From assembly GCF_000015765.1 (NCBI RefSeq), contig NC_008942.1:1007921-1071920 (forward strand): a stretch of 64,000 nt of DNA, given 5' to 3'. The notes under the pieces were generated by a model that saw nothing but the letters and a program-made list of their open reading frames with translations, was not told where the DNA came from and did no database searches. Of this stretch, positions 1 through 64,000 are shown piece by piece. The first letter of the stretch is position 1; each line of letters begins with the position of its first letter. Source of the stretch: Methanocorpusculum labreanum Z. Its GTDB lineage: Archaea > Halobacteriota > Methanomicrobia > Methanomicrobiales > Methanocorpusculaceae. A program made the translations under genes and the position numbers.

Positions 1-28
1 GAGATCCCCGCCATTTCCTTTAAAGGAT

Positions 29-841
29 TTATTTTTCCCAATAGAGCGTAGTGACCGTCGCATTTATCTGATCGGTAATCCGTCCATCCTTTGTAATCGA
101 AGAGAGATATTCCTTAACGGCATTACTTTCATCTTCCGTCAGTGGTTTTGCATATGTTGTTCGGCCCAGATAATAGGAACAGGCATCCTCGTATGACTGA
201 TCCATTTTCCAGATCTGATTCTCGTATGCAAGTTTCGGCAAATACCCCATCTGGAATAACATGTCCAGCTGGTAGATAAGCGTGTTTCCGCAACTTGCTT
301 CATCTTCTTTTACTCCTGCAATTTTATGGACCTCCGACATGACCGGTTCAATCATTTTGGTCGGATTGGATACAGCACAGAAACGTTTGCTGGATGCATT
401 CATTTTTTCAAATGTGGCTGCATCAGATATGGCCGGCGAGGTATGGGCAAAAACCAAATCAAAACGCTCTTTGAATCCTTCCTGTTCGAGATCCACGGCA
501 TTCCAATCCTTACACGTAAAAACCACATTCGTTTTTTGATGTTCCGTTAACTTCTCCTGTGCTTTCTGAATCATGTTCGGGGAAAAATCAACGCCTGTTA
601 CGGATTGTACACGCTGAGCCAATGCAAGAGAATACACACCGGCGCCGCACCCGATATCCAGTACGTCAGAGGTACTGTCAATCATGTGTTCCTGTTCCAA
701 CAACTGCAGGAATTTATTGTCCTGAAATGTGGGCATCTGATGGTAGGTAGGATCCTCTGCCTGTGAATCCCATAATTCAATTTCGGACGCTGGGTTCGTG
801 TTATGTGCAATCCATTCTTTTCTGATTTCATTAAGATTCAT
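29..841 (-). CDS. class I SAM-dependent methyltransferase
   Basis: This 270-residue protein has a Rossmann-type methyltransferase fold. Motif I (DIGCGAGVY, residues 62-70) is followed by the acidic ribose-binding strand (GVDFSPNM, about residue 83), so S-adenosylmethionine binding is well supported. The substrate cannot be told from sequence. The start at 841 is preceded by a strong Shine-Dalgarno sequence, AAAGGAGAA, about 8 bases upstream. It lies alone, downstream of nothing co-directional within the window except fhs, from which it is separated by about 295 bases. The last third, ending in TLYWEK, resembles the end of another methyltransferase in this window (47838-48671, ending IRWEK), which suggests the same broad subfamily. 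The identification as a methyltransferase is firm; the role is unknown. Confidence 0.85.
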   Translation of the reverse strand: MNLNEIRKEWIAHNTNPASEIELWDSQAEDPTYHQMPTFQDNKFLQLLEQEHMIDSTSDVLDIGCGAGVYSLALAQRVQSVTGVDFSPNMIQKAQEKLTEHQKTNVVFTCKDWNAVDLEQEGFKERFDLVFAHTSPAISDAATFEKMNASSKRFCAVSNPTKMIEPVMSEVHKIAGVKEDEASCGNTLIYQLDMLFQMGYLPKLAYENQIWKMDQSYEDACSYYLGRTTYAKPLTEDESNAVKEYLSSITKDGRITDQINATVTTLYWEK

Positions 842-1136
842 GTAATGTTTCTCCTTTTTTTATGGTTAGATAGTGGTCATCTTGTTCTCTGTGCAGTCCA
901 TCAATGCCCACAGATAACATTTTTTTAAATAATACTCACAACAAATACACACTAATATACACACAAAGCATAACTTATATCCTCAATAATATAATAAAAT
1001 ATTCATTGTCATAACAGACATCAAATTTAATCAATTATTCAGGAAAATGGTCAGATCAAGATAAAATATATTTTCAATAGGAGAGAAAAAGGAAATTTTG
1101 GGGCGGATTGTCCTGATGAGTATAACCTTCAGTCAA
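842..1136. other. AT-rich intergenic region
   Basis: No gene is seen here. The stretch separates the end of fhs from the start of the methyltransferase gene, both on the minus strand. It is AT-rich from about 900 to 1080. The ribosome binding site of the methyltransferase lies at its left edge. Confidence 0.5.
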
Positions 1137-2819
1137 TCAGAAGAGACCGGAGATATATCCATCATTGTTTACGTCGATCGAACATGCTGCAGGTACAGCC
1201 GGCAGTCCCGGGAGCGTCATGATGTCTCCGGTCTCGACAACGATAAATCCGGCACCATTACAGAGCCTGACCGTTGCTGCGTTAATAACAAAGTTCTTCG
1301 GTCTGCCGAGTTTATTTGGATCATCGGAGAGCGAGTACTGGGTCTTTGCCATACAGATCGGCAGATTGCTTCTGCCAAGAGCATCGATATCTTTGATTGC
1401 AGCATCGGCGGCAGGAGAGTAAACGACCCCGTCAGCTCCGTATATCCGGGTCGCGAGAGCATTGATCTTCTCTTTTATCGGTGTATTCAGTTCGTAGAGA
1501 CACTGGAACTTCTGCGGCTTCTCGCAGGAGGCAACGACTTTTTTCGCCAGTTCAACGCCACCTTCCCCACCTTTGGCAAAGACTTCCGAGATTGCAAACT
1601 CGGCTCCCTGCGCTGTGCAGAATTCTTTAAGCACGGCAAGTTCTTCGTCCGTATCGGTAGAGAACCGGTTGATCGCCACAACAACCGGAACCCCAAACGT
1701 CTGGAGGTTCTGTATGTGCGCCTCAAGATTGACCATTCCTGCTTTGAGCGCAGCAACGTTTGGAATCGTGGTGTCCTCTTTCTTTACACCGCCATTGTAT
1801 TTCAGTGCCCGAACGGTGGCCACCAGAACAACAGTATTCGGCGTCAGGCCCGCATACCGGCATTTGATGTCGAAGAACTTTTCAGCACCAAGATCAGAAC
1901 CGAAACCCGCCTCCGTGATGACATAATCTGCCATCTTCAGCGAAAGTTTTGTTGCACGAACCGAATTGCAGCCGTGTGCGATGTTGGCAAACGGTCCGCC
2001 GTGGATAAAACAGGGGGTGTTTTCCAGCGTCTGGACAAGATTCGGTTTGATGGCATCCTTGAGAAGGGCGGCCATAGCCCCGACGGCCTTCAGATCACGG
2101 GCATAGAGAGGAGTTCCTTTTCTGCTGTAGCCAAAAATGACATTCCCCAAACGCTCTTTAAGGTCGTCGATATCATTTGCAAGACAGAGAATCGCCATTA
2201 CCTCGCTTGCGACCGTGATCATAAAGTGATCCTCACGCGGAACGCCGTTGGTCTGACCGCCAAGCCCGATGATGATGTTTCGAAGAGCACGATCGTTCAT
2301 ATCCAGACAGCGCTTGAAGATGATACGGCGGGTATCAATGTCGAGCGCATTCCCCTGCTGGATATGATTGTCGATCATAGCACACAAGAGGTTGTTTGCG
2401 CTGGTAATCGCATGGAAATCTCCGGTGAAGTGGAGATTGATGTCTTCCATCGGGACGACTTGCGAGTATCCCCCGCCGGCAGCTCCGCCTTTAACACCGA
2501 ATACGGGACCTAGAGATGGTTCGCGAAGTGCAATGACTGCCTTTTTACCGATCTTGGGCATCGCCTGACCAAGACCGACTGTTGTCGTGGTCTTACCCTC
2601 GCCGGCAGGCGTCGGGTTGATGGCCGTCACCAGGATCAGTTTGCCGTTTGGTTTATCCGCCAGACGTTTTTCCAGTGAATCAGCAAGTTTTGCTTTGTAC
2701 GATCCGTAGAGTTCGAGTTCATCCGGCGTAATGTCGAGAGATGCGGCAATCTCAGTGATTTTTTTCATTTTGCACTGCTGTGCAATTTCGATGTCAGATA
2801 ACAAGTATTTCCACCCCAT
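1137..2819 (-). CDS. fhs: formate--tetrahydrofolate ligase
   Basis: The 560-residue product matches formyltetrahydrofolate synthetase in length and motifs. The enzyme couples formate to tetrahydrofolate (or a pterin analogue) with ATP hydrolysis in the cytoplasm. The ATP-binding signature [18 protein letters not shown] lies at about residues 70-87, and further family landmarks such as [10 protein letters not shown] and [11 protein letters not shown] follow. Full-length Fhs is found only in some methanogens, which normally use tetrahydromethanopterin, so here it probably supplies formyl groups for purine synthesis or links formate to C1 metabolism (inference). The start at 2819 sits just after a leader hairpin at 2829-2852. 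A TATA box lies at 2880-2889. A 471-codon frame on the opposite strand is a shadow of this gene. Confidence 0.95.
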
Positions 2820-2828
2820 GTAGCCTTA

Positions 2829-2852
2829 GGAGATAGCAGAGGGGCTATCTCC
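2829..2852 (-). promoter_or_regulatory. leader hairpin in front of fhs
   Basis: A perfect 9-base inverted repeat, GGAGATAGC and GCTATCTCC with a 6-base loop, lies in the predicted fhs mRNA leader and ends 9 bases before the start codon. The 5' arm carries a GGAG that could act as a Shine-Dalgarno core but is paired here. It may influence translation or mRNA stability; this is inference from position only. Confidence 0.45.
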
Positions 2853-2877
2853 AAATGTTGTTAACTACTCTTAAACT

Positions 2878-2892
2878 TATCTTATATATAAG
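2878..2892 (-). promoter_or_regulatory. TATA box for fhs
   Basis: The sequence TTATATATAA at 2880-2889 is a strong archaeal TATA element. It would place transcription start near 2860, giving a leader of about 40 bases that contains the hairpin at 2829-2852. Confidence 0.5.
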
Positions 2893-3112
2893 CATCTAAG
2901 TTGCCACACTAAGATGAGATGAGATTTTTGCGCGCAGTAAATAATATGAGAAATAACGGTTACATAATGTGATTTCAAAAATGGATGAAATCACCGGAAT
3001 GCTAGAGTAAGTTAAGTTATTTTACTGTACATGGTAGATATTAGGCAATCGATACTCAAACATATCAAATGCGGTAAAAACGAAAGTGAGGTATCCCAAC
3101 CTCATTTCAAAA

Positions 3113-3186
3113 AGCCTCAGGCGAGATTTGAACTCGCGACCTGCTGATTACAAATCAGCCGCTATGCCGGGCTAGGCCACTGAGGC
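3113..3186 (-). tRNA. tRNA-Thr (UGU)
   Basis: The minus strand folds as a cloverleaf. The 7-bp acceptor stem is GCCTCAG with CTGAGGC, the anticodon stem is GCTGA with TCAGC, and the 7-base loop TTTGTAA carries anticodon TGT. The T-arm GTTCAAATC is present. The discriminator base is U, and CCA is not encoded. A TATA-like element at 3220-3228 is correctly placed to drive it. Confidence 0.93.
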
Positions 3187-3219
3187 ACAGAAAGTGCTCT
3201 TAATTATTGGAGATAGAAG

Positions 3220-3229
3220 TTATAATAGT
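3220..3229 (-). promoter_or_regulatory. TATA box for tRNA-Thr
   Basis: CTATTATAAC on the minus strand lies about 38 bases upstream of the mature tRNA-Thr 5' end, consistent with a short 5' leader removed by RNase P. Confidence 0.35.
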
Positions 3230-3254
3230 TTACGAAAAGAGACGGAGGGGAAAA

Positions 3255-3560
3255 TTATCCCCTGAATTTCTTAATCTCAGCCTCGACTTCCTCAGCTCCT
3301 TCCTGATAATAACTGGATTCTTTCGGATCGAGTTCGTGCAGTAATCGGAGAAACTCACCTGCATGGACTTTCTCTTCATTCGCAATGTCTTCAAGAACCT
3401 CAATCGCAAGTTTGTTGTCGATGGATTCGGCAAGCTGCTGATAAAGTTGGATTGCTTCGTATTCTGCCGAGATCATAAAACGGATTGCACGTACGAGTTC
3501 TTCATGCGTAAGTTTCCGGTTTTCTTTTAATCCGGCAAAGGGATTTCCAAAGTCTGGCAT
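3255..3560 (-). CDS. ferritin-like di-iron protein (encapsulated-ferritin/rubrerythrin type)
   Basis: From the Met at 3560 the product is 101 residues (starting MPDFGNPF) and mostly helical. It carries the pattern of a two-helix ferritin-like half-bundle: an E in ISAEYEAIQLYQQL and ExxH in IANEEKVHAGEFLRLL. Proteins of this length dimerise to build a di-iron site, and many are cargo of encapsulin nanocompartments. No encapsulin shell gene is in the window, so the partner is unknown. The frame is open for 38 more codons upstream, but that extension is poor in family-like sequence and the Met at 3560 fits the family's length. The likely role is iron or peroxide handling in the cytoplasm. There is no clear Shine-Dalgarno, so a leaderless mRNA is possible. 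Confidence 0.75.
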   Translation of the reverse strand: MPDFGNPFAGLKENRKLTHEELVRAIRFMISAEYEAIQLYQQLAESIDNKLAIEVLEDIANEEKVHAGEFLRLLHELDPKESSYYQEGAEEVEAEIKKFRG

Positions 3561-3748
3561 GAAAGTATGTAGCAATTCAAAACTGATAAAGATAAAGGTC
3601 TGAGATTTTTCCCTTTCCGTCCTGATGTATGCGGGATACGTTACCGTATCCTGATAAAACATGACGGAAAACAAAAACCATACTACAAACGCAAAAAGCT
3701 TACGCTCAATACAAAAAACACACTAAACATTTCAAAAGAATAAGGGGG

Positions 3749-3868
3749 GTGCAGCGTTGACAACTTCCCGAGAATTCGCATATCTCAGTACAATAGCCGA
3801 CGTAAGAGAGCTTAACTGCCGGGTTCGGAATGGGTCCGGGTGGAACCTCTCTGCTATGGCCGCATGAT
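3749..3868 (-). rRNA. rrf: 5S ribosomal RNA
   Basis: The minus strand contains the typical archaeal 5S core, with CCCATTCCGAACCCGGCAGTTAAG in the loop A to helix III region. The ends pair as TGCGGC with GCTGCA to form helix I. The limits are estimated to within a few bases. It starts about 6 bases after tRNA-Cys, so both are surely co-transcribed. A T-run near 3711-3716 downstream may end transcription. Confidence 0.88.
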
Positions 3869-3874
3869 CCCCCA

Positions 3875-3946
3875 AGCCAAGTTCCCGATTTGAACGGGAG
3901 TAGAGTTGCTCTGCAGGCAACCGCGTGGCCGCTCCGCCAACTTGGC
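3875..3946 (-). tRNA. tRNA-Cys (GCA)
   Basis: The acceptor stem is GCCAAGT with ACTTGGC. The anticodon stem is GTTGC with GCAAC, and the loop CTGCAGA carries anticodon GCA. The T-arm is CCCGTTCAAATCGGG. The discriminator is U, as expected for Cys. It lies between the 23S and 5S genes. Confidence 0.93.
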
Positions 3947-3957
3947 ACAGTAATCTG

Positions 3958-3972
3958 GCATAATATATAAGC
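3958..3972 (-). promoter_or_regulatory. internal TATA box in front of tRNA-Cys and 5S
   Basis: GCTTATATATTATG on the minus strand is a good TATA element about 20 bases upstream of the tRNA-Cys 5' end. It could give separate transcription of the tRNA-Cys/5S unit, in addition to read-through from the rRNA operon. Confidence 0.45.
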
Positions 3973-4000
3973 AGTTACTGTTTATAAAGGATATACTTTT

Positions 4001-4041
4001 AGGTTTTGCATTCGGATAACGTCTGGGCACAGCGGATACTG
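4001..4041 (-). other. 23S processing stem, 3' arm
   Basis: This stretch is complementary, with bulges, to 7280-7330 on the other side of the 23S gene. For example GGTTTTGCATT pairs with AATGCAAAACC, and AGCGGA pairs with TCCGCT. Such a long-range stem with interruptions is the usual substrate of the archaeal splicing endonuclease that excises pre-23S rRNA. Confidence 0.55.
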
Positions 4042-4159
4042 CAATATATGCCGGTAGTAGACAGGCTCTCTAAAAGAACAAAGGCACATTGTTTCATGAT
4101 GCCGACGTCCATCTACCACTGCATTCCATTGAAGTAACCAATCATCCATTGTGTAATCA

Positions 4160-7103
<2,944 letters not shown>

Positions 7104-7134
7104 CTTCGATGTTCCAAAGCTAGGAACATCGAAG
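7104..7134 (-). other. 12-bp hairpin at the 23S 5' boundary
   Basis: A perfect 12-base inverted repeat, CTTCGATGTTCC and GGAACATCGAAG with a 7-base loop, sits right at the predicted 5' boundary of the 23S rRNA, inside the long processing stem. It may be an extra helix of the mature molecule or a precursor-processing hairpin. Confidence 0.5.
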
Positions 7135-7279
7135 GGTATGTCGATGATTGTTTTTGATGATTGTTTGTTACAACAATGTATTATTTGTGGTAAATGGAAT
7201 ATGCAGCATCATGCTTATGTGCTGTTGCCAGGGTCCCTTTGTCTCTCTTAAAGTGTGTCGATACCGACAAATATACTTT

Positions 7280-7330
7280 CAGTAAAGAAAGGTTCCGCTG
7301 ATACCCATTTAACGTCCAAATGCAAAACCT
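7280..7330 (-). other. 23S processing stem, 5' arm
   Basis: This is the partner of 4001-4041. Together they form an interrupted helix enclosing the 23S gene, as expected of a bulge-helix-bulge precursor. It lies in the 16S-23S spacer between tRNA-Ala and 23S; the rest of the 7140-7440 spacer shows no gene. Confidence 0.55.
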
Positions 7331-7443
7331 ATACACAGCCTCAAAGAGTCAATGACTCTCGGCCCTTCCCCGGTAACTCGCGTTTCCGGGTGCATTGGTA
7401 ACCGCAACCGGTGACAGAAATTCTGTCACAGCCGGTTACGGAG

Positions 7444-7516
7444 TGGACGCGTGGGGATTTGAACCCCAGGCCTCGGCGTTGCAAACGCCGCGCTCTTCCA
7501 GCTGAGCTACGCGCCC
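7444..7516 (-). tRNA. tRNA-Ala (UGC) in the 16S-23S spacer
   Basis: The acceptor stem is GGGCGCG with CGCGTCC (one G-U pair). The anticodon stem is CGGCG with CGCCG, and the loop TTTGCAA carries anticodon TGC. The discriminator is A. A spacer tRNA-Ala(UGC) is the standard arrangement in euryarchaeal rRNA operons. Confidence 0.95.
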
Positions 7517-7588
7517 CTCACACATTATATTCAGTCGTTTGTTAGATACTGTTTAACAAACCATACAGCGTGAGTATGATATTGATGT

Positions 7589-7653
7589 GTTGGAATTGTG
7601 GCGATTGTACGGTTCATTGAAATGACCATGCTAATTCTGTCATACAGGTTGTG
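7589..7653 (-). other. 16S processing stem, 3' arm
   Basis: This stretch is complementary to 9201-9263 upstream of 16S. GTTGGAATTGTGGCGAT pairs with its exact complement, then a short mismatch follows, and TTCATTGAAATGACC pairs with its exact complement. The symmetric interruption between two helices is a bulge-helix-bulge-like site for the tRNA splicing endonuclease. Confidence 0.75.
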
Positions 7654-7668
7654 TTTGGATCATTCTTT

Positions 7669-9135
<1,467 letters not shown>

Positions 9136-9200
9136 TACTATTTTTTACTTTTCTTTCTTATAGGCACACAGTTGTTGTTTCTACGACATAATCACAAAAA

Positions 9201-9263
9201 CACAACCGTATGAAAGGAATCAGCGGTCATTTCAATGAATGTCCGCATCGCCACAATTCCAAC
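9201..9263 (-). other. 16S processing stem, 5' arm
   Basis: This arm pairs with 7589-7653 (two perfect helices of about 15 and 17 bp around an internal loop, then a further imperfect helix). It brackets the 16S gene and marks the precursor cleavage site. Confidence 0.75.
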
Positions 9264-9589
9264 GTCAGGACCAACAATCACTCCGGCATCAACCGGATGA
9301 TTCGCGTTTTGTCCTCCACTTAAACAGCTCTACCATATTCGCATCAGATGCTTATATAGTCTTCGAACCGAACGCCCGGAACACAGGCAAACAACGTGCC
9401 TGCGTCCCAAGGCCCAGTTCGCGAGCCTTGCGAGGTAACATAGTTACCCCCAATCACTTATAAACCCACCGAAACAGTGAGGCGGCGTCCGGGAAAAATT
9501 CCCGGATTGTGTCGCTCAGAGATCAGTTGACTTGTGAGGTAATAATGTTAGGCAATGGGGCATATAAACCAACCGGAATGATGTCAGAA
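9264..9589 (-). promoter_or_regulatory. rRNA operon promoter region with three TATA-like boxes
   Basis: This stretch upstream of 16S holds no gene but has three TATA-like elements. ACTATATAAG at 9351-9360 is preceded by a purine-rich CGAAG that fits a BRE. TTTATAAG lies at 9457-9464 and TTTATATG at 9561-9568. They are spaced about 100 bases apart. The nearest box would start transcription close to 9330, outside the 16S processing stem. Tandem promoters are common for archaeal rRNA operons; use of each box is inference, and the middle box is symmetric enough to read either way. Confidence 0.5.
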
Positions 9590-9715
9590 TCACAAAAATG
9601 ACAGCACAATAGAGACAAGCATTGCCACAAATCCGATCAGACAAAGGATAAGCAGAACATCCAACAGAATTATCCAGAAATTACGCTCTTTTTTAACTCT
9701 TCTCTGTATAGCCAT
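9590..9715 (-). CDS. small single-span membrane protein, 41 residues
   Basis: A 41-codon frame begins at 9715, inside the end of scpA (23-base overlap in another frame). A Shine-Dalgarno match, GGTGAT, lies about 6 bases before its ATG, and it stops at 9590. The peptide has a basic start (MAIQRRVKKERN) followed by one hydrophobic span from about residue 14 to 41. Overlap with scpA and the good ribosome site argue that it is translated as the last gene of the smc-scpA operon. I do not recognise a family. It is too short for standard gene calls and might be missed. Confidence 0.55.
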   Translation of the reverse strand: MAIQRRVKKERNFWIILLDVLLILCLIGFVAMLVSIVLSFL

Positions 9716-10454
9716 CCTGAATCACCACCCAAAGATCACCGAAAAACTCATCCTGCTCAAGATCGACCCTGCCGCTCTGAACAAGAAAAAGACAGGGGAG
9801 ATACACAAAATACACCGGCCAGTGGAGAGTTAACGCCAGTTCATGCAGGGAAACCCCCGGGTCACGCGCATCCGGATGCGTCTCAACGAGAGCATAAATC
9901 CGCCCGGCCATACGTTCGTAATCCTCATCATGCGCAATTCCCACAACCTCGTCGGCATCCGGTTCCTCGAATAATTCATCCTCTGAATCGATACACCGCC
10001 GCCTTCTCTGCCGTCTTCGCTCCGCCTTCTCCGCAAGTTTGAGCTGTTTGATCAGTTCGTAAAGGGTGACCGGACGCTTCCGCGCATCCTTCCGCTTGAG
10101 TCTGCGGTCGATCTCGCGCTCAAGAAGTTCGATCGGGCCGAGCGCACGTTCCGTGATCACATCATCTTCCGAGAAAGGATCCAACCCTTCCTCGGAAATA
10201 TCTTCATCACACCCCCCGTCATCCTCCAGACCGTCAAGCAGCTCGGACTTCATCCGAAGCAGAACCGACGCATAGAATATCGTCCGACCCGAGATCATCA
10301 GATCAAGTTCGCGCCTGCGTTCAAGTTCAGTCAAAAACCGTTCTGTCACCGCGACGATATCGATATTCCACGGATCGATCTCGCCGCGTTTTGCGAGCTG
10401 ATACAGAATTTCGACCGGCTCTTCGAGTTTTCCGTCAGGAATTTCTTCAGCCAT
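9693..10454 (-). CDS. scpA: segregation and condensation protein A
   Basis: This 253-residue protein is the kleisin partner of SMC. The N-terminal part has the ScpA pattern PVEILYQLAKRGEIDPWNID (residues 12-31), then a run of charged helices and an acidic segment. The C-terminal winged-helix part begins at about residue 200. Kleisins bridge the two heads of an SMC dimer to close the ring that compacts and segregates chromosomes. The start codon at 10454 overlaps the end of smc by 8 bases, so translation is coupled. No scpB is next to it, a common situation in archaea. Confidence 0.9.
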   Translation of the reverse strand: MAEEIPDGKLEEPVEILYQLAKRGEIDPWNIDIVAVTERFLTELERRRELDLMISGRTIFYASVLLRMKSELLDGLEDDGGCDEDISEEGLDPFSEDDVITERALGPIELLEREIDRRLKRKDARKRPVTLYELIKQLKLAEKAERRRQRRRRCIDSEDELFEEPDADEVVGIAHDEDYERMAGRIYALVETHPDARDPGVSLHELALTLHWPVYFVYLPCLFLVQSGRVDLEQDEFFGDLWVVIQDGYTEKS

Positions 10455-13400
10455 TCACCTTCACACCAGTCACAAGCGTACTCTTATCGCTCATACGCAG
10501 AGTCACGCCCACCATCCGGTCCGCCGCTTCGATCATCGGTTTTCTGTGCGAAACGATCACGAACTGACTTTTCGTACAGATATCGCGGACCATCTGGGAC
10601 AAACGCTCCACATTCACCCCGTCCAGATTGGAATCCACCTCATCCAGCGCATAAAAGGGCGCCGGCATGTACTGCTGGATCGCAAAAATAAACGAAAGGG
10701 TCGTAAGAGACTTCTCCCCCCCAGACATCATATTCAGCCGGGTTACTTCCTTTCCACGCGGCGAGACCTCAAACGTCATGCCCCCTTGGAAAGGATCCTC
10801 AATATCATCCAGAACCAGATGACCGGCACCTTCGTTCAGACGGGAGTAGATATCCTGGAAATGCAGGTTGATTGCCGAGTAGGCATTCATGAACGCATCA
10901 AACTTCATCTGCTTGAAACTATCGATCTTATCGAGAAGTGCCTGACGTTCGCGGGAAAGCGTCTCCTTCTTTTCGGTCCGCTCAATGGAACGTTTCTGGA
11001 CCTCATCATACTGCTCGATGGCACGCATATTCACGTTGCCAAGTTTTCTGACGGCACGCTCGGTTGTTGCGACGCGATCGAGGATCTCGTCCATGCAGAG
11101 ATCGCAGACGATTTCCTCACTGATCGAACCCTTGATCTCGGACATCTCCAACGCAAGAGAGGCGGATTTTTCATCAAATGCGGAGATCTGCACATTGCAT
11201 CTCTCCTCGTCACCCTGCAAAGTCACGATCCGCAGCTGCGCTTCATCCGCCGCATGCTGAGCTTTGTTCCGTTCCTCGGTCAGCTGTTCGATCTCACCGG
11301 TGAAAGCCTTCATCTCATCCTCGAACGCAGTGATCGCGGATTTTGCCGTATCGATCGCGGCATAACAATCAGCAATCTCCTGATCGATCGAGACATTTTT
11401 TCCCTCCAGAGTGGTACGCTCCCGGGTTATCTGCTCAACATTTTGTTTGAAATGCTGACGTTCGAGATTCAGACCGGAAAGGTCGTTCACTTTGTTCTCA
11501 TACCGGCGGGACGTATCATTGTAACTCGACTGGGCTTTCTGCAGTTTATCGGTGAGCAGATTGAACTCATCCTCATTCAGGACAGAGCGCAGTTCGCTCA
11601 CCCGCTGATTCAGGACCTCGAGTTCATCGGACAGAGCGTCCACACGCGTCTCGAGTTCGGCCACCTGATTTGCCGTCTCTTTTTTATCGCGATCCGTTTC
11701 TTCCAGAAGACGTGATGCCCGAATCTCATCGTCCGCGATCTTATCGAGGATCCGATTACAGTCACTGATTTTTAATTCGAATTTAACGATCGCCGAATCA
11801 GACTCGTTTCGTTCGGCGCGAAGACCTTCGGCAACCGATCGGTGGCGTGCTTCAGCTGCCACAAGATCGGATTCATCATTACGCAGATCGGCAAGTTTTG
11901 CAGAAATATCCGCAGACTCGCGGCCGACGGCAACACCGAACCCGCGAAGATCTTTCCGGATCGAACCGCCGGTCATGGCCCCGCCTCTTTCGAGAAGTTC
12001 GCCTTCCAACGTCACCATCCGGTATCTTCCCATGAGCCGCCGGCCGGCATCCAGCGTCTCGACGACCACCGTCTGACCAAAAACTAAATTGAAAGCATCC
12101 CGGTATTCCGGATCGAAGTCGATCAAATTGATCGCATAATCCACAACCCCGTTGCCGGCGAGCGGGGGAAGAGGAGGTTGAGGCTTCATCTTGTTCAGCG
12201 GAAGAAGCGTCAGGCGACCAAGCCGTTCATCTTTCAGATAGCGGATAACATTTGCCGCAGTCTGATCGGAGTCGACAACAACGTTGTTGAGCCGCCCGCC
12301 CGCCGCTATGTTTAACGCTACGGCATATGCGGAGTCGATCACTTTTCCAAGACTCGAAACGGTCCCAAATACGCCGTCCATACCAAGAATAGCCGAAATG
12401 GTCCGGTCCGAAGCGCCGGATGCCTGCTGCTGGGCTTCGATCTGCATCTGCTTTTTCGTCAGCCTGGCGATTTCTTCTCTGAGAGGTTCCAGAGCTTTAC
12501 GTGCGCCAAGCATCGCCCGCTCGGTCTCGCCGATCTGTTTATCGAGGATCCCTTTGTTTTTCCTGGCATCCAAAAGATCGTGTTCGAGCGAGTCGATCTC
12601 GGCCTGCTTCTCGGAACGTTCTTCCGCGAGAGAACCCTGCTCCCTCTGAAGCTTTTCCAGTTCCTGTGCCCGAACACGGCTCCGTTCGATAATCCCATCC
12701 CTTTGAACGACGATCGAACCGCGTACCTCCTTTTTCTCCTCGACCTGCCGCATAAGATCGACCAGTTCGGCCTGAGCCCCTTTTGAATCCCGGCTGCATT
12801 TACTGACAAGCTCGTGGGCTTTCTCGAGAGTTTTTTTCTGGGCCTCGAGTTCCATCGCCAGATTCGCTTTGTCGATCTGCAGCGTCTGTGATTCCCGGAT
12901 CTTATCGTTGAGCGTGTTCTGGTTTTTCTGGAGATCGAGATACAGGCGGTTCATCTCGGCAAGGTTGCTCTCTTTCTCTTTTTTCCTGCGGATGATGGTC
13001 TCCTCGGCAACACGGATGTTTCCTTTTTCTGCCTCAATGCCCCCAATGATCCGCATATAGGCGGGACCCTGTTTGTGACTGATCTCCTTATCGATCTCGC
13101 GAACTTCCTCGAGACGGGAATTTTTCTCGTTTTCCTGAAGAGAGATGTCGTTACGGATACCTGCACGTTTCTCTTCCTGCTCGGACCTCGAATGGGCGAT
13201 CAACCCGAGTTCGCGCTCAAGATCCTGAAGCCTGACGATCTGTTTTGCGGCTTTGAGATAATCGAGTTCCGCCTGAAGCTTCTGATATTTTACCGCATCT
13301 TCTCTGGCATCAGCGAGTTCCTCCAGTTGTTTGGCGTATGAAGCAAGAAGGATCTCTTCGCGGTCGATACTGGCGCGAACCTGCTCGAGTTCCACGAGAG

Positions 13401-13896
13401 CCTGTTCTTTTTTATCATCGAACTCCGCAACCCCCGCGATCTCATCGATGATCCGTCTGCGTTCCAGATCGCTCATATCCATGATGCGGGAGATATCTCC
13501 CTGCATCACGACATTGTATCCGTGCGGCTTGATCCCGCGTTTTGCAAGATACTCCAGGATTTCGGTTTGGGAACAGGTCTTTTCATTGAGATAATAATAA
13601 CTGTAATATCCGTTTGCGGTCCGTTTGATCCTCCGGCGGATTTTTGTCTCGTCCGAAAAGGTGAGGGTGACCTCGGCGGTATTTTTTCCAGACATGGTAT
13701 TGATGAAATCCGTGAGTTTTTCGGCGCGAAGGGTGCGTGAGGTGGATAAAGATAGAACGAAAAGGATAGAGTCGATGATGTTGCTTTTTCCCGAACCGTT
13801 CGGCCCGGATATTACAGTAAATCCTTCATAAAAGGGAATTTTTGTCTTTCTGGAAAAAGACTTGAAGTTGTCGATGTCAACCTGGACAATGTGCAC
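10447..13896 (-). CDS. smc: chromosome segregation protein SMC
   Basis: The 1149-residue product is full length for SMC. Walker A GPNGSGKSN is at residues 31-39. Two long coiled coils flank a hinge near residues 500-660 (with GVFGTVSSLG and GAMTGGSIRK). The C-terminal head carries the ABC signature MSGGEKSLTTLSF and Walker B FYALDEVDSNLD. SMC dimers extrude and organise DNA loops with ScpA. It follows an uncharacterised coiled-coil gene by 12 bases and overlaps scpA by 8. A 389-codon frame on the other strand is a shadow. Confidence 0.97.
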   Translation of the reverse strand: MHIVQVDIDNFKSFSRKTKIPFYEGFTVISGPNGSGKSNIIDSILFVLSLSTSRTLRAEKLTDFINTMSGKNTAEVTLTFSDETKIRRRIKRTANGYYSYYYLNEKTCSQTEILEYLAKRGIKPHGYNVVMQGDISRIMDMSDLERRRIIDEIAGVAEFDDKKEQALVELEQVRASIDREEILLASYAKQLEELADAREDAVKYQKLQAELDYLKAAKQIVRLQDLERELGLIAHSRSEQEEKRAGIRNDISLQENEKNSRLEEVREIDKEISHKQGPAYMRIIGGIEAEKGNIRVAEETIIRRKKEKESNLAEMNRLYLDLQKNQNTLNDKIRESQTLQIDKANLAMELEAQKKTLEKAHELVSKCSRDSKGAQAELVDLMRQVEEKKEVRGSIVVQRDGIIERSRVRAQELEKLQREQGSLAEERSEKQAEIDSLEHDLLDARKNKGILDKQIGETERAMLGARKALEPLREEIARLTKKQMQIEAQQQASGASDRTISAILGMDGVFGTVSSLGKVIDSAYAVALNIAAGGRLNNVVVDSDQTAANVIRYLKDERLGRLTLLPLNKMKPQPPLPPLAGNGVVDYAINLIDFDPEYRDAFNLVFGQTVVVETLDAGRRLMGRYRMVTLEGELLERGGAMTGGSIRKDLRGFGVAVGRESADISAKLADLRNDESDLVAAEARHRSVAEGLRAERNESDSAIVKFELKISDCNRILDKIADDEIRASRLLEETDRDKKETANQVAELETRVDALSDELEVLNQRVSELRSVLNEDEFNLLTDKLQKAQSSYNDTSRRYENKVNDLSGLNLERQHFKQNVEQITRERTTLEGKNVSIDQEIADCYAAIDTAKSAITAFEDEMKAFTGEIEQLTEERNKAQHAADEAQLRIVTLQGDEERCNVQISAFDEKSASLALEMSEIKGSISEEIVCDLCMDEILDRVATTERAVRKLGNVNMRAIEQYDEVQKRSIERTEKKETLSRERQALLDKIDSFKQMKFDAFMNAYSAINLHFQDIYSRLNEGAGHLVLDDIEDPFQGGMTFEVSPRGKEVTRLNMMSGGEKSLTTLSFIFAIQQYMPAPFYALDEVDSNLDGVNVERLSQMVRDICTKSQFVIVSHRKPMIEAADRMVGVTLRMSDKSTLVTGVKVNG

Positions 13897-13908
13897 GAAT
13901 GAACTCCG

Positions 13909-14577
13909 TTAACGCTTGATTTCCACCGTGTCGTCATCCTCAGCTTCGATAACCGCCGAAGAGTCGGCACGAATAGACATCGAGTGTGAGGCACGGGACG
14001 GATTGAAGCCGGTACCTGCGATGATAACGTTGTGATCGGTCGTTTTTCTCCGTTTCTGGATCGTTCCGTCCTGCTGCATTACATATTCAAACTCGCCGGG
14101 TTTCAGATTCTCGACCGGTACATCGGGAGTGACGGGGGCAGAGGCGCGAACCGGCTCCGCTGCCGGTGCGGGAGCCGGACGACTCATGCGGGGAGCCGGG
14201 GCTTCGACTGGAGATCGTCTGGGGGCTGGAGTACTCTTTGAAGCCGGAACCTCAGAGCGAGCGGAAACAGGTTCTGCAACCGGCTCGGCGACGACTTCCC
14301 CTCTCCGGACACCGAAGCGGGATGCTTCCGGATGACTTTTGACCGGGGTTCCGCCGAGTTTTTCCACCTGGACGCTGAGTTTGCGGGTCACGGACTTCAG
14401 ATCGAGAAGTTCCTCGGTAAGTCCTTTGACCATTATCTCGAGTTCACGGATTTTGCGTTCAAGTTCCTCAGTATTTTCCGATTTTTCGGCAGTCGCCTGT
14501 ACGGTTTCCTGCTTGCCGGCGAGCCCGCGTTCCTGTTCGGCAAGTTCGTGCTCTAAGAATTTCATTCTGGTATCCAT
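13909..14577 (-). CDS. coiled-coil, proline/alanine-rich protein upstream of smc
   Basis: I do not recognise this family. From the Met at 14577 it has 222 residues in three parts: an N-terminal predicted coiled coil (about residues 1-80, rich in E, K, L), a low-complexity Pro/Ala/Val/Glu stretch (about 95-165), and a conserved-looking C-terminal segment with GEFEYVMQQDGTIQKRRKTT and an acidic end. No signal or membrane segment is seen. An alternative start 35 codons upstream exists, but the coiled coil begins right at MDTRMKFLEHEL and a weak AGGAT lies about 11 bases upstream. It ends 12 bases before smc, so the two are almost surely one transcript and it may work with condensin or in chromosome or cell-division architecture (inference). 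Confidence 0.7.
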   Translation of the reverse strand: MDTRMKFLEHELAEQERGLAGKQETVQATAEKSENTEELERKIRELEIMVKGLTEELLDLKSVTRKLSVQVEKLGGTPVKSHPEASRFGVRRGEVVAEPVAEPVSARSEVPASKSTPAPRRSPVEAPAPRMSRPAPAPAAEPVRASAPVTPDVPVENLKPGEFEYVMQQDGTIQKRRKTTDHNVIIAGTGFNPSRASHSMSIRADSSAVIEAEDDDTVEIKR

Positions 14578-14766
14578 GATTGCATCTATCCTGTAAAAAT
14601 AATTAATAGGTTTTTCAGTGCCCATTGTATAATACACTTGTGGAACGGCCGGACAGATACCACAAATGCGAGGCAGAATCAAAAGATTATAACAGTAATC
14701 GGGAGATTCGGGACATGCAAAGATGCTTGGGAAAAAGAAAAAAATGGTTGATTCAGGTATAGATGA

Positions 14767-16692
14767 TCAGACCATCCGGTAGGTCTCGAGATTCTGGGGG
14801 GCCACGGTTTGGATATGGAATTTCTTATAGATGGAACTGGCAAAGTCGATTGTCTTGGACTCTTCGCCATGGATCGTAAAGACACGCTCGGGTTTCGGCT
14901 GAACGTACTGGACGTAATTCATCAGCTGTTTTCGGTCGGCGTGACCTGAAAATCCTTCCACGGTCTGGATCTCCATATTGATAACGATCGTGCCGCGTTT
15001 GCCGATCGGCACTTCACGCCAGCCTTTCTGGATACGGCGTCCGTAGGTTCCTTCAGCCTGATATCCAACAAAGACGATCATATTCTTCGGAGACTCGGCA
15101 AGGTTGCTTAAATATTCGATCACCGGACCGCCGTTCATCATACCGCTCGTGGAGATGATGACACAGGGATCTTCCGAGAAGATGACCTGCTGACGTTTGT
15201 CGTAGGAATCGACCTGTTCGAAACAGTCGGCAAGGAACGGATTATAGTTGTCACGGAAGATAAGATTGCGAAGGTCGGTGTTGAGATACTCTGGGTAAGC
15301 CGTGTGCATCGCGGTTGCTTCCTTGATCATTCCGTCAAGATAGACCTTGCATTTTGGGATCCGGTTGTTTCTCATACCCTCTTCGATGGCGAGCATCAGT
15401 TCCTGGGATCGTCCGACGGCAAATGCCGGGATCAGAACTTTTCCGCCGCGGCCGAGCGTTTCGTTGATGACCTCATACAGCCGCTCTTCCGCCTCGACTC
15501 TTGAAGGAGAAAAGTCATCCGAACCTCCGTAGGTACTCTCGATAACGAGAGACTCCAGCCGCGGGAACTGGGAGACTGCCGGGTTAAAGAGGCGGCTCTT
15601 CCCGTAGAACAGATCGCCGGTAAAGGCAACGTTGTACACGCCGTTTCCTACATTGAAGTGGGCGATGGCGGAGCCGAGAATATGGCCGGCGTTGTGCAGG
15701 GTGAGTTTCATGTCGGGGGCGATGTCGGTTACGTCGCCGTAGCCGAGGGCTATGGTATGCTTCACGAATTCACGGATCTCGTTCGAAGAGTACGGCGGAG
15801 CACGGTCCTCTTTGTTGTTCACATCCAGATAATCCAGCTGAAGCATCGTCGCAAGATCGCGGGTGGCGGGGGTTGTATAGACAGGCCCGTCGTATCCGTA
15901 TCTGTATAACAGCGGGATAAATGCAGAGTGATCAAGATGAGCATGGGTCAAAACGACGGCGTCAAGATTCGTGAACGGATAGATTTCAGGGACGTTCAGA
16001 TACGGCGAAGAGGCAGCGCCGGTTGCTCCGGGGGATTCCCCGCAGTCGATCAGGACTTTGCTTTCCGGCGTGCTCAAAAGAAACGCCGCACGACCGACCT
16101 GACGGCAGCACCCGAGCGTGGTCAGACGAAGCCACTGATCGTGATCGCGGCCGGTATAGATGGAATCCCGGTGGATCCGCTTCCCGCATTTACGGAGAAA
16201 CTCCTTTCTCTCGTCACGGGATTCACGAAGATACTGACGAACCTGTTTGATCGTCACGGAGGGAATCGGCGGGGTTCTCGCAGCCTTCGGCGTCCATCCT
16301 GTCTTCATGGTGATGTCGCGAAGCGTAGAGCCGTTCTTCCCGATAACGACGCCCGGCTTTTCAGCCTCGATCAGGACCTCTCCCGTATCAGTATCGAAGA
16401 AAATATCCGTGATCCCTGCTGATTCAGGCACAACTGCCTTGATCATATCATAGGCCTCTTCGGTATCTCCAAGAATATTGGGGCGGACAACGATACGTTT
16501 GCGTAAATCGCGGGCAAGCGTTTTGATCAGGTCATGATCCTCGGCAAACCTTTTCGGATCATCAGTATAGATGACCATCTCCGGGCCTTCAAATTCAACA
16601 TCCGTTACGGTAACTCCACGAGGAACTTTTTTATTAATAGTTACTTTGAGTTCTTTGAGTCTGTCTTCAACCTGCATAAAATTCGTTTCCAA
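14767..16692 (-). CDS. fttA: FttA/aCPSF1, beta-CASP ribonuclease with KH domains
   Basis: The 641-residue protein has the domain order of archaeal CPSF1. Two N-terminal KH domains include VIGKNG (residues 116-121). A metallo-beta-lactamase core has THAHLDH at 249-255, and a beta-CASP insert is followed by FSGHADR and the final HGE motif near the C terminus. This conserved endonuclease cleaves nascent RNA after U-rich tracts and terminates transcription in archaea (established for the family). It starts 11 bases after psmB, so the two form one operon. The stop is followed by an AT-rich gap before the coiled-coil gene. Confidence 0.95.
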   Translation of the reverse strand: METNFMQVEDRLKELKVTINKKVPRGVTVTDVEFEGPEMVIYTDDPKRFAEDHDLIKTLARDLRKRIVVRPNILGDTEEAYDMIKAVVPESAGITDIFFDTDTGEVLIEAEKPGVVIGKNGSTLRDITMKTGWTPKAARTPPIPSVTIKQVRQYLRESRDERKEFLRKCGKRIHRDSIYTGRDHDQWLRLTTLGCCRQVGRAAFLLSTPESKVLIDCGESPGATGAASSPYLNVPEIYPFTNLDAVVLTHAHLDHSAFIPLLYRYGYDGPVYTTPATRDLATMLQLDYLDVNNKEDRAPPYSSNEIREFVKHTIALGYGDVTDIAPDMKLTLHNAGHILGSAIAHFNVGNGVYNVAFTGDLFYGKSRLFNPAVSQFPRLESLVIESTYGGSDDFSPSRVEAEERLYEVINETLGRGGKVLIPAFAVGRSQELMLAIEEGMRNNRIPKCKVYLDGMIKEATAMHTAYPEYLNTDLRNLIFRDNYNPFLADCFEQVDSYDKRQQVIFSEDPCVIISTSGMMNGGPVIEYLSNLAESPKNMIVFVGYQAEGTYGRRIQKGWREVPIGKRGTIVINMEIQTVEGFSGHADRKQLMNYVQYVQPKPERVFTIHGEESKTIDFASSIYKKFHIQTVAPQNLETYRMV

Positions 16693-16703
16693 AAAAAGTG
16701 AGA

Positions 16704-17342
16704 TTATTTTGCCGGGGGCAGATACCCGGCTATTTTATCCTCAGGAAGATATTCGAACTTCTCCTGGGTTATTATCACCACATTGTATCCCTCTCCGGAA
16801 GCCGAGTCACGAAGCATTGCTGCGCGAAGTGCACGTACGGCTAGTTCGATTGCTTCCTCCTCGGTCATATTGGGTTTGAACCGATCCTCTAAGACACCGT
16901 AGGCTGTCAGCGATCCAGATCCCGTCGAGACAAAGTTCTCTTCAAGCGTTGCTCCGCCGGCCGCATCTACGGAGTATACGGAAGGACCGCTGGTATCGAC
17001 ACCACCGACAAGAAGCTGAACGTAGTATGGTGAAAAGCGATTCTGGTTCAGATAATTGGAAAGGATCGTTGCTGCCGCCCCGACACTGATCTTCTGACCT
17101 CTGCGGATCTCGTAGAGGTTGCATTCGACATTGATGATTCTGACAAGCTGCTGGGCATCCCCAACCCCACCGGCGATTGTCATACCGATCTTATCAGTGA
17201 TGGCATGTACTTTCTTTGCTTTCTTGCTGGCGATCAAGTTACCCATCGTTGCCCGCCTCTCGGTAGCAAGGATGACGCCGCCATCGAATACAATACCCAC
17301 TGTGGTGGTTCCCGTTTTAACGTCCTGGTGTTCTTGTGACAT
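16704..17342 (-). CDS. psmB: proteasome subunit beta
   Basis: Starting at 17342 (GAGGT six bases upstream) the protein has 212 residues with a short propeptide MSQEHQDVKTG. Autocleavage before Thr12 would expose the catalytic N-terminal threonine of TTTVG. The mature enzyme keeps Glu17 and Lys33 in ATERRATMG and SKKAKK. With alpha subunits it forms the 20S core that degrades unfolded proteins. The frame is open for another 17 codons upstream, but these look like leader. It is followed after 11 bases by fttA, linking proteolysis and RNA processing genes. Confidence 0.95.
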   Translation of the reverse strand: MSQEHQDVKTGTTTVGIVFDGGVILATERRATMGNLIASKKAKKVHAITDKIGMTIAGGVGDAQQLVRIINVECNLYEIRRGQKISVGAAATILSNYLNQNRFSPYYVQLLVGGVDTSGPSVYSVDAAGGATLEENFVSTGSGSLTAYGVLEDRFKPNMTEEEAIELAVRALRAAMLRDSASGEGYNVVIITQEKFEYLPEDKIAGYLPPAK

Positions 17343-17464
17343 GAGAAACCTCAAATTAAGGTACGCTGCAAATTCATAAAACACTGTTTTCATTGAAACA
17401 GCTAAAAGCGCTAATAGTTAAGTGTACGCTAAATGTGATAAACTTGCCGACTGAGATTAAAAAA

Positions 17465-18184
17465 TTACAGAGTCCAGGACTGCATGTCAAAAGCGGCATG
17501 CTCATAGTCCCAGGGTATTTTATGACTCATATGAACGCACCAGAACTCTTTTGGAGCCAGATTTTCGGCAAGTCTTTCGGCATCCTCAATGTTCATGTGT
17601 TTGGAGATGTTGACTCCCGGCGGGAATATGCCGTCGAGCAGTAAAAGATCAGCGCCTTTCATCTGCTCAAGCGAAGCTTCGGAAAGTTCGGCACGTGTAT
17701 CGCAGGAGTAGACGAACGTTTTGCCGTCGGCAGTGATCCGAACACCGTAGGTCGGAGTGTCGTGAACGACGGGAAAGAGTGTTACTTCCATCCCGCAGAT
17801 ATCGATTGGTTCAAACGGTTTGACCGAGTGTTCTTCGTGACGGATGAAACAAAATATCCCCCCGCAGTACGCCAGCACCTCGGGTGCCCCGTAAACCGAG
17901 ATCGGTTCCCGCTGGACCCGGTAAAAGTCGCCGAACCCCATGAAATGATCATAATGTCCATGGGTCCAGATGACGGCGTCGATTCGCGGGGAGTCGGCGG
18001 CCAGCAGTTGAGCACGCATATCCGGTCCTGTGTCAATTAAGAGATGGCGGCCTTTGTGCTCAACTAACAGCGAAGTTCGAAGCCGTTGTTTTCCCATTTC
18101 CTTTGCTTCACGGCAGATTGGACACTCACATCCGATTTTCGGCGTGCCGACAACGTCTCCGGTTCCAAGCGCCGTCACCTTCAT
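17465..18184 (-). CDS. metallo-beta-lactamase-fold hydrolase, PhnP-like
   Basis: The 239-residue product starts at 18184 with an ATG that overlaps the stop of the upstream ATPase gene (TGATG). It has LGTGDVVGTPKIGCECPIC near the N terminus, as in PhnP-type phosphodiesterases, the metal motif THGHYDH (about residue 75), and later HDTPTYG and SCDTR. PhnP members hydrolyse cyclic phosphodiesters such as phosphoribosyl cyclic phosphate; others in the family are of unknown function. The two close cysteine pairs may bind a structural zinc. The exact substrate is not known here. Confidence 0.85.
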   Translation of the reverse strand: MKVTALGTGDVVGTPKIGCECPICREAKEMGKQRLRTSLLVEHKGRHLLIDTGPDMRAQLLAADSPRIDAVIWTHGHYDHFMGFGDFYRVQREPISVYGAPEVLAYCGGIFCFIRHEEHSVKPFEPIDICGMEVTLFPVVHDTPTYGVRITADGKTFVYSCDTRAELSEASLEQMKGADLLLLDGIFPPGVNISKHMNIEDAERLAENLAPKEFWCVHMSHKIPWDYEHAAFDMQSWTL

Positions 18185-19467
18185 CAGGTGCACCCGCTGC
18201 GAACCAGATTTCTCCGGTTGACCAGTTCCATTCCTGCATTCACGTCGGCTTCGTTGATCTCCTTTCTTCCGGAAAGAAGAGCCGAGACGATCGCTTCTGT
18301 AAGCATCATACGCAGATCGGCTCCCGAAAAACCCTCAGTCCGTGCCGCAAGCGTCGTGAAGTCGATCGTGCAGGGAATGTCGGAGGCAACATGATTCAGG
18401 ATCGCTTCCCGCATGCCTGCATCGGGAAGGGTGAAGGTGACGACCTCATCGAACCGGCGCCAGGCGGCCTCATCGAGCATGCCGGCATGGTTTGTAGCAC
18501 CGATCAGCAGAACCTTGTCTTTGATCAGATTGATGTGGTCGATACATTTGAGAAGGGTATTAACCCCGCGTTTCATCGTGCCGTTGTCATCGGAGATACG
18601 GGTCTTGGCAATGTAATCGAATTCATCGATGAAAAGAATACACGGTGCGATCTTCTTTGCAAGATCGAATATCCGGTCAATGTTCTTCGACGTCTCGCCG
18701 AGATACTGGGAAGTGATCATCGAAAGACGGACCTCGAGAACCGGCATGTGGACCGAACGCGATAACGCGAGGGCAAACGAGGTTTTACCGGTTCCTGGCG
18801 GACCTACCAGAAGGATCCTTCCGAGTTCATAGATACGGTGGCTTCTCAGGAAATCCTGATTTTCAAGAGAGATCTGAACTTTTCTGACAATGCCGAGCTG
18901 ATCGGGGGTACAGACGAGATCTGAGAGAGAGAACTCGATCTCTTCCGGGGCATACGGGACCACAAGATCGGCCGCTTCTTTGAACGACTCCGATTTATCC
19001 GTTATCGCGGCCAGTTTTCCGGTCAGATATGCGGTCGTATCTTCAAAGAGCGGGATGTTTTCCCGGGCTTTTTTGTAGTTGACCTCGGTTTCTCCTGCAG
19101 TCTCCAGAGCAAGAGTAAGTGCAGGATTCTGCATAAGTTTTGCAGGACCTACATGCCGGAAGTACCATTTCAGCGCCGGAGAAAAGGCAGTGACTGAAAA
19201 CTGCCCGAGATCGTTGCATAAGAGATAGGAGTTTTTCTCGTCCTGAATTATGCGGCGGGCGGGTAGATTCGGGAGATAGGATTTTAACACGCCCTCCTTT
19301 ATCATAACCGGCCGGGCGATGACTCCGGGAGATTCGGTACAGAACATCTGCCTGATGGCTACGGGGAGGTCATTGACCTCTAACGCAGGATTAGTGTTCA
19401 CCACTTCAGCAGTAAGGACAATTTCGGTCAACTGCAGAAGTCCCGGGTCTATTGATATTGAATCCAT
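18184..19467 (-). CDS. AAA ATPase, archaeal type
   Basis: The 427-residue protein has an N-terminal part of about 170 residues without a known motif. A single AAA module follows: Walker A GPPGTGKTS at 222-230, Walker B ILFIDEFD at about 277-284, sensor 1 GATNHAG, arginine-finger region AAWRRFD, and a helical lid with GFSGADLR. The module resembles the FtsH/Cdc48 class of remodelling ATPases, but there is no protease domain. Its end is translationally coupled to the PhnP-like hydrolase by TGATG, which suggests a shared process. The specific substrate is unknown. Confidence 0.85.
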   Translation of the reverse strand: MDSISIDPGLLQLTEIVLTAEVVNTNPALEVNDLPVAIRQMFCTESPGVIARPVMIKEGVLKSYLPNLPARRIIQDEKNSYLLCNDLGQFSVTAFSPALKWYFRHVGPAKLMQNPALTLALETAGETEVNYKKARENIPLFEDTTAYLTGKLAAITDKSESFKEAADLVVPYAPEEIEFSLSDLVCTPDQLGIVRKVQISLENQDFLRSHRIYELGRILLVGPPGTGKTSFALALSRSVHMPVLEVRLSMITSQYLGETSKNIDRIFDLAKKIAPCILFIDEFDYIAKTRISDDNGTMKRGVNTLLKCIDHINLIKDKVLLIGATNHAGMLDEAAWRRFDEVVTFTLPDAGMREAILNHVASDIPCTIDFTTLAARTEGFSGADLRMMLTEAIVSALLSGRKEINEADVNAGMELVNRRNLVRSGCT

Positions 19468-19574
19468 AATGGTCCATATATATGTGTGTGAAAAAAGTAT
19501 AAGCCTTCGTGTGATGGATGCGTTCTAAAAGAGGAGCATAGTATTTCAGCTCAGGCAACCAAACTCATAGAATA

Positions 19575-20351
19575 ATGACTGAACATCCGCAGGTTTCTGA
19601 CATCCTCAATCAGGTAAAGGACGGAATACTTGACCCGGCGACTGCAGAAAAGAGGCTGACGGCCCTGGCAGTAACCCGGGTCGGCGATGTGGCAAATTTG
19701 GATATGGAACGGTGCAGCCGATGCGGGATGCCCGAGGTTGTTCTGGCCGAAGGGAAGGATACCGAATCGCTCGTAAAAATCATGCATAGTTATGTGCTGG
19801 CGTCCGGGCGATGCATCGCATCACGCATAACAGCTGATCAGATAAAAGCAGTGTGCAAAGATCTCCCAATGGGAGTTGCCGCTGAAATCAGGGAACCGGG
19901 AAGTGTTCTGATTCTGTCTGACGGCACGCTACCCACCCCATCGGGCGGCACCGTCGGCATCGTGACGGCGGGAACTTCCGACATCCAGGTAGCCGAAGAG
20001 GCACGGGCAATTGCAGAAGAAATGGGAGCTAAAGTCCTCACAACATTCGATGTGGGGGTTGCCGGCATCCACCGGCTGATCCCTGCTTTAGAAAAACTGC
20101 GGGAGGCGGATGTGTATGTGGTCTGTGCCGGGAGAGAAGGAACTCTTCCTTCCGTAGTTGCGGGCCTCGTCGACAAACCGGTGATCGGCGTTCCAGTAAG
20201 TACCGGATACGGATATATGGGGCAGGGGGCGGCGGCTCTCGCCAGCATGCTCCAGTCGTGTGCTGTAATTACGGTCGTCAACATCGACGCAGGTTTTACC
20301 GCAGGAGCATTCGCCGCCAGGATCGCGGCACTTATCGGAGGGAAAAAATGA
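19575..20351 (+). CDS. larB: LarB, pyridinium-3,5-biscarboxylic acid mononucleotide synthase
   Basis: The 258-residue protein shows the LarB signature: [32 protein letters not shown] and [11 protein letters not shown] (given in parts: [28 protein letters not shown]). LarB carboxylates the pyridine ring of nicotinic acid adenine dinucleotide and releases AMP, the first step to the nickel-pincer nucleotide. The C-terminal half is PurE-like. No larC or larE is nearby. It overlaps the next gene, nadM, by ATGA, and NadM makes the dinucleotide that LarB consumes, so the pair is metabolically sensible. Confidence 0.92.
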
Positions 20352-20854
20352 GGCGCGGTTTATACGTTGGACGGTTCCAGCCATTTCACAACGGTCATAA
20401 AGCAGTGATCGACGGCCTCGCAGAAGAAGTGGATGAACTCATCATCGGCATCGGCAGTGCGGATATCAGCCATGATATCAGGCATCCGTTTACCGCAGGC
20501 GAACGGGTACTGATGATCACCCGGGCACTGAATGGATTAAAAATCCCGTTCTACGTCATCCCCCTAGAAGATGTGAAAAGAAATGCCCTGTGGGTCGCCC
20601 ACGTAAAATCCATGGTCCCGCCCTTTGATACGGTATACACCTCCAACCCCTTAGTGATCCAGCTTTTCAAAGAAGCGGGCATCCCGGTGCTTTCCCCTCC
20701 GATGTATCTGCGGGAGAGTCTATCGGGAACGGCTGTTCGGAAAAAAATGTATCATGGGGAAGCATGGGAAGAGTATGTGCCAAAGGAAGTTGTCTCTGTT
20801 GTTGGAGAGATACATGGGATCGAACGCATGCAGCAGATTTCAAAAAGCGACTGA
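20348..20854 (+). CDS. nadM: nicotinamide-nucleotide adenylyltransferase, archaeal NadM
   Basis: The 168-residue product begins at 20348, its ATG overlapping the larB stop. It has the nucleotidyltransferase motif [10 protein letters not shown] at residues 8-17 and the C-terminal LSGTAVR (ISxTxxR type). The enzyme joins NMN or nicotinate mononucleotide to ATP, giving NAD or NaAD. The open frame extends 30 codons upstream inside larB, but those residues are basic and unlike the family. Length and motifs match archaeal NMNAT. Confidence 0.93.
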
Positions 20855-20944
20855 GAAATTTTCACATCACATTTTAATCCGAGATATACCCGGCAAAAAT
20901 TACTGCGGGCCTCTTGCTTATCGACCCGCAAAAAAATCCTGTGT

Positions 20945-21922
20945 TTATGTTATTACTTTGATCCAGAGATGGAGATCACGGTACGCGGCCGCCATTTTAT
21001 CCTCTGCCGACGCCCCGATATCAGGTACCGTCTCATTATACAAAAGGAACTCCAGACGGTTGTACTCGGTATCGTAGATCGTAAAATTATACATCTCCAG
21101 ATACGTCGAGTTATCGGCAACATCTACCGAAAAGCGATTAAGGACCTTCGATGCATGAATGACCGACGAGTTCGTTGTTGAATCCCACTCCGCATTCAAT
21201 AGTAGGGTTTCAACCGTATAGGTCACATCCCGATATTCATGATTCCCGATCCCGATCCAGACAAACTGTTCTGTTCCCGCAAAAAACTTCTCGGGGTAGT
21301 CATCTGCCATTTTATCCGCCCCTAAAATATAAAACTCGGTAAACTTCTCCCCGTCTTTTGGAAATGCGATCACATAGACCGTTGTCACGGCCGCCACGAC
21401 AATTGCCGCGATAAGGATCCAGGAGAGTGCCTTGTCCAGTTTTGAACTGTCCTTTGGGAAAAATTCGGTTTTGAGTGTCGGTTTTACCTGCTCGAAAGGC
21501 ACGGCAAACCGTTCCTCATCTGGAACGGACGCACGCCTGTATACCGTGATGATCATCATCGCAAGAATAAAGATCACCAGAGAGGTAACGATCGGATCAA
21601 GACGAATCCCAAACGGCGTATAATTCAGAACGAGGCCGATCAGCGGCACTACCGCAATCGAAAGACCGACTGAGAGAGCAAACCGTTCGATCCCGTCGAT
21701 CGACTTCTTTTCCGGAAACAGTGCGCCGATCAAAACATACCCCGGAATAAAAAGAATCACCGGAACGGCAAATAATACCCGAAGAAACGTCTCGTTTACG
21801 ACCGGAACATAGATCATAGCTACCGTAAGCGCGACCCAAACCAGAATCACTGCCAGATCCTTGGGGAAATTTTTCGGGTCTGCCATACTGGCAAGCGTCT
21901 CAGCTAGATCTTTTTCCGGCAT
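20945..21922 (-). CDS. DUF1616 family membrane protein
   Basis: The 325-residue protein has about four hydrophobic spans in the first half (near residues 24-42, 48-66, 82-102 and 109-128) and a fifth near residue 167. A hydrophilic domain of about 130 residues follows and would lie outside the cell, rich in Asn/Thr/Asp and with possible N-glycosylation sites (NTT, NSS, NST). The phrase FIPGYVLIGALFPEKKS is characteristic of DUF1616 proteins of methanogens, which are linked to cell-surface glycoprotein loci; function is unproven. It is convergent with nadM. Confidence 0.8.
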   Translation of the reverse strand: MPEKDLAETLASMADPKNFPKDLAVILVWVALTVAMIYVPVVNETFLRVLFAVPVILFIPGYVLIGALFPEKKSIDGIERFALSVGLSIAVVPLIGLVLNYTPFGIRLDPIVTSLVIFILAMMIITVYRRASVPDEERFAVPFEQVKPTLKTEFFPKDSSKLDKALSWILIAAIVVAAVTTVYVIAFPKDGEKFTEFYILGADKMADDYPEKFFAGTEQFVWIGIGNHEYRDVTYTVETLLLNAEWDSTTNSSVIHASKVLNRFSVDVADNSTYLEMYNFTIYDTEYNRLEFLLYNETVPDIGASAEDKMAAAYRDLHLWIKVIT

Positions 21923-22051
21923 ATCTGGATGTATTATTCGTGGTGAGGTATTATGAGACTTGCGGGACGCTTTAGGGGGTGAGATTACCGGCAGACTTGT
22001 TTTTGATCACGTCGTCAGGTATTTCTTATAGCAGCCGCAATATCTACTACA

Positions 22052-23056
22052 ATGTCAGACACTTCGTTAGTCCTGACCGCCAAAGAAAAAACGACTCGTC
22101 ATGAGTATGAGGCAGCTGAAAAACTGTATCGTGCCTATCTTGAGGAGAACAAGACTGACTCTGACGTCTGGATACTTCTCGGCGATGTACTCATTGCACA
22201 GCAGAAATATTATGAGGCAATCGAAGCATACGGTAATGCCGTAGATAAAGATCTGAAAAACCCGCGATATCTCGCAGCACTCGGCTCAGCCTATGCAGAC
22301 ATACATCAGTATTCCGATGCGAAGGTTCTCTTCGAGAAAGCAGCGACTCTCTCAGGGGATTTCCACTATCAGTACAGGGTCGCAGATATGCTTGGATATA
22401 TGGGGAGGCATGATGAGGCACTCGTCATATACGCTCTTCTTGCAACAAAATACCCCGAGGAGGCTGGGCTTTACAAACGTATGGCAACGGTTCATACATA
22501 CCTGAAACATCCAGCTGAGGCTGCGGAAAGTACAAAAAAAGAACTACAGCTCAGAATAAAAGCTGTTGAACAGTCGCCAAATGCTTTTACCTGGTTCACC
22601 TATGCCGATGCTCTTTCGCGCAGCGGTCAGTGGAGAGAAGCAAAAGAAGCATTTCTTAAAGCCCTTTCCTATGAAGAAAATGCACAGACCTATCTGCGGA
22701 TCGGTGACGCTCTGAAAAAACTCGGCGAAACACACGCGGCTTTGGATGCATTCGCAAAATCAGCGGCATTTGACGAACGTGATTTTGCTTTTCTGATGGA
22801 GCTTGCAGATTATCTGACCAAGATCGAACTGTACGAAGAATCGATACGATATTATACCAAGGCACTTGATCTGCGAAGCGTTCATGCCGATGCATGGGTC
22901 GGAATCGCGTATAATCTGCTTAAACTTGACCAGAAGGAGGAGGCAAAGGCATTCTTCGAGATGGCAAAGGCAACGGCCGCAATCCGTGAACTTCCTTGGG
23001 GAGACAAACTGCACAAAAGTGAAAAAACAAATGCCCTGGATGCGGCATTTGCATAA
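22052..23056 (+). CDS. tetratricopeptide repeat protein
   Basis: The 334-residue protein is built almost wholly of TPR units of 34 residues (for example DVWILLGDVLIAQQKYYEAIEAY and PRYLAALGSAYADIHQYSDAK), at least eight in tandem. There is no signal peptide or transmembrane span. Such proteins are protein-protein interaction scaffolds, and the partner cannot be inferred. It is divergent from the DUF1616 gene and convergent with the transporter that follows. Confidence 0.8.
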   Translation: MSDTSLVLTAKEKTTRHEYEAAEKLYRAYLEENKTDSDVWILLGDVLIAQQKYYEAIEAYGNAVDKDLKNPRYLAALGSAYADIHQYSDAKVLFEKAATLSGDFHYQYRVADMLGYMGRHDEALVIYALLATKYPEEAGLYKRMATVHTYLKHPAEAAESTKKELQLRIKAVEQSPNAFTWFTYADALSRSGQWREAKEAFLKALSYEENAQTYLRIGDALKKLGETHAALDAFAKSAAFDERDFAFLMELADYLTKIELYEESIRYYTKALDLRSVHADAWVGIAYNLLKLDQKEEAKAFFEMAKATAAIRELPWGDKLHKSEKTNALDAAFA

Positions 23057-23165
23057 TCTCCCCCTGAAAAACATCATTATTTTACACGTAATCGATTTCT
23101 TTTTTTCTATACTGCACTGAACATACGCAGAACTACTATCGTCAGCCAGAGGGATGCGGGTAAAA

Positions 23166-23363
23166 TCAATCCGATACGTAAGAATGTACAGAGTGTAATC
23201 TTGTAACCCTATGATCCCAAATCCGGTCAGGCGCATGATAAAAACTGCAGATCAGAAGAACTGCAAGAACCAGTAGGCTTCTGCCAAAAAACGGCGGGAT
23301 GCCAAACACCATATTCTTTAGTTGGGACCTTTTCTGATATAAGAATCTCCGTCGAGAAACCAT
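23166..23363 (-). CDS. possible small membrane protein after the MgtE-like gene
   Basis: A 65-codon frame starts 14 bases after the MgtE-like transporter stop. GGAG lies 4 bases before the ATG. The peptide is basic at the start and has one hydrophobic span (SLLVLAVLLICSF). It could be a translated small protein of the transporter transcript. There is no family evidence, so the call is weak. Confidence 0.25.
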   Translation of the reverse strand: MVSRRRFLYQKRSQLKNMVFGIPPFFGRSLLVLAVLLICSFYHAPDRIWDHRVTRLHSVHSYVSD

Positions 23364-23377
23364 CTTCTCCAGGTATT

Positions 23378-24601
23378 TCAGACGAACATGAACATCATTG
23401 TCGAAATCAATGCCGTAGCACCAACCAGATCGATCGAACTGGTCACCACCGGGACGCCAAAGTTATCCGGATCATACCCTAAACGATAGGTAAGAACCGC
23501 AGTAAAATACCCGAGAAGATTCATCACCGTTATAACAATCATACCGGCACACAGGGATAGAAGAATCATTGGGACGAGACCCGGCGTTGTGATCCCGAAA
23601 AGGACCGCCGCATAATGCGAAACAAGTCCCATCAACGGAAGGATCAGAAGGGCATACAGATAATTCTCGAAAAAATGTTTCCAGACAAGGATCTGCGGGA
23701 AAACCTTCGCATCCACCAGACCCATATGCATCTCGGTGCCGATCCTGGAAGTCAGGATTCCCCCAATCGATCCGCACCCGTTCATAAAAGGCGAGATCAG
23801 AATCAAAACCGCTGCTGCTGCGATCAGTTTTTCAAGTTCGTTCGTGTAAAGAACACCCGCGGCAATTCCAAGCAGACACAAAGGGACTAAAAGCGGAAGG
23901 CCTTCACGCAAAACATCCTTCATCGTCTTGGTAGCACTGTGCATGGAGAGTATGGCCCATACTATCAAAGCAAGAACAATGATGCCGAGTATCACAATTC
24001 CAATAAACGGCAGCTGCATAACCAGAATCGCAGTAATGACCAGAAATGGAAGCGTGACGATATCGCCGACCGTGGTCACGACAGGAGCACCAACCATGTC
24101 AAGATTCCAGCTTTTCCGATAACATATCACCGAGATAAAAACGCCGACCGCAGTCACGACCAAACCTGCACAGGTACCTGAGGTGACGGATATAATGATC
24201 ATCTCGGCAATGCCTATCACTTCGGTCCCGGTGAGGAGGCAGATCAGTTTTCCAAAGACCGCGAGAACCGCCGAGATCATCACCGTAAGAATGATCGAGG
24301 AGCGCAGATTGTCTCCAAGTTCCGTTTCTCTTTCGAGTTTTGCCTCGAATGCTCCAAGATGCATCGAAGATGAGAGACGAGACGTGAGAATTCCAGCTAT
24401 CGCTCCACGCATATTGATCGACGGGGTAACAAGTACCATAAGACCTGGGATCAGTATAAGAACTTCACTGACCGCACCAAGATAAATACCTGCAATAAAC
24501 GACAGACTGACGCTAAGCAGCAGGGTCCACAGACCTATGAAGAACTCGTCGTGCCCTTGAAGGAGGGAACCCTTCACCTTCCCGGCTATCGCCAACTTCA
24601 T
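23378..24601 (-). CDS. MgtE/SLC41-like divalent cation transporter, double domain
   Basis: The 407-residue membrane protein has two similar halves. Each has the MgtE-domain landmarks: a turn with NMRGAIAGILTSRLSSSMHLG (residues 63-83) matched by CGSIGGILTSRIGTEMHMG, and GAPVVTTVGDIVT matched by GVPVVTSSIDLVG. In MgtE/SLC41 transporters these acidic residues line the Mg2+ path. There is no N-terminal CBS regulatory domain, as in the eukaryotic-like and archaeal two-domain forms. The likely role is Mg2+ or similar cation transport across the plasma membrane. Confidence 0.85.
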   Translation of the reverse strand: MKLAIAGKVKGSLLQGHDEFFIGLWTLLLSVSLSFIAGIYLGAVSEVLILIPGLMVLVTPSINMRGAIAGILTSRLSSSMHLGAFEAKLERETELGDNLRSSIILTVMISAVLAVFGKLICLLTGTEVIGIAEMIIISVTSGTCAGLVVTAVGVFISVICYRKSWNLDMVGAPVVTTVGDIVTLPFLVITAILVMQLPFIGIVILGIIVLALIVWAILSMHSATKTMKDVLREGLPLLVPLCLLGIAAGVLYTNELEKLIAAAAVLILISPFMNGCGSIGGILTSRIGTEMHMGLVDAKVFPQILVWKHFFENYLYALLILPLMGLVSHYAAVLFGITTPGLVPMILLSLCAGMIVITVMNLLGYFTAVLTYRLGYDPDNFGVPVVTSSIDLVGATALISTMMFMFV

Positions 24602-24777
24602 CCGGGGTCACCTCTTCCAAGCACATAATACTATATTCATTGGTTCTTGCTACGTATGAAGGCTTTGGACTCTCCTTCAAAGGAGCAGAGAACCGCAGGT
24701 TCAGGACATGACCACAAGATGATTCCCGGATCATCCACTCTATGTTTTAACATATCCGACAGCCAACAGATACTATA

Positions 24778-25587
24778 ATGGCAAAAAAGCTGCGGATGAA
24801 CATGTTTCTTTTCTGCTGTGCTCTTCTTGGGGCACTGCCCGTTGGTCTGATCCTGCTTGCCTTACTCAATATAACTCTCGGTCAACTTTCGGATCCTGCA
24901 TTTTTATGGCTGGTCGCAACCGAGTCCGAGGTCGTGGGCACGATTCTTCTGACCTTTTTCGCAGGGTTGTGTGCTGTGATCATCCTGATGATCGTTGGAA
25001 CGCCGCTCGCGTATCTTCTGGCACGATCCACGACGAGAACTGCAAAGCTCATCGGCACAATTATCGATCTCCCGGTAATGCTTCCCCACACGATTGCAGG
25101 AATCCTCGTGTATCTCCTTTTTATGCCAAACGGGTGGATTGGTGCACCCCTTTCCTCCGTCGGGATAGCATTTCAGGATGCATTCCCGGGAATCGTCGTT
25201 GCGATGCTGTTTGTTGCAACACCCTTTTACGTGAATACTGTTCAGGAAGGCTTTGCGATGGTACCGGTCCATCTGGAAAATGCAGCACGAACACTTGGGG
25301 CCTCACCATTCACCGTTTTCCGTACCGTGACCCTCCCGATGACACTGAGGCATATCTCCAGCGGCTCGGTTCTTGCCTGGGGACGCAGTATCAGCGAGTT
25401 CTCCGCAGTAATTATGATAGCATATTATCCGATGGTGATCTCGACACTTATCTACAACCGGTTTATGACCGGCGGTCTGAAAGAAAGCAGCGCCGTTGCG
25501 TTCACGATGATCGTGGCCTGCCTGCTGATCTTCGGCATACTGCGTTTCGCTGCCGGACGGATAGGAGGGAAGTATGATAGAGTTTGA
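24778..25587 (+). CDS. wtpB: tungstate/molybdate ABC transporter permease
   Basis: The 269-residue protein has about six transmembrane helices and the permease EAA-type loop ENAARTLGASPFTVFRTVTLP, which docks with the ATPase. The sequence fits the ModB/WtpB group. The stop overlaps the start of wtpC by 14 bases. The binding protein gene is not upstream as usual but converges from the other side. A TATA-like stretch near 24747-24752 is close enough to give a very short leader. Confidence 0.9.
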   Translation: MAKKLRMNMFLFCCALLGALPVGLILLALLNITLGQLSDPAFLWLVATESEVVGTILLTFFAGLCAVIILMIVGTPLAYLLARSTTRTAKLIGTIIDLPVMLPHTIAGILVYLLFMPNGWIGAPLSSVGIAFQDAFPGIVVAMLFVATPFYVNTVQEGFAMVPVHLENAARTLGASPFTVFRTVTLPMTLRHISSGSVLAWGRSISEFSAVIMIAYYPMVISTLIYNRFMTGGLKESSAVAFTMIVACLLIFGILRFAAGRIGGKYDRV

Positions 25588-26581
25588 TAATGTTTCTCTC
25601 TCTCTTGGAGATTTTTCCCTGAAGAACTGCTCGCTGAAAATCGATAAGGGGGAATTTCTGGCGATAATGGGACCATCCGGAGCCGGTAAGACGATCATTC
25701 TGGAACTGATTGCAGGTCTGCATGAACCAGACTCGGGAGTTATTCGCATCGACGGGGTTGATATGAAAAACATCCCTCCAGAGAAACGGGGTATCGGCAT
25801 AGTCTATCAGGATTATGCCCTCTTTCCCCACATGACTGTGAGGGAAAACATCTGTTACGGAATGCAGAGACAGCATATCCCCCATGATGAACAGATAAAA
25901 CGATGCAGAGAGCTTGCCGACTCTTTTGGGATCGGTCATCTGCTAAGTCGGCGGCCGATGACTCTTTCGGGAGGCGAAGCACAACGGGCAGCACTTTGCC
26001 GTGCCCTTGCGGTGAAACCGTCGATACTTTTGCTTGATGAACCGTATGCAGCTCTTGATAATGAGACTCGGCAAGGCTGCATCGCAGATATGAAAAAACT
26101 GCATAAAAATGGTCTGACCATCATTCAGGTAACACACTCGCTTGAGGAGGCGCGGTCTCTTGGAACGCGGATCGCCTTGATCAGAGACGGACAGGTAATC
26201 CAGACAGGAACCTCAGAGGAGGTTTTTATGCATCCGGGAGATGAAGCTACCGCACGATTCCTCGGATTCGAGAACATCTTTGACGGAAAAAGCATCGGTC
26301 TTGATGAAAGAGTCTGCGTACGAAGCGAGGATTTGATTCTTCATCCGAAAGAATCCGGATCAGGCCTGCATGGCACGATTCTCTCTACAGAGATAATCGG
26401 AGCACTCAGGATCTCACGAATCGATACGGAAAGCGGGATTTTGACGGCGGCATATGGAAAACATGAGGGCGAATATCGGACAGGGTCACAGATTTTCGTA
26501 GAGATCCCGCTGTCTGTGGTTCATCAGCTTGGTCTGAAAAATAGTGGAAAGATAATGGATTTTCAAAGCGGAGCCGGATAA
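25574..26581 (+). CDS. wtpC: tungstate/molybdate ABC transporter ATPase
   Basis: The 335-residue ATPase has Walker A GPSGAGKT (about 33-40), the Q-loop YQDYALFPHMTV, signature LSGGEAQRAALCRAL and Walker B ILLLDEPYAALD. A C-terminal part of about 100 residues is TOBE-like and may sense the oxyanion. It energises WtpB. The last 19 bases overlap the end of wtpA on the other strand. Confidence 0.92.
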   Translation: MIEFDNVSLSLGDFSLKNCSLKIDKGEFLAIMGPSGAGKTIILELIAGLHEPDSGVIRIDGVDMKNIPPEKRGIGIVYQDYALFPHMTVRENICYGMQRQHIPHDEQIKRCRELADSFGIGHLLSRRPMTLSGGEAQRAALCRALAVKPSILLLDEPYAALDNETRQGCIADMKKLHKNGLTIIQVTHSLEEARSLGTRIALIRDGQVIQTGTSEEVFMHPGDEATARFLGFENIFDGKSIGLDERVCVRSEDLILHPKESGSGLHGTILSTEIIGALRISRIDTESGILTAAYGKHEGEYRTGSQIFVEIPLSVVHQLGLKNSGKIMDFQSGAG

Positions 26582-27549
26582 CCGACGCCGCCTTCGGCAA
26601 ATGCCTCAAGCATAAATGTCAGAAACTTCTCCGCCTCTTCACGTTCCGGCGCATCCGAAGGAATCGTCGCTGCATACACAATAGGCATGCCGATACGTTC
26701 GTTTCCAATCGTGGCAAATCTCTGGAAACCAAGATACACGGTCGCGTGATCATATACAGACGCATACGACTCCTCGCCCAGATTTACTTCCGGCTGGAGT
26801 TCCACGTACCGCAGACCCTGGCCAATCGCCACACTTTTGTAATCGAATGCATAATCGATTCCTCCCGATTCAAGAAGACTCAGAAGGAACATGCTCGCAT
26901 CCCTGATCGAGACTTTACTGTTCTCCTCAGGCTGTAGAAGGACCGGCAGATTGACCGACATACCGTCAGCGGTTTTATTCACGACCAGGTCCGGATCGAA
27001 ACTATCGCCGATCACCGTGTTGAACAAACCAGGAGCATTCAGCTGCTCTTCAGCAAGCATCATTACCAGAAATGTCCTATAACCGGCAGCATCGAGCGTA
27101 GGATTCGAGAAGCCGATTCTTACATCGTCACGGGAGAGTATTTGATACCAGTTGTCTGTGGTGATTTCATCCGCATAGGCGCTTTCATTCGTGAAAGCAA
27201 GAACCATCTCGTTTCGTGCAAACGGCGTGTACCAGTCGGTATAGTTTTCTCCGTTCGGTCCTTCGCGGTACATCATGTCGGGAATTAATGATTCATCAGC
27301 CACGACGATCAGATCGATCGGTCGATGAAGATCCGTAACCTGACGAATTGCCTGAATACTCCCGTGACCCTCGATCTGAATATCTATATCAGGGTGAAGA
27401 GCCTCATACTCCTGCTCGATCTCTGCAAGGGGGAGAAGCAGGCTTCCGGCGGGGACCACTTTCACTACGGTTTTTTCGTCAGAGACGCAGCCGGAACTGA
27501 CAACAAACAGAATGATCAGGAATACCAGCACCAGACATGCTTTTTTCAT
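26563..27549 (-). CDS. wtpA: tungstate/molybdate-binding lipoprotein
   Basis: The 328-residue protein has a lipoprotein signal (VVSSGC at residues 16-21). WtpA landmarks follow: VPAGSLLLPL, EGHGSIQAIRQVTDL, ARNEMVLAFTNES and SNPTLDAAGYRT. WtpA binds tungstate or molybdate outside the cell and hands it to WtpBC. It is the last gene of a minus-strand operon that begins at 30880; its ATG overlaps the preceding gene's stop (ATGA). Its 3' end overlaps the 3' end of wtpC by 19 bases, an unusual arrangement for the three parts of one transporter. Confidence 0.92.
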   Translation of the reverse strand: MKKACLVLVFLIILFVVSSGCVSDEKTVVKVVPAGSLLLPLAEIEQEYEALHPDIDIQIEGHGSIQAIRQVTDLHRPIDLIVVADESLIPDMMYREGPNGENYTDWYTPFARNEMVLAFTNESAYADEITTDNWYQILSRDDVRIGFSNPTLDAAGYRTFLVMMLAEEQLNAPGLFNTVIGDSFDPDLVVNKTADGMSVNLPVLLQPEENSKVSIRDASMFLLSLLESGGIDYAFDYKSVAIGQGLRYVELQPEVNLGEESYASVYDHATVYLGFQRFATIGNERIGMPIVYAATIPSDAPEREEAEKFLTFMLEAFAEGGVGYPAPL

Positions 27550-28094
27550 CCATGGACCTCGATCCTGTCAACCCATTTTACCCAGAGACTGCCTTCCGTA
27601 ATTACATCAGGTTCAGCCGTCATTGTCGCCACCCGAAGAGGGCCGCCGTCATCGTATGGATATGGAGCGCCATCTGCGGCATACATCAGAATCGGGGTCA
27701 TGGTTACCGGAGTCTTCATCTCCTTCAGGTTTGCATCCAGACAGAGAAGATCCTCGCCTAAAAGCTGTTCGTACGAGAATACCCAGAGATAACCGTCCGC
27801 TGCAGAGACATGGACGGTCTGGCCTTCATGTACGCCTCCAACCTGATCAAGCAGTTCGATCAGAGGTACACCGGTAATGTTGTAGGGGCCGTACTTGATA
27901 CCTACCGTTGAAACAGCATATCCGTGCCCGCTTACCGAGGGAAGAGCAGCAATCTCGGAAACGGACATAACCTTTTCAGTACCGTCTGCACCTACAAGCG
28001 TCAACGGCCAGTCGATATCATCATACGGATTACTCACGCACCCGGCTGCGCAGATGCAGGCAATGATCGCGATAATCACAAGAATCTGTTTCAT
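27546..28094 (-). CDS. sulfite-oxidase-fold (Moco domain-like) lipoprotein
   Basis: From the Met at 28094 the protein has 182 residues. A lipobox (CAAGC, about residues 14-18) indicates a membrane-anchored lipoprotein. The remainder looks like the sulfite oxidase molybdopterin domain: GVPLIELLDQVGG, VSAADGYLWVFS, DGGPLRVA and the terminal WVKWVDRIEV. The cysteine that binds molybdenum in true enzymes is not evident at the expected place (the segment reads AVSTVGIKYG), so catalysis is doubtful. It sits directly before wtpA, overlapping by ATGA, which hints at binding of a molybdenum/tungsten species or pterin. Start 28094 is chosen because the signal peptide begins there and its ATG overlaps the previous stop. 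Confidence 0.75.
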   Translation of the reverse strand: MKQILVIIAIIACICAAGCVSNPYDDIDWPLTLVGADGTEKVMSVSEIAALPSVSGHGYAVSTVGIKYGPYNITGVPLIELLDQVGGVHEGQTVHVSAADGYLWVFSYEQLLGEDLLCLDANLKEMKTPVTMTPILMYAADGAPYPYDDGGPLRVATMTAEPDVITEGSLWVKWVDRIEVHG

Positions 28095-28933
28095 GCCCGC
28101 CTCCAAAGAAGAACGGCTCCGAAAAGACCGGCAAGTATTGATCCAAACAAGATCGGAGACGAGGCAGGAGTGGTTGGAACCGGTGTTTGGGTCGTCATCG
28201 ACTTTGCCAGAACTCCGGTCTCTCCAGTGTATCCCCCTTCATAGATCCGGATCTCGCTGACCCATTTTACCGTAAGCCCGCTGGTCGAGGGGTAAAGGCC
28301 TTCATAGAAGTAGACCGATTTTTCCGGCAGGGTCTCACGCATATCATTGTTGCCAAAAACATGAAGGCCTTCGGGATTCACGGAATTGTCGGCAAGGAAG
28401 ACGAGACGCATACCTAAGAAATAGCCGTCTTGGCCCGGATACCCGACACCCTGGCGTTCGCCTACGCCCGATACATCTTCACCTACATACCAGCAAACGG
28501 TAGCCGGGCCCTGGCGTGCAGGCGGTTCATAGATCGTTGAGTACCCATACTCGACATGATATCCGTCAACCGCGACAATCATCACATCATCACCCTTGGT
28601 CATACCTCCGATGAGGTCGCAGAGATCCTTAACATCCGTGCCTTTCACCGCTCCCCGATCCTTGTAGTTGCTGGTCTCATTCACATCCCAGCGCCCTTCA
28701 AGATCCTCGGTAAACACCGGACCCTGATGATAATAATGTGTGATACCGTCTCCCTGGACCGGAAGATTTGCTTCCATCCATTGGTAATCAACGGTTTGTT
28801 CCTCAAGAACGCTCCCGTTCTCTGCGATACGAAGCAGGTGCAGCTCGGTAGTGGCACCCGAAGGACCTGCCGATGCAACTGATACGAGACAGAAGACAAC
28901 AAACAGGGTTAGTAGAATTATTCTGATTTTCAT
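28091..28933 (-). CDS. secreted Moco-domain-like surface protein with C-terminal anchor
   Basis: The 280-residue product (start 28933, ATGA overlap with the phosphoesterase stop) has a signal peptide ending near VASAGP. A domain with VKDLCDLIGGM, MIVAVDGYHVEYG and LTVKWVSEIRIYEG resembles the sulfite-oxidase fold. A Thr/Pro linker leads to a C-terminal hydrophobic span ending WRRA. The SPILFGSIL start of that span recalls PGF-CTERM-like archaeal surface anchors. It is a paralogue of the protein at 30116-30880. No molybdenum-ligating cysteine of the enzyme type is apparent. The likely location is the outer cell surface; function unknown. Confidence 0.7.
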   Translation of the reverse strand: MKIRIILLTLFVVFCLVSVASAGPSGATTELHLLRIAENGSVLEEQTVDYQWMEANLPVQGDGITHYYHQGPVFTEDLEGRWDVNETSNYKDRGAVKGTDVKDLCDLIGGMTKGDDVMIVAVDGYHVEYGYSTIYEPPARQGPATVCWYVGEDVSGVGERQGVGYPGQDGYFLGMRLVFLADNSVNPEGLHVFGNNDMRETLPEKSVYFYEGLYPSTSGLTVKWVSEIRIYEGGYTGETGVLAKSMTTQTPVPTTPASSPILFGSILAGLFGAVLLWRRA

Positions 28934-30114
28934 GGATTTCTCCGAATAAAATAGACGGCTCCGCATAGAAGACCAAGAAGAGCACAGTTTCCAAAAGGCG
29001 AAGATGCCGAAGTACCAGTTCCAAACTGGTCGCCGACCGTTCCACTTGGGTAGATTTTTTTCAAGACGCTGTTATCATCGGACGCCTCAGCGACCTTGAA
29101 AAAGGTAGACGTGAACTCAGATCCCGTTACATCAACACGGACGTATCCAAGCGTGTGGTAAATTGCGGTCACAAGTTCATCTGCTGGATCCACAGACGGA
29201 GCATAAAGCGGCGCACCTCCGGCACCATTCGTTACGTACGTGACCCCATTGGATACATACCGCTCATATGCATGCATATGGGCTGAGTAGACCGCAGAGA
29301 CACCCCCTGTCTCAAAGATCTCCTGCCAGATTGGAATCTGATCAAGGGTCAGCCCGGTGCGTTTCTGATCCGTTGTGTAGAATGGATGATGGAAGAAAAC
29401 TATTTTCACGCCTTTCTCCGCAACTTTTTCTGAGAGCCAGGCAGTCTGATCATCGAATCTGGTCTGGGTCCAGCCGTTCGTATTTAAGACAAGGAATTGC
29501 AGAGAGCCAGCTGAAAACGCATACCAGTCAGGCATAGCGAATATCTCGGTATAGAGTGGAGAGTAATCATGATTTCCCTGGACCGGGATGATGATCGTAT
29601 TTGCATACAGATCGTGTCCCGCAGAAAAAAACTGGTCCCACTCCTCTGGATCGTTCGCTTCGCCGGAGAAGTCCCCAAGATGTACTACAAACAAGGGGTT
29701 CTCTTCGAGGATCGCGGAGGCTACAACACCGTGACGTTCGATCTGGGTGAACGGCGGCTCGCTTCGGGTATCCCCTGACACCACAAAGGTGTAGTTTTCT
29801 ACACCGAACGTTCGAAACGAATAGGTATCTGACCAAGTGCCGTTCACAAGAATCCTGTACGAGTAGGTTGTATCAGGGGTCAGATTATTAATCTGTAAAT
29901 GATGGAACGCCGCCGAATCTGATGTGAAGAGGGAGATCATGTTTCCCTGAGTAATCTCCGCTGCGCCGGACGCATTTTCATACAGGCAGTAATGAATCGT
30001 TACGGTATCCTCGTCCAGTGAAGTGATGTACGGCCCCCATCTCGGAAGTTCCGCGGCAGAGACCGCAGGAACCAGAAGGAGGAGAATCAGAATGAAGATA
30101 CCAATCCGTTTCAT
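28930..30114 (-). CDS. secreted metallophosphoesterase, purple acid phosphatase-like
   Basis: The 394-residue protein has a signal peptide (first about 20 residues), then a fibronectin-III-like N-terminal domain ending near YSYRILVNGTW. The calcineurin-type phosphoesterase domain has VVSGDTR, VHLGDFSG, QGNHDY, FHHPFY and SAHMHAYER, which supply the two-metal ligands. A C-terminal hydrophobic span (SSPFGNCALLGLLCGAVYF) with a basic end anchors it. It would cleave phosphate esters outside the cell. It lies between two Moco-fold-like surface proteins, one base after the first and overlapping the second. Confidence 0.85.
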   Translation of the reverse strand: MKRIGIFILILLLLVPAVSAAELPRWGPYITSLDEDTVTIHYCLYENASGAAEITQGNMISLFTSDSAAFHHLQINNLTPDTTYSYRILVNGTWSDTYSFRTFGVENYTFVVSGDTRSEPPFTQIERHGVVASAILEENPLFVVHLGDFSGEANDPEEWDQFFSAGHDLYANTIIIPVQGNHDYSPLYTEIFAMPDWYAFSAGSLQFLVLNTNGWTQTRFDDQTAWLSEKVAEKGVKIVFFHHPFYTTDQKRTGLTLDQIPIWQEIFETGGVSAVYSAHMHAYERYVSNGVTYVTNGAGGAPLYAPSVDPADELVTAIYHTLGYVRVDVTGSEFTSTFFKVAEASDDNSVLKKIYPSGTVGDQFGTGTSASSPFGNCALLGLLCGAVYFIRRNP

Positions 30115-30115
30115 A

Positions 30116-30880
30116 TTATACTTTCCTGAAGAGGAGAACAGCTCCTAAAATACCAAAGACGCAGATCACAACACCAAAAGATGGAGACTGGGTCGCAGTA
30201 GTCGTCGGCTGCGTCGTTGCCGGCACGGAAGAAATAATAGAGATCGTCTCAACGTTCTGTACTGACAGGCCCGTTGTCGTTGGATACTTGCCCGAATAGT
30301 AATACCAGTCCTGTTCATCCATCGTCGCTTTTTCATCGGCAACACCAAAGACATGATATCCCTGGGGGTTCAGACTGGTGTCCCCGGTGAACATAAGCCG
30401 CATACCGGTATAATATTCCGGGACGTATCCTTCGTCTTTACTGTACCAGGAAAGGAAAATAATACCCATAGCCGGAGCCGGACTGTAGATGTACTTCTGC
30501 GGGAAGGTCTTCTTGAGGCCGTCCGAGGCGATAAAAGTAATAGTATCTCCCGCAGATGCTCCTCCGACCATATCACAGAGGTCTTTGACCGACGTCCCTT
30601 TGAGAGCACCCATGTCTTTGATATTCACCGACTCTGTAGGATCCCAGATATCTCCCTCAAATACAGGGCCCTGCAGGTAATAATGAGTATTGCCATCACC
30701 AACAACAGGGAGATTTGCCTCCATCCATTGATAATCGACGGTAGTCGTGTTGAGAAGACTGCCGTCTGCCGTGTATTTTTCAATTGTGATTTCTGTTGTT
30801 GCCGCACCAACAGTGCCGGTAAATATGCAGATCACCAATATCGCGAAAAGGATTCTGCACGTACAATTTAACACATTCAT
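30116..30880 (-). CDS. secreted Moco-domain-like surface protein, first gene of the wtpA operon
   Basis: This 254-residue paralogue of 28091-28933 shares VDYQWMEANLPVVGDGNTHYY-type sequence, GTSVKDLCDMVGGASAGD, and a Thr-rich linker before a C-terminal anchor (QSPSFGVVICVFGILGAVLLF, ending RKV). It has a signal peptide of about 26 residues. It opens the five-gene minus-strand operon that ends with wtpA. A TATA element, AAAATATATATG, at 30968-30980 would start transcription about 60 bases upstream of the ATG. Function unknown; context suggests handling of tungstate/molybdate or a cofactor at the surface. Confidence 0.7.
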   Translation of the reverse strand: MNVLNCTCRILFAILVICIFTGTVGAATTEITIEKYTADGSLLNTTTVDYQWMEANLPVVGDGNTHYYLQGPVFEGDIWDPTESVNIKDMGALKGTSVKDLCDMVGGASAGDTITFIASDGLKKTFPQKYIYSPAPAMGIIFLSWYSKDEGYVPEYYTGMRLMFTGDTSLNPQGYHVFGVADEKATMDEQDWYYYSGKYPTTTGLSVQNVETISIISSVPATTQPTTTATQSPSFGVVICVFGILGAVLLFRKV

Positions 30881-30965
30881 TTAACTAATCTCCAAAACCC
30901 AAACCACCATGACAGAATGCAGAGGATACAAAAACCCATTGACAAACGACCAATATGAATAGTTT

Positions 30966-30982
30966 GAACATATATATTTTGG
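30966..30982 (-). promoter_or_regulatory. TATA box for the surface protein-wtpA operon
   Basis: CAAAATATATATGTTC on the minus strand is a strong TATA element. It lies in the only long gap upstream of the five tightly packed genes 30880-26563, so it probably drives all of them. Confidence 0.45.
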
Positions 30983-31113
30983 ATATGTTAATTAGTTAAT
31001 ATTTCCTTTTGTCCATTGAAAATCAAATAACTTGGCCTTAGCCCGAATGGGAAAAATGACTCACATAGTAAGCATATTGTCAGTAAATGTGATGTAAGAA
31101 AAAGAGGATCCAA

Positions 31114-32478
31114 TCAGTTTTTGAAACTGTGGATCGGTGCGGGAATCCGACCGCCGCGGTTGATGAAATTCGCACAGGAGAATTTGTTCACAGGCTGGAC
31201 TGGAGCATAACCGAGAAGACCGCCGAACTCGACGGTGTCGCCGATATCTTTGCCGATCACGGGGATAAGCCGAACAGCGGTTGTCTTCTGGTTGATCATA
31301 CCGATCGCCGCTTCGTCTGCGATGATTCCGGCGATCGTCGTTGCAGGAGTGTTTCCAGGGATGGCGATCATGTCAAGACCGACCGAACAGACCGAAGTCA
31401 TCGCTTCGAGTTTTTCAAGCGTGAGAGCCCCTCTGTTCACCGCATCGATCATACCCTGATCCTCGCTCACTGGGATGAATGCACCGGATAATCCGCCGAC
31501 AAAGGAACTGGCCATCACACCGCCTTTCTTGACCTGATCGTTAAGAAGAGCGAGGGCAGCCGTCGTACCCGGAGCACCGACGGATTCAAGACCCATCTCT
31601 TCCAGAATCTCGGCAACACTGTCGCCGACCGAGGGGGTCGGTGCAAGGGAGAGATCAACGATACCAAACGGAATCCCCAGTCTCTCCGATGCCTCGAGCG
31701 CTACGAGCTGACCCATGCGGGTGACCTTGAACGCGGTTTTCTTAACGGTCTCGCAGAGTACCTCGAAATTTTTACCGCGAACCGCTTCGAGAGCGTGTTT
31801 CACAACACCGGGACCGCTGACACCGACATTGATGACCGCATCTCCTTCGGTCACGCCGTGAAAAGCGCCGGCCATGAACGGATTGTCGTCAGGAGCATTG
31901 CAGAAGACGACCAGTTTCGCACAGCCTAGAGAGTTCTGATCCTTCGTTGCTTCTGCGGTCGAGAGAACGATCTCGCCCATCAGCTTGACCGCATCCATAT
32001 TGATCCCGGTCCTGGTGGAACCGATATTGACTGAGCTGCAGATCCTCTCAGTGCAGGCAAGTGCCTGGGGTATGGAAAGGATAAGATCCCGTTCGGCTTT
32101 GGTCATTCCTTTGGACACCAGGGCCGAGTAGCCGCCGAGGAAATTGACGCCGACTTCTTTTGCGGCACGATCAAGAGTCTTGGCAATGGTGACAAAGTCC
32201 TCTGGAGAACTGCATGCCTGACCCCCTACAAGAGCGATCGGCGTGACGGATATGCGTTTATTGACGATCGGGATACCATATTCCCGCTCTATTTCTTTCC
32301 CAACAGCGACCAGATTTTTCGCCACGCGGGTGATCTTCTCATAGATCCGCGTGTTGAGCTTGTCAAGATCCGTATCGCAGCAGTCGAGAAGGCTGATACC
32401 GAGCGTGATCGTTCTGACATCGAGCATCTCCTGCTCGATCATTTTATTGGTCTCGTTTACCTCGAAGATATTGATCAT
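31114..32478 (-). CDS. UPF0210/PFL family protein
   Basis: The 454-residue protein belongs to the UPF0210 (DUF711) family, which has a fold related to pyruvate formate-lyase-like barrels but no known reaction. Landmarks include [15 protein letters not shown]-like sequence at residues 19-33, [23 protein letters not shown] and the C-terminal GGRIPAP. It lacks an obvious glycyl-radical motif. It follows an ACT-domain gene by nine bases, a pairing conserved across bacteria and archaea, so the ACT protein probably regulates it. Confidence 0.88.
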
Positions 32479-32487
32479 GGATGCCCC

Positions 32488-32760
32488 TTAGATGCGGTGC
32501 ATCTTCTCGAATATCTCTTCGCGCTGACATCTGATGTGGACACCGATCTCCTGACCGATCTGTTCAAGATCGCGGGCCATATCGCCGAACGGCACCGCAG
32601 AGCTGCTGGTGTCGACGATCATCATCATATTGAAGTATCCCTGAACGATTGTCTGCGATATATCTTCGACATTGATATGATTATTCGATAAATAGGTACA
32701 TACTTTTGCGATGATGCCGACCGCATCCTTTCCAACGACGGTGATGATGGTTTTGTTCAT
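32488..32760 (-). CDS. ACT domain protein, UPF0237 family
   Basis: The 90-residue protein is a single ACT domain (TVVGKDAVGIIAKVCTYLSNN, then NVEDISQTIVQGYFNMMMIVD). Such proteins bind amino acids and regulate a partner. AAGGAGAAAAGT stands just before the start. The partner is most likely the UPF0210 protein directly downstream. Confidence 0.92.
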   Translation of the reverse strand: MNKTIITVVGKDAVGIIAKVCTYLSNNHINVEDISQTIVQGYFNMMMIVDTSSSAVPFGDMARDLEQIGQEIGVHIRCQREEIFEKMHRI

Positions 32761-32845
32761 ACTTTTCTCCTTATGAGTTATTCAAAAAGTTACTAAGTTA
32801 TTCGCCGTGTATTGACAAATAGCTTTGTTTGTTGCGGGGCTTGGA

Positions 32846-33892
32846 TCAGTACCATGAGGCAAAAGTGGTTTGTTTGGTGCGGCCAAGCGAGAGATACGGC
32901 ATCGCCCGTTTCATGATGACGCCGCATTCGCGGAGAATATCCGGATTTTTGACATTTCGAAAATCGCGGGTTTTGAGAATGGAAGCAGCAGACACAGGCC
33001 CGATTCCAGGCACACGGAGCAGTTCGACATATCCGGCGGTTGCCGGATCCACTTCGGGAAGATTTCTCGCGAGAAGTATTTTCGGATCAGTATTCATGAG
33101 CATCCCGTGTTCATCGAAGACGGGAGAGGTTTCGGCTCTGTCGTACCCGTAGAGTCGGAGAAGAGCGTCGACCTGATACCATCTGTTTGCCCGCCAGAGA
33201 GCTGTGTTTTCATGATTTTCCAGAGGCGTCCCGTTTACTGCGTAAAATGCAGAGTAGTAGATCCTTGCAGGGTTGTACTTTTCATAACTGGTCATGACCG
33301 TCTGGAAGAGATCGGCATCGGTTTCCCCGGCGGCCCCGAGAACAAACTGGGTAGAGTGTTTACCAGGCATTATTTCGGCAAGCCATCTGTGCCGGGTCAG
33401 GAGGTCAGAGGAATAATCTTTGACGGTAGCAAGTTCTGAAAGATAAGAAGAACCGGGTGCTTCGAGATTGATGCTGAGCCGGGTGGCATATTTCGCCATC
33501 TCAACGATGTCGGTACGGCTTGCCCCGGGAAGTACTTTGAGATGCAGATAGCCATTGTATCCCGAACTACGGATGATTTTTGCCGTTTCGGTGAGTTTTT
33601 CCATGCCGAGGTCAACATCCCCGCGTGGGATTCCGGTACTTAATAATAGACCGCCGACTTTTCCCTGACGGTGAAGTTCAAGAAATCCGTGGGCAAGTTC
33701 ATCGGGGGTGAAGTGGATGCCGGTCCTTTTCGTGCAGACCTGGCAGTAGGCACAGTCAAAAGAACAGGTACCTTCGAGAAGGATACGCATCGGAGTGCAT
33801 TGATGGGTTTTTCCTTCGTTTCGCCCAGTCTGATCAAAAAATTGCGAGCTGGTTGCCAGTTCGATCTTTCGCGTGAGTTCCGACATTTCCAT
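32846..33892 (-). CDS. putative DNA modification/repair radical SAM protein
   Basis: From the Met at 33892 the protein has 348 residues. A radical SAM CxxxCxxC cluster motif lies at Cys43, Cys47 and Cys50 (GTCSFDCAYC). The C-terminal part has a helix-hairpin-helix DNA-binding motif (LLRVPGIGPVSAASILKTR). This combination defines the family often found beside a uracil-DNA-glycosylase-like gene; no such partner is next to it here. A TATA box at 33911-33918 lies about 23 bases before the chosen ATG, which implies a leaderless mRNA and supports this start over the longer frame beginning at 34003. Confidence 0.85.
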   Translation of the reverse strand: MEMSELTRKIELATSSQFFDQTGRNEGKTHQCTPMRILLEGTCSFDCAYCQVCTKRTGIHFTPDELAHGFLELHRQGKVGGLLLSTGIPRGDVDLGMEKLTETAKIIRSSGYNGYLHLKVLPGASRTDIVEMAKYATRLSINLEAPGSSYLSELATVKDYSSDLLTRHRWLAEIMPGKHSTQFVLGAAGETDADLFQTVMTSYEKYNPARIYYSAFYAVNGTPLENHENTALWRANRWYQVDALLRLYGYDRAETSPVFDEHGMLMNTDPKILLARNLPEVDPATAGYVELLRVPGIGPVSAASILKTRDFRNVKNPDILRECGVIMKRAMPYLSLGRTKQTTFASWY

Positions 33893-33910
33893 GTAAGTAT
33901 CGGAATAGGG

Positions 33911-33918
33911 ACATATAA
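33911..33918 (-). promoter_or_regulatory. TATA box for the radical SAM gene
   Basis: GGGTTTATATGTCCC on the minus strand contains the TATA element. Its distance to the ATG at 33892 fits a leaderless transcript. The element is part of an inverted repeat whose partner at 34184-34288 carries the same TATA sequence facing the other way. Confidence 0.5.
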
Positions 33919-34021
33919 ACCCCCAACCGCGCGGTGCGATAATGCCAACTCTAGGTGGTAAATCGTGATGCTCAATGAGTGGGTGGGGACATAAGTGATG
34001 CAAAAAACTTCAGATTTGGGG
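33911..34021 (+). repeat. inverted promoter-region repeat, left copy
   Basis: This copy reads ATATAAACCC, then CGCGCGGTG, GATAATGCC and GATGCAAAAAA in the same order as the reverse complement of 34184-34288. The similarity is obvious by eye over about 105 bases with scattered mismatches. It includes the promoter of the radical SAM gene. Confidence 0.65.
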
Positions 34022-34183
34022 ATATGAAATTCGGTGAGTCTGTGTTTTGGTTAGGTTGGTTTTTCTGCTTGAGTGGGCGGGACGACGATTTGGAAAGAAT
34101 AGGATTGCATGGATCGGGACAGTACACTTGATGTCCTCAGGTAGAAAAATTTCCTCTTCTCCCCTCTCTCACGCCCCCCCCAA

Positions 34184-34288
34184 CCTCATTTTTTGCATCC
34201 TCTTCACCCCATCCTCACTCACCGACCACCCCATTTTACCCATATCCCGGGGCATTATCTCACCGCGCGCTCTGGGGTTTATATCATC
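34184..34288 (-). repeat. inverted promoter-region repeat, right copy
   Basis: Reverse complement of this stretch matches 33911-34021. It carries TTTATAT at 34278-34284 facing right. No convincing gene follows it: the first ATG (34297) opens only 23 codons. It may be a relic of a duplicated promoter. The rest of 34022-34515 holds C-rich sequence, including a run of eight or nine C near 34183, and no gene. Confidence 0.6.
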
Positions 34289-34515
34289 TCACGTTGATGT
34301 CTAATTCGGCAGACCCCAACACACCTTATTCTGATTCAACATACCACTGCTTGGGCACCCAGTCATAATAAACCGACCGCTTCCCGGGGGATCTGGGCCC
34401 CTCCGCCTCCCGGAACCGGAGTTGTCGAGGTATGTTTCGGATAAGCTAGTTTCGGAGAAGTCTGTGATTGAGGTGCAGTCGTGAAGAATACTGCCGAAGA
34501 GGGAGGAACGAACCG

Positions 34516-34770
34516 ATGAAGCACTGTTACGATTTTGCTGAATTACTTGATAGAACGAAACTCAAGGAGCTGGTGGATGAGGGGTTGAGTGTCCGGGATC
34601 TGTCGCTTCGGGCGGGATGTTCGCGGCAGTGTGTGGAGACGGCTTTGAAGCGGCACGGACTTTCGGCGAAGGGGCAGAGGGGGGTGATGCCGCGGTTTAT
34701 CCGGCGGGATGCCCCAAAGGGGCGGCCTTATCCGAGCAAACCGAAGGTTTGCGAGCGGAAGAGGGAGTAG
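34516..34770 (+). CDS. small helix-turn-helix protein
   Basis: The 84-residue product has one clear helix-turn-helix (LVDEGLSVRDLSLRAGCSRQCVETALKRHGLS, about residues 16-47; key parts LSVRDLSLRAGCS and ALKRHGLS). A basic tail follows. The start at 34516 has GGGAGG about 10 bases upstream. The last codons (SKPKVCERKRE) are encoded by one of the island's palindromic repeats (34736-34752), so the C terminus may have been acquired by repeat insertion. It probably binds DNA; its target is unknown. Confidence 0.55.
   Translation: MKHCYDFAELLDRTKLKELVDEGLSVRDLSLRAGCSRQCVETALKRHGLSAKGQRGVMPRFIRRDAPKGRPYPSKPKVCERKRE
34736..34752 (+). repeat. short palindromic repeat, GCAAACC/GGTTTGC
   Basis: A 7-base stem with a 3-base loop inside the end of the helix-turn-helix gene. 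It belongs to a family of similar palindromes at 34832, 35706, 35978, 36030, 37722 and 38143 whose stems differ by paired changes. Confidence 0.7.
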
Positions 34771-34795
34771 AATCCCTATTCTTTCTTTTTTGCGT

Positions 34796-35017
34796 GCGGG
34801 TCGGACGCTGAAAGCGGACGACCGTAGCCGAGCAAATCTCTGATTTGCGAGTAAGGCTTCGGTTTCATGTACGGGAGGATGCGGTTTTATGAGAAAAACC
34901 AACCGCGAATCGGCGCGAATCTGAGCCCTTCGGGCTCTCAGAATCGGATTTGCTCTTGCTCATCCCTCATCGGGAACGTTCGGGCAAATCCTGTCGGCGC
35001 CCCGGCGCCTCCTTTGG
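34796..35017 (+). repeat. left inverted arm flanking the GxxExxY gene
   Basis: This stretch matches the reverse complement of 35506-35759 along nearly its whole length. Shared blocks in order are GCGGGTCGGACGCTGAAAGCG, the short palindrome, AAAAACCAACCGCGAATCGG, CGAATC, CCCTTCGGGCTC, CAGAATCGGATTTGCT, CATCGGGA, CGTTCGGGCAAATCCT and CTCCTTT. It ends about 40 bases before the GxxExxY start. It includes the palindrome at 34832-34848. Confidence 0.85.
34832..34848 (+). repeat. short palindromic repeat, GCAAATC/GATTTGC
   Basis: Seven-base stem with loop TCT, inside the left arm of the inverted repeat, aligned with the copy at 35706-35723 in the right arm. Confidence 0.7.
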
Positions 35018-35057
35018 ATAAATTATATCATCATTCGAAAAAGAATGAAAAATCATT

Positions 35058-35507
35058 ATGTCTGGTGATAATATACAGATCGAAGAAAAGGATCTTCTCT
35101 ATTTTTCCGAGGTTCGAAAGATCGTTGGATGTGCTTTTCGTGTGTATAATTCTCTGGGCAGCGGATTTCTCGAAGCGATCTATCGTGATGCTTTGATGCT
35201 AGAATTCCGAGATAACGACATTCCTGCCGAAATGGAAAAACCGCTGGATGTCTACTATAAGGGTGAAAAGCTTCCAAGCACCTACAAAACCGACATCATC
35301 TGCTATGGGCAAATCATCCTCGAACTCAAAGCAGTGACCAAACTCACCGATGCGGATTCCGCTCAGCTCCTCCATTATCTGAAAGCAACAGGTATCAAAG
35401 CGGGTATATTGTTCAATTTCGGCAAGAGGGGGAAACTTGAGTGGAAGAGATTTGTCTATACCGATGAAAAATATCTGAAAAATGAAAACATCCCAAACAC
35501 TGTCTAA
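35058..35507 (+). CDS. GxxExxY family protein, PD-(D/E)XK nuclease-like
   Basis: The 149-residue protein has the name-giving motif GFLEAIY (Gly36, Glu39, Tyr42). It also has a nuclease-like core: Asp79 in YKTDIICY and Glu89-Leu-Lys91 in ILELKAV, as in the PD-(D/E)XK superfamily. The family is widespread and of unproven role; it was suggested to be a nuclease by fold. The stop codon touches the right arm of a long inverted repeat, and the left arm ends 40 bases upstream. The whole 964-base unit looks like a mobile or formerly mobile cassette with this gene as its only cargo. Confidence 0.85.
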   Translation: MSGDNIQIEEKDLLYFSEVRKIVGCAFRVYNSLGSGFLEAIYRDALMLEFRDNDIPAEMEKPLDVYYKGEKLPSTYKTDIICYGQIILELKAVTKLTDADSAQLLHYLKATGIKAGILFNFGKRGKLEWKRFVYTDEKYLKNENIPNTV

Positions 35508-35759
35508 AGGAGCCGCCGGGGCGGCGAAAGGATTTGCCCGAACGGTCCCGATGAAGGGACGAGCAAGACAGCGTAGCTGGATTGCGAGAGTGAGGATAAG
35601 CAAATCCGATTCTGGGAGCCCGAAGGGCGGGATTCGCGCCGATTCGCGGTTGGTTTTTTTCATGTGTCTAAAGATATCCCACACACGAAATCGAAGATTT
35701 GACTCGCAAGTCTGAAGACTTGCTCAGCTGATGTCGTACGCTTTCAGCGTCCGACCCGC
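35506..35759 (-). repeat. right inverted arm flanking the GxxExxY gene
   Basis: This is the partner of 34796-35017 in reverse orientation, a little longer because of an extra stretch around 35555-35600. It begins at the GxxExxY stop and contains the palindrome at 35706-35723. Runs of A/T flank both outer ends. Confidence 0.85.
35706..35723 (+). repeat. short palindromic repeat, GCAAGTC/GACTTGC
   Basis: Seven-base stem with a 4-base loop. Compared with the GCAAATC/GATTTGC copies one base pair has changed on both sides, so pairing is kept. Confidence 0.7.
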
Positions 35760-35977
35760 CATAAAAAATACAGAGAAATCAAGACATTTCCCCCGCGTTA
35801 TATCCCGTTTCCCGTCCAATATAGTAGTAGAGGTCGGCACACCGCCGAAGAACTCCCGCCAAATATCGAAATACCATACGATAACGATACTATATACAGA
35901 GCGGACGCCTTCGAGCAGTGTGCCGGCTTCGATAAAAATAGGATAGCTTTGGTCGCCTTTGGCTCCCGCAGCATGTC

Positions 35978-35994
35978 GCAAATCAGAGATTTGC
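35978..35994 (+). repeat. short palindromic repeat, GCAAATC/GATTTGC
   Basis: Seven-base stem with loop AGA, between the inverted-repeat unit and the gene at 36089. The stretch 35760-36088 has no gene; it holds this and the next palindrome within 60 bases. Confidence 0.7.
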
Positions 35995-36029
35995 TTGGCT
36001 GAGGCCGCCCCTTATGGGGTTGCCCGCTC

Positions 36030-36046
36030 GCAAATCAAAGATTTGC
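36030..36046 (+). repeat. short palindromic repeat, GCAAATC/GATTTGC
   Basis: Seven-base stem with loop AAA, followed by CTC as in other copies. It lies 43 bases before the start of the 163-residue gene. Confidence 0.7.
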
Positions 36047-36088
36047 TCATCGCTTCGGTTGCCTTCGGCCCCCTCAGCGCGATACGAT

Positions 36089-36580
36089 ATGACAGCAGAT
36101 TTCATTCAGACAGCAATCTCGAAGTCCGCAAAGCGGACCTTCACCGCAGAGTTTACGAACGCCGCCGCGTATGATGCGATCGTCGCAGAAATTACCGGCG
36201 TGGATAACCCCCTCGGCCTTGCCGAAGTCGAACTCGGGAAGCAGACCTACAAGACCTATGTCGGCTACTTCGACCCGAACACTTCCGAGATGAACGGCAA
36301 GGTTCAGGTCACGGCATATACCCGGGCCGAGTATGCCGCGGCAATCACCGCCCTCACCGGCAGTGAGGATCTCAAGGCCGCATTCGGGAACGGCGGCACG
36401 GCAGAGACCTCCGAGATCGGTACCGAAGCAACGTGGAACGTCCGCATTTCCGCGAAGCTTGGGACCGACACCTTCCAGATCAGCCTCAACCGGGACTCCA
36501 TGACCGTCTCCGGCTATGCCGATGACGCCACCCTTGCAGCGGTTGACGCCTGGGCAGACACAAAGCCGGCCCTGAACTAA
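36089..36580 (+). CDS. uncharacterised 163-residue protein
   Basis: I do not recognise this protein. Base composition and codon choice are regular, and the sequence is rich in Ala, Thr and acidic residues with no signal peptide or membrane span. Two regions look alike: residues 18-50 (AEFTNAAAYDAIVAEITG) and about 76-98 (YTRAEYAAAITALTG), as if the fold were repeated. The start at 36089 is the first Met after the palindrome region. A small membrane peptide gene with a strong ribosome site follows after 12 bases. It may be a secreted-less cytoplasmic module of the accessory island; function unknown. Confidence 0.6.
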   Translation: MTADFIQTAISKSAKRTFTAEFTNAAAYDAIVAEITGVDNPLGLAEVELGKQTYKTYVGYFDPNTSEMNGKVQVTAYTRAEYAAAITALTGSEDLKAAFGNGGTAETSEIGTEATWNVRISAKLGTDTFQISLNRDSMTVSGYADDATLAAVDAWADTKPALN

Positions 36581-36592
36581 CGGGAGGCGGAG

Positions 36593-36697
36593 ATGCAGAT
36601 CTCCCGCCGGCTTAGGAAGCTGATCCTTGTGTTCCTCGGGTTTCTCATTATGCTTTTTGGGAAACTCGTCGAGGGGATTCTTGTGGGGCAGAGATGA
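36593..36697 (+). CDS. 34-residue membrane peptide
   Basis: A 34-codon frame begins 12 bases after the preceding gene, with GGGAGG 5-10 bases before its ATG. The peptide has a basic start (MQISRRLRKL) and one hydrophobic span (LVFLGFLIMLFG). The close spacing and the excellent ribosome site suggest that it is translated together with the 163-residue protein. It is too short for routine gene calling. Confidence 0.5.
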   Translation: MQISRRLRKLILVFLGFLIMLFGKLVEGILVGQR

Positions 36698-36968
36698 CTC
36701 TCCCTTGTGGATATCATGATATTTCCGTGCGGGGGGCTTCCCCATACGGGGTTCTTTTTTGGCGTAGCATCGACAAAGCAGAGTATTAAAATTGTGTAAG
36801 TTTCTGAAGGGAACCAGTGTGTGAGAATAATCACAATGTTCAACGTAAATACGGGAGATTTACGAAAATGACATCAAACACACATATTAAAAAAATCTGA
36901 ATAAAAATGGATTTACAGATAGAATGAAAAGCATCTGCATCCTAAATGTCTGTATCAATATATGATTA

Positions 36969-37451
36969 TTATCCCAACAACTGTTTTTTCTTTGTATCAA
37001 ATTCTTCTTGGGAGATAACACCACAATCTAACAATTCTTTAAACTTTTTCAGCTCATCTGCTACCGATAAAGTACTAACTGTGTTGTTCTTTCCCTCTTT
37101 ATATGCTCTAACTCTGTCTTGAATATATTCATATACTACGGGCATCTGCTCTTTTAATTGTTTATTCTTAGATGTTCCGACTGTTGCCGCAAATGTGAAA
37201 CTATTCTCGTTGATAAAATTGTTTTTGCTGTGAGAACCAGCATACTCGAATTGTAAAAATCCCGTGGTTGCTCCAAGATTTTTGAATTGCACTGATGTAA
37301 TATCAGAGTAATAATATTCCTTATCTCCATTGAGCAAACTACCAAACAATGCTCCTTTAACACCTGGTTTGGCTGAAATTAAACATCTGTTTTCATAAAC
37401 TTTCAGAATTTTACCCATGTTTCCATCAATATCATAAATCAATTCACTCAT
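36969..37451 (-). CDS. SHOCT-domain protein
   Basis: From the Met at 37451 (GAGGT about 9 bases upstream) the protein has 160 residues. The N-terminal part of about 100 residues resembles the PH-like domains that often precede SHOCT (KPGVKGALFGSLLNGDKEYY, TSVQFKNLG). The last 30 residues are a SHOCT domain (ELKKFKELLDCGVISQEEFDTKKKQLL). The gene is more AT-rich than its neighbours, which suggests transfer. SHOCT domains are short oligomerisation or regulatory tails; the function is unknown. Confidence 0.75.
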   Translation of the reverse strand: MSELIYDIDGNMGKILKVYENRCLISAKPGVKGALFGSLLNGDKEYYYSDITSVQFKNLGATTGFLQFEYAGSHSKNNFINENSFTFAATVGTSKNKQLKEQMPVVYEYIQDRVRAYKEGKNNTVSTLSVADELKKFKELLDCGVISQEEFDTKKKQLLG

Positions 37452-37721
37452 AATTATTACCTCATTTTCTATTTTTTTGTCTTGTGACAGACAATTCATA
37501 TGTGATTTATTGTATTTCAAGGTGTTCCCACTCATCTAACAAAATTCACGGAAATATGGCGGAAAACATGAAAAATATGTGGACTGTTTTGAGACAGATA
37601 GAAAACGTAGTTAATTATATTTGTTATTGCCCCCACTATTTCTTGAGTCTATCCTCCCTACTCTCCAATCCCTTGCCACAAAAATAAGATCTTCCTCCCG
37701 CGGACCGCTCCACGCCGGATC

Positions 37722-37738
37722 GCAAATCAAAGATTTGC
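37722..37738 (+). repeat. short palindromic repeat, GCAAATC/GATTTGC
   Basis: Seven-base stem with loop AAA, preceded by TC and followed by TC as in other copies. Confidence 0.7.
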
Positions 37739-37824
37739 TCAAGCTTTGGTCGTCAACTGCATCTCCGACCCGCTGCCACCACCCGCACCCCTATTCAAAA
37801 AAGAGGAATGCAAAATAAGATAAG

Positions 37825-38018
37825 AAAAACCGGCACGCCGGTTTTTCCCTAGCATTTGTCCAAGAGCCAAAGGCTCTTGAGACGTCTCACGAGCTTTCAG
37901 CTCGTGGACTTTTCCAGACGGCATGCGATTCCTGCGCAGGCGATAAGCCGAAGCAGAGCACGACGGCGCAAGAAAAATGCGATTCGTGTTAATTCGCGTT
38001 AATTCGCGGAGATTCTCG
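37825..38018 (-). repeat. dispersed repeat, single arm with extra hairpins
   Basis: The reverse complement of this stretch matches 55531-55664 (for example CGCGAATTAACGCGAAT, GCATTTTTCTTGCGC, GTGCTCTGCTTCGGCT, GGCACGCCGG). Compared with that copy it has an insertion of about 55 bases holding two further hairpins (GAGCC/GGCTC and CACGAGC/GCTCGTG). It begins with the hairpin AAAAACCGG-CACG-CCGGTTTTT, which has runs of A and T on both sides like a two-way terminator. Confidence 0.8.
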
Positions 38019-38142
38019 GCGGGCTATCTCATGCTTCCACACACAACCAACTCCTTCTTGAATTGTATCCTCCACTCCTGACGAACTATCTGGAAACAGA
38101 TCGTGGCCTCAGCAAATAGGATTCTCCACCACGGGCCGAATC

Positions 38143-38159
38143 GCAAGGCAAAGCCTTGC
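38143..38159 (+). repeat. short palindromic repeat, GCAAGGC/GCCTTGC
   Basis: Seven-base stem with loop AAA; two positions differ from GCAAATC/GATTTGC and both are compensated. A weaker relative, AAATC/GATTT, lies at 38200-38213. Confidence 0.7.
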
Positions 38160-38288
38160 TCGGCTGAGGTCGTCGACTTCGTCGCCAACCCGCAATCTCA
38201 AATCTAAAGATTTGCTCTGCTGAGACCGGCCCGCATCCCAAAAAATATAATTCACCAGCCGGTGTACGTTGTACCGCAAGGAAATATC

Positions 38289-39740
38289 ATGAGTACACCA
38301 TCGATCATTACTTTTTTGACGGAACATGCAGAGAAAAAAACGGTCTCTTTTCATATGCCGGGGCACAAAGGCTCCGCGATTTACCGGCGGTTTGGGTACG
38401 ATGATTTTCTCCGGAAAATGATGGACTGTGACATCACCGAGATCCCAGGTGCCGACAATCTCTTCCAGACAGAAGGAATCCTCAAAGCCGCTCAGGAGGA
38501 ATATGCCCGGCTCTACGATGTACAACGCTCGTATCTCCTCATCAACGGTACAAGCTGCGGCGTCATAGCAGCTATCATGGCCTCGGTTCCCAAAGGCAAA
38601 AAACTCGTCATGGCCAGAAACTCCCATAAGGCGATATTCAACTCCCTCGTTCTTGCCGACATCCAGCCGGTCTATGCCTACCCGGAAATCATCGATGAAT
38701 ACGGCATCTCCGGCGGCATCACGGCAAACGAGATCGAACGGTGTCTGGCAGAAAACCCCGAAGCCGAGGCAGTAATACTTCCTTCCCCGAATTATTACGG
38801 GATATGCTCCGACATCCGGGCAATCTCCGAAGTCGTTCACAAACGAGGCAAGATCCTTATCGTCGACCAGGCACACGGTGCCCATCTCAAATTCTTCCGT
38901 AACGTCGGCTTTGCCGACATGCCCGAATCCGCCGAAGAGCAGGGAGCCGACATCGTCATCAACTCGATCCACAAGACCCTCGCCTCCTTTACCCAAAGCG
39001 CTGTGCTCAATCTCAACTCCGAACGGGTCGATCATTACGTCCTTGAAGACAAACTCCAGATGATGGAATCCACCAGCCCCTCGTATCTTCTCATGGGCTC
39101 GCTCGACATAAACGCCGCGATCCTGAAAGAACACCAGACGACCCTCATGGCCGAGTGGCATGAGAGCCTCATGCATTTCTATTTGGAAGCACCGAAAATC
39201 AAAGGCCTTCGCGTTATCGGCAGCCCTCTGGATACCGAAGCCGGCATCAGGATGGATATAACAAAAATCAATCTCGACATGAGTGCCGTCGGCATCGACG
39301 GGGCCTGGCTCGAAGAACTCTTAATGGAAAGGGGGATTTTCGCAGAACTTACCACCGGTCCGATCCTCATGTGTATGACGGGGATCGGGAATTCCCTCGA
39401 CGACAGTAAACGGCTTCTCGAAGCCTTGAAAGAGATCAGCGAATGCTGCGGTGCTGCAGCCCCCTCGCCTGCAAAATCCTCCGTCACTGCCGTTCTCAAA
39501 GAAAAACTCCGGCTATTCCCCGTCCCGCAGGACAAAGAACGCATCCCGCTGCTTGAAGGTGCCGGCAGGATCTGTGCTTCATCGATCATTCCCTACCCGC
39601 CGGGAATCCCCTTCATCTGCCCGGGCGAAGAACTCACCGAGGAAGTGATTCAGTACATTAAACGGCTGAGAGACGCCGGTGAAAAGGTCATCGGCATCAA
39701 CGATCAGGGTGAAATCATCGTCGGCCGCAAAACTTCGTGA
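38289..39740 (+). CDS. Orn/Lys/Arg decarboxylase family protein (fold type I)
   Basis: From the Met at 38289 (AAGGA about 9 bases upstream) the product has 483 residues, the length of the short SpeA/YaaO-type decarboxylases. It has SFHMPGHKG near residue 20, INGTSCGVIAAIMA, DQAHGAHLKF and the pyridoxal phosphate lysine in NSIHKTLASFTQSA. These enzymes remove the alpha-carboxyl of lysine, ornithine or arginine to make polyamine precursors; the substrate cannot be read from sequence. It is upstream of an EctB-like aminotransferase, separated by about 320 bases. A 355-codon frame on the other strand is a shadow. Confidence 0.88.
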   Translation: MSTPSIITFLTEHAEKKTVSFHMPGHKGSAIYRRFGYDDFLRKMMDCDITEIPGADNLFQTEGILKAAQEEYARLYDVQRSYLLINGTSCGVIAAIMASVPKGKKLVMARNSHKAIFNSLVLADIQPVYAYPEIIDEYGISGGITANEIERCLAENPEAEAVILPSPNYYGICSDIRAISEVVHKRGKILIVDQAHGAHLKFFRNVGFADMPESAEEQGADIVINSIHKTLASFTQSAVLNLNSERVDHYVLEDKLQMMESTSPSYLLMGSLDINAAILKEHQTTLMAEWHESLMHFYLEAPKIKGLRVIGSPLDTEAGIRMDITKINLDMSAVGIDGAWLEELLMERGIFAELTTGPILMCMTGIGNSLDDSKRLLEALKEISECCGAAAPSPAKSSVTAVLKEKLRLFPVPQDKERIPLLEGAGRICASSIIPYPPGIPFICPGEELTEEVIQYIKRLRDAGEKVIGINDQGEIIVGRKTS

Positions 39741-40061
39741 GCGGCCGTTGGCCCTGCACTTTTTTCTCTTGGCGTGCGCGTGAATGCGCCCCTGAATTTT
39801 TACAAAACCCCCCTCCCCCAGGTTACCGAAAACTATTCAACCCCCCCCGTGTCATGAATGGAAAATCCGGGCATGCAGGGGGTTTTTTGAACTCTGTGTA
39901 TATCGTCCCAAAGTCCATAAATCAGGCCCTAAGCCATTCTTTTCCGAGGGACACCTTTAAGCCTAGGGGGGGGCAACTAAGTTTAGTAATCTCAGAGCCG
40001 CCCGGTGTGCGGGGCTAGATTTCCTGTACATTCATACTATCTAAAAAAAGGAGTGTGGTCT
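39741..40061. other. intergenic region with C and G runs
   Basis: No gene is seen. Homopolymer runs include AAAACCCCCC at 39804-39813, a run of eight C from 39842, GGGGGTTTTTT at 39878-39888 and eight G near 39966. The first and third form a widely spaced inverted pair and the third could act as a terminator of the decarboxylase gene. The aminotransferase ribosome site AAAGGAGTG lies at its right end. Confidence 0.5.
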
Positions 40062-41402
40062 ATGGGTCTTGAAAACACAAATGACGTCTTGATGGAAACA
40101 GCCGTATTCGAAGAATTCGAAAGTAACGTGCGGTCGTATTGTCGGAAGTATCCGGTAATTTTCTCAAAAGCTAAAGGCTCTTTACTGATTGATCAGAATG
40201 GAATCGAGTATATCGATTTCCTTTGCGGGGCGGGCAGCTGTAATTACGGTCATAATAATGACTATATCAAGGGGAAAGTAATCGAGTATCTGCAGAATGA
40301 CGGATTAGTCCATGGGCTGGATATGTATTCCATTGCCAAGGGCGAGTTCATTCAGTTCATGCAGAAATATGTTCTGGCCCCCCGTGGTCTCAATTATAAG
40401 ATCCTGTTTCCTGGACCGACCGGAACCAACGCTGTTGAAGCTGCGCTGAAAATCGCCCGCAAGGCGAAAGGCAGATCCAACATATTGGCATTGATGGGCG
40501 GGTTCCATGGTATGACTCTTGGAGCCCTTGCCCTGACGACGGAGAGATCTGCACGGGAAGCCTGTGGTGTGACTCTCGGCAATGCAACGCATGTTCCTCA
40601 TCCGTCGATGATGAAGAATCTGGACACGATCGAGTACATCGATATGATTCTCAGCGATGATCACAGCGGTGTCGACAAACCGGCAGCTATTATTGTCGAA
40701 TCGGTCCAGGGAGAAGGCGGTATCAATATCGTACCCGATCAGTGGCTCAGAGACATCCGTGCCCTGTGCGATAAACATGATATGCTGCTGATTCTTGACG
40801 AGATCCAGACCGGATGCGGCAGAACGGGAACGTTCTTCTCGTTCGAACGCGGCGGCATCTCTCCCGATATCGTCGTCATGGCAAAATCCATCGGCGGTAT
40901 CGGTATGCCGTGCTCGATCGCTCTCGTGAAGCCGGAATACGATGTTCTTGCACCCGGCGAACACAACGGAACGTTCAGAGGCTTCCAGCTCTCGTTCGTT
41001 GCGGGAAAGGCGGCCCTCGAGTTCATGCTTAAGGAGAATGTCCTTGACGAAACCGTACGGAAAGGCAAGATCGTCCAGGACTATCTGGCTGCAAACCTGC
41101 CGCTCATCGATCCGGGTCTGACCTTCCGCGGTCTTGGACTGATGTGGGGTATCGACTGCGGGGCATATCCGGCGGGAACTGCCCACCAGATCAGACAGCT
41201 GTGCTTTGAGAACCGGCTCATTCTCGAGCTCTCGGGCAGAGAGGACTCGGTTGTAAAGCTGATGCCGGCATTAACGACCGATGATGCTACGCTGATGCAG
41301 GGTCTTGAGATCGTTCGCAGCGCAATCACCCAGGTGATTACAGCAACGGTTGCTTCCCAGACAACCGGCGACGAACAGGATAATACCAAATTATTTGCCT
41401 GA
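40062..41402 (+). CDS. diaminobutyrate--2-oxoglutarate aminotransferase family (EctB-like)
   Basis: The 446-residue class III aminotransferase starts at 40062 after AAAGGAGTG. It closely follows the EctB/DABA-aminotransferase pattern: FLCGAGSCNYGHNN, LHGLD-like DGLVHGLDMYSIAKGEF, LFPGPTGTNAVEAALK, GGFHGMTLGALALTT, DEIQTGCGRTG, the PLP lysine in MAKSIGGIG, and APGEHNGTFRG. The reaction would interconvert aspartate semialdehyde and 2,4-diaminobutyrate. No ectA or ectC is nearby, so ectoine is not the evident end product; with the decarboxylase upstream a diamine such as 1,3-diaminopropane is one possibility (inference). A terminator overlaps the stop codon. Confidence 0.88.
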   Translation: MGLENTNDVLMETAVFEEFESNVRSYCRKYPVIFSKAKGSLLIDQNGIEYIDFLCGAGSCNYGHNNDYIKGKVIEYLQNDGLVHGLDMYSIAKGEFIQFMQKYVLAPRGLNYKILFPGPTGTNAVEAALKIARKAKGRSNILALMGGFHGMTLGALALTTERSAREACGVTLGNATHVPHPSMMKNLDTIEYIDMILSDDHSGVDKPAAIIVESVQGEGGINIVPDQWLRDIRALCDKHDMLLILDEIQTGCGRTGTFFSFERGGISPDIVVMAKSIGGIGMPCSIALVKPEYDVLAPGEHNGTFRGFQLSFVAGKAALEFMLKENVLDETVRKGKIVQDYLAANLPLIDPGLTFRGLGLMWGIDCGAYPAGTAHQIRQLCFENRLILELSGREDSVVKLMPALTTDDATLMQGLEIVRSAITQVITATVASQTTGDEQDNTKLFA

Positions 41403-41423
41403 ATATTCAGGCATATTTTTTTT
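41397..41423 (+). terminator. hairpin plus T-run at the end of the aminotransferase gene
   Basis: GCCTGAATATTCAGGC is a perfect 16-base palindrome at 41397-41412 that includes the stop codon. It is followed by a run of eight T at 41416-41423. Confidence 0.65.
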
Positions 41424-41505
41424 GAAAAATGTTGTGTAATGCGCTGTGATATTTTGAAGATTTATTTTCAGCGCATCACTCGATCTAATATTATCATTCT
41501 CTGCT

Positions 41506-42669
41506 CTACTGTAATGTTACAGGATATTTGCGATTGATTTTTTCATAAAGATATTTTGAAAAATCGTTGCTGAGAAGAGAAACATACGATTGCCAATGTA
41601 ATTTACTGCTTACTGCCGGATGTGGAAGTGAAACAAAAATCTGTTGCCGGTTCGTAAACCGTTCAAACAGCGGATCACCAACAATGATATCGTAACACCC
41701 TTCTTCGATAAGTTTTTGGAGATGTCCTTCATTTGAAAGTTTGATGTCTCCTTCACGTGCGATAGTACGAGAAAATGCAAAGAACGTGGCGACATTCACG
41801 TTAGAATAATTCAGGTCTTCAATCAGGAAATCACGTATAGTGTTCGCAGAAATCTGTTCCCCAATTACAAGAGCTTTTCCGGAACAAACGCAAGATGCGG
41901 GAAGTTGCGGCGTATAATCCTGTAAAAATGCCTGCATTCTCTCTTTGCCGTTCGTCGTTCCCGGAAGCATTGCGCAGAATGGAATGCCATATTTTTCCCT
42001 CATTTTTTCTGCAAGAGGAATTGCTGCCGCGGACACCACAATATTTTTTTCTGCATTGGGTGCTTTGATAATCGTCTCCAGCTCATCTCCGGGGAGAGAA
42101 CATAAAATCCGAAATCCGCACGACTCTACAAATGATGCTAACCTCCTATCGTCACCTGAAAGGAAAAAATCTATGGGCGTGTATCCAAGGATATTTACTG
42201 TTTTTGGCTCTTTTACTTCTGAGTCCTTCATTAACTGCTCTTCGATCATCAGGAGAGCTTTTTTGATACCATCATCATAATACTGAAATCCAGTAGTATT
42301 CAGCCCAAATGCGGGGATTTTGGTAGTATCAAAAACCTCAGTTGCAATTCCCGAGATATCGCAACCGATTAATGCAGGGACTGGTGTTCCAAGAATCGCA
42401 ACAAATTTGGGATGATGACTTGCGCATTCCTGAAGAATTTTATTGAGAAGAATCGACTCATCACCCATCGTTGCCTCTTCCTCACGGATAAATGAACTAA
42501 ATACCATCTCTGGAGCATGGTACCAGCGGGGTTCGTCAAATCCGGTAAAATTACCCATACATCCTGATGGTTCATGGATCACAACAAGTCCGCCCATATT
42601 ATAAAATACCGAAGCGGCGCCGGAGTAATCCGTTGCAAATGACGGCAGGTGCACAAACAGATTGCTCAT
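41506..42669 (-). CDS. nitrogenase component 1-like protein, NifK/BchB-like, short
   Basis: The 387-residue protein belongs to the NifD/K superfamily but is about 100 residues shorter than NifK. Cys37 in IHEPSGCMGN aligns with the conserved cluster Cys of NifK/NifD (the HGPxGC motif). At the next expected cluster position the sequence reads GTPVPALIGCD, so the usual Cys is Pro96, and a Cys (103) stands where Asp is usual. Cys82 is a further candidate ligand. It would pair with the protein encoded just upstream (starts 1 base after that gene's stop) as a reductase core. No nifB, nifE or nifN is near, so it is not a dinitrogenase subunit. The substrate is unknown. Confidence 0.8.
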   Translation of the reverse strand: MSNLFVHLPSFATDYSGAASVFYNMGGLVVIHEPSGCMGNFTGFDEPRWYHAPEMVFSSFIREEEATMGDESILLNKILQECASHHPKFVAILGTPVPALIGCDISGIATEVFDTTKIPAFGLNTTGFQYYDDGIKKALLMIEEQLMKDSEVKEPKTVNILGYTPIDFFLSGDDRRLASFVESCGFRILCSLPGDELETIIKAPNAEKNIVVSAAAIPLAEKMREKYGIPFCAMLPGTTNGKERMQAFLQDYTPQLPASCVCSGKALVIGEQISANTIRDFLIEDLNYSNVNVATFFAFSRTIAREGDIKLSNEGHLQKLIEEGCYDIIVGDPLFERFTNRQQIFVSLPHPAVSSKLHWQSYVSLLSNDFSKYLYEKINRKYPVTLQ

Positions 42670-43896
42670 TTATGCCACCAGTCCATATGCTTCGATCATT
42701 TTGCGCAGATCCTTTGGATGAGATACACTCTCAATTAAAAGATTCATCAATAGTTCTATCCCATAGTAGCCAAACATCCCTTCATCACCAAGCAGATCTA
42801 CCACACTTTCAGCACCAGAGAAATATCCTGCATCATATCCTACAGCAATTTCTGCAATGCCGCATTTTCCAATGTTATTTATCATTGCAGGATCTTTCGT
42901 ATCGTGGATAACAATTTTTGGAGCATTCGTTCGTATCCACTCATATGCTTCGCGTTCAAAGGGCACAACGTCTTTTCCGAAAATGTCAGTAACAACAAAG
43001 CCGTAATTTATCAATGACCGGGCAAGACTAAATGGTCTGCATACCGCAGATGCTCCGACGGCGATCGGCTTTTTTCCCACTGCATCTTTTGCTTTATTGA
43101 TAGCTTCCTGCACACGCTTTTCATATGCTTCGAGATAGCATCGTGCAGAAAGCATCGAAAATATCTCTTCATACTGTTCTCTAATCTGAATAATATCATA
43201 AGAGACCGGAACAAAGCGAAAATCCATTCGGGAACTTAGACTTTTCGCTGCAAGAATTGCTTCGGGACGAACCACCAGATTCCATTTTGATCGCCCCATT
43301 CGTTTAAACTCTTCAAATGAGGGTTGATCAGATACATGCAATGTCTCTGTAACCCCACATTTGTTCAGTACCTCATAAATTTCGCTGTTGGAATTGATCG
43401 GCACATTATTCCCAATAAAATTGAGCGTGTTCAGTTGTGATGAAGAGAAATCCAGTAATGCATACATTCTCTCCTGCATAGTCAGTCCAGGGGGCCGTTT
43501 CGTATCTGCAGACACCGGATTCATCAGACAAATTTGAAATACAATGTCGGGATTTCGCTTTTTAAGTTCATCAATTGTGCTTTGTTCATCAAATCCTGCT
43601 AAATAAAGAACACAGCAGATATATACCAAAAATACTTTCGGGCGTTGTATCTGAGGCAGGAGTTCATCGATAGCATTACAGAGCTCATCTTCGACCATGC
43701 CAAGAGCAAGTTCATGCTCATCAAAGAAAAGATAACTGATCCTGTTTTTATACTTCTGCTGAATTGCATTGATGGATGTGTGCCGCCCGCATGAGGGCGG
43801 GCAGACAAACAATAGATAACTTTCCGGAATTAACGAACCGACCCTTACGATCCCATACCCTCCATAGGTTGTTGAGCAGAAACAGAGTTTATTCAT
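42670..43896 (-). CDS. nitrogenase component 1-like protein, NifD/BchN-like, short
   Basis: The 408-residue protein is also of the nitrogenase component 1 superfamily. Cysteines at 5/7, at 36 (VCPPSCGRH) and at 95 (VYICCVLYLAG) match the three cluster-ligating positions of NifD, so an Fe-S cluster shared with its partner is likely. The cofactor-binding Cys and His of nitrogenase (NifD 275 and 442) have no evident equivalents; the region that would hold the His reads AVGYDAGYFSG. It lies between the NifH-like gene (2 bases upstream) and the NifK-like gene. It resembles in layout the BchN/BchB and CfbD reductases and related proteins of unknown role. Confidence 0.8.
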   Translation of the reverse strand: MNKLCFCSTTYGGYGIVRVGSLIPESYLLFVCPPSCGRHTSINAIQQKYKNRISYLFFDEHELALGMVEDELCNAIDELLPQIQRPKVFLVYICCVLYLAGFDEQSTIDELKKRNPDIVFQICLMNPVSADTKRPPGLTMQERMYALLDFSSSQLNTLNFIGNNVPINSNSEIYEVLNKCGVTETLHVSDQPSFEEFKRMGRSKWNLVVRPEAILAAKSLSSRMDFRFVPVSYDIIQIREQYEEIFSMLSARCYLEAYEKRVQEAINKAKDAVGKKPIAVGASAVCRPFSLARSLINYGFVVTDIFGKDVVPFEREAYEWIRTNAPKIVIHDTKDPAMINNIGKCGIAEIAVGYDAGYFSGAESVVDLLGDEGMFGYYGIELLMNLLIESVSHPKDLRKMIEAYGLVA

Positions 43897-43898
43897 AG

Positions 43899-44645
43899 TT
43901 AATCCTCAAGTAAAATTCCTGCTAGTTTTCTATACAAATCTGCTTGAGATGAATTCGGTGCATATTCCACAACAGTCATACCAGCATTTTCAGCCTTTTG
44001 GACAATCGGGTCACGGTTAATCCTGGACAACACCTTTGTATTCATTTCTGCAGCCGCTTTTTCCACAATCTCATCTTCATTTTCAATATTTTTTGCATTG
44101 TAGATGAGTCCCTTCAATGCCGCATATCCACGCTTTGAATAATTATTCACCGCCTGAGAGATGTTATCCGCGGCATACAAGGACATCATCTCGCCGGATG
44201 TCACAATACAGATCTCATCGGCATATCCTTGGCGTATCGGCAGGGCAAATCCTCCACAGACCACATCTCCTAAAACATCATAGAGAATAATATCTGGATG
44301 ATAGGTAGTATAAGCTCCAAGCTCCTCCAATTGTTCAAAAGCAGTAATAATGCCGCGACCTGCACAACCTGACCCGGGTTTTGGCCCCCCCGCCTCTACA
44401 CACAATACTCCACCTGATCCACAGGAAACGATATCTTCCAAACAAATATCATTCTTTTTCTCCCTTATTACTGAGAGAACAGATGGGATCAAATCTCCGT
44501 GAGTTAGATTTCTCGTTGAATCTGCTTTCGGATCGCAGCCGATCTGCATGACCGTGAATCCCTGCTCGGCGAGAGCCATAGAAATATTTGAGACACAGGT
44601 TGATTTTCCGATTCCGCCTTTACCATAAAATGCAATTTTTTTCAT
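43899..44645 (-). CDS. NifH-like reductase ATPase
   Basis: The 248-residue protein is a close NifH homologue. The P-loop GKGGIGKST is at residues 8-16, switch-type CDPKADSTR at 37-45, and the two cysteines that hold the bridging [4Fe-4S] cluster are Cys94 (GSGCAGRG, with Arg97) and Cys130 (GDVVCGGF). SGEMMSLYAADNI follows as in NifH. It lacks the last 40 or so residues of true NifH. It would deliver electrons with ATP hydrolysis to the two component 1-like proteins downstream. It is preceded after 10 bases by an ABC transporter operon, so uptake and reduction appear coupled. Confidence 0.92.
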   Translation of the reverse strand: MKKIAFYGKGGIGKSTCVSNISMALAEQGFTVMQIGCDPKADSTRNLTHGDLIPSVLSVIREKKNDICLEDIVSCGSGGVLCVEAGGPKPGSGCAGRGIITAFEQLEELGAYTTYHPDIILYDVLGDVVCGGFALPIRQGYADEICIVTSGEMMSLYAADNISQAVNNYSKRGYAALKGLIYNAKNIENEDEIVEKAAAEMNTKVLSRINRDPIVQKAENAGMTVVEYAPNSSQADLYRKLAGILLED

Positions 44646-44655
44646 TCATAGCTCC

Positions 44656-45444
44656 TTATTTTCTAATGGATATTGGTAATATGTATTGGTGGGTTTTTGT
44701 TCCGTCAGAGACATTTCCAATCATCACATTCACCCGAAATGCATCGCGAAGATGTTGCTCTGTAATTATCTCAGGAGTATTGCCGCAGATGCTCTCTCCA
44801 TTCCCGAGAAACATCAATGCTTTGTCAGAAATACGCAAAGCATGTTCCGGGTAATGAGTATTGATGATACAGGAGATCGATTTTGAAAGCTCATGTATTT
44901 TCTCAAGGACCATGAGCTGGTTGTGATAATCCAGATTTGATTCCGGTTCGTCCATAATCAATATTTTCGGCTCAGTGGCAAGTGCCCGGGCAATTAAAAC
45001 CAGTTGCATCTCACCCCCCGAAAGAGTTCTACAGGATCGGTTCGCTAAATGTGATATTCCAAGAGTCTCCATGGCACGTTCGGTTATTTCCATGTCGGCA
45101 TCCCCTGGTTCTTTGAAAATAGGAAGATGGGCACTTCGTCCAAGCATAATCATGTCACGAACAAGATAATTGAATGCCGATGATTTTGCCTGAGGAACAT
45201 AAGATACCTGCTTCCAGAATTCTTTGGAAGGCAGTGTTGAAATGTCGGTTTTATCCAGATATGCATTTCCTTGTTTCCAAGGAAGCATATTCATGATACA
45301 TTTCAGTAACGTTGTTTTTCCAATGCCGTTTGGTCCGAGAATTGCGAAGACCTCTTGGTCATTCACCGTGAAATTAATGTTTTTAAATAAATACTCATCA
45401 TGATAACCAAAGCCGCCATTTTGAATAGTTAGTTTCATAGCCAT
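44656..45444 (-). CDS. ABC transporter ATPase, FecE/BtuD type
   Basis: The 262-residue ATPase has Walker A GPNGIGKT, signature TLSGGEMQLVLIARAL and Walker B ILIMDEPESNLD. It belongs to the family that energises uptake of siderophores, haem, cobalamin and similar metal complexes. Its start overlaps the permease stop by 10 bases and its stop is 10 bases before the NifH-like gene. Confidence 0.92.
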   Translation of the reverse strand: MAMKLTIQNGGFGYHDEYLFKNINFTVNDQEVFAILGPNGIGKTTLLKCIMNMLPWKQGNAYLDKTDISTLPSKEFWKQVSYVPQAKSSAFNYLVRDMIMLGRSAHLPIFKEPGDADMEITERAMETLGISHLANRSCRTLSGGEMQLVLIARALATEPKILIMDEPESNLDYHNQLMVLEKIHELSKSISCIINTHYPEHALRISDKALMFLGNGESICGNTPEIITEQHLRDAFRVNVMIGNVSDGTKTHQYILPISIRK

Positions 45445-46439
45445 GACCTCGCTTTTTTAAGAAAGAGATATGCAAATAATGGAGCTCCAATCAACGCCGT
45501 CATAATAGATAACGGGATTTCCGAGGGCGATAGTGTTCTGCAGAGTGTATCGATTATCAGAAGATAGCAGGCTCCAATGCTGATGCTTGCTGGAATAACA
45601 TAACGATTATCTGACCCAACCAGCATTCGGGCAACATGAGGTATTACTAATCCAACCCACCCAATTTGTCCGCAAAGTGATACTGTCGCTGCGACAATCA
45701 ATGTTGCAGCTATGATAATTGTCCACCGGGTACGTTTTGGATTGATTCCACATGATTGGATTTCCTCCTCACTTAACGCAAGGATGTTTAAACGCCATTT
45801 CATTATCCAGATAATGATGATACCAAGGAGTAACAGCGGTGCTGCAATCAGAATTTTTTCATAATTCGCCCCTGCCAAACTGCCCATGAGCCAAAAAGTA
45901 ATTTCAGGAAGTTTCAGCAGAGGGTCGGCGGTATATTTTACCAATGAAATCATCGCTGTAAAAAATCCGGAGACAATGATTCCGGCAAGCACTATCATGA
46001 GGATCGAATCAGTTTTAGCCGCTTTACTTAACGTAAAGGTAATTCCAATCGCCGCAAGACCAAAAATGATTGCAAGAATCTGAACGATGAACATATTTTC
46101 AAAGAGCAAAAGACCAAGTGCTGCGCCAAAGGCAGCTCCCGACGAAACACCGATGATGTCCGGTGAGGCCAATGGGTTTGAAAATGTTGACTGAAACGCT
46201 GCTCCGGCAACGGCAAGTCCTGCTCCTACAAAGAGAGCGAGAAGGATTCGCGGAAGCCGAAGGTTGATAACAACTGACTGGATGGTCGTTTCAACGGGAT
46301 ATCCAAAAAATGCCAAAAATGCTCCATAGACATCAATGGGGTTGATCCAGTATCTTCCAATGCAGAGAGCAAGACAAGCGACTGCTATCGGAAGAAAAAA
46401 TAGAAAAATAAAAAATGATTTTTTTGAGACTGTTTTCAT
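45435..46439 (-). CDS. ABC transporter permease, FecCD/BtuC family
   Basis: The 334-residue membrane protein has about ten transmembrane helices and typical FecCD phrases: RLPRILLALFVGAGLAVAGAAFQ, NPLASPDIIGVSSGAA, GWVGLVIPHVARMLVG and GAPLFAYL. These permeases import iron-siderophores, haem, vitamin B12 or, in some cases, oxyanions. It begins one base after the binding-protein gene. Confidence 0.93.
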   Translation of the reverse strand: MKTVSKKSFFIFLFFLPIAVACLALCIGRYWINPIDVYGAFLAFFGYPVETTIQSVVINLRLPRILLALFVGAGLAVAGAAFQSTFSNPLASPDIIGVSSGAAFGAALGLLLFENMFIVQILAIIFGLAAIGITFTLSKAAKTDSILMIVLAGIIVSGFFTAMISLVKYTADPLLKLPEITFWLMGSLAGANYEKILIAAPLLLLGIIIIWIMKWRLNILALSEEEIQSCGINPKRTRWTIIIAATLIVAATVSLCGQIGWVGLVIPHVARMLVGSDNRYVIPASISIGACYLLIIDTLCRTLSPSEIPLSIMTALIGAPLFAYLFLKKARSWL

Positions 46440-46440
46440 C

Positions 46441-47562
46441 TTAGTGGAGTCTTACTGCAATGTATTCGGGATTCAGGAATCCTTTGATGTCTTCATCTGT
46501 TGCAGTATAATTGAAAAATTCTTTGAAGAAGTATGAGGTTTCTTCTTCCATGTCAAGATCTTTGAACAGGTCAGGATGGTTGATCTGTGCCATCCACTGA
46601 AGGACAAGTCCATCTTCGAGAGATGGTGCATAGGACATGTAGGTTGCATAGGGGAAGATGTATACCTGTTTGTTTTTCACTGCAGTTACCTGACTCCAGT
46701 CGTAACCCGGGATGGTATTGTTGTAGAGGTCGGACGGCAGAGCATTCTGGGAGTTGGCAAAGTAGATAATTTCAGGGTCCCATGCAATGATTTGTTCCAT
46801 GTCAACTGGTTTGAGTCCGGAAAGTTCGGCAGCAACGTTTTCTGCTCCGGTTGCATTCAACCAGTATTCAGAATAGTGTCCGCTTCCTGCCACCTGTAAC
46901 GTTCCCTCTTTGTAGGTAAAGATAATTAATGCCCGCGGCTTTTCGTCATCGGTTACTGTGTTGATTTTTTCAGCGACTTTTTTCTGGACTTCACTGTTAT
47001 AAGCAATAAGATCATCGGCTTTGTCAGTATCTCCAACGATTTTACCTAATTGATTGAGCCAGAGATCGAGTTGGGTAAATACGTTGTAACCAGTGGCGCC
47101 AAGTGAGGTGGTGAATCCGACCGCAGTAAGATTCGCATCTGTGAGAAGGGCATATTCATCCTGACGTGATCCGGTGTAGATTACTACATCGGGATCAAGC
47201 CGGAGAATTTCTTCGATGTTGATAACAGTTCCCTGAACAAATCCGGTTTCAACAGAGTCAAGTTCCGGATAAATTGTTGACATAACTCCTGATTTTGCGT
47301 AGGTAATACCTGCCGAGTTTGCACCAACCAGTTTGTCGGTTCCATCCATGTAGTAAACGTATATGGGTACCATCGGCGACATGGAAGTGATAATCACACG
47401 ATCAACTGATGAAGGGAGGGTGACGTTGTTTCCTGCAAGATCAGTAAACGTTGTTCCAGGGCCAATGGTTGGTTGGCTTGTTCCAATACATCCGGCAATT
47501 GCGCATATTGCGATAATTACTACTATTATCAGTGGTAGATAAACATTTTTTTTATGCGGCAT
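46441..47562 (-). CDS. ABC transporter substrate-binding lipoprotein, FecB/BtuF family
   Basis: From the Met at 47562 the protein has 373 residues with a lipoprotein signal (about residues 1-24, ending IAGC). The PF01497-type fold is shown by LPSSVDRVIITS, VNIEEILRLDPDVVIYTG and VDMEQIIAWDPEIIYFA. It captures the substrate of this ABC system outside the membrane. The ligand is unknown: metal-chelate, haem, corrinoid or another tetrapyrrole are all possible. It is the first gene of a six-gene operon. A TATA-like stretch near 47595-47605 is placed for a leaderless mRNA from 47562, so the longer frame to 47658 is not used. Confidence 0.88.
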   Translation of the reverse strand: MPHKKNVYLPLIIVVIIAICAIAGCIGTSQPTIGPGTTFTDLAGNNVTLPSSVDRVIITSMSPMVPIYVYYMDGTDKLVGANSAGITYAKSGVMSTIYPELDSVETGFVQGTVINIEEILRLDPDVVIYTGSRQDEYALLTDANLTAVGFTTSLGATGYNVFTQLDLWLNQLGKIVGDTDKADDLIAYNSEVQKKVAEKINTVTDDEKPRALIIFTYKEGTLQVAGSGHYSEYWLNATGAENVAAELSGLKPVDMEQIIAWDPEIIYFANSQNALPSDLYNNTIPGYDWSQVTAVKNKQVYIFPYATYMSYAPSLEDGLVLQWMAQINHPDLFKDLDMEEETSYFFKEFFNYTATDEDIKGFLNPEYIAVRLH

Positions 47563-47837
47563 AATATTATCAAAAACATTATTGGATGCATTAAGTATTA
47601 ATAAAACACTATTTATTATTACTATGCCGCCCATTAAAATTAAATTGTGTGATAACAATTCTAATAATATTTTGTTATGTTATACTTATGGGTGTATTTT
47701 TTTGGTACATGTGTGCTGAGTTGACTGAATTCCTGCTTTCTTCTCCAATGACAGATTCAGAGAAATTTTGTCAGAGTCATAAATCAAAATAATAATTAGT
47801 AGCAGGTTATAATTCACGAATGTAAAGTATATCCTAT
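47563..47837. promoter_or_regulatory. divergent promoter region of the nitrogenase-like operon and methyltransferase
   Basis: This AT-rich gap holds both promoters. TTATTAATAC near 47595-47605 serves the operon to the left and GTTATAATTC near 47804-47813 the methyltransferase to the right. TTGTGTGATAACAA at 47645-47658 is an imperfect dyad (TTGT-N6-ACAA) between them and could be an operator. Regulation by metal is inference. Confidence 0.4.
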
Positions 47838-48671
47838 ATGATGGAATTACCTGACTACTGTCAACTTTGGGATGAAACCTATGCCCTCGCCCTCGAAGGA
47901 AAACTCAGCTCCGGAGATACGGAAGACAGTTTCTGGTCGAATCAGGAGAATGTTGATCGATTCGTCAAACATCTTCTCAATAAAAAAGGCGGCCGCATCG
48001 AGGATAATATCGCATCGATGCATATCCCTCCGGGTTCAACCGTCCTCGATATAGGCGCCGGACCCGGAACACTCGCCGTCCCTCTTGCCTGTGCCGGATG
48101 TCAGGTCACCACAATCGAACCGTCTGTTCCCATGGGTAAGGCAATGGAAGAGTATCGGCAGCATATGCAGGCTCCGCACATTTCCGAGATCCGCAAACGA
48201 TGGGAAAACGTAACGCCCCAGGAAGCAGGCCTCCACGATTACGTTATCGCATCTAGATCGCTCATGTTTGGGAATCTGCGGGAAAATATGCTCATGATGG
48301 ACGGAACTGCAAAGAAAGGCGTTCATATCTACTGGTATCTGACCTCCAAATCCTCGTCGTGGGGACATGAGGATCTCTGGCAGAGCCTGCATGGAAAACC
48401 GTATTACAGTGCCCCGAATGCATCCGTTCTCTGGAATGCGTTGAATCAGCTTGGGGTCTATGCAAATATCGATCTGAAAACAAAAACCAACGGACATCTC
48501 TATTCCACGGTTTTGGATATGCAGGAGGATTATTACGGTCGTTTGGAGGCTAAGGAACCCTGGCAGAAGGATATCGTGAACGCTGATCTGGATAATAAAT
48601 ACGAGACGACGGATGCCGGGATACGTGTTCCAAGTACCTCATACCTTGCCCACATCAGGTGGGAAAAATAA
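47838..48671 (+). CDS. SAM-dependent methyltransferase divergent from the nitrogenase-like operon
   Basis: The 277-residue protein has the SAM motif VLDIGAGPGTLAVPLA (residues 69-84) and an acidic TTIEPS strand after it. The C-terminal half (ASRSLMFGNLRENM, WYLTSKSSS) is unlike the common small-molecule methyltransferases that I can name. The gene starts 276 bases from the nitrogenase-like operon on the other strand and shares its promoter gap, which suggests a linked function, perhaps on the transported or reduced compound. A second, distantly similar methyltransferase is at 29-841. Confidence 0.82.
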   Translation: MMELPDYCQLWDETYALALEGKLSSGDTEDSFWSNQENVDRFVKHLLNKKGGRIEDNIASMHIPPGSTVLDIGAGPGTLAVPLACAGCQVTTIEPSVPMGKAMEEYRQHMQAPHISEIRKRWENVTPQEAGLHDYVIASRSLMFGNLRENMLMMDGTAKKGVHIYWYLTSKSSSWGHEDLWQSLHGKPYYSAPNASVLWNALNQLGVYANIDLKTKTNGHLYSTVLDMQEDYYGRLEAKEPWQKDIVNADLDNKYETTDAGIRVPSTSYLAHIRWEK

Positions 48672-48748
48672 ACTGAAAATTCTCTTTCATTTACTTAAAG
48701 TAGGGAGAACAGAAATACCTTATAGCACTTCGGATAATGTATAGATAT

Positions 48749-49300
48749 ATGAAAATCATCGGGTTATGCGGGTCTGCTGCTCCAAAGAGCAGTACGAAAA
48801 AACTGATCGAAGCAGCTCTCGAAGCTGCGATGGAAAAAGGAGCTGCAGTTGAGTATGTCAACATTGCAAAGCTGAACATCAAAGGATGTCTGGGTTGTAA
48901 TGAATGCAAAAAAGACCAGACCAAGTTCTGCTGCTTAAAGGACGACATGTCTGACCTTTACGCCAAACTCAACGAGGCGGATGTGATCCTGCTTGGATCC
49001 CCGATTTATTTCGGAGATATAACCGGACAAAGCAAATGCTTTGTTGACCGGATGTATGGATTCCTCGGTCCCGCCGGTTCCAAACTTAAGAAAGGAAAGA
49101 AGGCTGCTGCACTTATTACGCAGGGTTTTGCCGACGAAACGCATTATCCGATTGCAGCCGAACATCTGACCAAAGCGTTTGTCAGCTGCGGTGCAGATAT
49201 CCTGAAACCGGAATTTTTCGGCGGGCTCCACAACGCAGACGAGGTCACGGAAGCACAATTGGCACGGGCACGAGCGTTTGGTGAAAAACTCGCTGAATAA
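48749..49300 (+). CDS. flavodoxin-fold NAD(P)H-dependent oxidoreductase
   Basis: From the Met at 48749 the product has 183 residues. GLCGSAAPKSSTKKLIEAAL is the flavin phosphate-binding loop, and LGCNECKK with following CC and LKDDM form the cysteine-rich segment of iron-sulfur-flavoprotein-like reductases. GSPIYFGDITGQ contacts flavin. It is a small FMN-dependent reductase. TTATAG at 48720-48725 fits as a TATA box for a leaderless mRNA from 48749; the frame could also start 4 codons earlier. Confidence 0.85.
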   Translation: MKIIGLCGSAAPKSSTKKLIEAALEAAMEKGAAVEYVNIAKLNIKGCLGCNECKKDQTKFCCLKDDMSDLYAKLNEADVILLGSPIYFGDITGQSKCFVDRMYGFLGPAGSKLKKGKKAAALITQGFADETHYPIAAEHLTKAFVSCGADILKPEFFGGLHNADEVTEAQLARARAFGEKLAE

Positions 49301-49419
49301 GGAGCACCTCCTTTTTTTCACGAAACGAGACGCTTTCCATCGACCAAATTAGGTCTTGTAAGATACGCTGTGCGTTTCTCCCAAGCCGCACGCAATAACC
49401 AGCAGAAAACCCAAACGTC

Positions 49420-50268
49420 ATGATCATTGTATATGTCCTCATAATCCTTATCGCAGCCGCCAGTCTGTATCTTTTTTTACTTTACCCCGGGAAAACCAGA
49501 AAGGAACGAATGCTGGTCTTTACACAATACTTCATTGCACACAGGGGATTATTCGATAATACGACCGCGGCTCCGGAAAACTCGCTTCCTGCATTTCAAA
49601 AAGCGGTCGATGCCGGCTACGGGATCGAACTGGATGTGCAGCTGACAAAAGACAATGAGGTGATCGTTCTTCATGATGATAATCTGCGCCGTTCATCGAA
49701 AGTCGACACGCAGATTTCTGATTGTACATACGAGAGGCTTCAGGAATACCGGTTATTTCACTCGGACGAAAAAATACCCAAATTATCCGACGTCTTATCT
49801 CTGGTAAACGGAACAGTTCCTCTTGTCATCGAGTTGAAAAACGCCTCTGCCTCCGAGTATGCGGGACTGTGCGAAAGAACTGCGGCGTGCCTTGACACAT
49901 ATAACGGGGTATTTGGTATCGAATCGTTCAATCCCATGATCGTTCGGTGGTTCTGGATCAATCGGCCTGAGTACCTGCGTGGCTTTTTAAGCACGGATTA
50001 TCGAAAGGAACTGGCATCACTTGCATGCGGAGAACCGCCGAAACTGACATTCCTCGAGAAATTCGTTCTGACGAATTGTCTGATGAATTTTTTTATCAGA
50101 CCGGATTTTATTGCCTACAATATTCGATACAAGGATCAACCGTCCTATAGGATATGCACAAAATTATTCGGCATTGTCAAAGTCGGTTGGACGATCCGCA
50201 GTAAAAAAGAATTGGATACGGCAGTGTCATCTTTCGATGTGATTATTTTCGACTCGTTTCTGCCTTAA
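49420..50268 (+). CDS. glycerophosphodiester phosphodiesterase, membrane-anchored
   Basis: The 282-residue protein begins with one hydrophobic span (about residues 2-24). A GDPD domain then has IAHRGLFDNTTAAPENS, GIELDVQLTKDNEVIVLHDD and ELKNAS, which supply the His and Glu/Asp metal ligands. It hydrolyses glycerophosphodiesters, perhaps from lipid turnover. The active domain may be outside the membrane. Confidence 0.9.
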   Translation: MIIVYVLIILIAAASLYLFLLYPGKTRKERMLVFTQYFIAHRGLFDNTTAAPENSLPAFQKAVDAGYGIELDVQLTKDNEVIVLHDDNLRRSSKVDTQISDCTYERLQEYRLFHSDEKIPKLSDVLSLVNGTVPLVIELKNASASEYAGLCERTAACLDTYNGVFGIESFNPMIVRWFWINRPEYLRGFLSTDYRKELASLACGEPPKLTFLEKFVLTNCLMNFFIRPDFIAYNIRYKDQPSYRICTKLFGIVKVGWTIRSKKELDTAVSSFDVIIFDSFLP

Positions 50269-50281
50269 TCCTGAGGATCCA

Positions 50282-50929
50282 TTACGTTTTTCTCGTGAAT
50301 ATCCGGTCAAGGCATCCAAGTCTTGGAACAAAGAACTTGACAATAAGACCAACAAGAATGGCCGCCGCGACGGTTCCTTCCCGCACCCCGACCAGATCGG
50401 CAAACATCACCCATGAGACAAGAACGGCAGTCAGTACCATTGTGCTGTCGAATCCTACTTTGACATAGCCGAACTGAATCTTTGTGACCTCGGATATTGC
50501 TCTGACAAGAGCATCTCCTGCCATCATCAGAAGGTTTGCTTTCAACAGAAGGGAAATACCGAAAGCAACCAGAACGCAGCTCATGAGACAGAAAATCCAC
50601 TGAAATATATAGCCGGTGATGATGAGATCATTGACGAGGATCATCGAGAGATCCGTGAATACGCTGAAGACGAATATGAGAGGGATCTGCAGCCACTGAT
50701 ATGTTTCAAATTTGTCTTTCAGCAGGAAATACTCAAAAACAACAAACAAACTGTTCATGAGAAAGGTGAACGTCCCAAATGAAAGGTGAAATCCTTGACT
50801 CAGAACATAGGGCACGCAAGATATGGGTGTTGTTCCAAGACCTGCTTTCGTGGAACACGCAATCCCAAGCGACATGATAAAAAGGCCGAGGATCATCACG
50901 GTTATCCGTGTGGCTGTTTCTTTTTTCAT
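50282..50929 (-). CDS. YitT/YczE-like membrane protein
   Basis: The 215-residue protein has five to six hydrophobic spans and the phrase GIACSTKAGLGTTPISCVPYVLS, typical of the YczE/YitT family, whose role is unknown. It is convergent with the phosphodiesterase gene. No other context. Confidence 0.75.
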   Translation of the reverse strand: MKKETATRITVMILGLFIMSLGIACSTKAGLGTTPISCVPYVLSQGFHLSFGTFTFLMNSLFVVFEYFLLKDKFETYQWLQIPLIFVFSVFTDLSMILVNDLIITGYIFQWIFCLMSCVLVAFGISLLLKANLLMMAGDALVRAISEVTKIQFGYVKVGFDSTMVLTAVLVSWVMFADLVGVREGTVAAAILVGLIVKFFVPRLGCLDRIFTRKT

Positions 50930-51057
50930 GATGCGCAGAAGTTGATATAGATTGGGTGGTCTGGTATTTATGCGGGACGGGATGATCGGTGTAACGAAGT
51001 TGAATTCCCGTGCCGACAGGGGAATAGATATTATCCGTCAGGTAGCAATGTTACCAT

Positions 51058-51876
51058 ATGGAAAGTACTACTACAGATGAGTTAGGGGGAGCATTTCGAC
51101 CGATCGTGTTTCTTCGGACGGATACGTATCCTTCGAACGCGATCTCGCCGAAGGAGGGGGCACGAAGAGGCTGTGTGATGGGTTTTATCTCGCATGTTAT
51201 CCGGGATCGAAAGACAGCAGTTTTCACCAAAGAAACATGTCTTTGTGCCGGAGCAGCGGCAGGTCTCTGTTTTGGGAATAGTTATGCAGCATCACCCGGA
51301 GGCGTTGATACGTTTGCGGCGTTTTTCTCGTATGGTCTTGAATCGGCGAAGGACCCGGAAACGTATCAGAAATTTTGTGATCGGATGCCGGAAAAATCCC
51401 GGAGAAAGTTTTTGGAGGGTGAGCGGATGCATGTGGACAGCGAGACGGCAAAAAAGTTCATCGATGATGAAATCACGGCTATACCGGAAATCAGCGGGAA
51501 ATATGCTGTGTTTAAGCCGCTAGAGGATCTTGTTGAGGGAGAAGTTCCCGTTTCGGTAATCTTTACCGTGAATCCGGTCGAACTTGCGGCATTGATGCAT
51601 CTTGCGGGTTCACTTCCAGGTGGGAACGGACTTACCGCTTCGTCACGGATCTCGGCATGTCAGGCACTCGGGAGCAAAGTTCTGCAGGAGTCAAAAAAGG
51701 AGGTTCCAAATGCAGTTCTAGGTATGACTGATCTTGCCGGCCGCGGGCACTGTCGAAATGTTATCCCGAATGAGTATATGACCTACAGTGTTCCCTGGAA
51801 CATGTTTCTTGCCATGGAAGAAGCGGCGCCGAAGAGTTTTTTCCAGACGATGACATGGGAGAAGTTTAAGGAATAA
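51058..51876 (+). CDS. DUF169 family protein
   Basis: The 272-residue protein matches the DUF169 family: TKETCLCAGAAAGLCFG at about residues 60-76, FTVNPVELAALMHLAG and GMTDLAGRGHCRNVIPNEYMTYSVPW. Members are common in methanogens and anaerobes; function is not established. Conserved cysteines at about 64, 66 and 74 may bind a metal or cluster (inference). Confidence 0.85.
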   Translation: MESTTTDELGGAFRPIVFLRTDTYPSNAISPKEGARRGCVMGFISHVIRDRKTAVFTKETCLCAGAAAGLCFGNSYAASPGGVDTFAAFFSYGLESAKDPETYQKFCDRMPEKSRRKFLEGERMHVDSETAKKFIDDEITAIPEISGKYAVFKPLEDLVEGEVPVSVIFTVNPVELAALMHLAGSLPGGNGLTASSRISACQALGSKVLQESKKEVPNAVLGMTDLAGRGHCRNVIPNEYMTYSVPWNMFLAMEEAAPKSFFQTMTWEKFKE

Positions 51877-52022
51877 CATATACACCCTTCATGAATGTTG
51901 AAAAGAACGACGATATTTCTCATTTTTGCAGGGCATGATCCTCAGAATGTCTGAAAAAATAGTTATTCCCAAAAAAAGATTTATCAACCCTGCGTTCCCA
52001 TACACTGCTTTAAGGAAGTATT

Positions 52023-53444
52023 ATGGCAACAAAACCTTCGGTAAGCTATAAGTTATCATTAACTGCGTTTATCCTGATTACGTTCGCAGCCATTATGAGC
52101 ATGCGTACCTTCCCATCGCAAAGTGTGGTGGGCTGGCAGTCAATCTTTTTCTGCCTCCTTGCTTTTATCGTATACCTGATTCCTGCATCCCTAGTTTCTG
52201 CTGAACTAGCTACCGGATGGCCGCAGGAAGGTGGTGTCTATGTGTGGGTAAAAGAGGCATTTGGAGAAAAATGGGGTTTTACCGCCATTTGGCTGCAGTG
52301 GTTCCAGATGACGATCGGATTTATCAGTGTCCTGACCTTCATCGCGGCAACATTCTCTTACATCATTAACCCGGAGCTTGCAAACAACAAGTTATATCTG
52401 TTCATTTTCATTGTTGTTATCTGGTGGGGCCTGACGTTCCTGAACCTCAGGGGTCTCAAAGCTTATACCAGAATCAGTTCGATCTCCGTTGTCCTGGGAA
52501 CATTCATTCCGGCGGCAATCCTTCTCATCGGCGGAGCATGGTACATCTTTTCCGGAAACCCCGTCCAGTTAACCCTCCAGCCGACGGTAACGGATCTCAT
52601 ACCTAACTTTTCATCGCTTTCCAATCTGGTGATGCTGGTAACCTTCGTTTTCCTGTTCATAGGTATAGAGATGACCGCAAGTCATGCACAGGATATCAGC
52701 AATGTCAAGAAAAATTATCCTCTCGGCATATTTGTCGTCGGCTTAGTCATCACAGCAATAAGCATTGTCGGGGCCATGATCGTTGCCTTACTCGTACCGG
52801 CAGACAACATCAACCTTCTTGCAGGCATTATGCAGACCTTTGAAGTTATTTTTGCGGGTCCGTTCTCATGGGTGGTACTGATCATCGCTCTGCTCATTGC
52901 GATTGGCGCGATCGGTCAGGTGTCTACCTGGATCTTAGGGCCGGTCAGAGGTCTTTTTGCGACAGCAAAAGAAGGAACTCTGCCTCCCGTTCTTCAGAAG
53001 ACGAACAAAAACGACATCCCGGTAAACATGCTTATCCTTCAGGGAATTCTCATCACGTTCTGGGGCGCCGTTTACGCTCTTGCTCCCGGGGGAGTTAACA
53101 GTTCGTTCTGGATGCTCTTTGCTCTGACGACCACCGTATACATCGTCATGTATTTCCTGATGTATGCTGCTGCAATCAGACTCAGATACACGCGTCCGGA
53201 CGTTCCAAGGGCGTTTAAGATCCCTGGCGGAAAGGCCGGCATGTGGCTAGTTGGAGGATTTGGATTTGTGATGATGGCAATCCTTTTCGTCGTCGCGATG
53301 CTGCCGCCAACCCAGATCTCGGAAGGAGCCGGTTTTGTGGCATTCATGATTATTGGAACGGTTGTCGTCGCAGCCATACCTTTAATCATTTATGCATTCA
53401 AAAAGCCTGAATGGAAAGTAAATCAGCCGGAGACCAAAGAGTAA
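52023..53444 (+). CDS. amino acid antiporter, GadC-like (APC family)
   Basis: The 473-residue protein has about 12 transmembrane spans. It aligns with GadC-type glutamate/GABA antiporters: ELATGWPQEGGVYVWVKEAFG, LQWFQMTIGF, GIEMTASHAQDI, NINLLAGIMQTF, STWILGPVRGLFATAKEGTLP and FKIPGGKAG. It exchanges an amino acid for its decarboxylated amine. The decarboxylase gene follows after 16 bases, so the two work as a decarboxylation-antiport pair. A TATA-like element sits near 51979-51986, with AAGGA before the start. Confidence 0.9.
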   Translation: MATKPSVSYKLSLTAFILITFAAIMSMRTFPSQSVVGWQSIFFCLLAFIVYLIPASLVSAELATGWPQEGGVYVWVKEAFGEKWGFTAIWLQWFQMTIGFISVLTFIAATFSYIINPELANNKLYLFIFIVVIWWGLTFLNLRGLKAYTRISSISVVLGTFIPAAILLIGGAWYIFSGNPVQLTLQPTVTDLIPNFSSLSNLVMLVTFVFLFIGIEMTASHAQDISNVKKNYPLGIFVVGLVITAISIVGAMIVALLVPADNINLLAGIMQTFEVIFAGPFSWVVLIIALLIAIGAIGQVSTWILGPVRGLFATAKEGTLPPVLQKTNKNDIPVNMLILQGILITFWGAVYALAPGGVNSSFWMLFALTTTVYIVMYFLMYAAAIRLRYTRPDVPRAFKIPGGKAGMWLVGGFGFVMMAILFVVAMLPPTQISEGAGFVAFMIIGTVVVAAIPLIIYAFKKPEWKVNQPETKE

Positions 53445-53460
53445 ATACGGAGAAATTAGT

Positions 53461-55371
53461 ATGACAAACACGGAAAAAACCAACACATCCCCCTGTGCAG
53501 CCGAAGATGCTCTCAAAGTGAAGGCTCTCTTCCTCGGGCCGAAATCTGAAAACCGCGAGTATTTCAAGAACATGCTCAACTTCCTGATGGATGAGCACAT
53601 GCACTGGAGAAGCGATTTCCATCCGGAAGACCGGATGGTTTCGACGGCGAAAGAGATGCGAAGCGAGGAATATCTGACGACACTCGACCGTACATCCGAT
53701 GTTTTGATGCAGCTGTCGAACAAACTCAAAGAAACCTCGATGCCCTGGTTTTCATCCAGATATCTCGGTCACATGAATTCCGATACGCTGATGGTGGCTA
53801 ACCTTGCGTATATGGCGACCATTCTCTACAATCCAAACAACGTAGCCTACGAAGCATCAACTGCGACGACACCGATGGAAATCGAAGCCGGCAAAGACAT
53901 GGCAACCATGCTCGGTTTTGACCCTGAACAGTCATGGGGTCATATCACCACCGACGGCACGATCGCAAATTACGAAGGTATGTGGATGGCACGCAATCTC
54001 AAATCGTTCCCTCCCGCAGTCAAAAAGATACGGCCCGATCTTGTTCCGGGACTTGACGACTGGCAGATCATGAACATGAGCACCACACAGGTGCTTGACC
54101 TTATCGGGAAAGTGAAGGAGGCCGGCTGCTTCGATGAAGTAAGAAACGAAAGTGCCCGAGGTATTGGGGCAGGCGACGGTAGCCTTGGTGTTGTCCTGGT
54201 CCCGCAGTCCAAACATTATTCATGGGTGAAGGCTGCCGATGTTCTCGGGATTGGAAACAAGAATCTGATCCAGGTGCAGGTAAATGACCACTACCACATG
54301 GATATCGACACGCTGAAAAGCATCATCGACGATCACATCGCACGAAAGATCCCGATTATGGCAGTCGTGGCCGTTGTTGGAACAACCGAAGAAGGAGCTA
54401 TTGATGAGGTCGACAGGATCGTAGAATTACGGGCCGAGTATGAAAAACAGGGTATCAACTTCTACTTCCATATCGACGCAGCCTACGGCGGCTATTCACG
54501 TGCTCTTTACCTTGATGAGCAGAATCGTTTCATGGAGTACGATGAAGTGAAAGAACGCCTCAGCGCTGACGGGATATTCATACATGAAACCGAATACCCG
54601 CAGAGAGAGATTTATGAAGCATACAAGGCAATCCCGGCTGCGGATTCGATCACCATCGATCCGCATAAGATGGGATATATTCCCTATTCAGCCGGAGGAA
54701 TTACCATAAAGGACAGGCGTATTCTTGATCTTATCTCGTATTTTGCCGCCTATGTCTTTGAATCGGGAGAGGATTCACCAACTCTGCTTGGCAGTTATAT
54801 TATGGAAGGATCAAAGGCCGGTGCCACGGCCGCCGCCGTCTGGGCAACGCACAGACTGATCCCGCTGAACGTAACCGGTTACGGAAGAATCATCGGCCGG
54901 AGTATTGAAGGAGCACAGATGCTGTCCAATGCTCTGACAACGACGAAGTATATTACGGTCAATGACCGGAAATTCCAGGTCGAAACTCTTGCAGGAAAAC
55001 CTGACTTCAATATCGTGTGCATGGCGTTTAATGAGGTAGGAAATACCGATCTGGATGCCATGAATGCTCTGAACGAAAAAATCTATAACGAATCCTCCTA
55101 TGTCAGCGGGCCGGTGTATAAAAACGACTGGATCACCTCAAAAACTGCTCTCGCACGGGAAGACTACGGCGACGCTCCAAGAAACTTCGTGAAGCGCCTC
55201 GGGGTCCCAACGGCAGAATGGGATCGTGTCGGATCGGTGTATGTGCTTAGAGTCTGCCTGCTCAATCCGTTCGTTTCCCACAATGTGCATTTCGACGTCC
55301 TGTGGGATGGGCTCCTTGCAATCCTCAAGGAAAAGCTTGCTGCGGCAATTGCCGGCGATGGAAAGTGCTGA
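53461..55371 (+). CDS. group II PLP amino-acid decarboxylase, long tyrosine/glutamate type
   Basis: The 636-residue protein is the length of bacterial tyrosine decarboxylases. It has SSRYLGHMNSDTL, TTDGTIANYEGMWMARNLKS, HIDAAYGGYSRAL and the PLP lysine in ITIDPHKMGYIPYSAGG. This long class is distinct from the short archaeal MfnA. The neighbour is a GadC-like antiporter, so the system may export the amine and consume cytoplasmic protons, or it may supply tyramine for methanofuran; the substrate (tyrosine, glutamate or another) is not certain. It is probably a gene of bacterial origin (inference). Confidence 0.85.
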   Translation: MTNTEKTNTSPCAAEDALKVKALFLGPKSENREYFKNMLNFLMDEHMHWRSDFHPEDRMVSTAKEMRSEEYLTTLDRTSDVLMQLSNKLKETSMPWFSSRYLGHMNSDTLMVANLAYMATILYNPNNVAYEASTATTPMEIEAGKDMATMLGFDPEQSWGHITTDGTIANYEGMWMARNLKSFPPAVKKIRPDLVPGLDDWQIMNMSTTQVLDLIGKVKEAGCFDEVRNESARGIGAGDGSLGVVLVPQSKHYSWVKAADVLGIGNKNLIQVQVNDHYHMDIDTLKSIIDDHIARKIPIMAVVAVVGTTEEGAIDEVDRIVELRAEYEKQGINFYFHIDAAYGGYSRALYLDEQNRFMEYDEVKERLSADGIFIHETEYPQREIYEAYKAIPAADSITIDPHKMGYIPYSAGGITIKDRRILDLISYFAAYVFESGEDSPTLLGSYIMEGSKAGATAAAVWATHRLIPLNVTGYGRIIGRSIEGAQMLSNALTTTKYITVNDRKFQVETLAGKPDFNIVCMAFNEVGNTDLDAMNALNEKIYNESSYVSGPVYKNDWITSKTALAREDYGDAPRNFVKRLGVPTAEWDRVGSVYVLRVCLLNPFVSHNVHFDVLWDGLLAILKEKLAAAIAGDGKC

Positions 55372-55530
55372 GAATATCTGACCCGGTTTTTCCATGACCG
55401 GGGCATTATGTATTTTTTCTCATGCAAATGAGTGAGTGGCCCGATCTGTTATTTTTAATAGGACTTACTCGGTGTGCTCTCAATCCAATTTGGGAAGGAT
55501 ACGGCTGGGTGTGGAAACCTGAATTTATTT

Positions 55531-55664
55531 AACCGCGAATCTCCGCGAATTAACGCGAATCGCATTTTTCTTGCGCTGTCGTGCTCTGCTTCGGCTGATC
55601 GCCTACGCAGGAATCGCACGCCGGCTGGAAAAATGCTATCGGAAAAACCGGCGTGCCGGTTTTT
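55531..55664 (+). repeat. dispersed inverted-repeat unit, left arm
   Basis: The arm begins AACCGCGAATCTCCGCGAAT and ends with the hairpin AAAAACCGG-CGTG-CCGGTTTTT at 55643-55664. It is matched in reverse orientation by 55715-55847 and by a third copy at 37825-38018. Confidence 0.85.
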
Positions 55665-55714
55665 CTCTCAGTTAACTTCTCTATTTGTGTAATCGAAAAA
55701 TAATGAAACAACAG

Positions 55715-55847
55715 AAAAACCCGCACGCGGGTTTTTCCTACAGCATTTTTCAAGAGAGGGTGCGATTCTGCGCAGGCGATCAGCCGGAGCAGAGCAGCCG
55801 AACGTAAGGAAAATGCGATTTGCGTTAATTCGCGGAGATTCGCGGTT
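55715..55847 (-). repeat. dispersed inverted-repeat unit, right arm
   Basis: Reverse complement of this arm starts AACCGCGAATCTCCGCGAAT like the left arm. It ends with AAAAACCC-GCACGC-GGGTTTTT at 55715-55736. In that hairpin the inner base pairs differ from the left arm but still pair. Only about 50 bases separate the two arms. Confidence 0.85.
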
Positions 55848-55946
55848 CTTTTCCGTATCCAACCACACCAACACCGCGTAAGTCCTATTTTAAAATATGA
55901 CAGAGAAATACGCCATTACTACTAACACAAAAATCTGAAAAAGGAG

Positions 55947-56018
<72 letters not shown>

Positions 56019-56165
56019 AACGAACACACATAATATGTGCCTTAACCAATAGGGCAGATGTGAATAAAAAGATGTTGCTTTCTTCGCCAAAAAATCCTCT
56101 CGGATTTCATCATTGGATCGCCAAAACAATAATGCTTCAGCACACACTTCATACATACCAGAGAC

Positions 56166-56834
56166 ATGACCGCTGTATTCGATCCATCTCTAACAGGTAT
56201 TTTTATCTTCGGGCTTCTCGCAGGCATTTGTCCGTGCAATAGTGTGATCTGCCTTGGGCTCATTGGTTATCTTACCAGCGGTAAAACAACTCTAACCCTC
56301 CCGACAATACTCAAACTCGTTCTTGCCTTCTGTGTAGGTACGATTCTTACCCTTCTTCCGTTAGGCTTCCTTGCCGGATTCCTCGGCGAGTATATCCTCT
56401 ATCTCAACAGTTCGATAGCCTGGATTCTGGGCGGCATTCTTATGATCGCGATGGGACTTCAGCTCCTCCATCTCTATAAGCCGCCAATTCGACGCATCTT
56501 CAACCGTTTTCGTCTCCTAAATGCCTATACTATCGTCGGCGCATTTCTTCTCGGTCTTTCATTTGGCGTGATCACCGTCGGCCGCGGCGCTCCGATGCTC
56601 ATCATCGTTCTCACCTACATTGCCCTCTACCAAACCCCGCTTCAGGGACTTCTCACCATCTTCATCTATGCAGTCGGTCTCAGCATTCCATTGGTTATTC
56701 TCAGCTCGATCGGCGGTTCCTTTGGTCAGAAGATCCGCACGGTCACAAAAATCAGCGGGAACACCATCGATATCATCATCGGGATAGGAATCATTCTGAT
56801 CGGCATTTACTTTATTTTCCTTGCCTTCCTCTAA
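56166..56834 (+). CDS. CcdA/DsbD-like membrane protein
   Basis: The 222-residue protein has about six transmembrane spans. GLLAGICPCNSVICLGLIGYL near residues 17-37 resembles the first cysteine-containing helix of CcdA. The second conserved cysteine of CcdA, in the fourth helix, is replaced (VGRGAPML), so disulfide transfer of the usual kind is doubtful. Export of thiols, sulfur compounds or metals are alternatives. It is followed by the phosphorylase gene after about 57 bases. Confidence 0.7.
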   Translation: MTAVFDPSLTGIFIFGLLAGICPCNSVICLGLIGYLTSGKTTLTLPTILKLVLAFCVGTILTLLPLGFLAGFLGEYILYLNSSIAWILGGILMIAMGLQLLHLYKPPIRRIFNRFRLLNAYTIVGAFLLGLSFGVITVGRGAPMLIIVLTYIALYQTPLQGLLTIFIYAVGLSIPLVILSSIGGSFGQKIRTVTKISGNTIDIIIGIGIILIGIYFIFLAFL

Positions 56835-56891
56835 AATCACGCGATTGAACCGACTCTTATATATCTTCGACGGAAAATAATAACTCTGACA

Positions 56892-57563
56892 ATGTTAGGT
56901 ATCATTGGGGGGACGGCTCTTCTGCAGGCACGCCTGCCCCCTCTGGAAAAAATCCGTGTATCAACACCATTCGGCTCAGTCCAGGCTCACGTCGGTAGAA
57001 TCGTCTTTATCAGCCGCCATCAAAACGACACCCCTCCTCACCGGGTCAATCACCGTGCACACCTGGCCGCCATGAAAATCCTCGGCGTTGATAAACTCAT
57101 CGTTATCGGCTCGACCGGCAGTATGCATGATGATCTTCCTCCGGGGAGCATCGTTATTCCTGATGACTCATTCAGTCCCTGGGATATTCCAAGCCTGCAC
57201 GACAACGACATCTATCACATTCCCCCGTCGATCAACCCTGGTCTAAGGGAAGAGCTCGTCCGAATCGTTCCGGAGGCAAAACCCGGCACCTACTTTCAGA
57301 CGCTTGGTCCCCGATTCGAAACCCGGGCGGAGATCGCCTGCTTTGCGGGGGACACCGATGTGGTCGGTATGACTGCTGCAAGCGAACTTACCCTCGCAAA
57401 CGAGCTTGGGATCCCCTGTGCCGCTCTCTGCACCGTGGACAACTATGCAAACGGCATCGGGGGGGCATCGGCCCCGGAGTATGACGAAATCGTCGCCATT
57501 GCCCGAAGAAACGGCGAACGGATAACGGATATCATAACAAAAATCGTGGAAAAACTCGCATGA
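56892..57563 (+). CDS. 5'-methylthioadenosine/methylthioinosine phosphorylase family
   Basis: The 223-residue protein belongs to the PNP/MTAP family: IGGTALLQ at residues 4-11, FISRHQNDTPPHRVNHRAH (phosphate and ribose contacts), GSTGSM, GPRFETRAEI and MTAASELTLANELG. It splits a 5'-modified nucleoside with phosphate. The stop overlaps the next gene by 4 bases (ATGA). The neighbour deaminates such nucleosides, so this enzyme most likely acts on 5'-methylthioinosine or related inosine products, as in Methanocaldococcus. Confidence 0.9.
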   Translation: MLGIIGGTALLQARLPPLEKIRVSTPFGSVQAHVGRIVFISRHQNDTPPHRVNHRAHLAAMKILGVDKLIVIGSTGSMHDDLPPGSIVIPDDSFSPWDIPSLHDNDIYHIPPSINPGLREELVRIVPEAKPGTYFQTLGPRFETRAEIACFAGDTDVVGMTAASELTLANELGIPCAALCTVDNYANGIGGASAPEYDEIVAIARRNGERITDIITKIVEKLA

Positions 57564-58864
57564 CAGACACAGACATCTTTGGAAAACAGGTCCCTGTTCT
57601 CATCAGAAACGTCAGCCTGAATGGAAAAATACAGGAGATCTACCTCGACGGTACAGGAATGATCGGAGCGGTCGGAGAAAAAATCACCGATCACGACGCC
57701 GAGTTCATAATCGATGGTGACGGGGCAACAGCACTTCCCGGCATGATCAATATGCACACCCACTCGCCAATGGGTCTGCTTCGCGGCTATTCGGATGACA
57801 TGCAGCTCTTCGAGTGGCTTTCCACCAAGATCTGGCCGACAGAGGCACATCTCACCGAGGATGATATCTACTGGGGCGCGAAACTCGCCTGCCTGGAAAT
57901 GATCCGTACCGGAACCACGACCTTCAACGACATGTATTTTAAAATGGAGCAGATCGCCCGTGCCGTTGATGAATCCGGCATCAGAGCATGTCTTTCTTAC
58001 TGCATGATCGACGGCGGGGACCATGCGAAGTTCGAGTCGGAAGCCCGTGTCATGGAGTCGACGGTCAAAAATATCAAAAATATGAACAATCCACGGGTCA
58101 TGCCCGGCGTTTCCCCCCATGCGGTCTATACCGTTTCAAAAGAGGGTTTGACCTGGTGTTCAGAGTTTGCCAAAAAGGAGAATATTCCCCTGCATGTACA
58201 TCTTTCCGAGACCGAACAGGAGGTCACTGACTGTGTTGCAGCCCACGGCATGAGACCTCCGGCATGGCTGGATCACTGTGGTGTCTTGTCCGAGCAGTGC
58301 ATAGCGGCACACTGCTGCTGGCTTGATGCTGACGACATTTCTCTTCTGGCAAAGAGAGGAGTGACCGCCGTCCATAACCCGATCAGCAATATGAAACTCG
58401 CCGGAAACCGTGCTCTTCCCTATCCGGAGATGAAAGCAGCCGGCGTGAATGTGGCTCTTGGAACGGATGGAGCTTCCTCGAATAATGATCTGGATATGTT
58501 CAGTGAGATGAAAACTGCGGCAATCCTGCAGAAGTTCTTCTGGAACGATCCGACCGTGATGCCGGCAGCCGATGCGCTGAAAATCGCCTCGCCTAACGGG
58601 GCAAATGCATTGGGTCTCAATGCAGGAGTGATCGCTCCGGGCCATCTTGCAGATCTGGTCCTTGTTGGACGAAATCCGCTGAATGTACCTGCATTCAACA
58701 CAGATTCAAATGCCGTGTATGCAACGAGCGGTCTTGCCGTCTCGACGACGATCTGCGATGGTGTGATTCTGATGCATGACGGTATCATCCCTGGTGCGGA
58801 AGAGATCATGGAAAAGGCGGGATCGGTCGCCTTTGACCTTGTTAGGCGGGCGACCGCACCCTAA
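57560..58864 (+). CDS. dadD: 5'-deoxyadenosine deaminase / SAH-MTA deaminase
   Basis: The 434-residue amidohydrolase has the metal-binding MHTHSPMGLL (HxH), HVHLSETEQE, HCCWLD and GTDGASSNNDLDMF, as in the MTA/SAH/5'-deoxyadenosine deaminase family. In methanogens DadD deaminates 5'-deoxyadenosine from radical SAM enzymes, as well as SAH and methylthioadenosine. Coupled translation with the phosphorylase gives a two-step salvage route. Confidence 0.92.
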   Translation: MTDTDIFGKQVPVLIRNVSLNGKIQEIYLDGTGMIGAVGEKITDHDAEFIIDGDGATALPGMINMHTHSPMGLLRGYSDDMQLFEWLSTKIWPTEAHLTEDDIYWGAKLACLEMIRTGTTTFNDMYFKMEQIARAVDESGIRACLSYCMIDGGDHAKFESEARVMESTVKNIKNMNNPRVMPGVSPHAVYTVSKEGLTWCSEFAKKENIPLHVHLSETEQEVTDCVAAHGMRPPAWLDHCGVLSEQCIAAHCCWLDADDISLLAKRGVTAVHNPISNMKLAGNRALPYPEMKAAGVNVALGTDGASSNNDLDMFSEMKTAAILQKFFWNDPTVMPAADALKIASPNGANALGLNAGVIAPGHLADLVLVGRNPLNVPAFNTDSNAVYATSGLAVSTTICDGVILMHDGIIPGAEEIMEKAGSVAFDLVRRATAP

Positions 58865-58922
58865 CAAGGCCATTTTTGAAAAGCTTTTACGATCAAGATT
58901 CGCTTTCCTAATTCTACAAAAA

Positions 58923-59525
58923 ATGGATATGCACAAATTCCTCAGGGAGGATCCGTATATCGATTTCTCCCACCCTCTGATACGGGAGAAAGTCGAAGAC
59001 CTTTTTTCCGACCTTTCTTCAGATATCGAAAAAACACGTAAGGCCTATGAGTTTGTCCGTGATGAAATCCCCCACTCGTTTGATATACAGGCAGACATTA
59101 TCACGGCAAAAGCTTCCGATGTTCTCAAGTTTCGGACAGGTATCTGCCATGCGAAAGCAAACCTTCTCGCCGCTCTTCTCAGGTCTGAGGGTATCCCGAC
59201 AGGTTTCTGTTTTCAGCATCTGACCCTTGCAGGTGATGATTCTCTTGGTTACTGTGTTCACTGTTTTAATGCTGTTTTTCTGCAGAAGCGCTGGATAAAA
59301 CTGGATGCACGCGGTAATATCAACGGGAAAGATGCACAATTTTCTCTGGAAACACCAATACTTGCATTCCAAAACCGGACGGAATATGATGAATATTTCT
59401 GGAAAGGGATCTACGCCGCTCCGCATCCTGCAACCATGCAGGTGCTTGATACGGCGTCGTCGCTCAAAGATGTCGTCGATAACTTTCCCGAAACAATTAC
59501 CGAAACCCCCGACATTCACGAGTGA
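58923..59525 (+). CDS. transglutaminase-like cysteine protease domain protein
   Basis: From the Met at 58923 the product has 200 residues. The transglutaminase-like catalytic triad is visible: Cys in RTGICHAKANLL, His in YCVHCFNAVF, and Asp in WIKLDARGN. There is no signal peptide, so it acts in the cytoplasm. Its substrate is unknown. The gene is close to dadD (about 58 bases) and may share its transcript. Confidence 0.85.
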   Translation: MDMHKFLREDPYIDFSHPLIREKVEDLFSDLSSDIEKTRKAYEFVRDEIPHSFDIQADIITAKASDVLKFRTGICHAKANLLAALLRSEGIPTGFCFQHLTLAGDDSLGYCVHCFNAVFLQKRWIKLDARGNINGKDAQFSLETPILAFQNRTEYDEYFWKGIYAAPHPATMQVLDTASSLKDVVDNFPETITETPDIHE

Positions 59526-59569
59526 CCCTTTATCTTTTTCTGATGTATATCTAATATTGTGTCGCTAAG

Positions 59570-59584
59570 AAAAATTATATATAC
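59570..59584 (+). promoter_or_regulatory. TATA box for the NifX-domain protein
   Basis: AAAATTATATATAC is a strong TATA element. Transcription would start near 59603, leaving only a few bases before the ATG at 59610, which favours that start over the Met at 59595. Confidence 0.5.
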
Positions 59585-59609
59585 TTTCGCGCATATGTGT
59601 ACTAATGTT

Positions 59610-60341
59610 ATGACACAGGAAATCAAAAAAATCGCCATTGCCCAGGACGGGAGTTTGGTCTCCCAGCATTTTGGTCACTGTATGAGCTATGCATTATTCA
59701 ATCTCGAAGATGGAAAATTGAGCCGACTGCCCGATTTGGAAAACCCCGGTCATGAACCCGGAAAACTCCCGCGCCTTCTTGCCGCCGAAGGTGTCAATCT
59801 CATCATCGCCGGGGGTATGGGTCCGCGTGCCATTGATCTCTTTGAAGAAAATGGTATAGAAGTTATTCTTGGCGTCTCGGGAGATCTTGGGCGTGCAGCC
59901 GAGGCTTATGTAAATGGGACGCTCACCGCCGGAACAAGTTCTTGCTCACACGAAGATCATGCATGCGGCGGCGAAGATCACGAACATGAACACGATCACC
60001 CCGCCCATATTGTGTGCATCAGCTCGACCGGGACGTCACTTGACTCTCCGGCAGACATGAGATTCGGCCGTGCCCCGTACTTTGCCGTGATCAATCTTGC
60101 CGCCAACACTGCTTCAATATTTCAGAACCCCTTCACCGATGCAGAAAGCGGCGTCGGTCCCAAGGTTGTCCAGCTTCTTGCTTCCAACGGCGTATCGGTC
60201 CTCATCACCGGCCGGAGCGGAGGAAATGCTAGTGCGGCACTGAAAGCCGGAGGTATAGCTGCGTATGAACTTACAGAACCGATCACGATCGCCGAAGCCC
60301 TTCAAAAATATCTTGCTCACGAACTGTCCCCTCTTATGTAA
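59610..60341 (+). CDS. tandem NifX/NifB-type cluster-binding protein with a His-rich linker
   Basis: The 243-residue protein consists of two dinitrogenase iron-molybdenum cofactor domains (PF02579-like). The first has IAIAQDGSLVSQHFGHCMSYALF and AGGMGPRAIDLFEENGIEV. The second has DMRFGRAPYFAVINL and GPKVVQLLASNGVSVLITG. Between them lies a metal-binding linker of Cys, His and Asp/Glu (residues about 109-130: CSHEDHACGG, EHEHDHPAH). Such proteins bind Mo-Fe-S or other clusters. The gene stands alone after its own TATA box. Its job is unknown. Confidence 0.88.
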   Translation: MTQEIKKIAIAQDGSLVSQHFGHCMSYALFNLEDGKLSRLPDLENPGHEPGKLPRLLAAEGVNLIIAGGMGPRAIDLFEENGIEVILGVSGDLGRAAEAYVNGTLTAGTSSCSHEDHACGGEDHEHEHDHPAHIVCISSTGTSLDSPADMRFGRAPYFAVINLAANTASIFQNPFTDAESGVGPKVVQLLASNGVSVLITGRSGGNASAALKAGGIAAYELTEPITIAEALQKYLAHELSPLM

Positions 60342-60679
60342 ATAACAAGATTCCAAACCTCTTTTTTTGAAAAAAAAGCGTGTCAAATCAGATATTGGCA
60401 CGGATCCCAAAATTCAGTTCAACAACCCAGATTTTTCCGATAATAGAGAACTGGCTTAATCTTTAGTGATGATCACGACGATGATAAATCACTGATGCCA
60501 TGCACCTCAAATAGAGATTAACACGCGCGCGTAGTTAACACACCACCAACACGTTAATTTTTTAGTAAATCAAATATAATTTATAAACCCACCGATAATA
60601 TTCAATATTTCAGAAAACACTAGTTTAGTTAACATCACTATTAAATGCTGAAAAAAGTGACCGTTTTTATGGTAATATC
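60342..60679 (+). promoter_or_regulatory. upstream region of the FdhA-like/fdhB operon
   Basis: No gene is seen in these 338 bases. A TATA-like stretch, AATTTATAAACCC, at 60579-60591 fits as the promoter, with a leader of about 65 bases. Related sequences ATTAACAC (60518), GTTAACAC (60534) and GTTAACAT (60628) occur around it and could be sites for a regulator. A T-run follows the NifX-domain gene near 60361. Confidence 0.45.
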
Positions 60680-61852
60680 ATGCAGATGAAATATGTGACC
60701 ACCATATGCCCGTACTGCGGTACAGGCTGTGCACTCAATCTCGTTATTCGGGATGGGAAAACAATAGGGGTTGCTCCCTCTCATCGTTCTCCCGTATGTT
60801 CCGGCAAACTCTGTTCCCGCGGACTTCACGCTGCCGATGCCTTTGATGAAGCGCGGATCGAACAACCGTTTGTCAAAGGAGAACCATCTGATTGGGAGAC
60901 TGCTCTTGGGAAAGCGGCTGAATTGAAAAAGTATGCCGCTGATGAAATTATCGTCATCACCTCGGCCCGTCTCACCAACGAGAACCAGTATCTCGTGAAA
61001 AAGTTTGCTCAGGCAGCAGGTACTTCCATTGGAGTAGTAAATGGTGGGACCGGCGTTCCAACGGTAAAACTTGATGAACTAAAAGATGCGGATGTCATCC
61101 TCGCACTTGGCAATGTTATGCAAGCCCTCCCCCTCACAGGAAACAGGATCATTCAGGCAAAAGAGAACGGCGCACGCCTCCTTTACATAGGTCCCCAGAG
61201 CTATACAGCAATTCAGGCAGACACCGTTGAGATAACTGATGAATACACGGAGTTGCCGCCCGGATTCAGCGCACTCATAAAGAATGCCGCCCACCCAGTT
61301 GTTGTCTATCTGGCAAATGATTCCGCTGCTGCGAAGATTGCCGAGACGCTCAATATCAAGACAGCTGTATTGTATGATACGAACAACGGGCGGGGAGCTA
61401 ACCTCATGGGTATCGAACCTCTAACTCTTTCGGAAAGTGTAAAAGCTGCCGTGATCGTCGCCGAAACACCAGTTATGGAACAGGATATCTATGCCGATAT
61501 TCTCCAGAAACTGGACATCCTCGAACTCACCGTAGTAGCGGCTTCTGCCGAGACATCACTGGCAGACGTAGCTGATATCATTTTGCCGATCGCCGCACAG
61601 AACGAAATTGAAGGGACAGCAACAAACTGGGAAGGACGTCTGCAGATGGTCAAACCTGCCGTCGCCTCACCAGATGGTGTGAAGACACTTGACGCAGTCC
61701 TTGCAGATCTTGCTGGAAAAATGGGAATCACCATCCCGTCAGGCACGCCGGAGGAACTCTTTACTGCCCTTGGCGCTGAAATTCCGGCATTTGCAAATAT
61801 CACCTATGCTCAGATTGCAAAGCCTGAGGGCGTATTTCTCCCGGAGGCCTGA
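60680..61852 (+). CDS. shortened FdhA-like protein without catalytic Cys/Sec
   Basis: The 390-residue protein starts like formate dehydrogenase alpha: a [4Fe-4S] motif with Cys10, Cys13, Cys17 and Cys45 (ICPYCGTGC and LCSRG). It continues with sequences matching FdhA (ITSARLTNENQYLVKKFAQ, LDELKDADVILALGN, TNWEGRLQMVKPA). True FdhA has about 680 residues. Here the segment that carries the molybdenum-binding Cys or Sec (DHCARLxH in FdhA) reads SIGVVNGGTGVP, the middle of the protein is shortened and the C-terminal cofactor domain is absent. The frame is intact, so this is a reduced paralogue, not a broken gene. It is followed after 2 bases by fdhB and probably passes electrons to or from it. 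Confidence 0.82.
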   Translation: MQMKYVTTICPYCGTGCALNLVIRDGKTIGVAPSHRSPVCSGKLCSRGLHAADAFDEARIEQPFVKGEPSDWETALGKAAELKKYAADEIIVITSARLTNENQYLVKKFAQAAGTSIGVVNGGTGVPTVKLDELKDADVILALGNVMQALPLTGNRIIQAKENGARLLYIGPQSYTAIQADTVEITDEYTELPPGFSALIKNAAHPVVVYLANDSAAAKIAETLNIKTAVLYDTNNGRGANLMGIEPLTLSESVKAAVIVAETPVMEQDIYADILQKLDILELTVVAASAETSLADVADIILPIAAQNEIEGTATNWEGRLQMVKPAVASPDGVKTLDAVLADLAGKMGITIPSGTPEELFTALGAEIPAFANITYAQIAKPEGVFLPEA

Positions 61853-61854
61853 GA

Positions 61855-63093
61855 ATGTCTGAGAAAGGCGACATGTTCTATGCATGGACAAAGTCCACTG
61901 ACATCAAAGGCGAGTGCGGAGGGGCAGTAATCTCTATCCTGAAGTACGCTTTGGAGAAGAAGATCGTGGATGTTGTTCTTACGGTCAGAAAAGGCTATGA
62001 TGTCTATGACCCCCAGCCGGTCTTCATCACTGATCCTGAGGAACTTATCTCATGCGCAGGATCATTGCACTGCGGAACGTTTCTTCTCCCGAAACTGATC
62101 AAAAAGTATCTGAACGGTGCCAAAGATCTGAAAGTCGGAATCACGGTCAAAGGCTGCGATGTCAAGGCACTCTATGAACTTGCCAAACGCCAGCAGATCA
62201 ATATGGACAATGTCTTTTCCGTCGGTCTCAACTGCGGAGGGTCCGTTTCACCGACTGGCGCCCGAGCAATGATCGCCGAAAAATACGACATCAATCCCGA
62301 TGACGTGGTAAAAGAGGAGATCGACAAGGGACAGTTTATCGTGATGACCAAAGATGGTCAGCACAAAGGCATCAAAATCGATGAACTGGAAGAAGAAGGG
62401 CTCGGCCGCCGTGCAAACTGCCAGCGCTGTGAAACCAAAATTCCGCGTCAGGCAGATCTTGCCTGTGGTAACTGGGGTGTATTCGGCGAAAAAGCAGGTA
62501 AAGCCACATTCGTTGAGGTATGTTCTGCAAAGGGTGCTTCAGTCTTCGACGGAGCGGTCAGTGCCGGTGTGATCGATGTTTGCGCCCCCGATCCGAAAGG
62601 ACTTGAGATTCGCGGCAAGATCGAGAATGTCATGGTGAAGATGGGCAAAAAGACACAGAAGAGCCAGTTTTCTGCTCTTGGAGATGGTAAAGAGCGCCTT
62701 ACAAAGATCATGCAGTCATCTTCACGCTGTATTGCCTGCCGTGCATGTATCGATAACTGCCCGATTTGTTACTGTGTCGAGTGTTCAACACTGAAACCGC
62801 ATCTTGTCGATCAGACGCAGACACCTCCCGACTTTATGTTTCATTTGATCAGATTCGCGCATATCGCCGATTCCTGCGTGAACTGCGGTCAGTGTCAGGA
62901 ATTGTGTCCTGCAGAGATCCCGAACGCCCTTTACATGCATGCTCAGCAGGTTGAACTCGAGAAGATGTTCGGTCACACCCCCGGATGCGACATGAGTCTT
63001 CCAGTACTTGCATTTGCAGAAGAGAGAGACGAACGTCAGCGTCTGAACGATACCGGATCGGACATGATCTTCGAGAATGTATTCAAGGAGTAA
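61855..63093 (+). CDS. fdhB: F420-dependent formate dehydrogenase beta-type subunit
   Basis: The 412-residue protein is FdhB/FrhB-like. It has an F420/FAD-binding domain in the first 270 residues (KGECGGAVISILKYALEKK, VKGCDVKALYELAKR, GLNCGGSVSPTG, CQRCETKIPRQADLACGNWG). Two C-terminal [4Fe-4S] motifs follow: CIACRACIDNCP and CVNCGQCQELCP. FdhB moves electrons between F420 and Fe-S clusters, and also serves heterodisulfide reductase. Its partner here is the reduced FdhA-like protein, not a full formate dehydrogenase. Confidence 0.93.
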   Translation: MSEKGDMFYAWTKSTDIKGECGGAVISILKYALEKKIVDVVLTVRKGYDVYDPQPVFITDPEELISCAGSLHCGTFLLPKLIKKYLNGAKDLKVGITVKGCDVKALYELAKRQQINMDNVFSVGLNCGGSVSPTGARAMIAEKYDINPDDVVKEEIDKGQFIVMTKDGQHKGIKIDELEEEGLGRRANCQRCETKIPRQADLACGNWGVFGEKAGKATFVEVCSAKGASVFDGAVSAGVIDVCAPDPKGLEIRGKIENVMVKMGKKTQKSQFSALGDGKERLTKIMQSSSRCIACRACIDNCPICYCVECSTLKPHLVDQTQTPPDFMFHLIRFAHIADSCVNCGQCQELCPAEIPNALYMHAQQVELEKMFGHTPGCDMSLPVLAFAEERDERQRLNDTGSDMIFENVFKE

Positions 63094-63309
63094 AAATAAG
63101 GAAAAGCTACATTCTTTACACAGAACTGAGATGCACACCAGCTTTCATTCAGTCCAACCCTCGCACATTCATCCACTCCCCATACTTTTTTGGACAGCTT
63201 TCATTTCAGTCAATAACTTTGAACCATATATCTTCTCTATCTCCTTTATGTAGCGTGAGTGACAATACCTCAGAACAATCAACATCAACCGAGAATGATA
63301 CGTCAGCCT

Positions 63310-64000
63310 ATGGGATCTACAAGTATTTTCAAACGCCGAACCGTCAGTGAGATCCGGCTCGCTCCTTTTCTTATCATACTTGCTGCAGTCTGCTGGGGGA
63401 CAATCGGCATTTTCACTAGGGAGTTGCAGGCAGCAGGGTTTACATCAGTCCAGATAACCGCAGCACGCTGCGCAGTGACCGCTCTCTGTCTTGTTATGGG
63501 TTTGCTGTTCACCGATCGAGACAAACTAAAGATTGTTCCAAAGGATATCTGGATGTTTATTGGAACCGGACTTCTAAGCATCGTTTTTTTCAACATCTGC
63601 TACTTTACCTCGATCCAGTATCTGACTCTTTCAATGGCCTCGGTGCTGCTGTACACTGCACCTTTTTTTGTGATGCTGATGTCTCTGTTTTTGTTCCATG
63701 AAAAAATGACGATACAGAAAGGAATTGCTCTGATTCTGGCATTCAGCGGTTGTGTGCTCACTGCGGGAATTGTTGGCGATCAGATCAACAGTATCACGGA
63801 GATAGGCATTTTGATTGGGCTTGGATCCGGATTTGGATATGCCTTATACACGATCTTTGGAAGGGTGGCTCTGAAAAAATATCATCCGATTACCATTACA
63901 ACTTATACATTTCTGATTGCAGCTATCGGCATACTTCCGTTCTGCGATGTTGGAAATATGGTTCAGCTTTCTCTGGGAAATACGGGAATTCTGCCGTATA
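63310..64000 (+). CDS. EamA/DMT family transporter, partial
   Basis: The frame opens at 63310 and runs off the window. The 230 residues seen have about seven hydrophobic spans and the EamA pattern: LAAVCWGTIGIFTRELQ near the start, then SVLLYTAPFFVMLMSLFLFHEK and GSGFGYALYTIFGRVA. These proteins export amino acids or metabolites. A different frame upstream (63095-63350) is not a gene. Confidence 0.85.
   Translation, partial: MGSTSIFKRRTVSEIRLAPFLIILAAVCWGTIGIFTRELQAAGFTSVQITAARCAVTALCLVMGLLFTDRDKLKIVPKDIWMFIGTGLLSIVFFNICYFTSIQYLTLSMASVLLYTAPFFVMLMSLFLFHEKMTIQKGIALILAFSGCVLTAGIVGDQINSITEIGILIGLGSGFGYALYTIFGRVALKKYHPITITTYTFLIAAIGILPFCDVGNMVQLSLGNTGILPY

Follow-up and report, generated by a model that had tools for sequence, protein, structure and literature searches.

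In the archaeon Methanocorpusculum labreanum Z, a complete ABC importer is encoded in one operon with a nitrogenase-like system of three proteins (H, D and K), which we regard, at a probability of about 0.42, as an ATP-driven reductase of an imported metal chelate, most likely with reductive release of the metal. The operon lies in a window of 64,000 nucleotides, the whole stretch of DNA that was analysed, and consists of six densely spaced, co-directional genes:

46441..47562, minus strand: SBP, a FecB-like lipoprotein (ATG start; Peripla_BP_2, 82 bits)
45435..46439, minus strand: FecCD-type permease (FecCD, 301 bits)
44656..45444, minus strand: ABC importer ATPase (ABC_tran, 113 bits)
43899..44645, minus strand: H, NifH-like ATP-dependent reductase (Fer4_NifH, 323 bits)
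42670..43896, minus strand: D, NifD/E-like component (Oxidored_nitro, 59 bits)
41506..42669, minus strand: K, NifK/N-like component (Oxidored_nitro, 101 bits)

Intergenic gaps from SBP through K are 1, -10, 10, 2 and 0 bp, and Pfam matches to SBP, FecCD permease and ATPase complete a FecCD/BtuCD-type (type II) importer set; the six tightly packed genes described in a first-pass annotation are thus borne out by open reading frames, spacing and Pfam matches alike. The SBP gene has an alternative in-frame TTG start at 47658. GC3 suggests that the operon was gained horizontally, and no inverted repeats upstream of it are conserved between the two Methanocorpusculum copies.

In the proposed mechanism, the FecB-type lipoprotein would capture a metal chelate outside the cell, and the FecCD permease and ATPase would import it. 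Cytosolic H would then pass very-low-potential electrons to DK at the expense of ATP, and the DK complex, predicted to hold an ordinary Fe-S cluster without a FeMo-type cofactor, would reduce what has been brought in, most likely a chelate of siderophore or metallophore type; the metal released by reduction would probably be iron, and nickel in some relatives. We infer this substrate, direction of electron flow and reductive release from importer linkage, co-occurrence of H, compact gene spacing and the contexts of loci in Sporomusa and Methanospirillum stamsii, together with FeoB, DtxR and Fur neighbours, variants with Nik/Dpp importers and NicO-like proteins, the missing FeMo-co ligands and the small number of cysteines.

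A locus search seeded with the K protein alone brought up 80 loci, which belong to Firmicutes, Spirochaetes, Synergistetes, Chloroflexi and Methanospirillum. H was found by tblastn in 75 of them, the remaining five being contig-edge loci, and an importer permease adjoins HDK in 41 of the 43 loci with both flanks readable (38 FecCD, 3 Nik/Dpp), which supports importer-HDK coupling, since the loci had been found through K alone. That the set turns up as one unit in widely separated phyla puts it far beyond chance. Variants in Treponema and SAR324 combine Nik/Dpp-type importers with a NicO-like protein. A second HDK in M. stamsii, whose H falls within the window H clade in the main tree, has an iron-dependent repressor as one neighbour and a 'putative heavy-metal chelation' protein as another. 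FeoB, DtxR and Fur occur close to two Lachnospiraceae loci; iron regulators adjoin few loci only, and such neighbours are given little weight. Paired half-transporters near some loci were left out as evidence because their PDB matches are better to exporters than to IrtA.

The sister of the window H is the H of the Sporomusa plasmid pSPTER (bootstrap 96, SH-aLRT 93), on which the gene order is SBP, two iron permeases, ATPase, H, D, K and a PF00756 esterase, with TonB siderophore receptors both upstream and downstream of the locus. One of these receptors exceeds the TonB-siderophore cut-off; the best models for the SBP and the esterase are the enterobactin SBP and enterochelin esterase, each below its cut-off. 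Sporomusa D and K fall outside the window D and K clades, so that the siderophore context carries over via H alone, and the other 80 loci contain no siderophore-type esterase or TonB receptor.

In trees of H, D and K, grouping of the window H with CfbC (AU p=0.011) and with NifH (AU p=0.003) was rejected, ruling out its membership of either, and its profile scores lie below both cut-offs (nifH 333 bits against 394, CfbC 328 against 402). D and K each form a clade of their own (support 100). Clustering inside a known functional clade, which had been named at the outset as telling against an ATP-driven nitrogenase-like reductase tied to a metal-complex importer, was thus not seen for the CfbCD, NifH and Bch clades, and that proposal is supported, outside the known clades. 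AlphaFold models of D and K (pLDDT 92.8 and 86.1) did not tell nitrogenase, NifEN and DPOR apart by fold comparison with the PDB; the closest PDB match to the D family profile is NifE, and the K model superposes on DPOR-B (TM 0.75/0.69), which the K profile also matches.

Residue conservation was assessed in alignments of 71 D and 70 K sequences, alongside an H alignment:

44364..44366, minus strand: H Cys94, [4Fe-4S] ligand, invariant in the H alignment
44256..44258, minus strand: H Cys130, [4Fe-4S] ligand, invariant in the H alignment
43789..43791, minus strand: D Cys36, predicted to ligate the cluster (equivalent to alpha-Cys88 in position), 71/71
43612..43614, minus strand: D Cys95, predicted to ligate the cluster (equivalent to alpha-Cys154 in position), 71/71
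42628..42630, minus strand: K Asp14, invariant, 70/70
42559..42561, minus strand: K Cys37, predicted to ligate the cluster (equivalent to beta-Cys95 in position; NifE/NifN alignment), 70/70
42523..42537, minus strand: K DEPRW motif, residues 45-49, invariant, 70/70
42382..42384, minus strand: K Pro96, in place of the fourth P-cluster-type Cys (aligned to a NifE Cys), 70/70

The first-pass annotation had recognized intact cluster cysteines in H and, in K, a single cluster cysteine with Pro96 replacing another, all of which these alignments uphold; of its three D cysteines, Cys36 and Cys95 (the latter aligning with a NifE Cys) stand, whereas Cys7 is kept in only 27 of 71 sequences and is not a family feature. 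D and K together therefore have three invariant cysteines, too few for a P-cluster (six in nitrogenase), and K Asp14 may be a candidate non-Cys fourth ligand. The DEPRW loop next to K Cys37 is modelled with low confidence (pLDDT below 50 at residues 39-44, mean 50 over residues 41-50), and the invariant residues of DK are strongly polar, comprising DEPRW and many Asp/Glu. At the D positions aligned to the FeMo-co ligands alpha-Cys275 and alpha-His442, neither Cys nor His is present, both in the alignment of the family profile with NifE and in the family consensus, which confirms the original observation that Cys/His cofactor ligands are lacking. The accompanying remark that nifB, nifE and nifN are missing holds for the operon and, for nifEN, for the genome, in which no canonical nifDKEN was found; nifB, however, is encoded elsewhere in the genome (372 bits, above cut-off). 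With FeMo-co ligands and nifEN both missing, nitrogenase identity is ruled out, and the complete nitrogenase that had been raised as a counter-case is not encoded.

HDK might instead be a tetrapyrrole reductase of DPOR/CfbCD type, reducing the ring of imported haem or another metallo-tetrapyrrole for degradation, detoxification or conversion. DPOR and CfbCD, which are FeMo-co-free and use Fe-S clusters only, reduce tetrapyrroles (PMC12176620), haem can be carried by FecCD and Dpp-type importers alike, in two Synergistetes the operon is followed by an HbpS-like protein of a haem-degrading family, and the good fit of K to DPOR-B points the same way. This role nevertheless appears rather unlikely, as D and K stand apart from CfbD and Bch proteins in the trees, the polar invariant residues are unlike a hydrophobic pigment pocket, and the SBP is not of haem type (window SBP against IsdE, 34 bits; family profile against haem SBPs, 38-56 bits). 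An NifEN-like scaffold or maturase, in which imported metal and H would build a cluster for another enzyme, is less probable still: NifE is the closest solved structure to the D profile, NifB is encoded in the genome, locus L073 has a doubled HDK with HydE/HydF-like genes at its flanks, and metal transport has been proposed to be coupled with the assembly of a cofactor (Dos Santos 2012, PMC3464626), but the NifE cofactor site has no Cys in D, the carriers differ widely and have no conserved client enzyme nearby, and the hydrogenase-maturation context is confined to one of 80 loci.

Reduction by HDK of an organic substrate free of metal, as in methylthio-alkane reductase or the isethionate-linked NFL system, is improbable; other nitrogenase-like HDK systems do adjoin transporters and serve sulfur assimilation (PMC11423573; MarHDK), but the importers here are of FecCD or Nik rather than sulfonate type, and the ligands for the nitrogenase metalloclusters on which Mar-type enzymes depend are missing. 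The SBP family profile matches 4ovk best (322 bits) and MolA/HI_1472 second (158 bits), so that the nearest characterised protein is the molybdate binder MolA and not FepB, and three loci have a MoeA-like gene in their vicinity. Import of molybdate or tungstate with HDK serving Mo/W metabolism is very unlikely all the same, given that the MolA match is distant, that no known nitrogenase-like reductase is needed for an oxyanion, and that an Rfam scan of 24 HDK loci (430 kb) found no Moco riboswitch, nor any for cobalamin or NiCo. Least probable is import and reduction of cobalamin or another corrinoid: the top NCBIfam model is BtuC for the permease and a corrinoid ATPase for the importer ATPase, yet both fall far below cut-off, the SBP family profile is far from BtuF (39 bits), and cobalamin riboswitches are absent from all 24 loci although 11 of 14 host genomes carry one elsewhere, a positive control that argues against corrinoids. 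Of the haem, corrinoid and siderophore substrates initially put forward, corrinoids are accordingly disfavoured, and siderophores or metallophores gain from the Sporomusa locus.

Reduction of an imported metal chelate, the preferred reading, is itself weakened by the clade mismatch of Sporomusa D and K, by an SBP nearest to MolA and by the scarcity of iron regulators. Anaerobes of reducing habitats have ferrous iron, which also counts against it. So does the Clostridioides difficile Fur regulon, for which the main text of the published account lists no nitrogenase-like gene (PMC6311696). A tentative and rather doubtful extension is that anaerobic metal acquisition widely employs a nitrogenase-like ATP-driven reductase, not a flavin/NAD(P)H ferric reductase, to break imported chelates, with a three-Cys Fe-S cluster and the invariant DEPRW loop as the signature of its active site. 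If HDK does reduce imported metal chelates, metal acquisition would have an ATP-driven route, and new chemistry would be added to a superfamily whose functions are known for few branches (nitrogen fixation, cofactor assembly, tetrapyrrole reduction and C-S cleavage). The HDK branch, common among gut, termite, rumen and sediment anaerobes, now has conserved residues, few candidate substrates and a gene set compact enough to be put to the test.

Among known systems, CfbCD of F430 biosynthesis likewise pairs a NifH-like ATPase with a component-1-fold protein lacking FeMo-co, and the window H shares ~54% identity with the CfbC-type H of the same genome; CfbD, however, is a single gene in the cfb cluster, whereas the window D and K are two genes in other clades, and the genome's CfbD-like gene lies elsewhere, in a tetrapyrrole cluster (genes read by eye). 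DPOR (BchLNB) shares the component-1 fold without FeMo-co, but forms separate clades, and its cluster ligands are three Cys of BchN plus an Asp of BchB, against two D Cys and one K Cys here; DPOR/COR (BchLNB, BchXYZ) models score below cut-off (BchL 199 of 345 bits, BchB 30 of 490). NifEN resembles D by profile, but the window DK lacks its cofactor Cys and a P-cluster-type Cys set. The molybdate importer MolBC-A is also of type II, but has no reductase attached. MarHDK has the same HDK architecture but is reported to use nitrogenase metalloclusters (PMC12552129), for which Cys counts indicate no ligands in DK; the cofactor content of group VI nitrogenase-like proteins is debated in the literature. 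The DK pair itself (Mlab_1040/1039) was published, together with its ABC transporter but without a function, in an uncharacterised nitrogenase-like NifHEN group beside ABC transporters that also includes Dhaf_1539/1540, Coprococcus and Dorea (Dos Santos 2012, PMC3464626), so the genes and their transporter neighbourhood are not new; the initial view that the gene order has no established function holds, none having been found for the HDK clade in the literature searched. The window operon shares with that clade two conserved D Cys, one K Cys and an adjacent ABC importer, and to this branch, known since 2012, the present analysis adds what the earlier text does not contain: a family-wide operon survey, the importer type, the invariant residues, an H phylogeny and a siderophore-linked sister.

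Six co-directional genes occupy positions 41506-47562 on the minus strand of the window, and because they share a direction and are spaced by only 1, -10, 10, 2, and 0 bp, they very probably form a single transcript. Their products carry the Pfam domains Peripla_BP_2, FecCD, ABC_tran, Fer4_NifH, and Oxidored_nitro (twice). The features discussed are:

41506-47562, minus strand: operon for a substrate-binding protein (SBP), FecCD permease, ATPase, and nitrogenase-like H (NifH-like), D (NifD/E-like), and K (NifK/N-like) proteins
46441-47562, minus strand: SBP gene of this operon (FecB-like lipoprotein)
47838-48671: SAM methyltransferase gene
59559-60341: gene located upstream of formate dehydrogenase-like genes, its product resembling a NifX/NifB-type cofactor-binding protein

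Linkage of the HDK genes to an importer extends well beyond this genome. An alignment of K alone, searched against 84,980 species genomes, returned 80 loci, mostly from Lachnospiraceae, Oscillospiraceae, Syntrophomonas, Spirochaetes, Synergistetes, and Chloroflexi; H accompanied K in 75 of them, and in the other five K lay close to a contig edge. In the 43 loci where K has 6 kb or more of sequence on both sides, a permease was sought within 6 kb and proved to be of FecCD type in 38, of Nik/Dpp type in three, and of neither type in two. Since K alone was used to select the loci, the importer-HDK linkage is independent evidence. In one Spirochaetaceae MAG the HDK set is doubled (L073:1134-13359); it lacks an importer and is flanked by HydF-, HydE-, and HypF-like hydrogenase maturation genes. 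Assorted SAM methyltransferases repeatedly adjoin the operons, as at 47838-48671 in the window and at loci L029, L031, L038, L040, L041, L044, L051, and L071.

By the first-pass annotation, clear clustering of the proteins inside a known functional clade would have refuted its reading, and trees of H, D, and K, built without Mar or published group VI sequences, place them elsewhere. The window H scores below the curated cut-offs of both the nifH model (333 against 394 bits) and the CfbC model (328 against 402 bits), and it shares a clade with other transporter-linked H proteins, at an SH-aLRT of 98 in the larger tree and 94/89 in the careful one; grouping with CfbC (p-AU 0.011) or NifH (p-AU 0.003) was rejected. 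The D proteins and the K proteins make up clades of their own (support 100 for each), distinct from Nif, CfbD, Bch, and the other M. labreanum pair, the deeper joins being unsure because of long branches. The sister of the window H is a Sporomusa termitida plasmid H (bootstrap 96, SH-aLRT 93) that is accompanied by a different D and K.

The window lies at 1,007,921-1,071,920 of a single contig of 1,804,962 bases, and GC3 in all six operon genes (0.37-0.43) is the lowest among its larger ORFs, the others having 0.43-0.64. D was found in four of 232 genomes of the class, namely M. labreanum, one congener (94%), and two members of another family (30%), one of whose loci matches Methanospirillum stamsii. 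Low GC3, patchy occurrence within the genus, and placement among bacteria in the trees together indicate horizontal gain of the operon. The methyltransferase at 47838-48671 has a native GC3 (0.54) and so is probably outside the acquired unit, though its position is kept in the congener. Treponema saccharophilum has a plasmid copy, as does Sporomusa termitida for H with a different D and K; the plasmid-borne HDK-importer loci, L131 on pSPTER and L132 on pTS1, show that the unit is mobile.

A genome search for nif genes that might complete a nitrogenase detected NifB (372 bits, above the model cut-off), but NifD, NifK, NifE, and NifN were absent genome-wide; judged on this gene content, a canonical nitrogenase cannot be within reach of M. 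labreanum. The NifH family has two members, the window H and a gene at 150440-151237 that exceeds the CfbC cut-off of 402 with 423 bits. PF00148 has five matches: the window D and K, a further pair adjoining the CfbC-type gene, and one CfbD-like gene that belongs to a tetrapyrrole cluster. That second pair (locus L008:10282-13241; G000:C1 148281-151240), beside the only CfbC-type gene of the genome, also adjoins a methyltransferase and an Opp/Nik-like importer. PF00148 matches in adjacent pairs occur in 41/41 Methanomicrobiales genomes listed, and other Methanomicrobiales genes (L183 and L196:6441-8456) fuse NifH with a NifE-like protein, the M. stamsii fusion adjoining another FecCD importer.

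The family, sampled by 71 D and 70 K sequences, keeps just three cysteines throughout: D Cys36, D Cys95, and K Cys37. A third D cysteine proposed earlier, Cys7, is kept in only 27 of the 71. In profile alignments, D Cys95 corresponds to the NifE P-cluster-type cysteine and K Cys37 to the beta-Cys95 equivalent, while the reading of Pro96 as replacing a K cluster cysteine was borne out by an invariant proline on the fourth site. The FeMo-co Cys and His sites hold other residues, in agreement with the absence of evident ligands originally reported. Because a P-cluster requires six cysteines, the likely arrangement is an ordinary Fe-S cluster whose fourth site is open or has a non-Cys ligand; K Asp14, being invariant and near the missing beta-Cys70 position, is a candidate fourth ligand. 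Downstream of Cys37, the invariant K motif DEPRW falls in a low-confidence stretch of a monomeric AlphaFold model that is good elsewhere (pLDDT 86.1; residues 39-44 below 50), as would be expected of a loop requiring a partner subunit or substrate.

We propose, with a confidence of 0.42, that HDK is a putative ATP-driven reductase of an imported metal chelate: the importer would deliver the chelate, HDK would act on it in the cytosol, and the metal would most likely be freed by reduction. The potentials of tightly bound ferric chelates lie below the reach of ordinary ferric reductases but could be within that of a NifH-type donor, which is the reason for proposing this mechanism. On Sporomusa pSPTER the gene order is TonB siderophore receptor (above the TonB-siderophore cut-off), AraC regulator, SBP, two iron permeases, ATPase, H, D, K, PF00756 esterase, and second TonB receptor; the best models for the SBP and esterase, enterobactin SBP and enterochelin esterase, both score below cut-off, and as its D and K fall outside the window clades only H connects this plasmid to the window. 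A second M. stamsii HDK of another DK type (L195:2555-9360) is accompanied by genes for an iron-dependent repressor and for a putative heavy-metal chelation protein (DUF364/DUF4213).

Further clues bear on the substrate. HDK loci of Treponema and SAR324 combine Nik/Dpp-type importers with a NicO-like protein; loci L042, L081, L087, and L088 show this set, L042 and L088 with a CooC-like MinD/ParA-family ATPase, and a nickel variant of the system is possible. The SBP family is nearest to 4ovk (322 bits, ligand unknown), then MolA (158) and Helicobacter nickel/iron SBPs (98), and is distant from BtuF (39 bits); no cobalamin riboswitch occurs in 430 kb around 24 HDK loci, whereas 11 of 14 host genomes have one. 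Haem is retained as a rival candidate substrate on account of HbpS-like proteins in two Synergistetes, as is Mo/W, given MoeA-like proteins near three loci. Most relatives of the window SBP have Tyr-Arg-Trp where its residues 308-310 are Tyr-Met-Ser (YMS), and with this signature lost its ligand may differ from theirs.

A literature search, with preprints and most subscription papers outside it, found no function assigned to the transporter-linked HDK clade. Dos Santos et al. (2012; PMC3464626) described Mlab_1040 and Mlab_1039 as nitrogenase-like proteins, the NifD/E-like subunit having two conserved cysteines and the NifK/N-like subunit one; the two are taken to be the window D and K because gene numbers near 1040 agree with where the window lies. 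In the genome paper of D. hafniense, three additional nifHDK homologues are described, all with associated transporter genes (PMC3306737), and Dos Santos et al. (2012; PMC3464626), who placed M. labreanum among the cases co-located with ABC transporters, suggested a link between metal transport and cofactor assembly.
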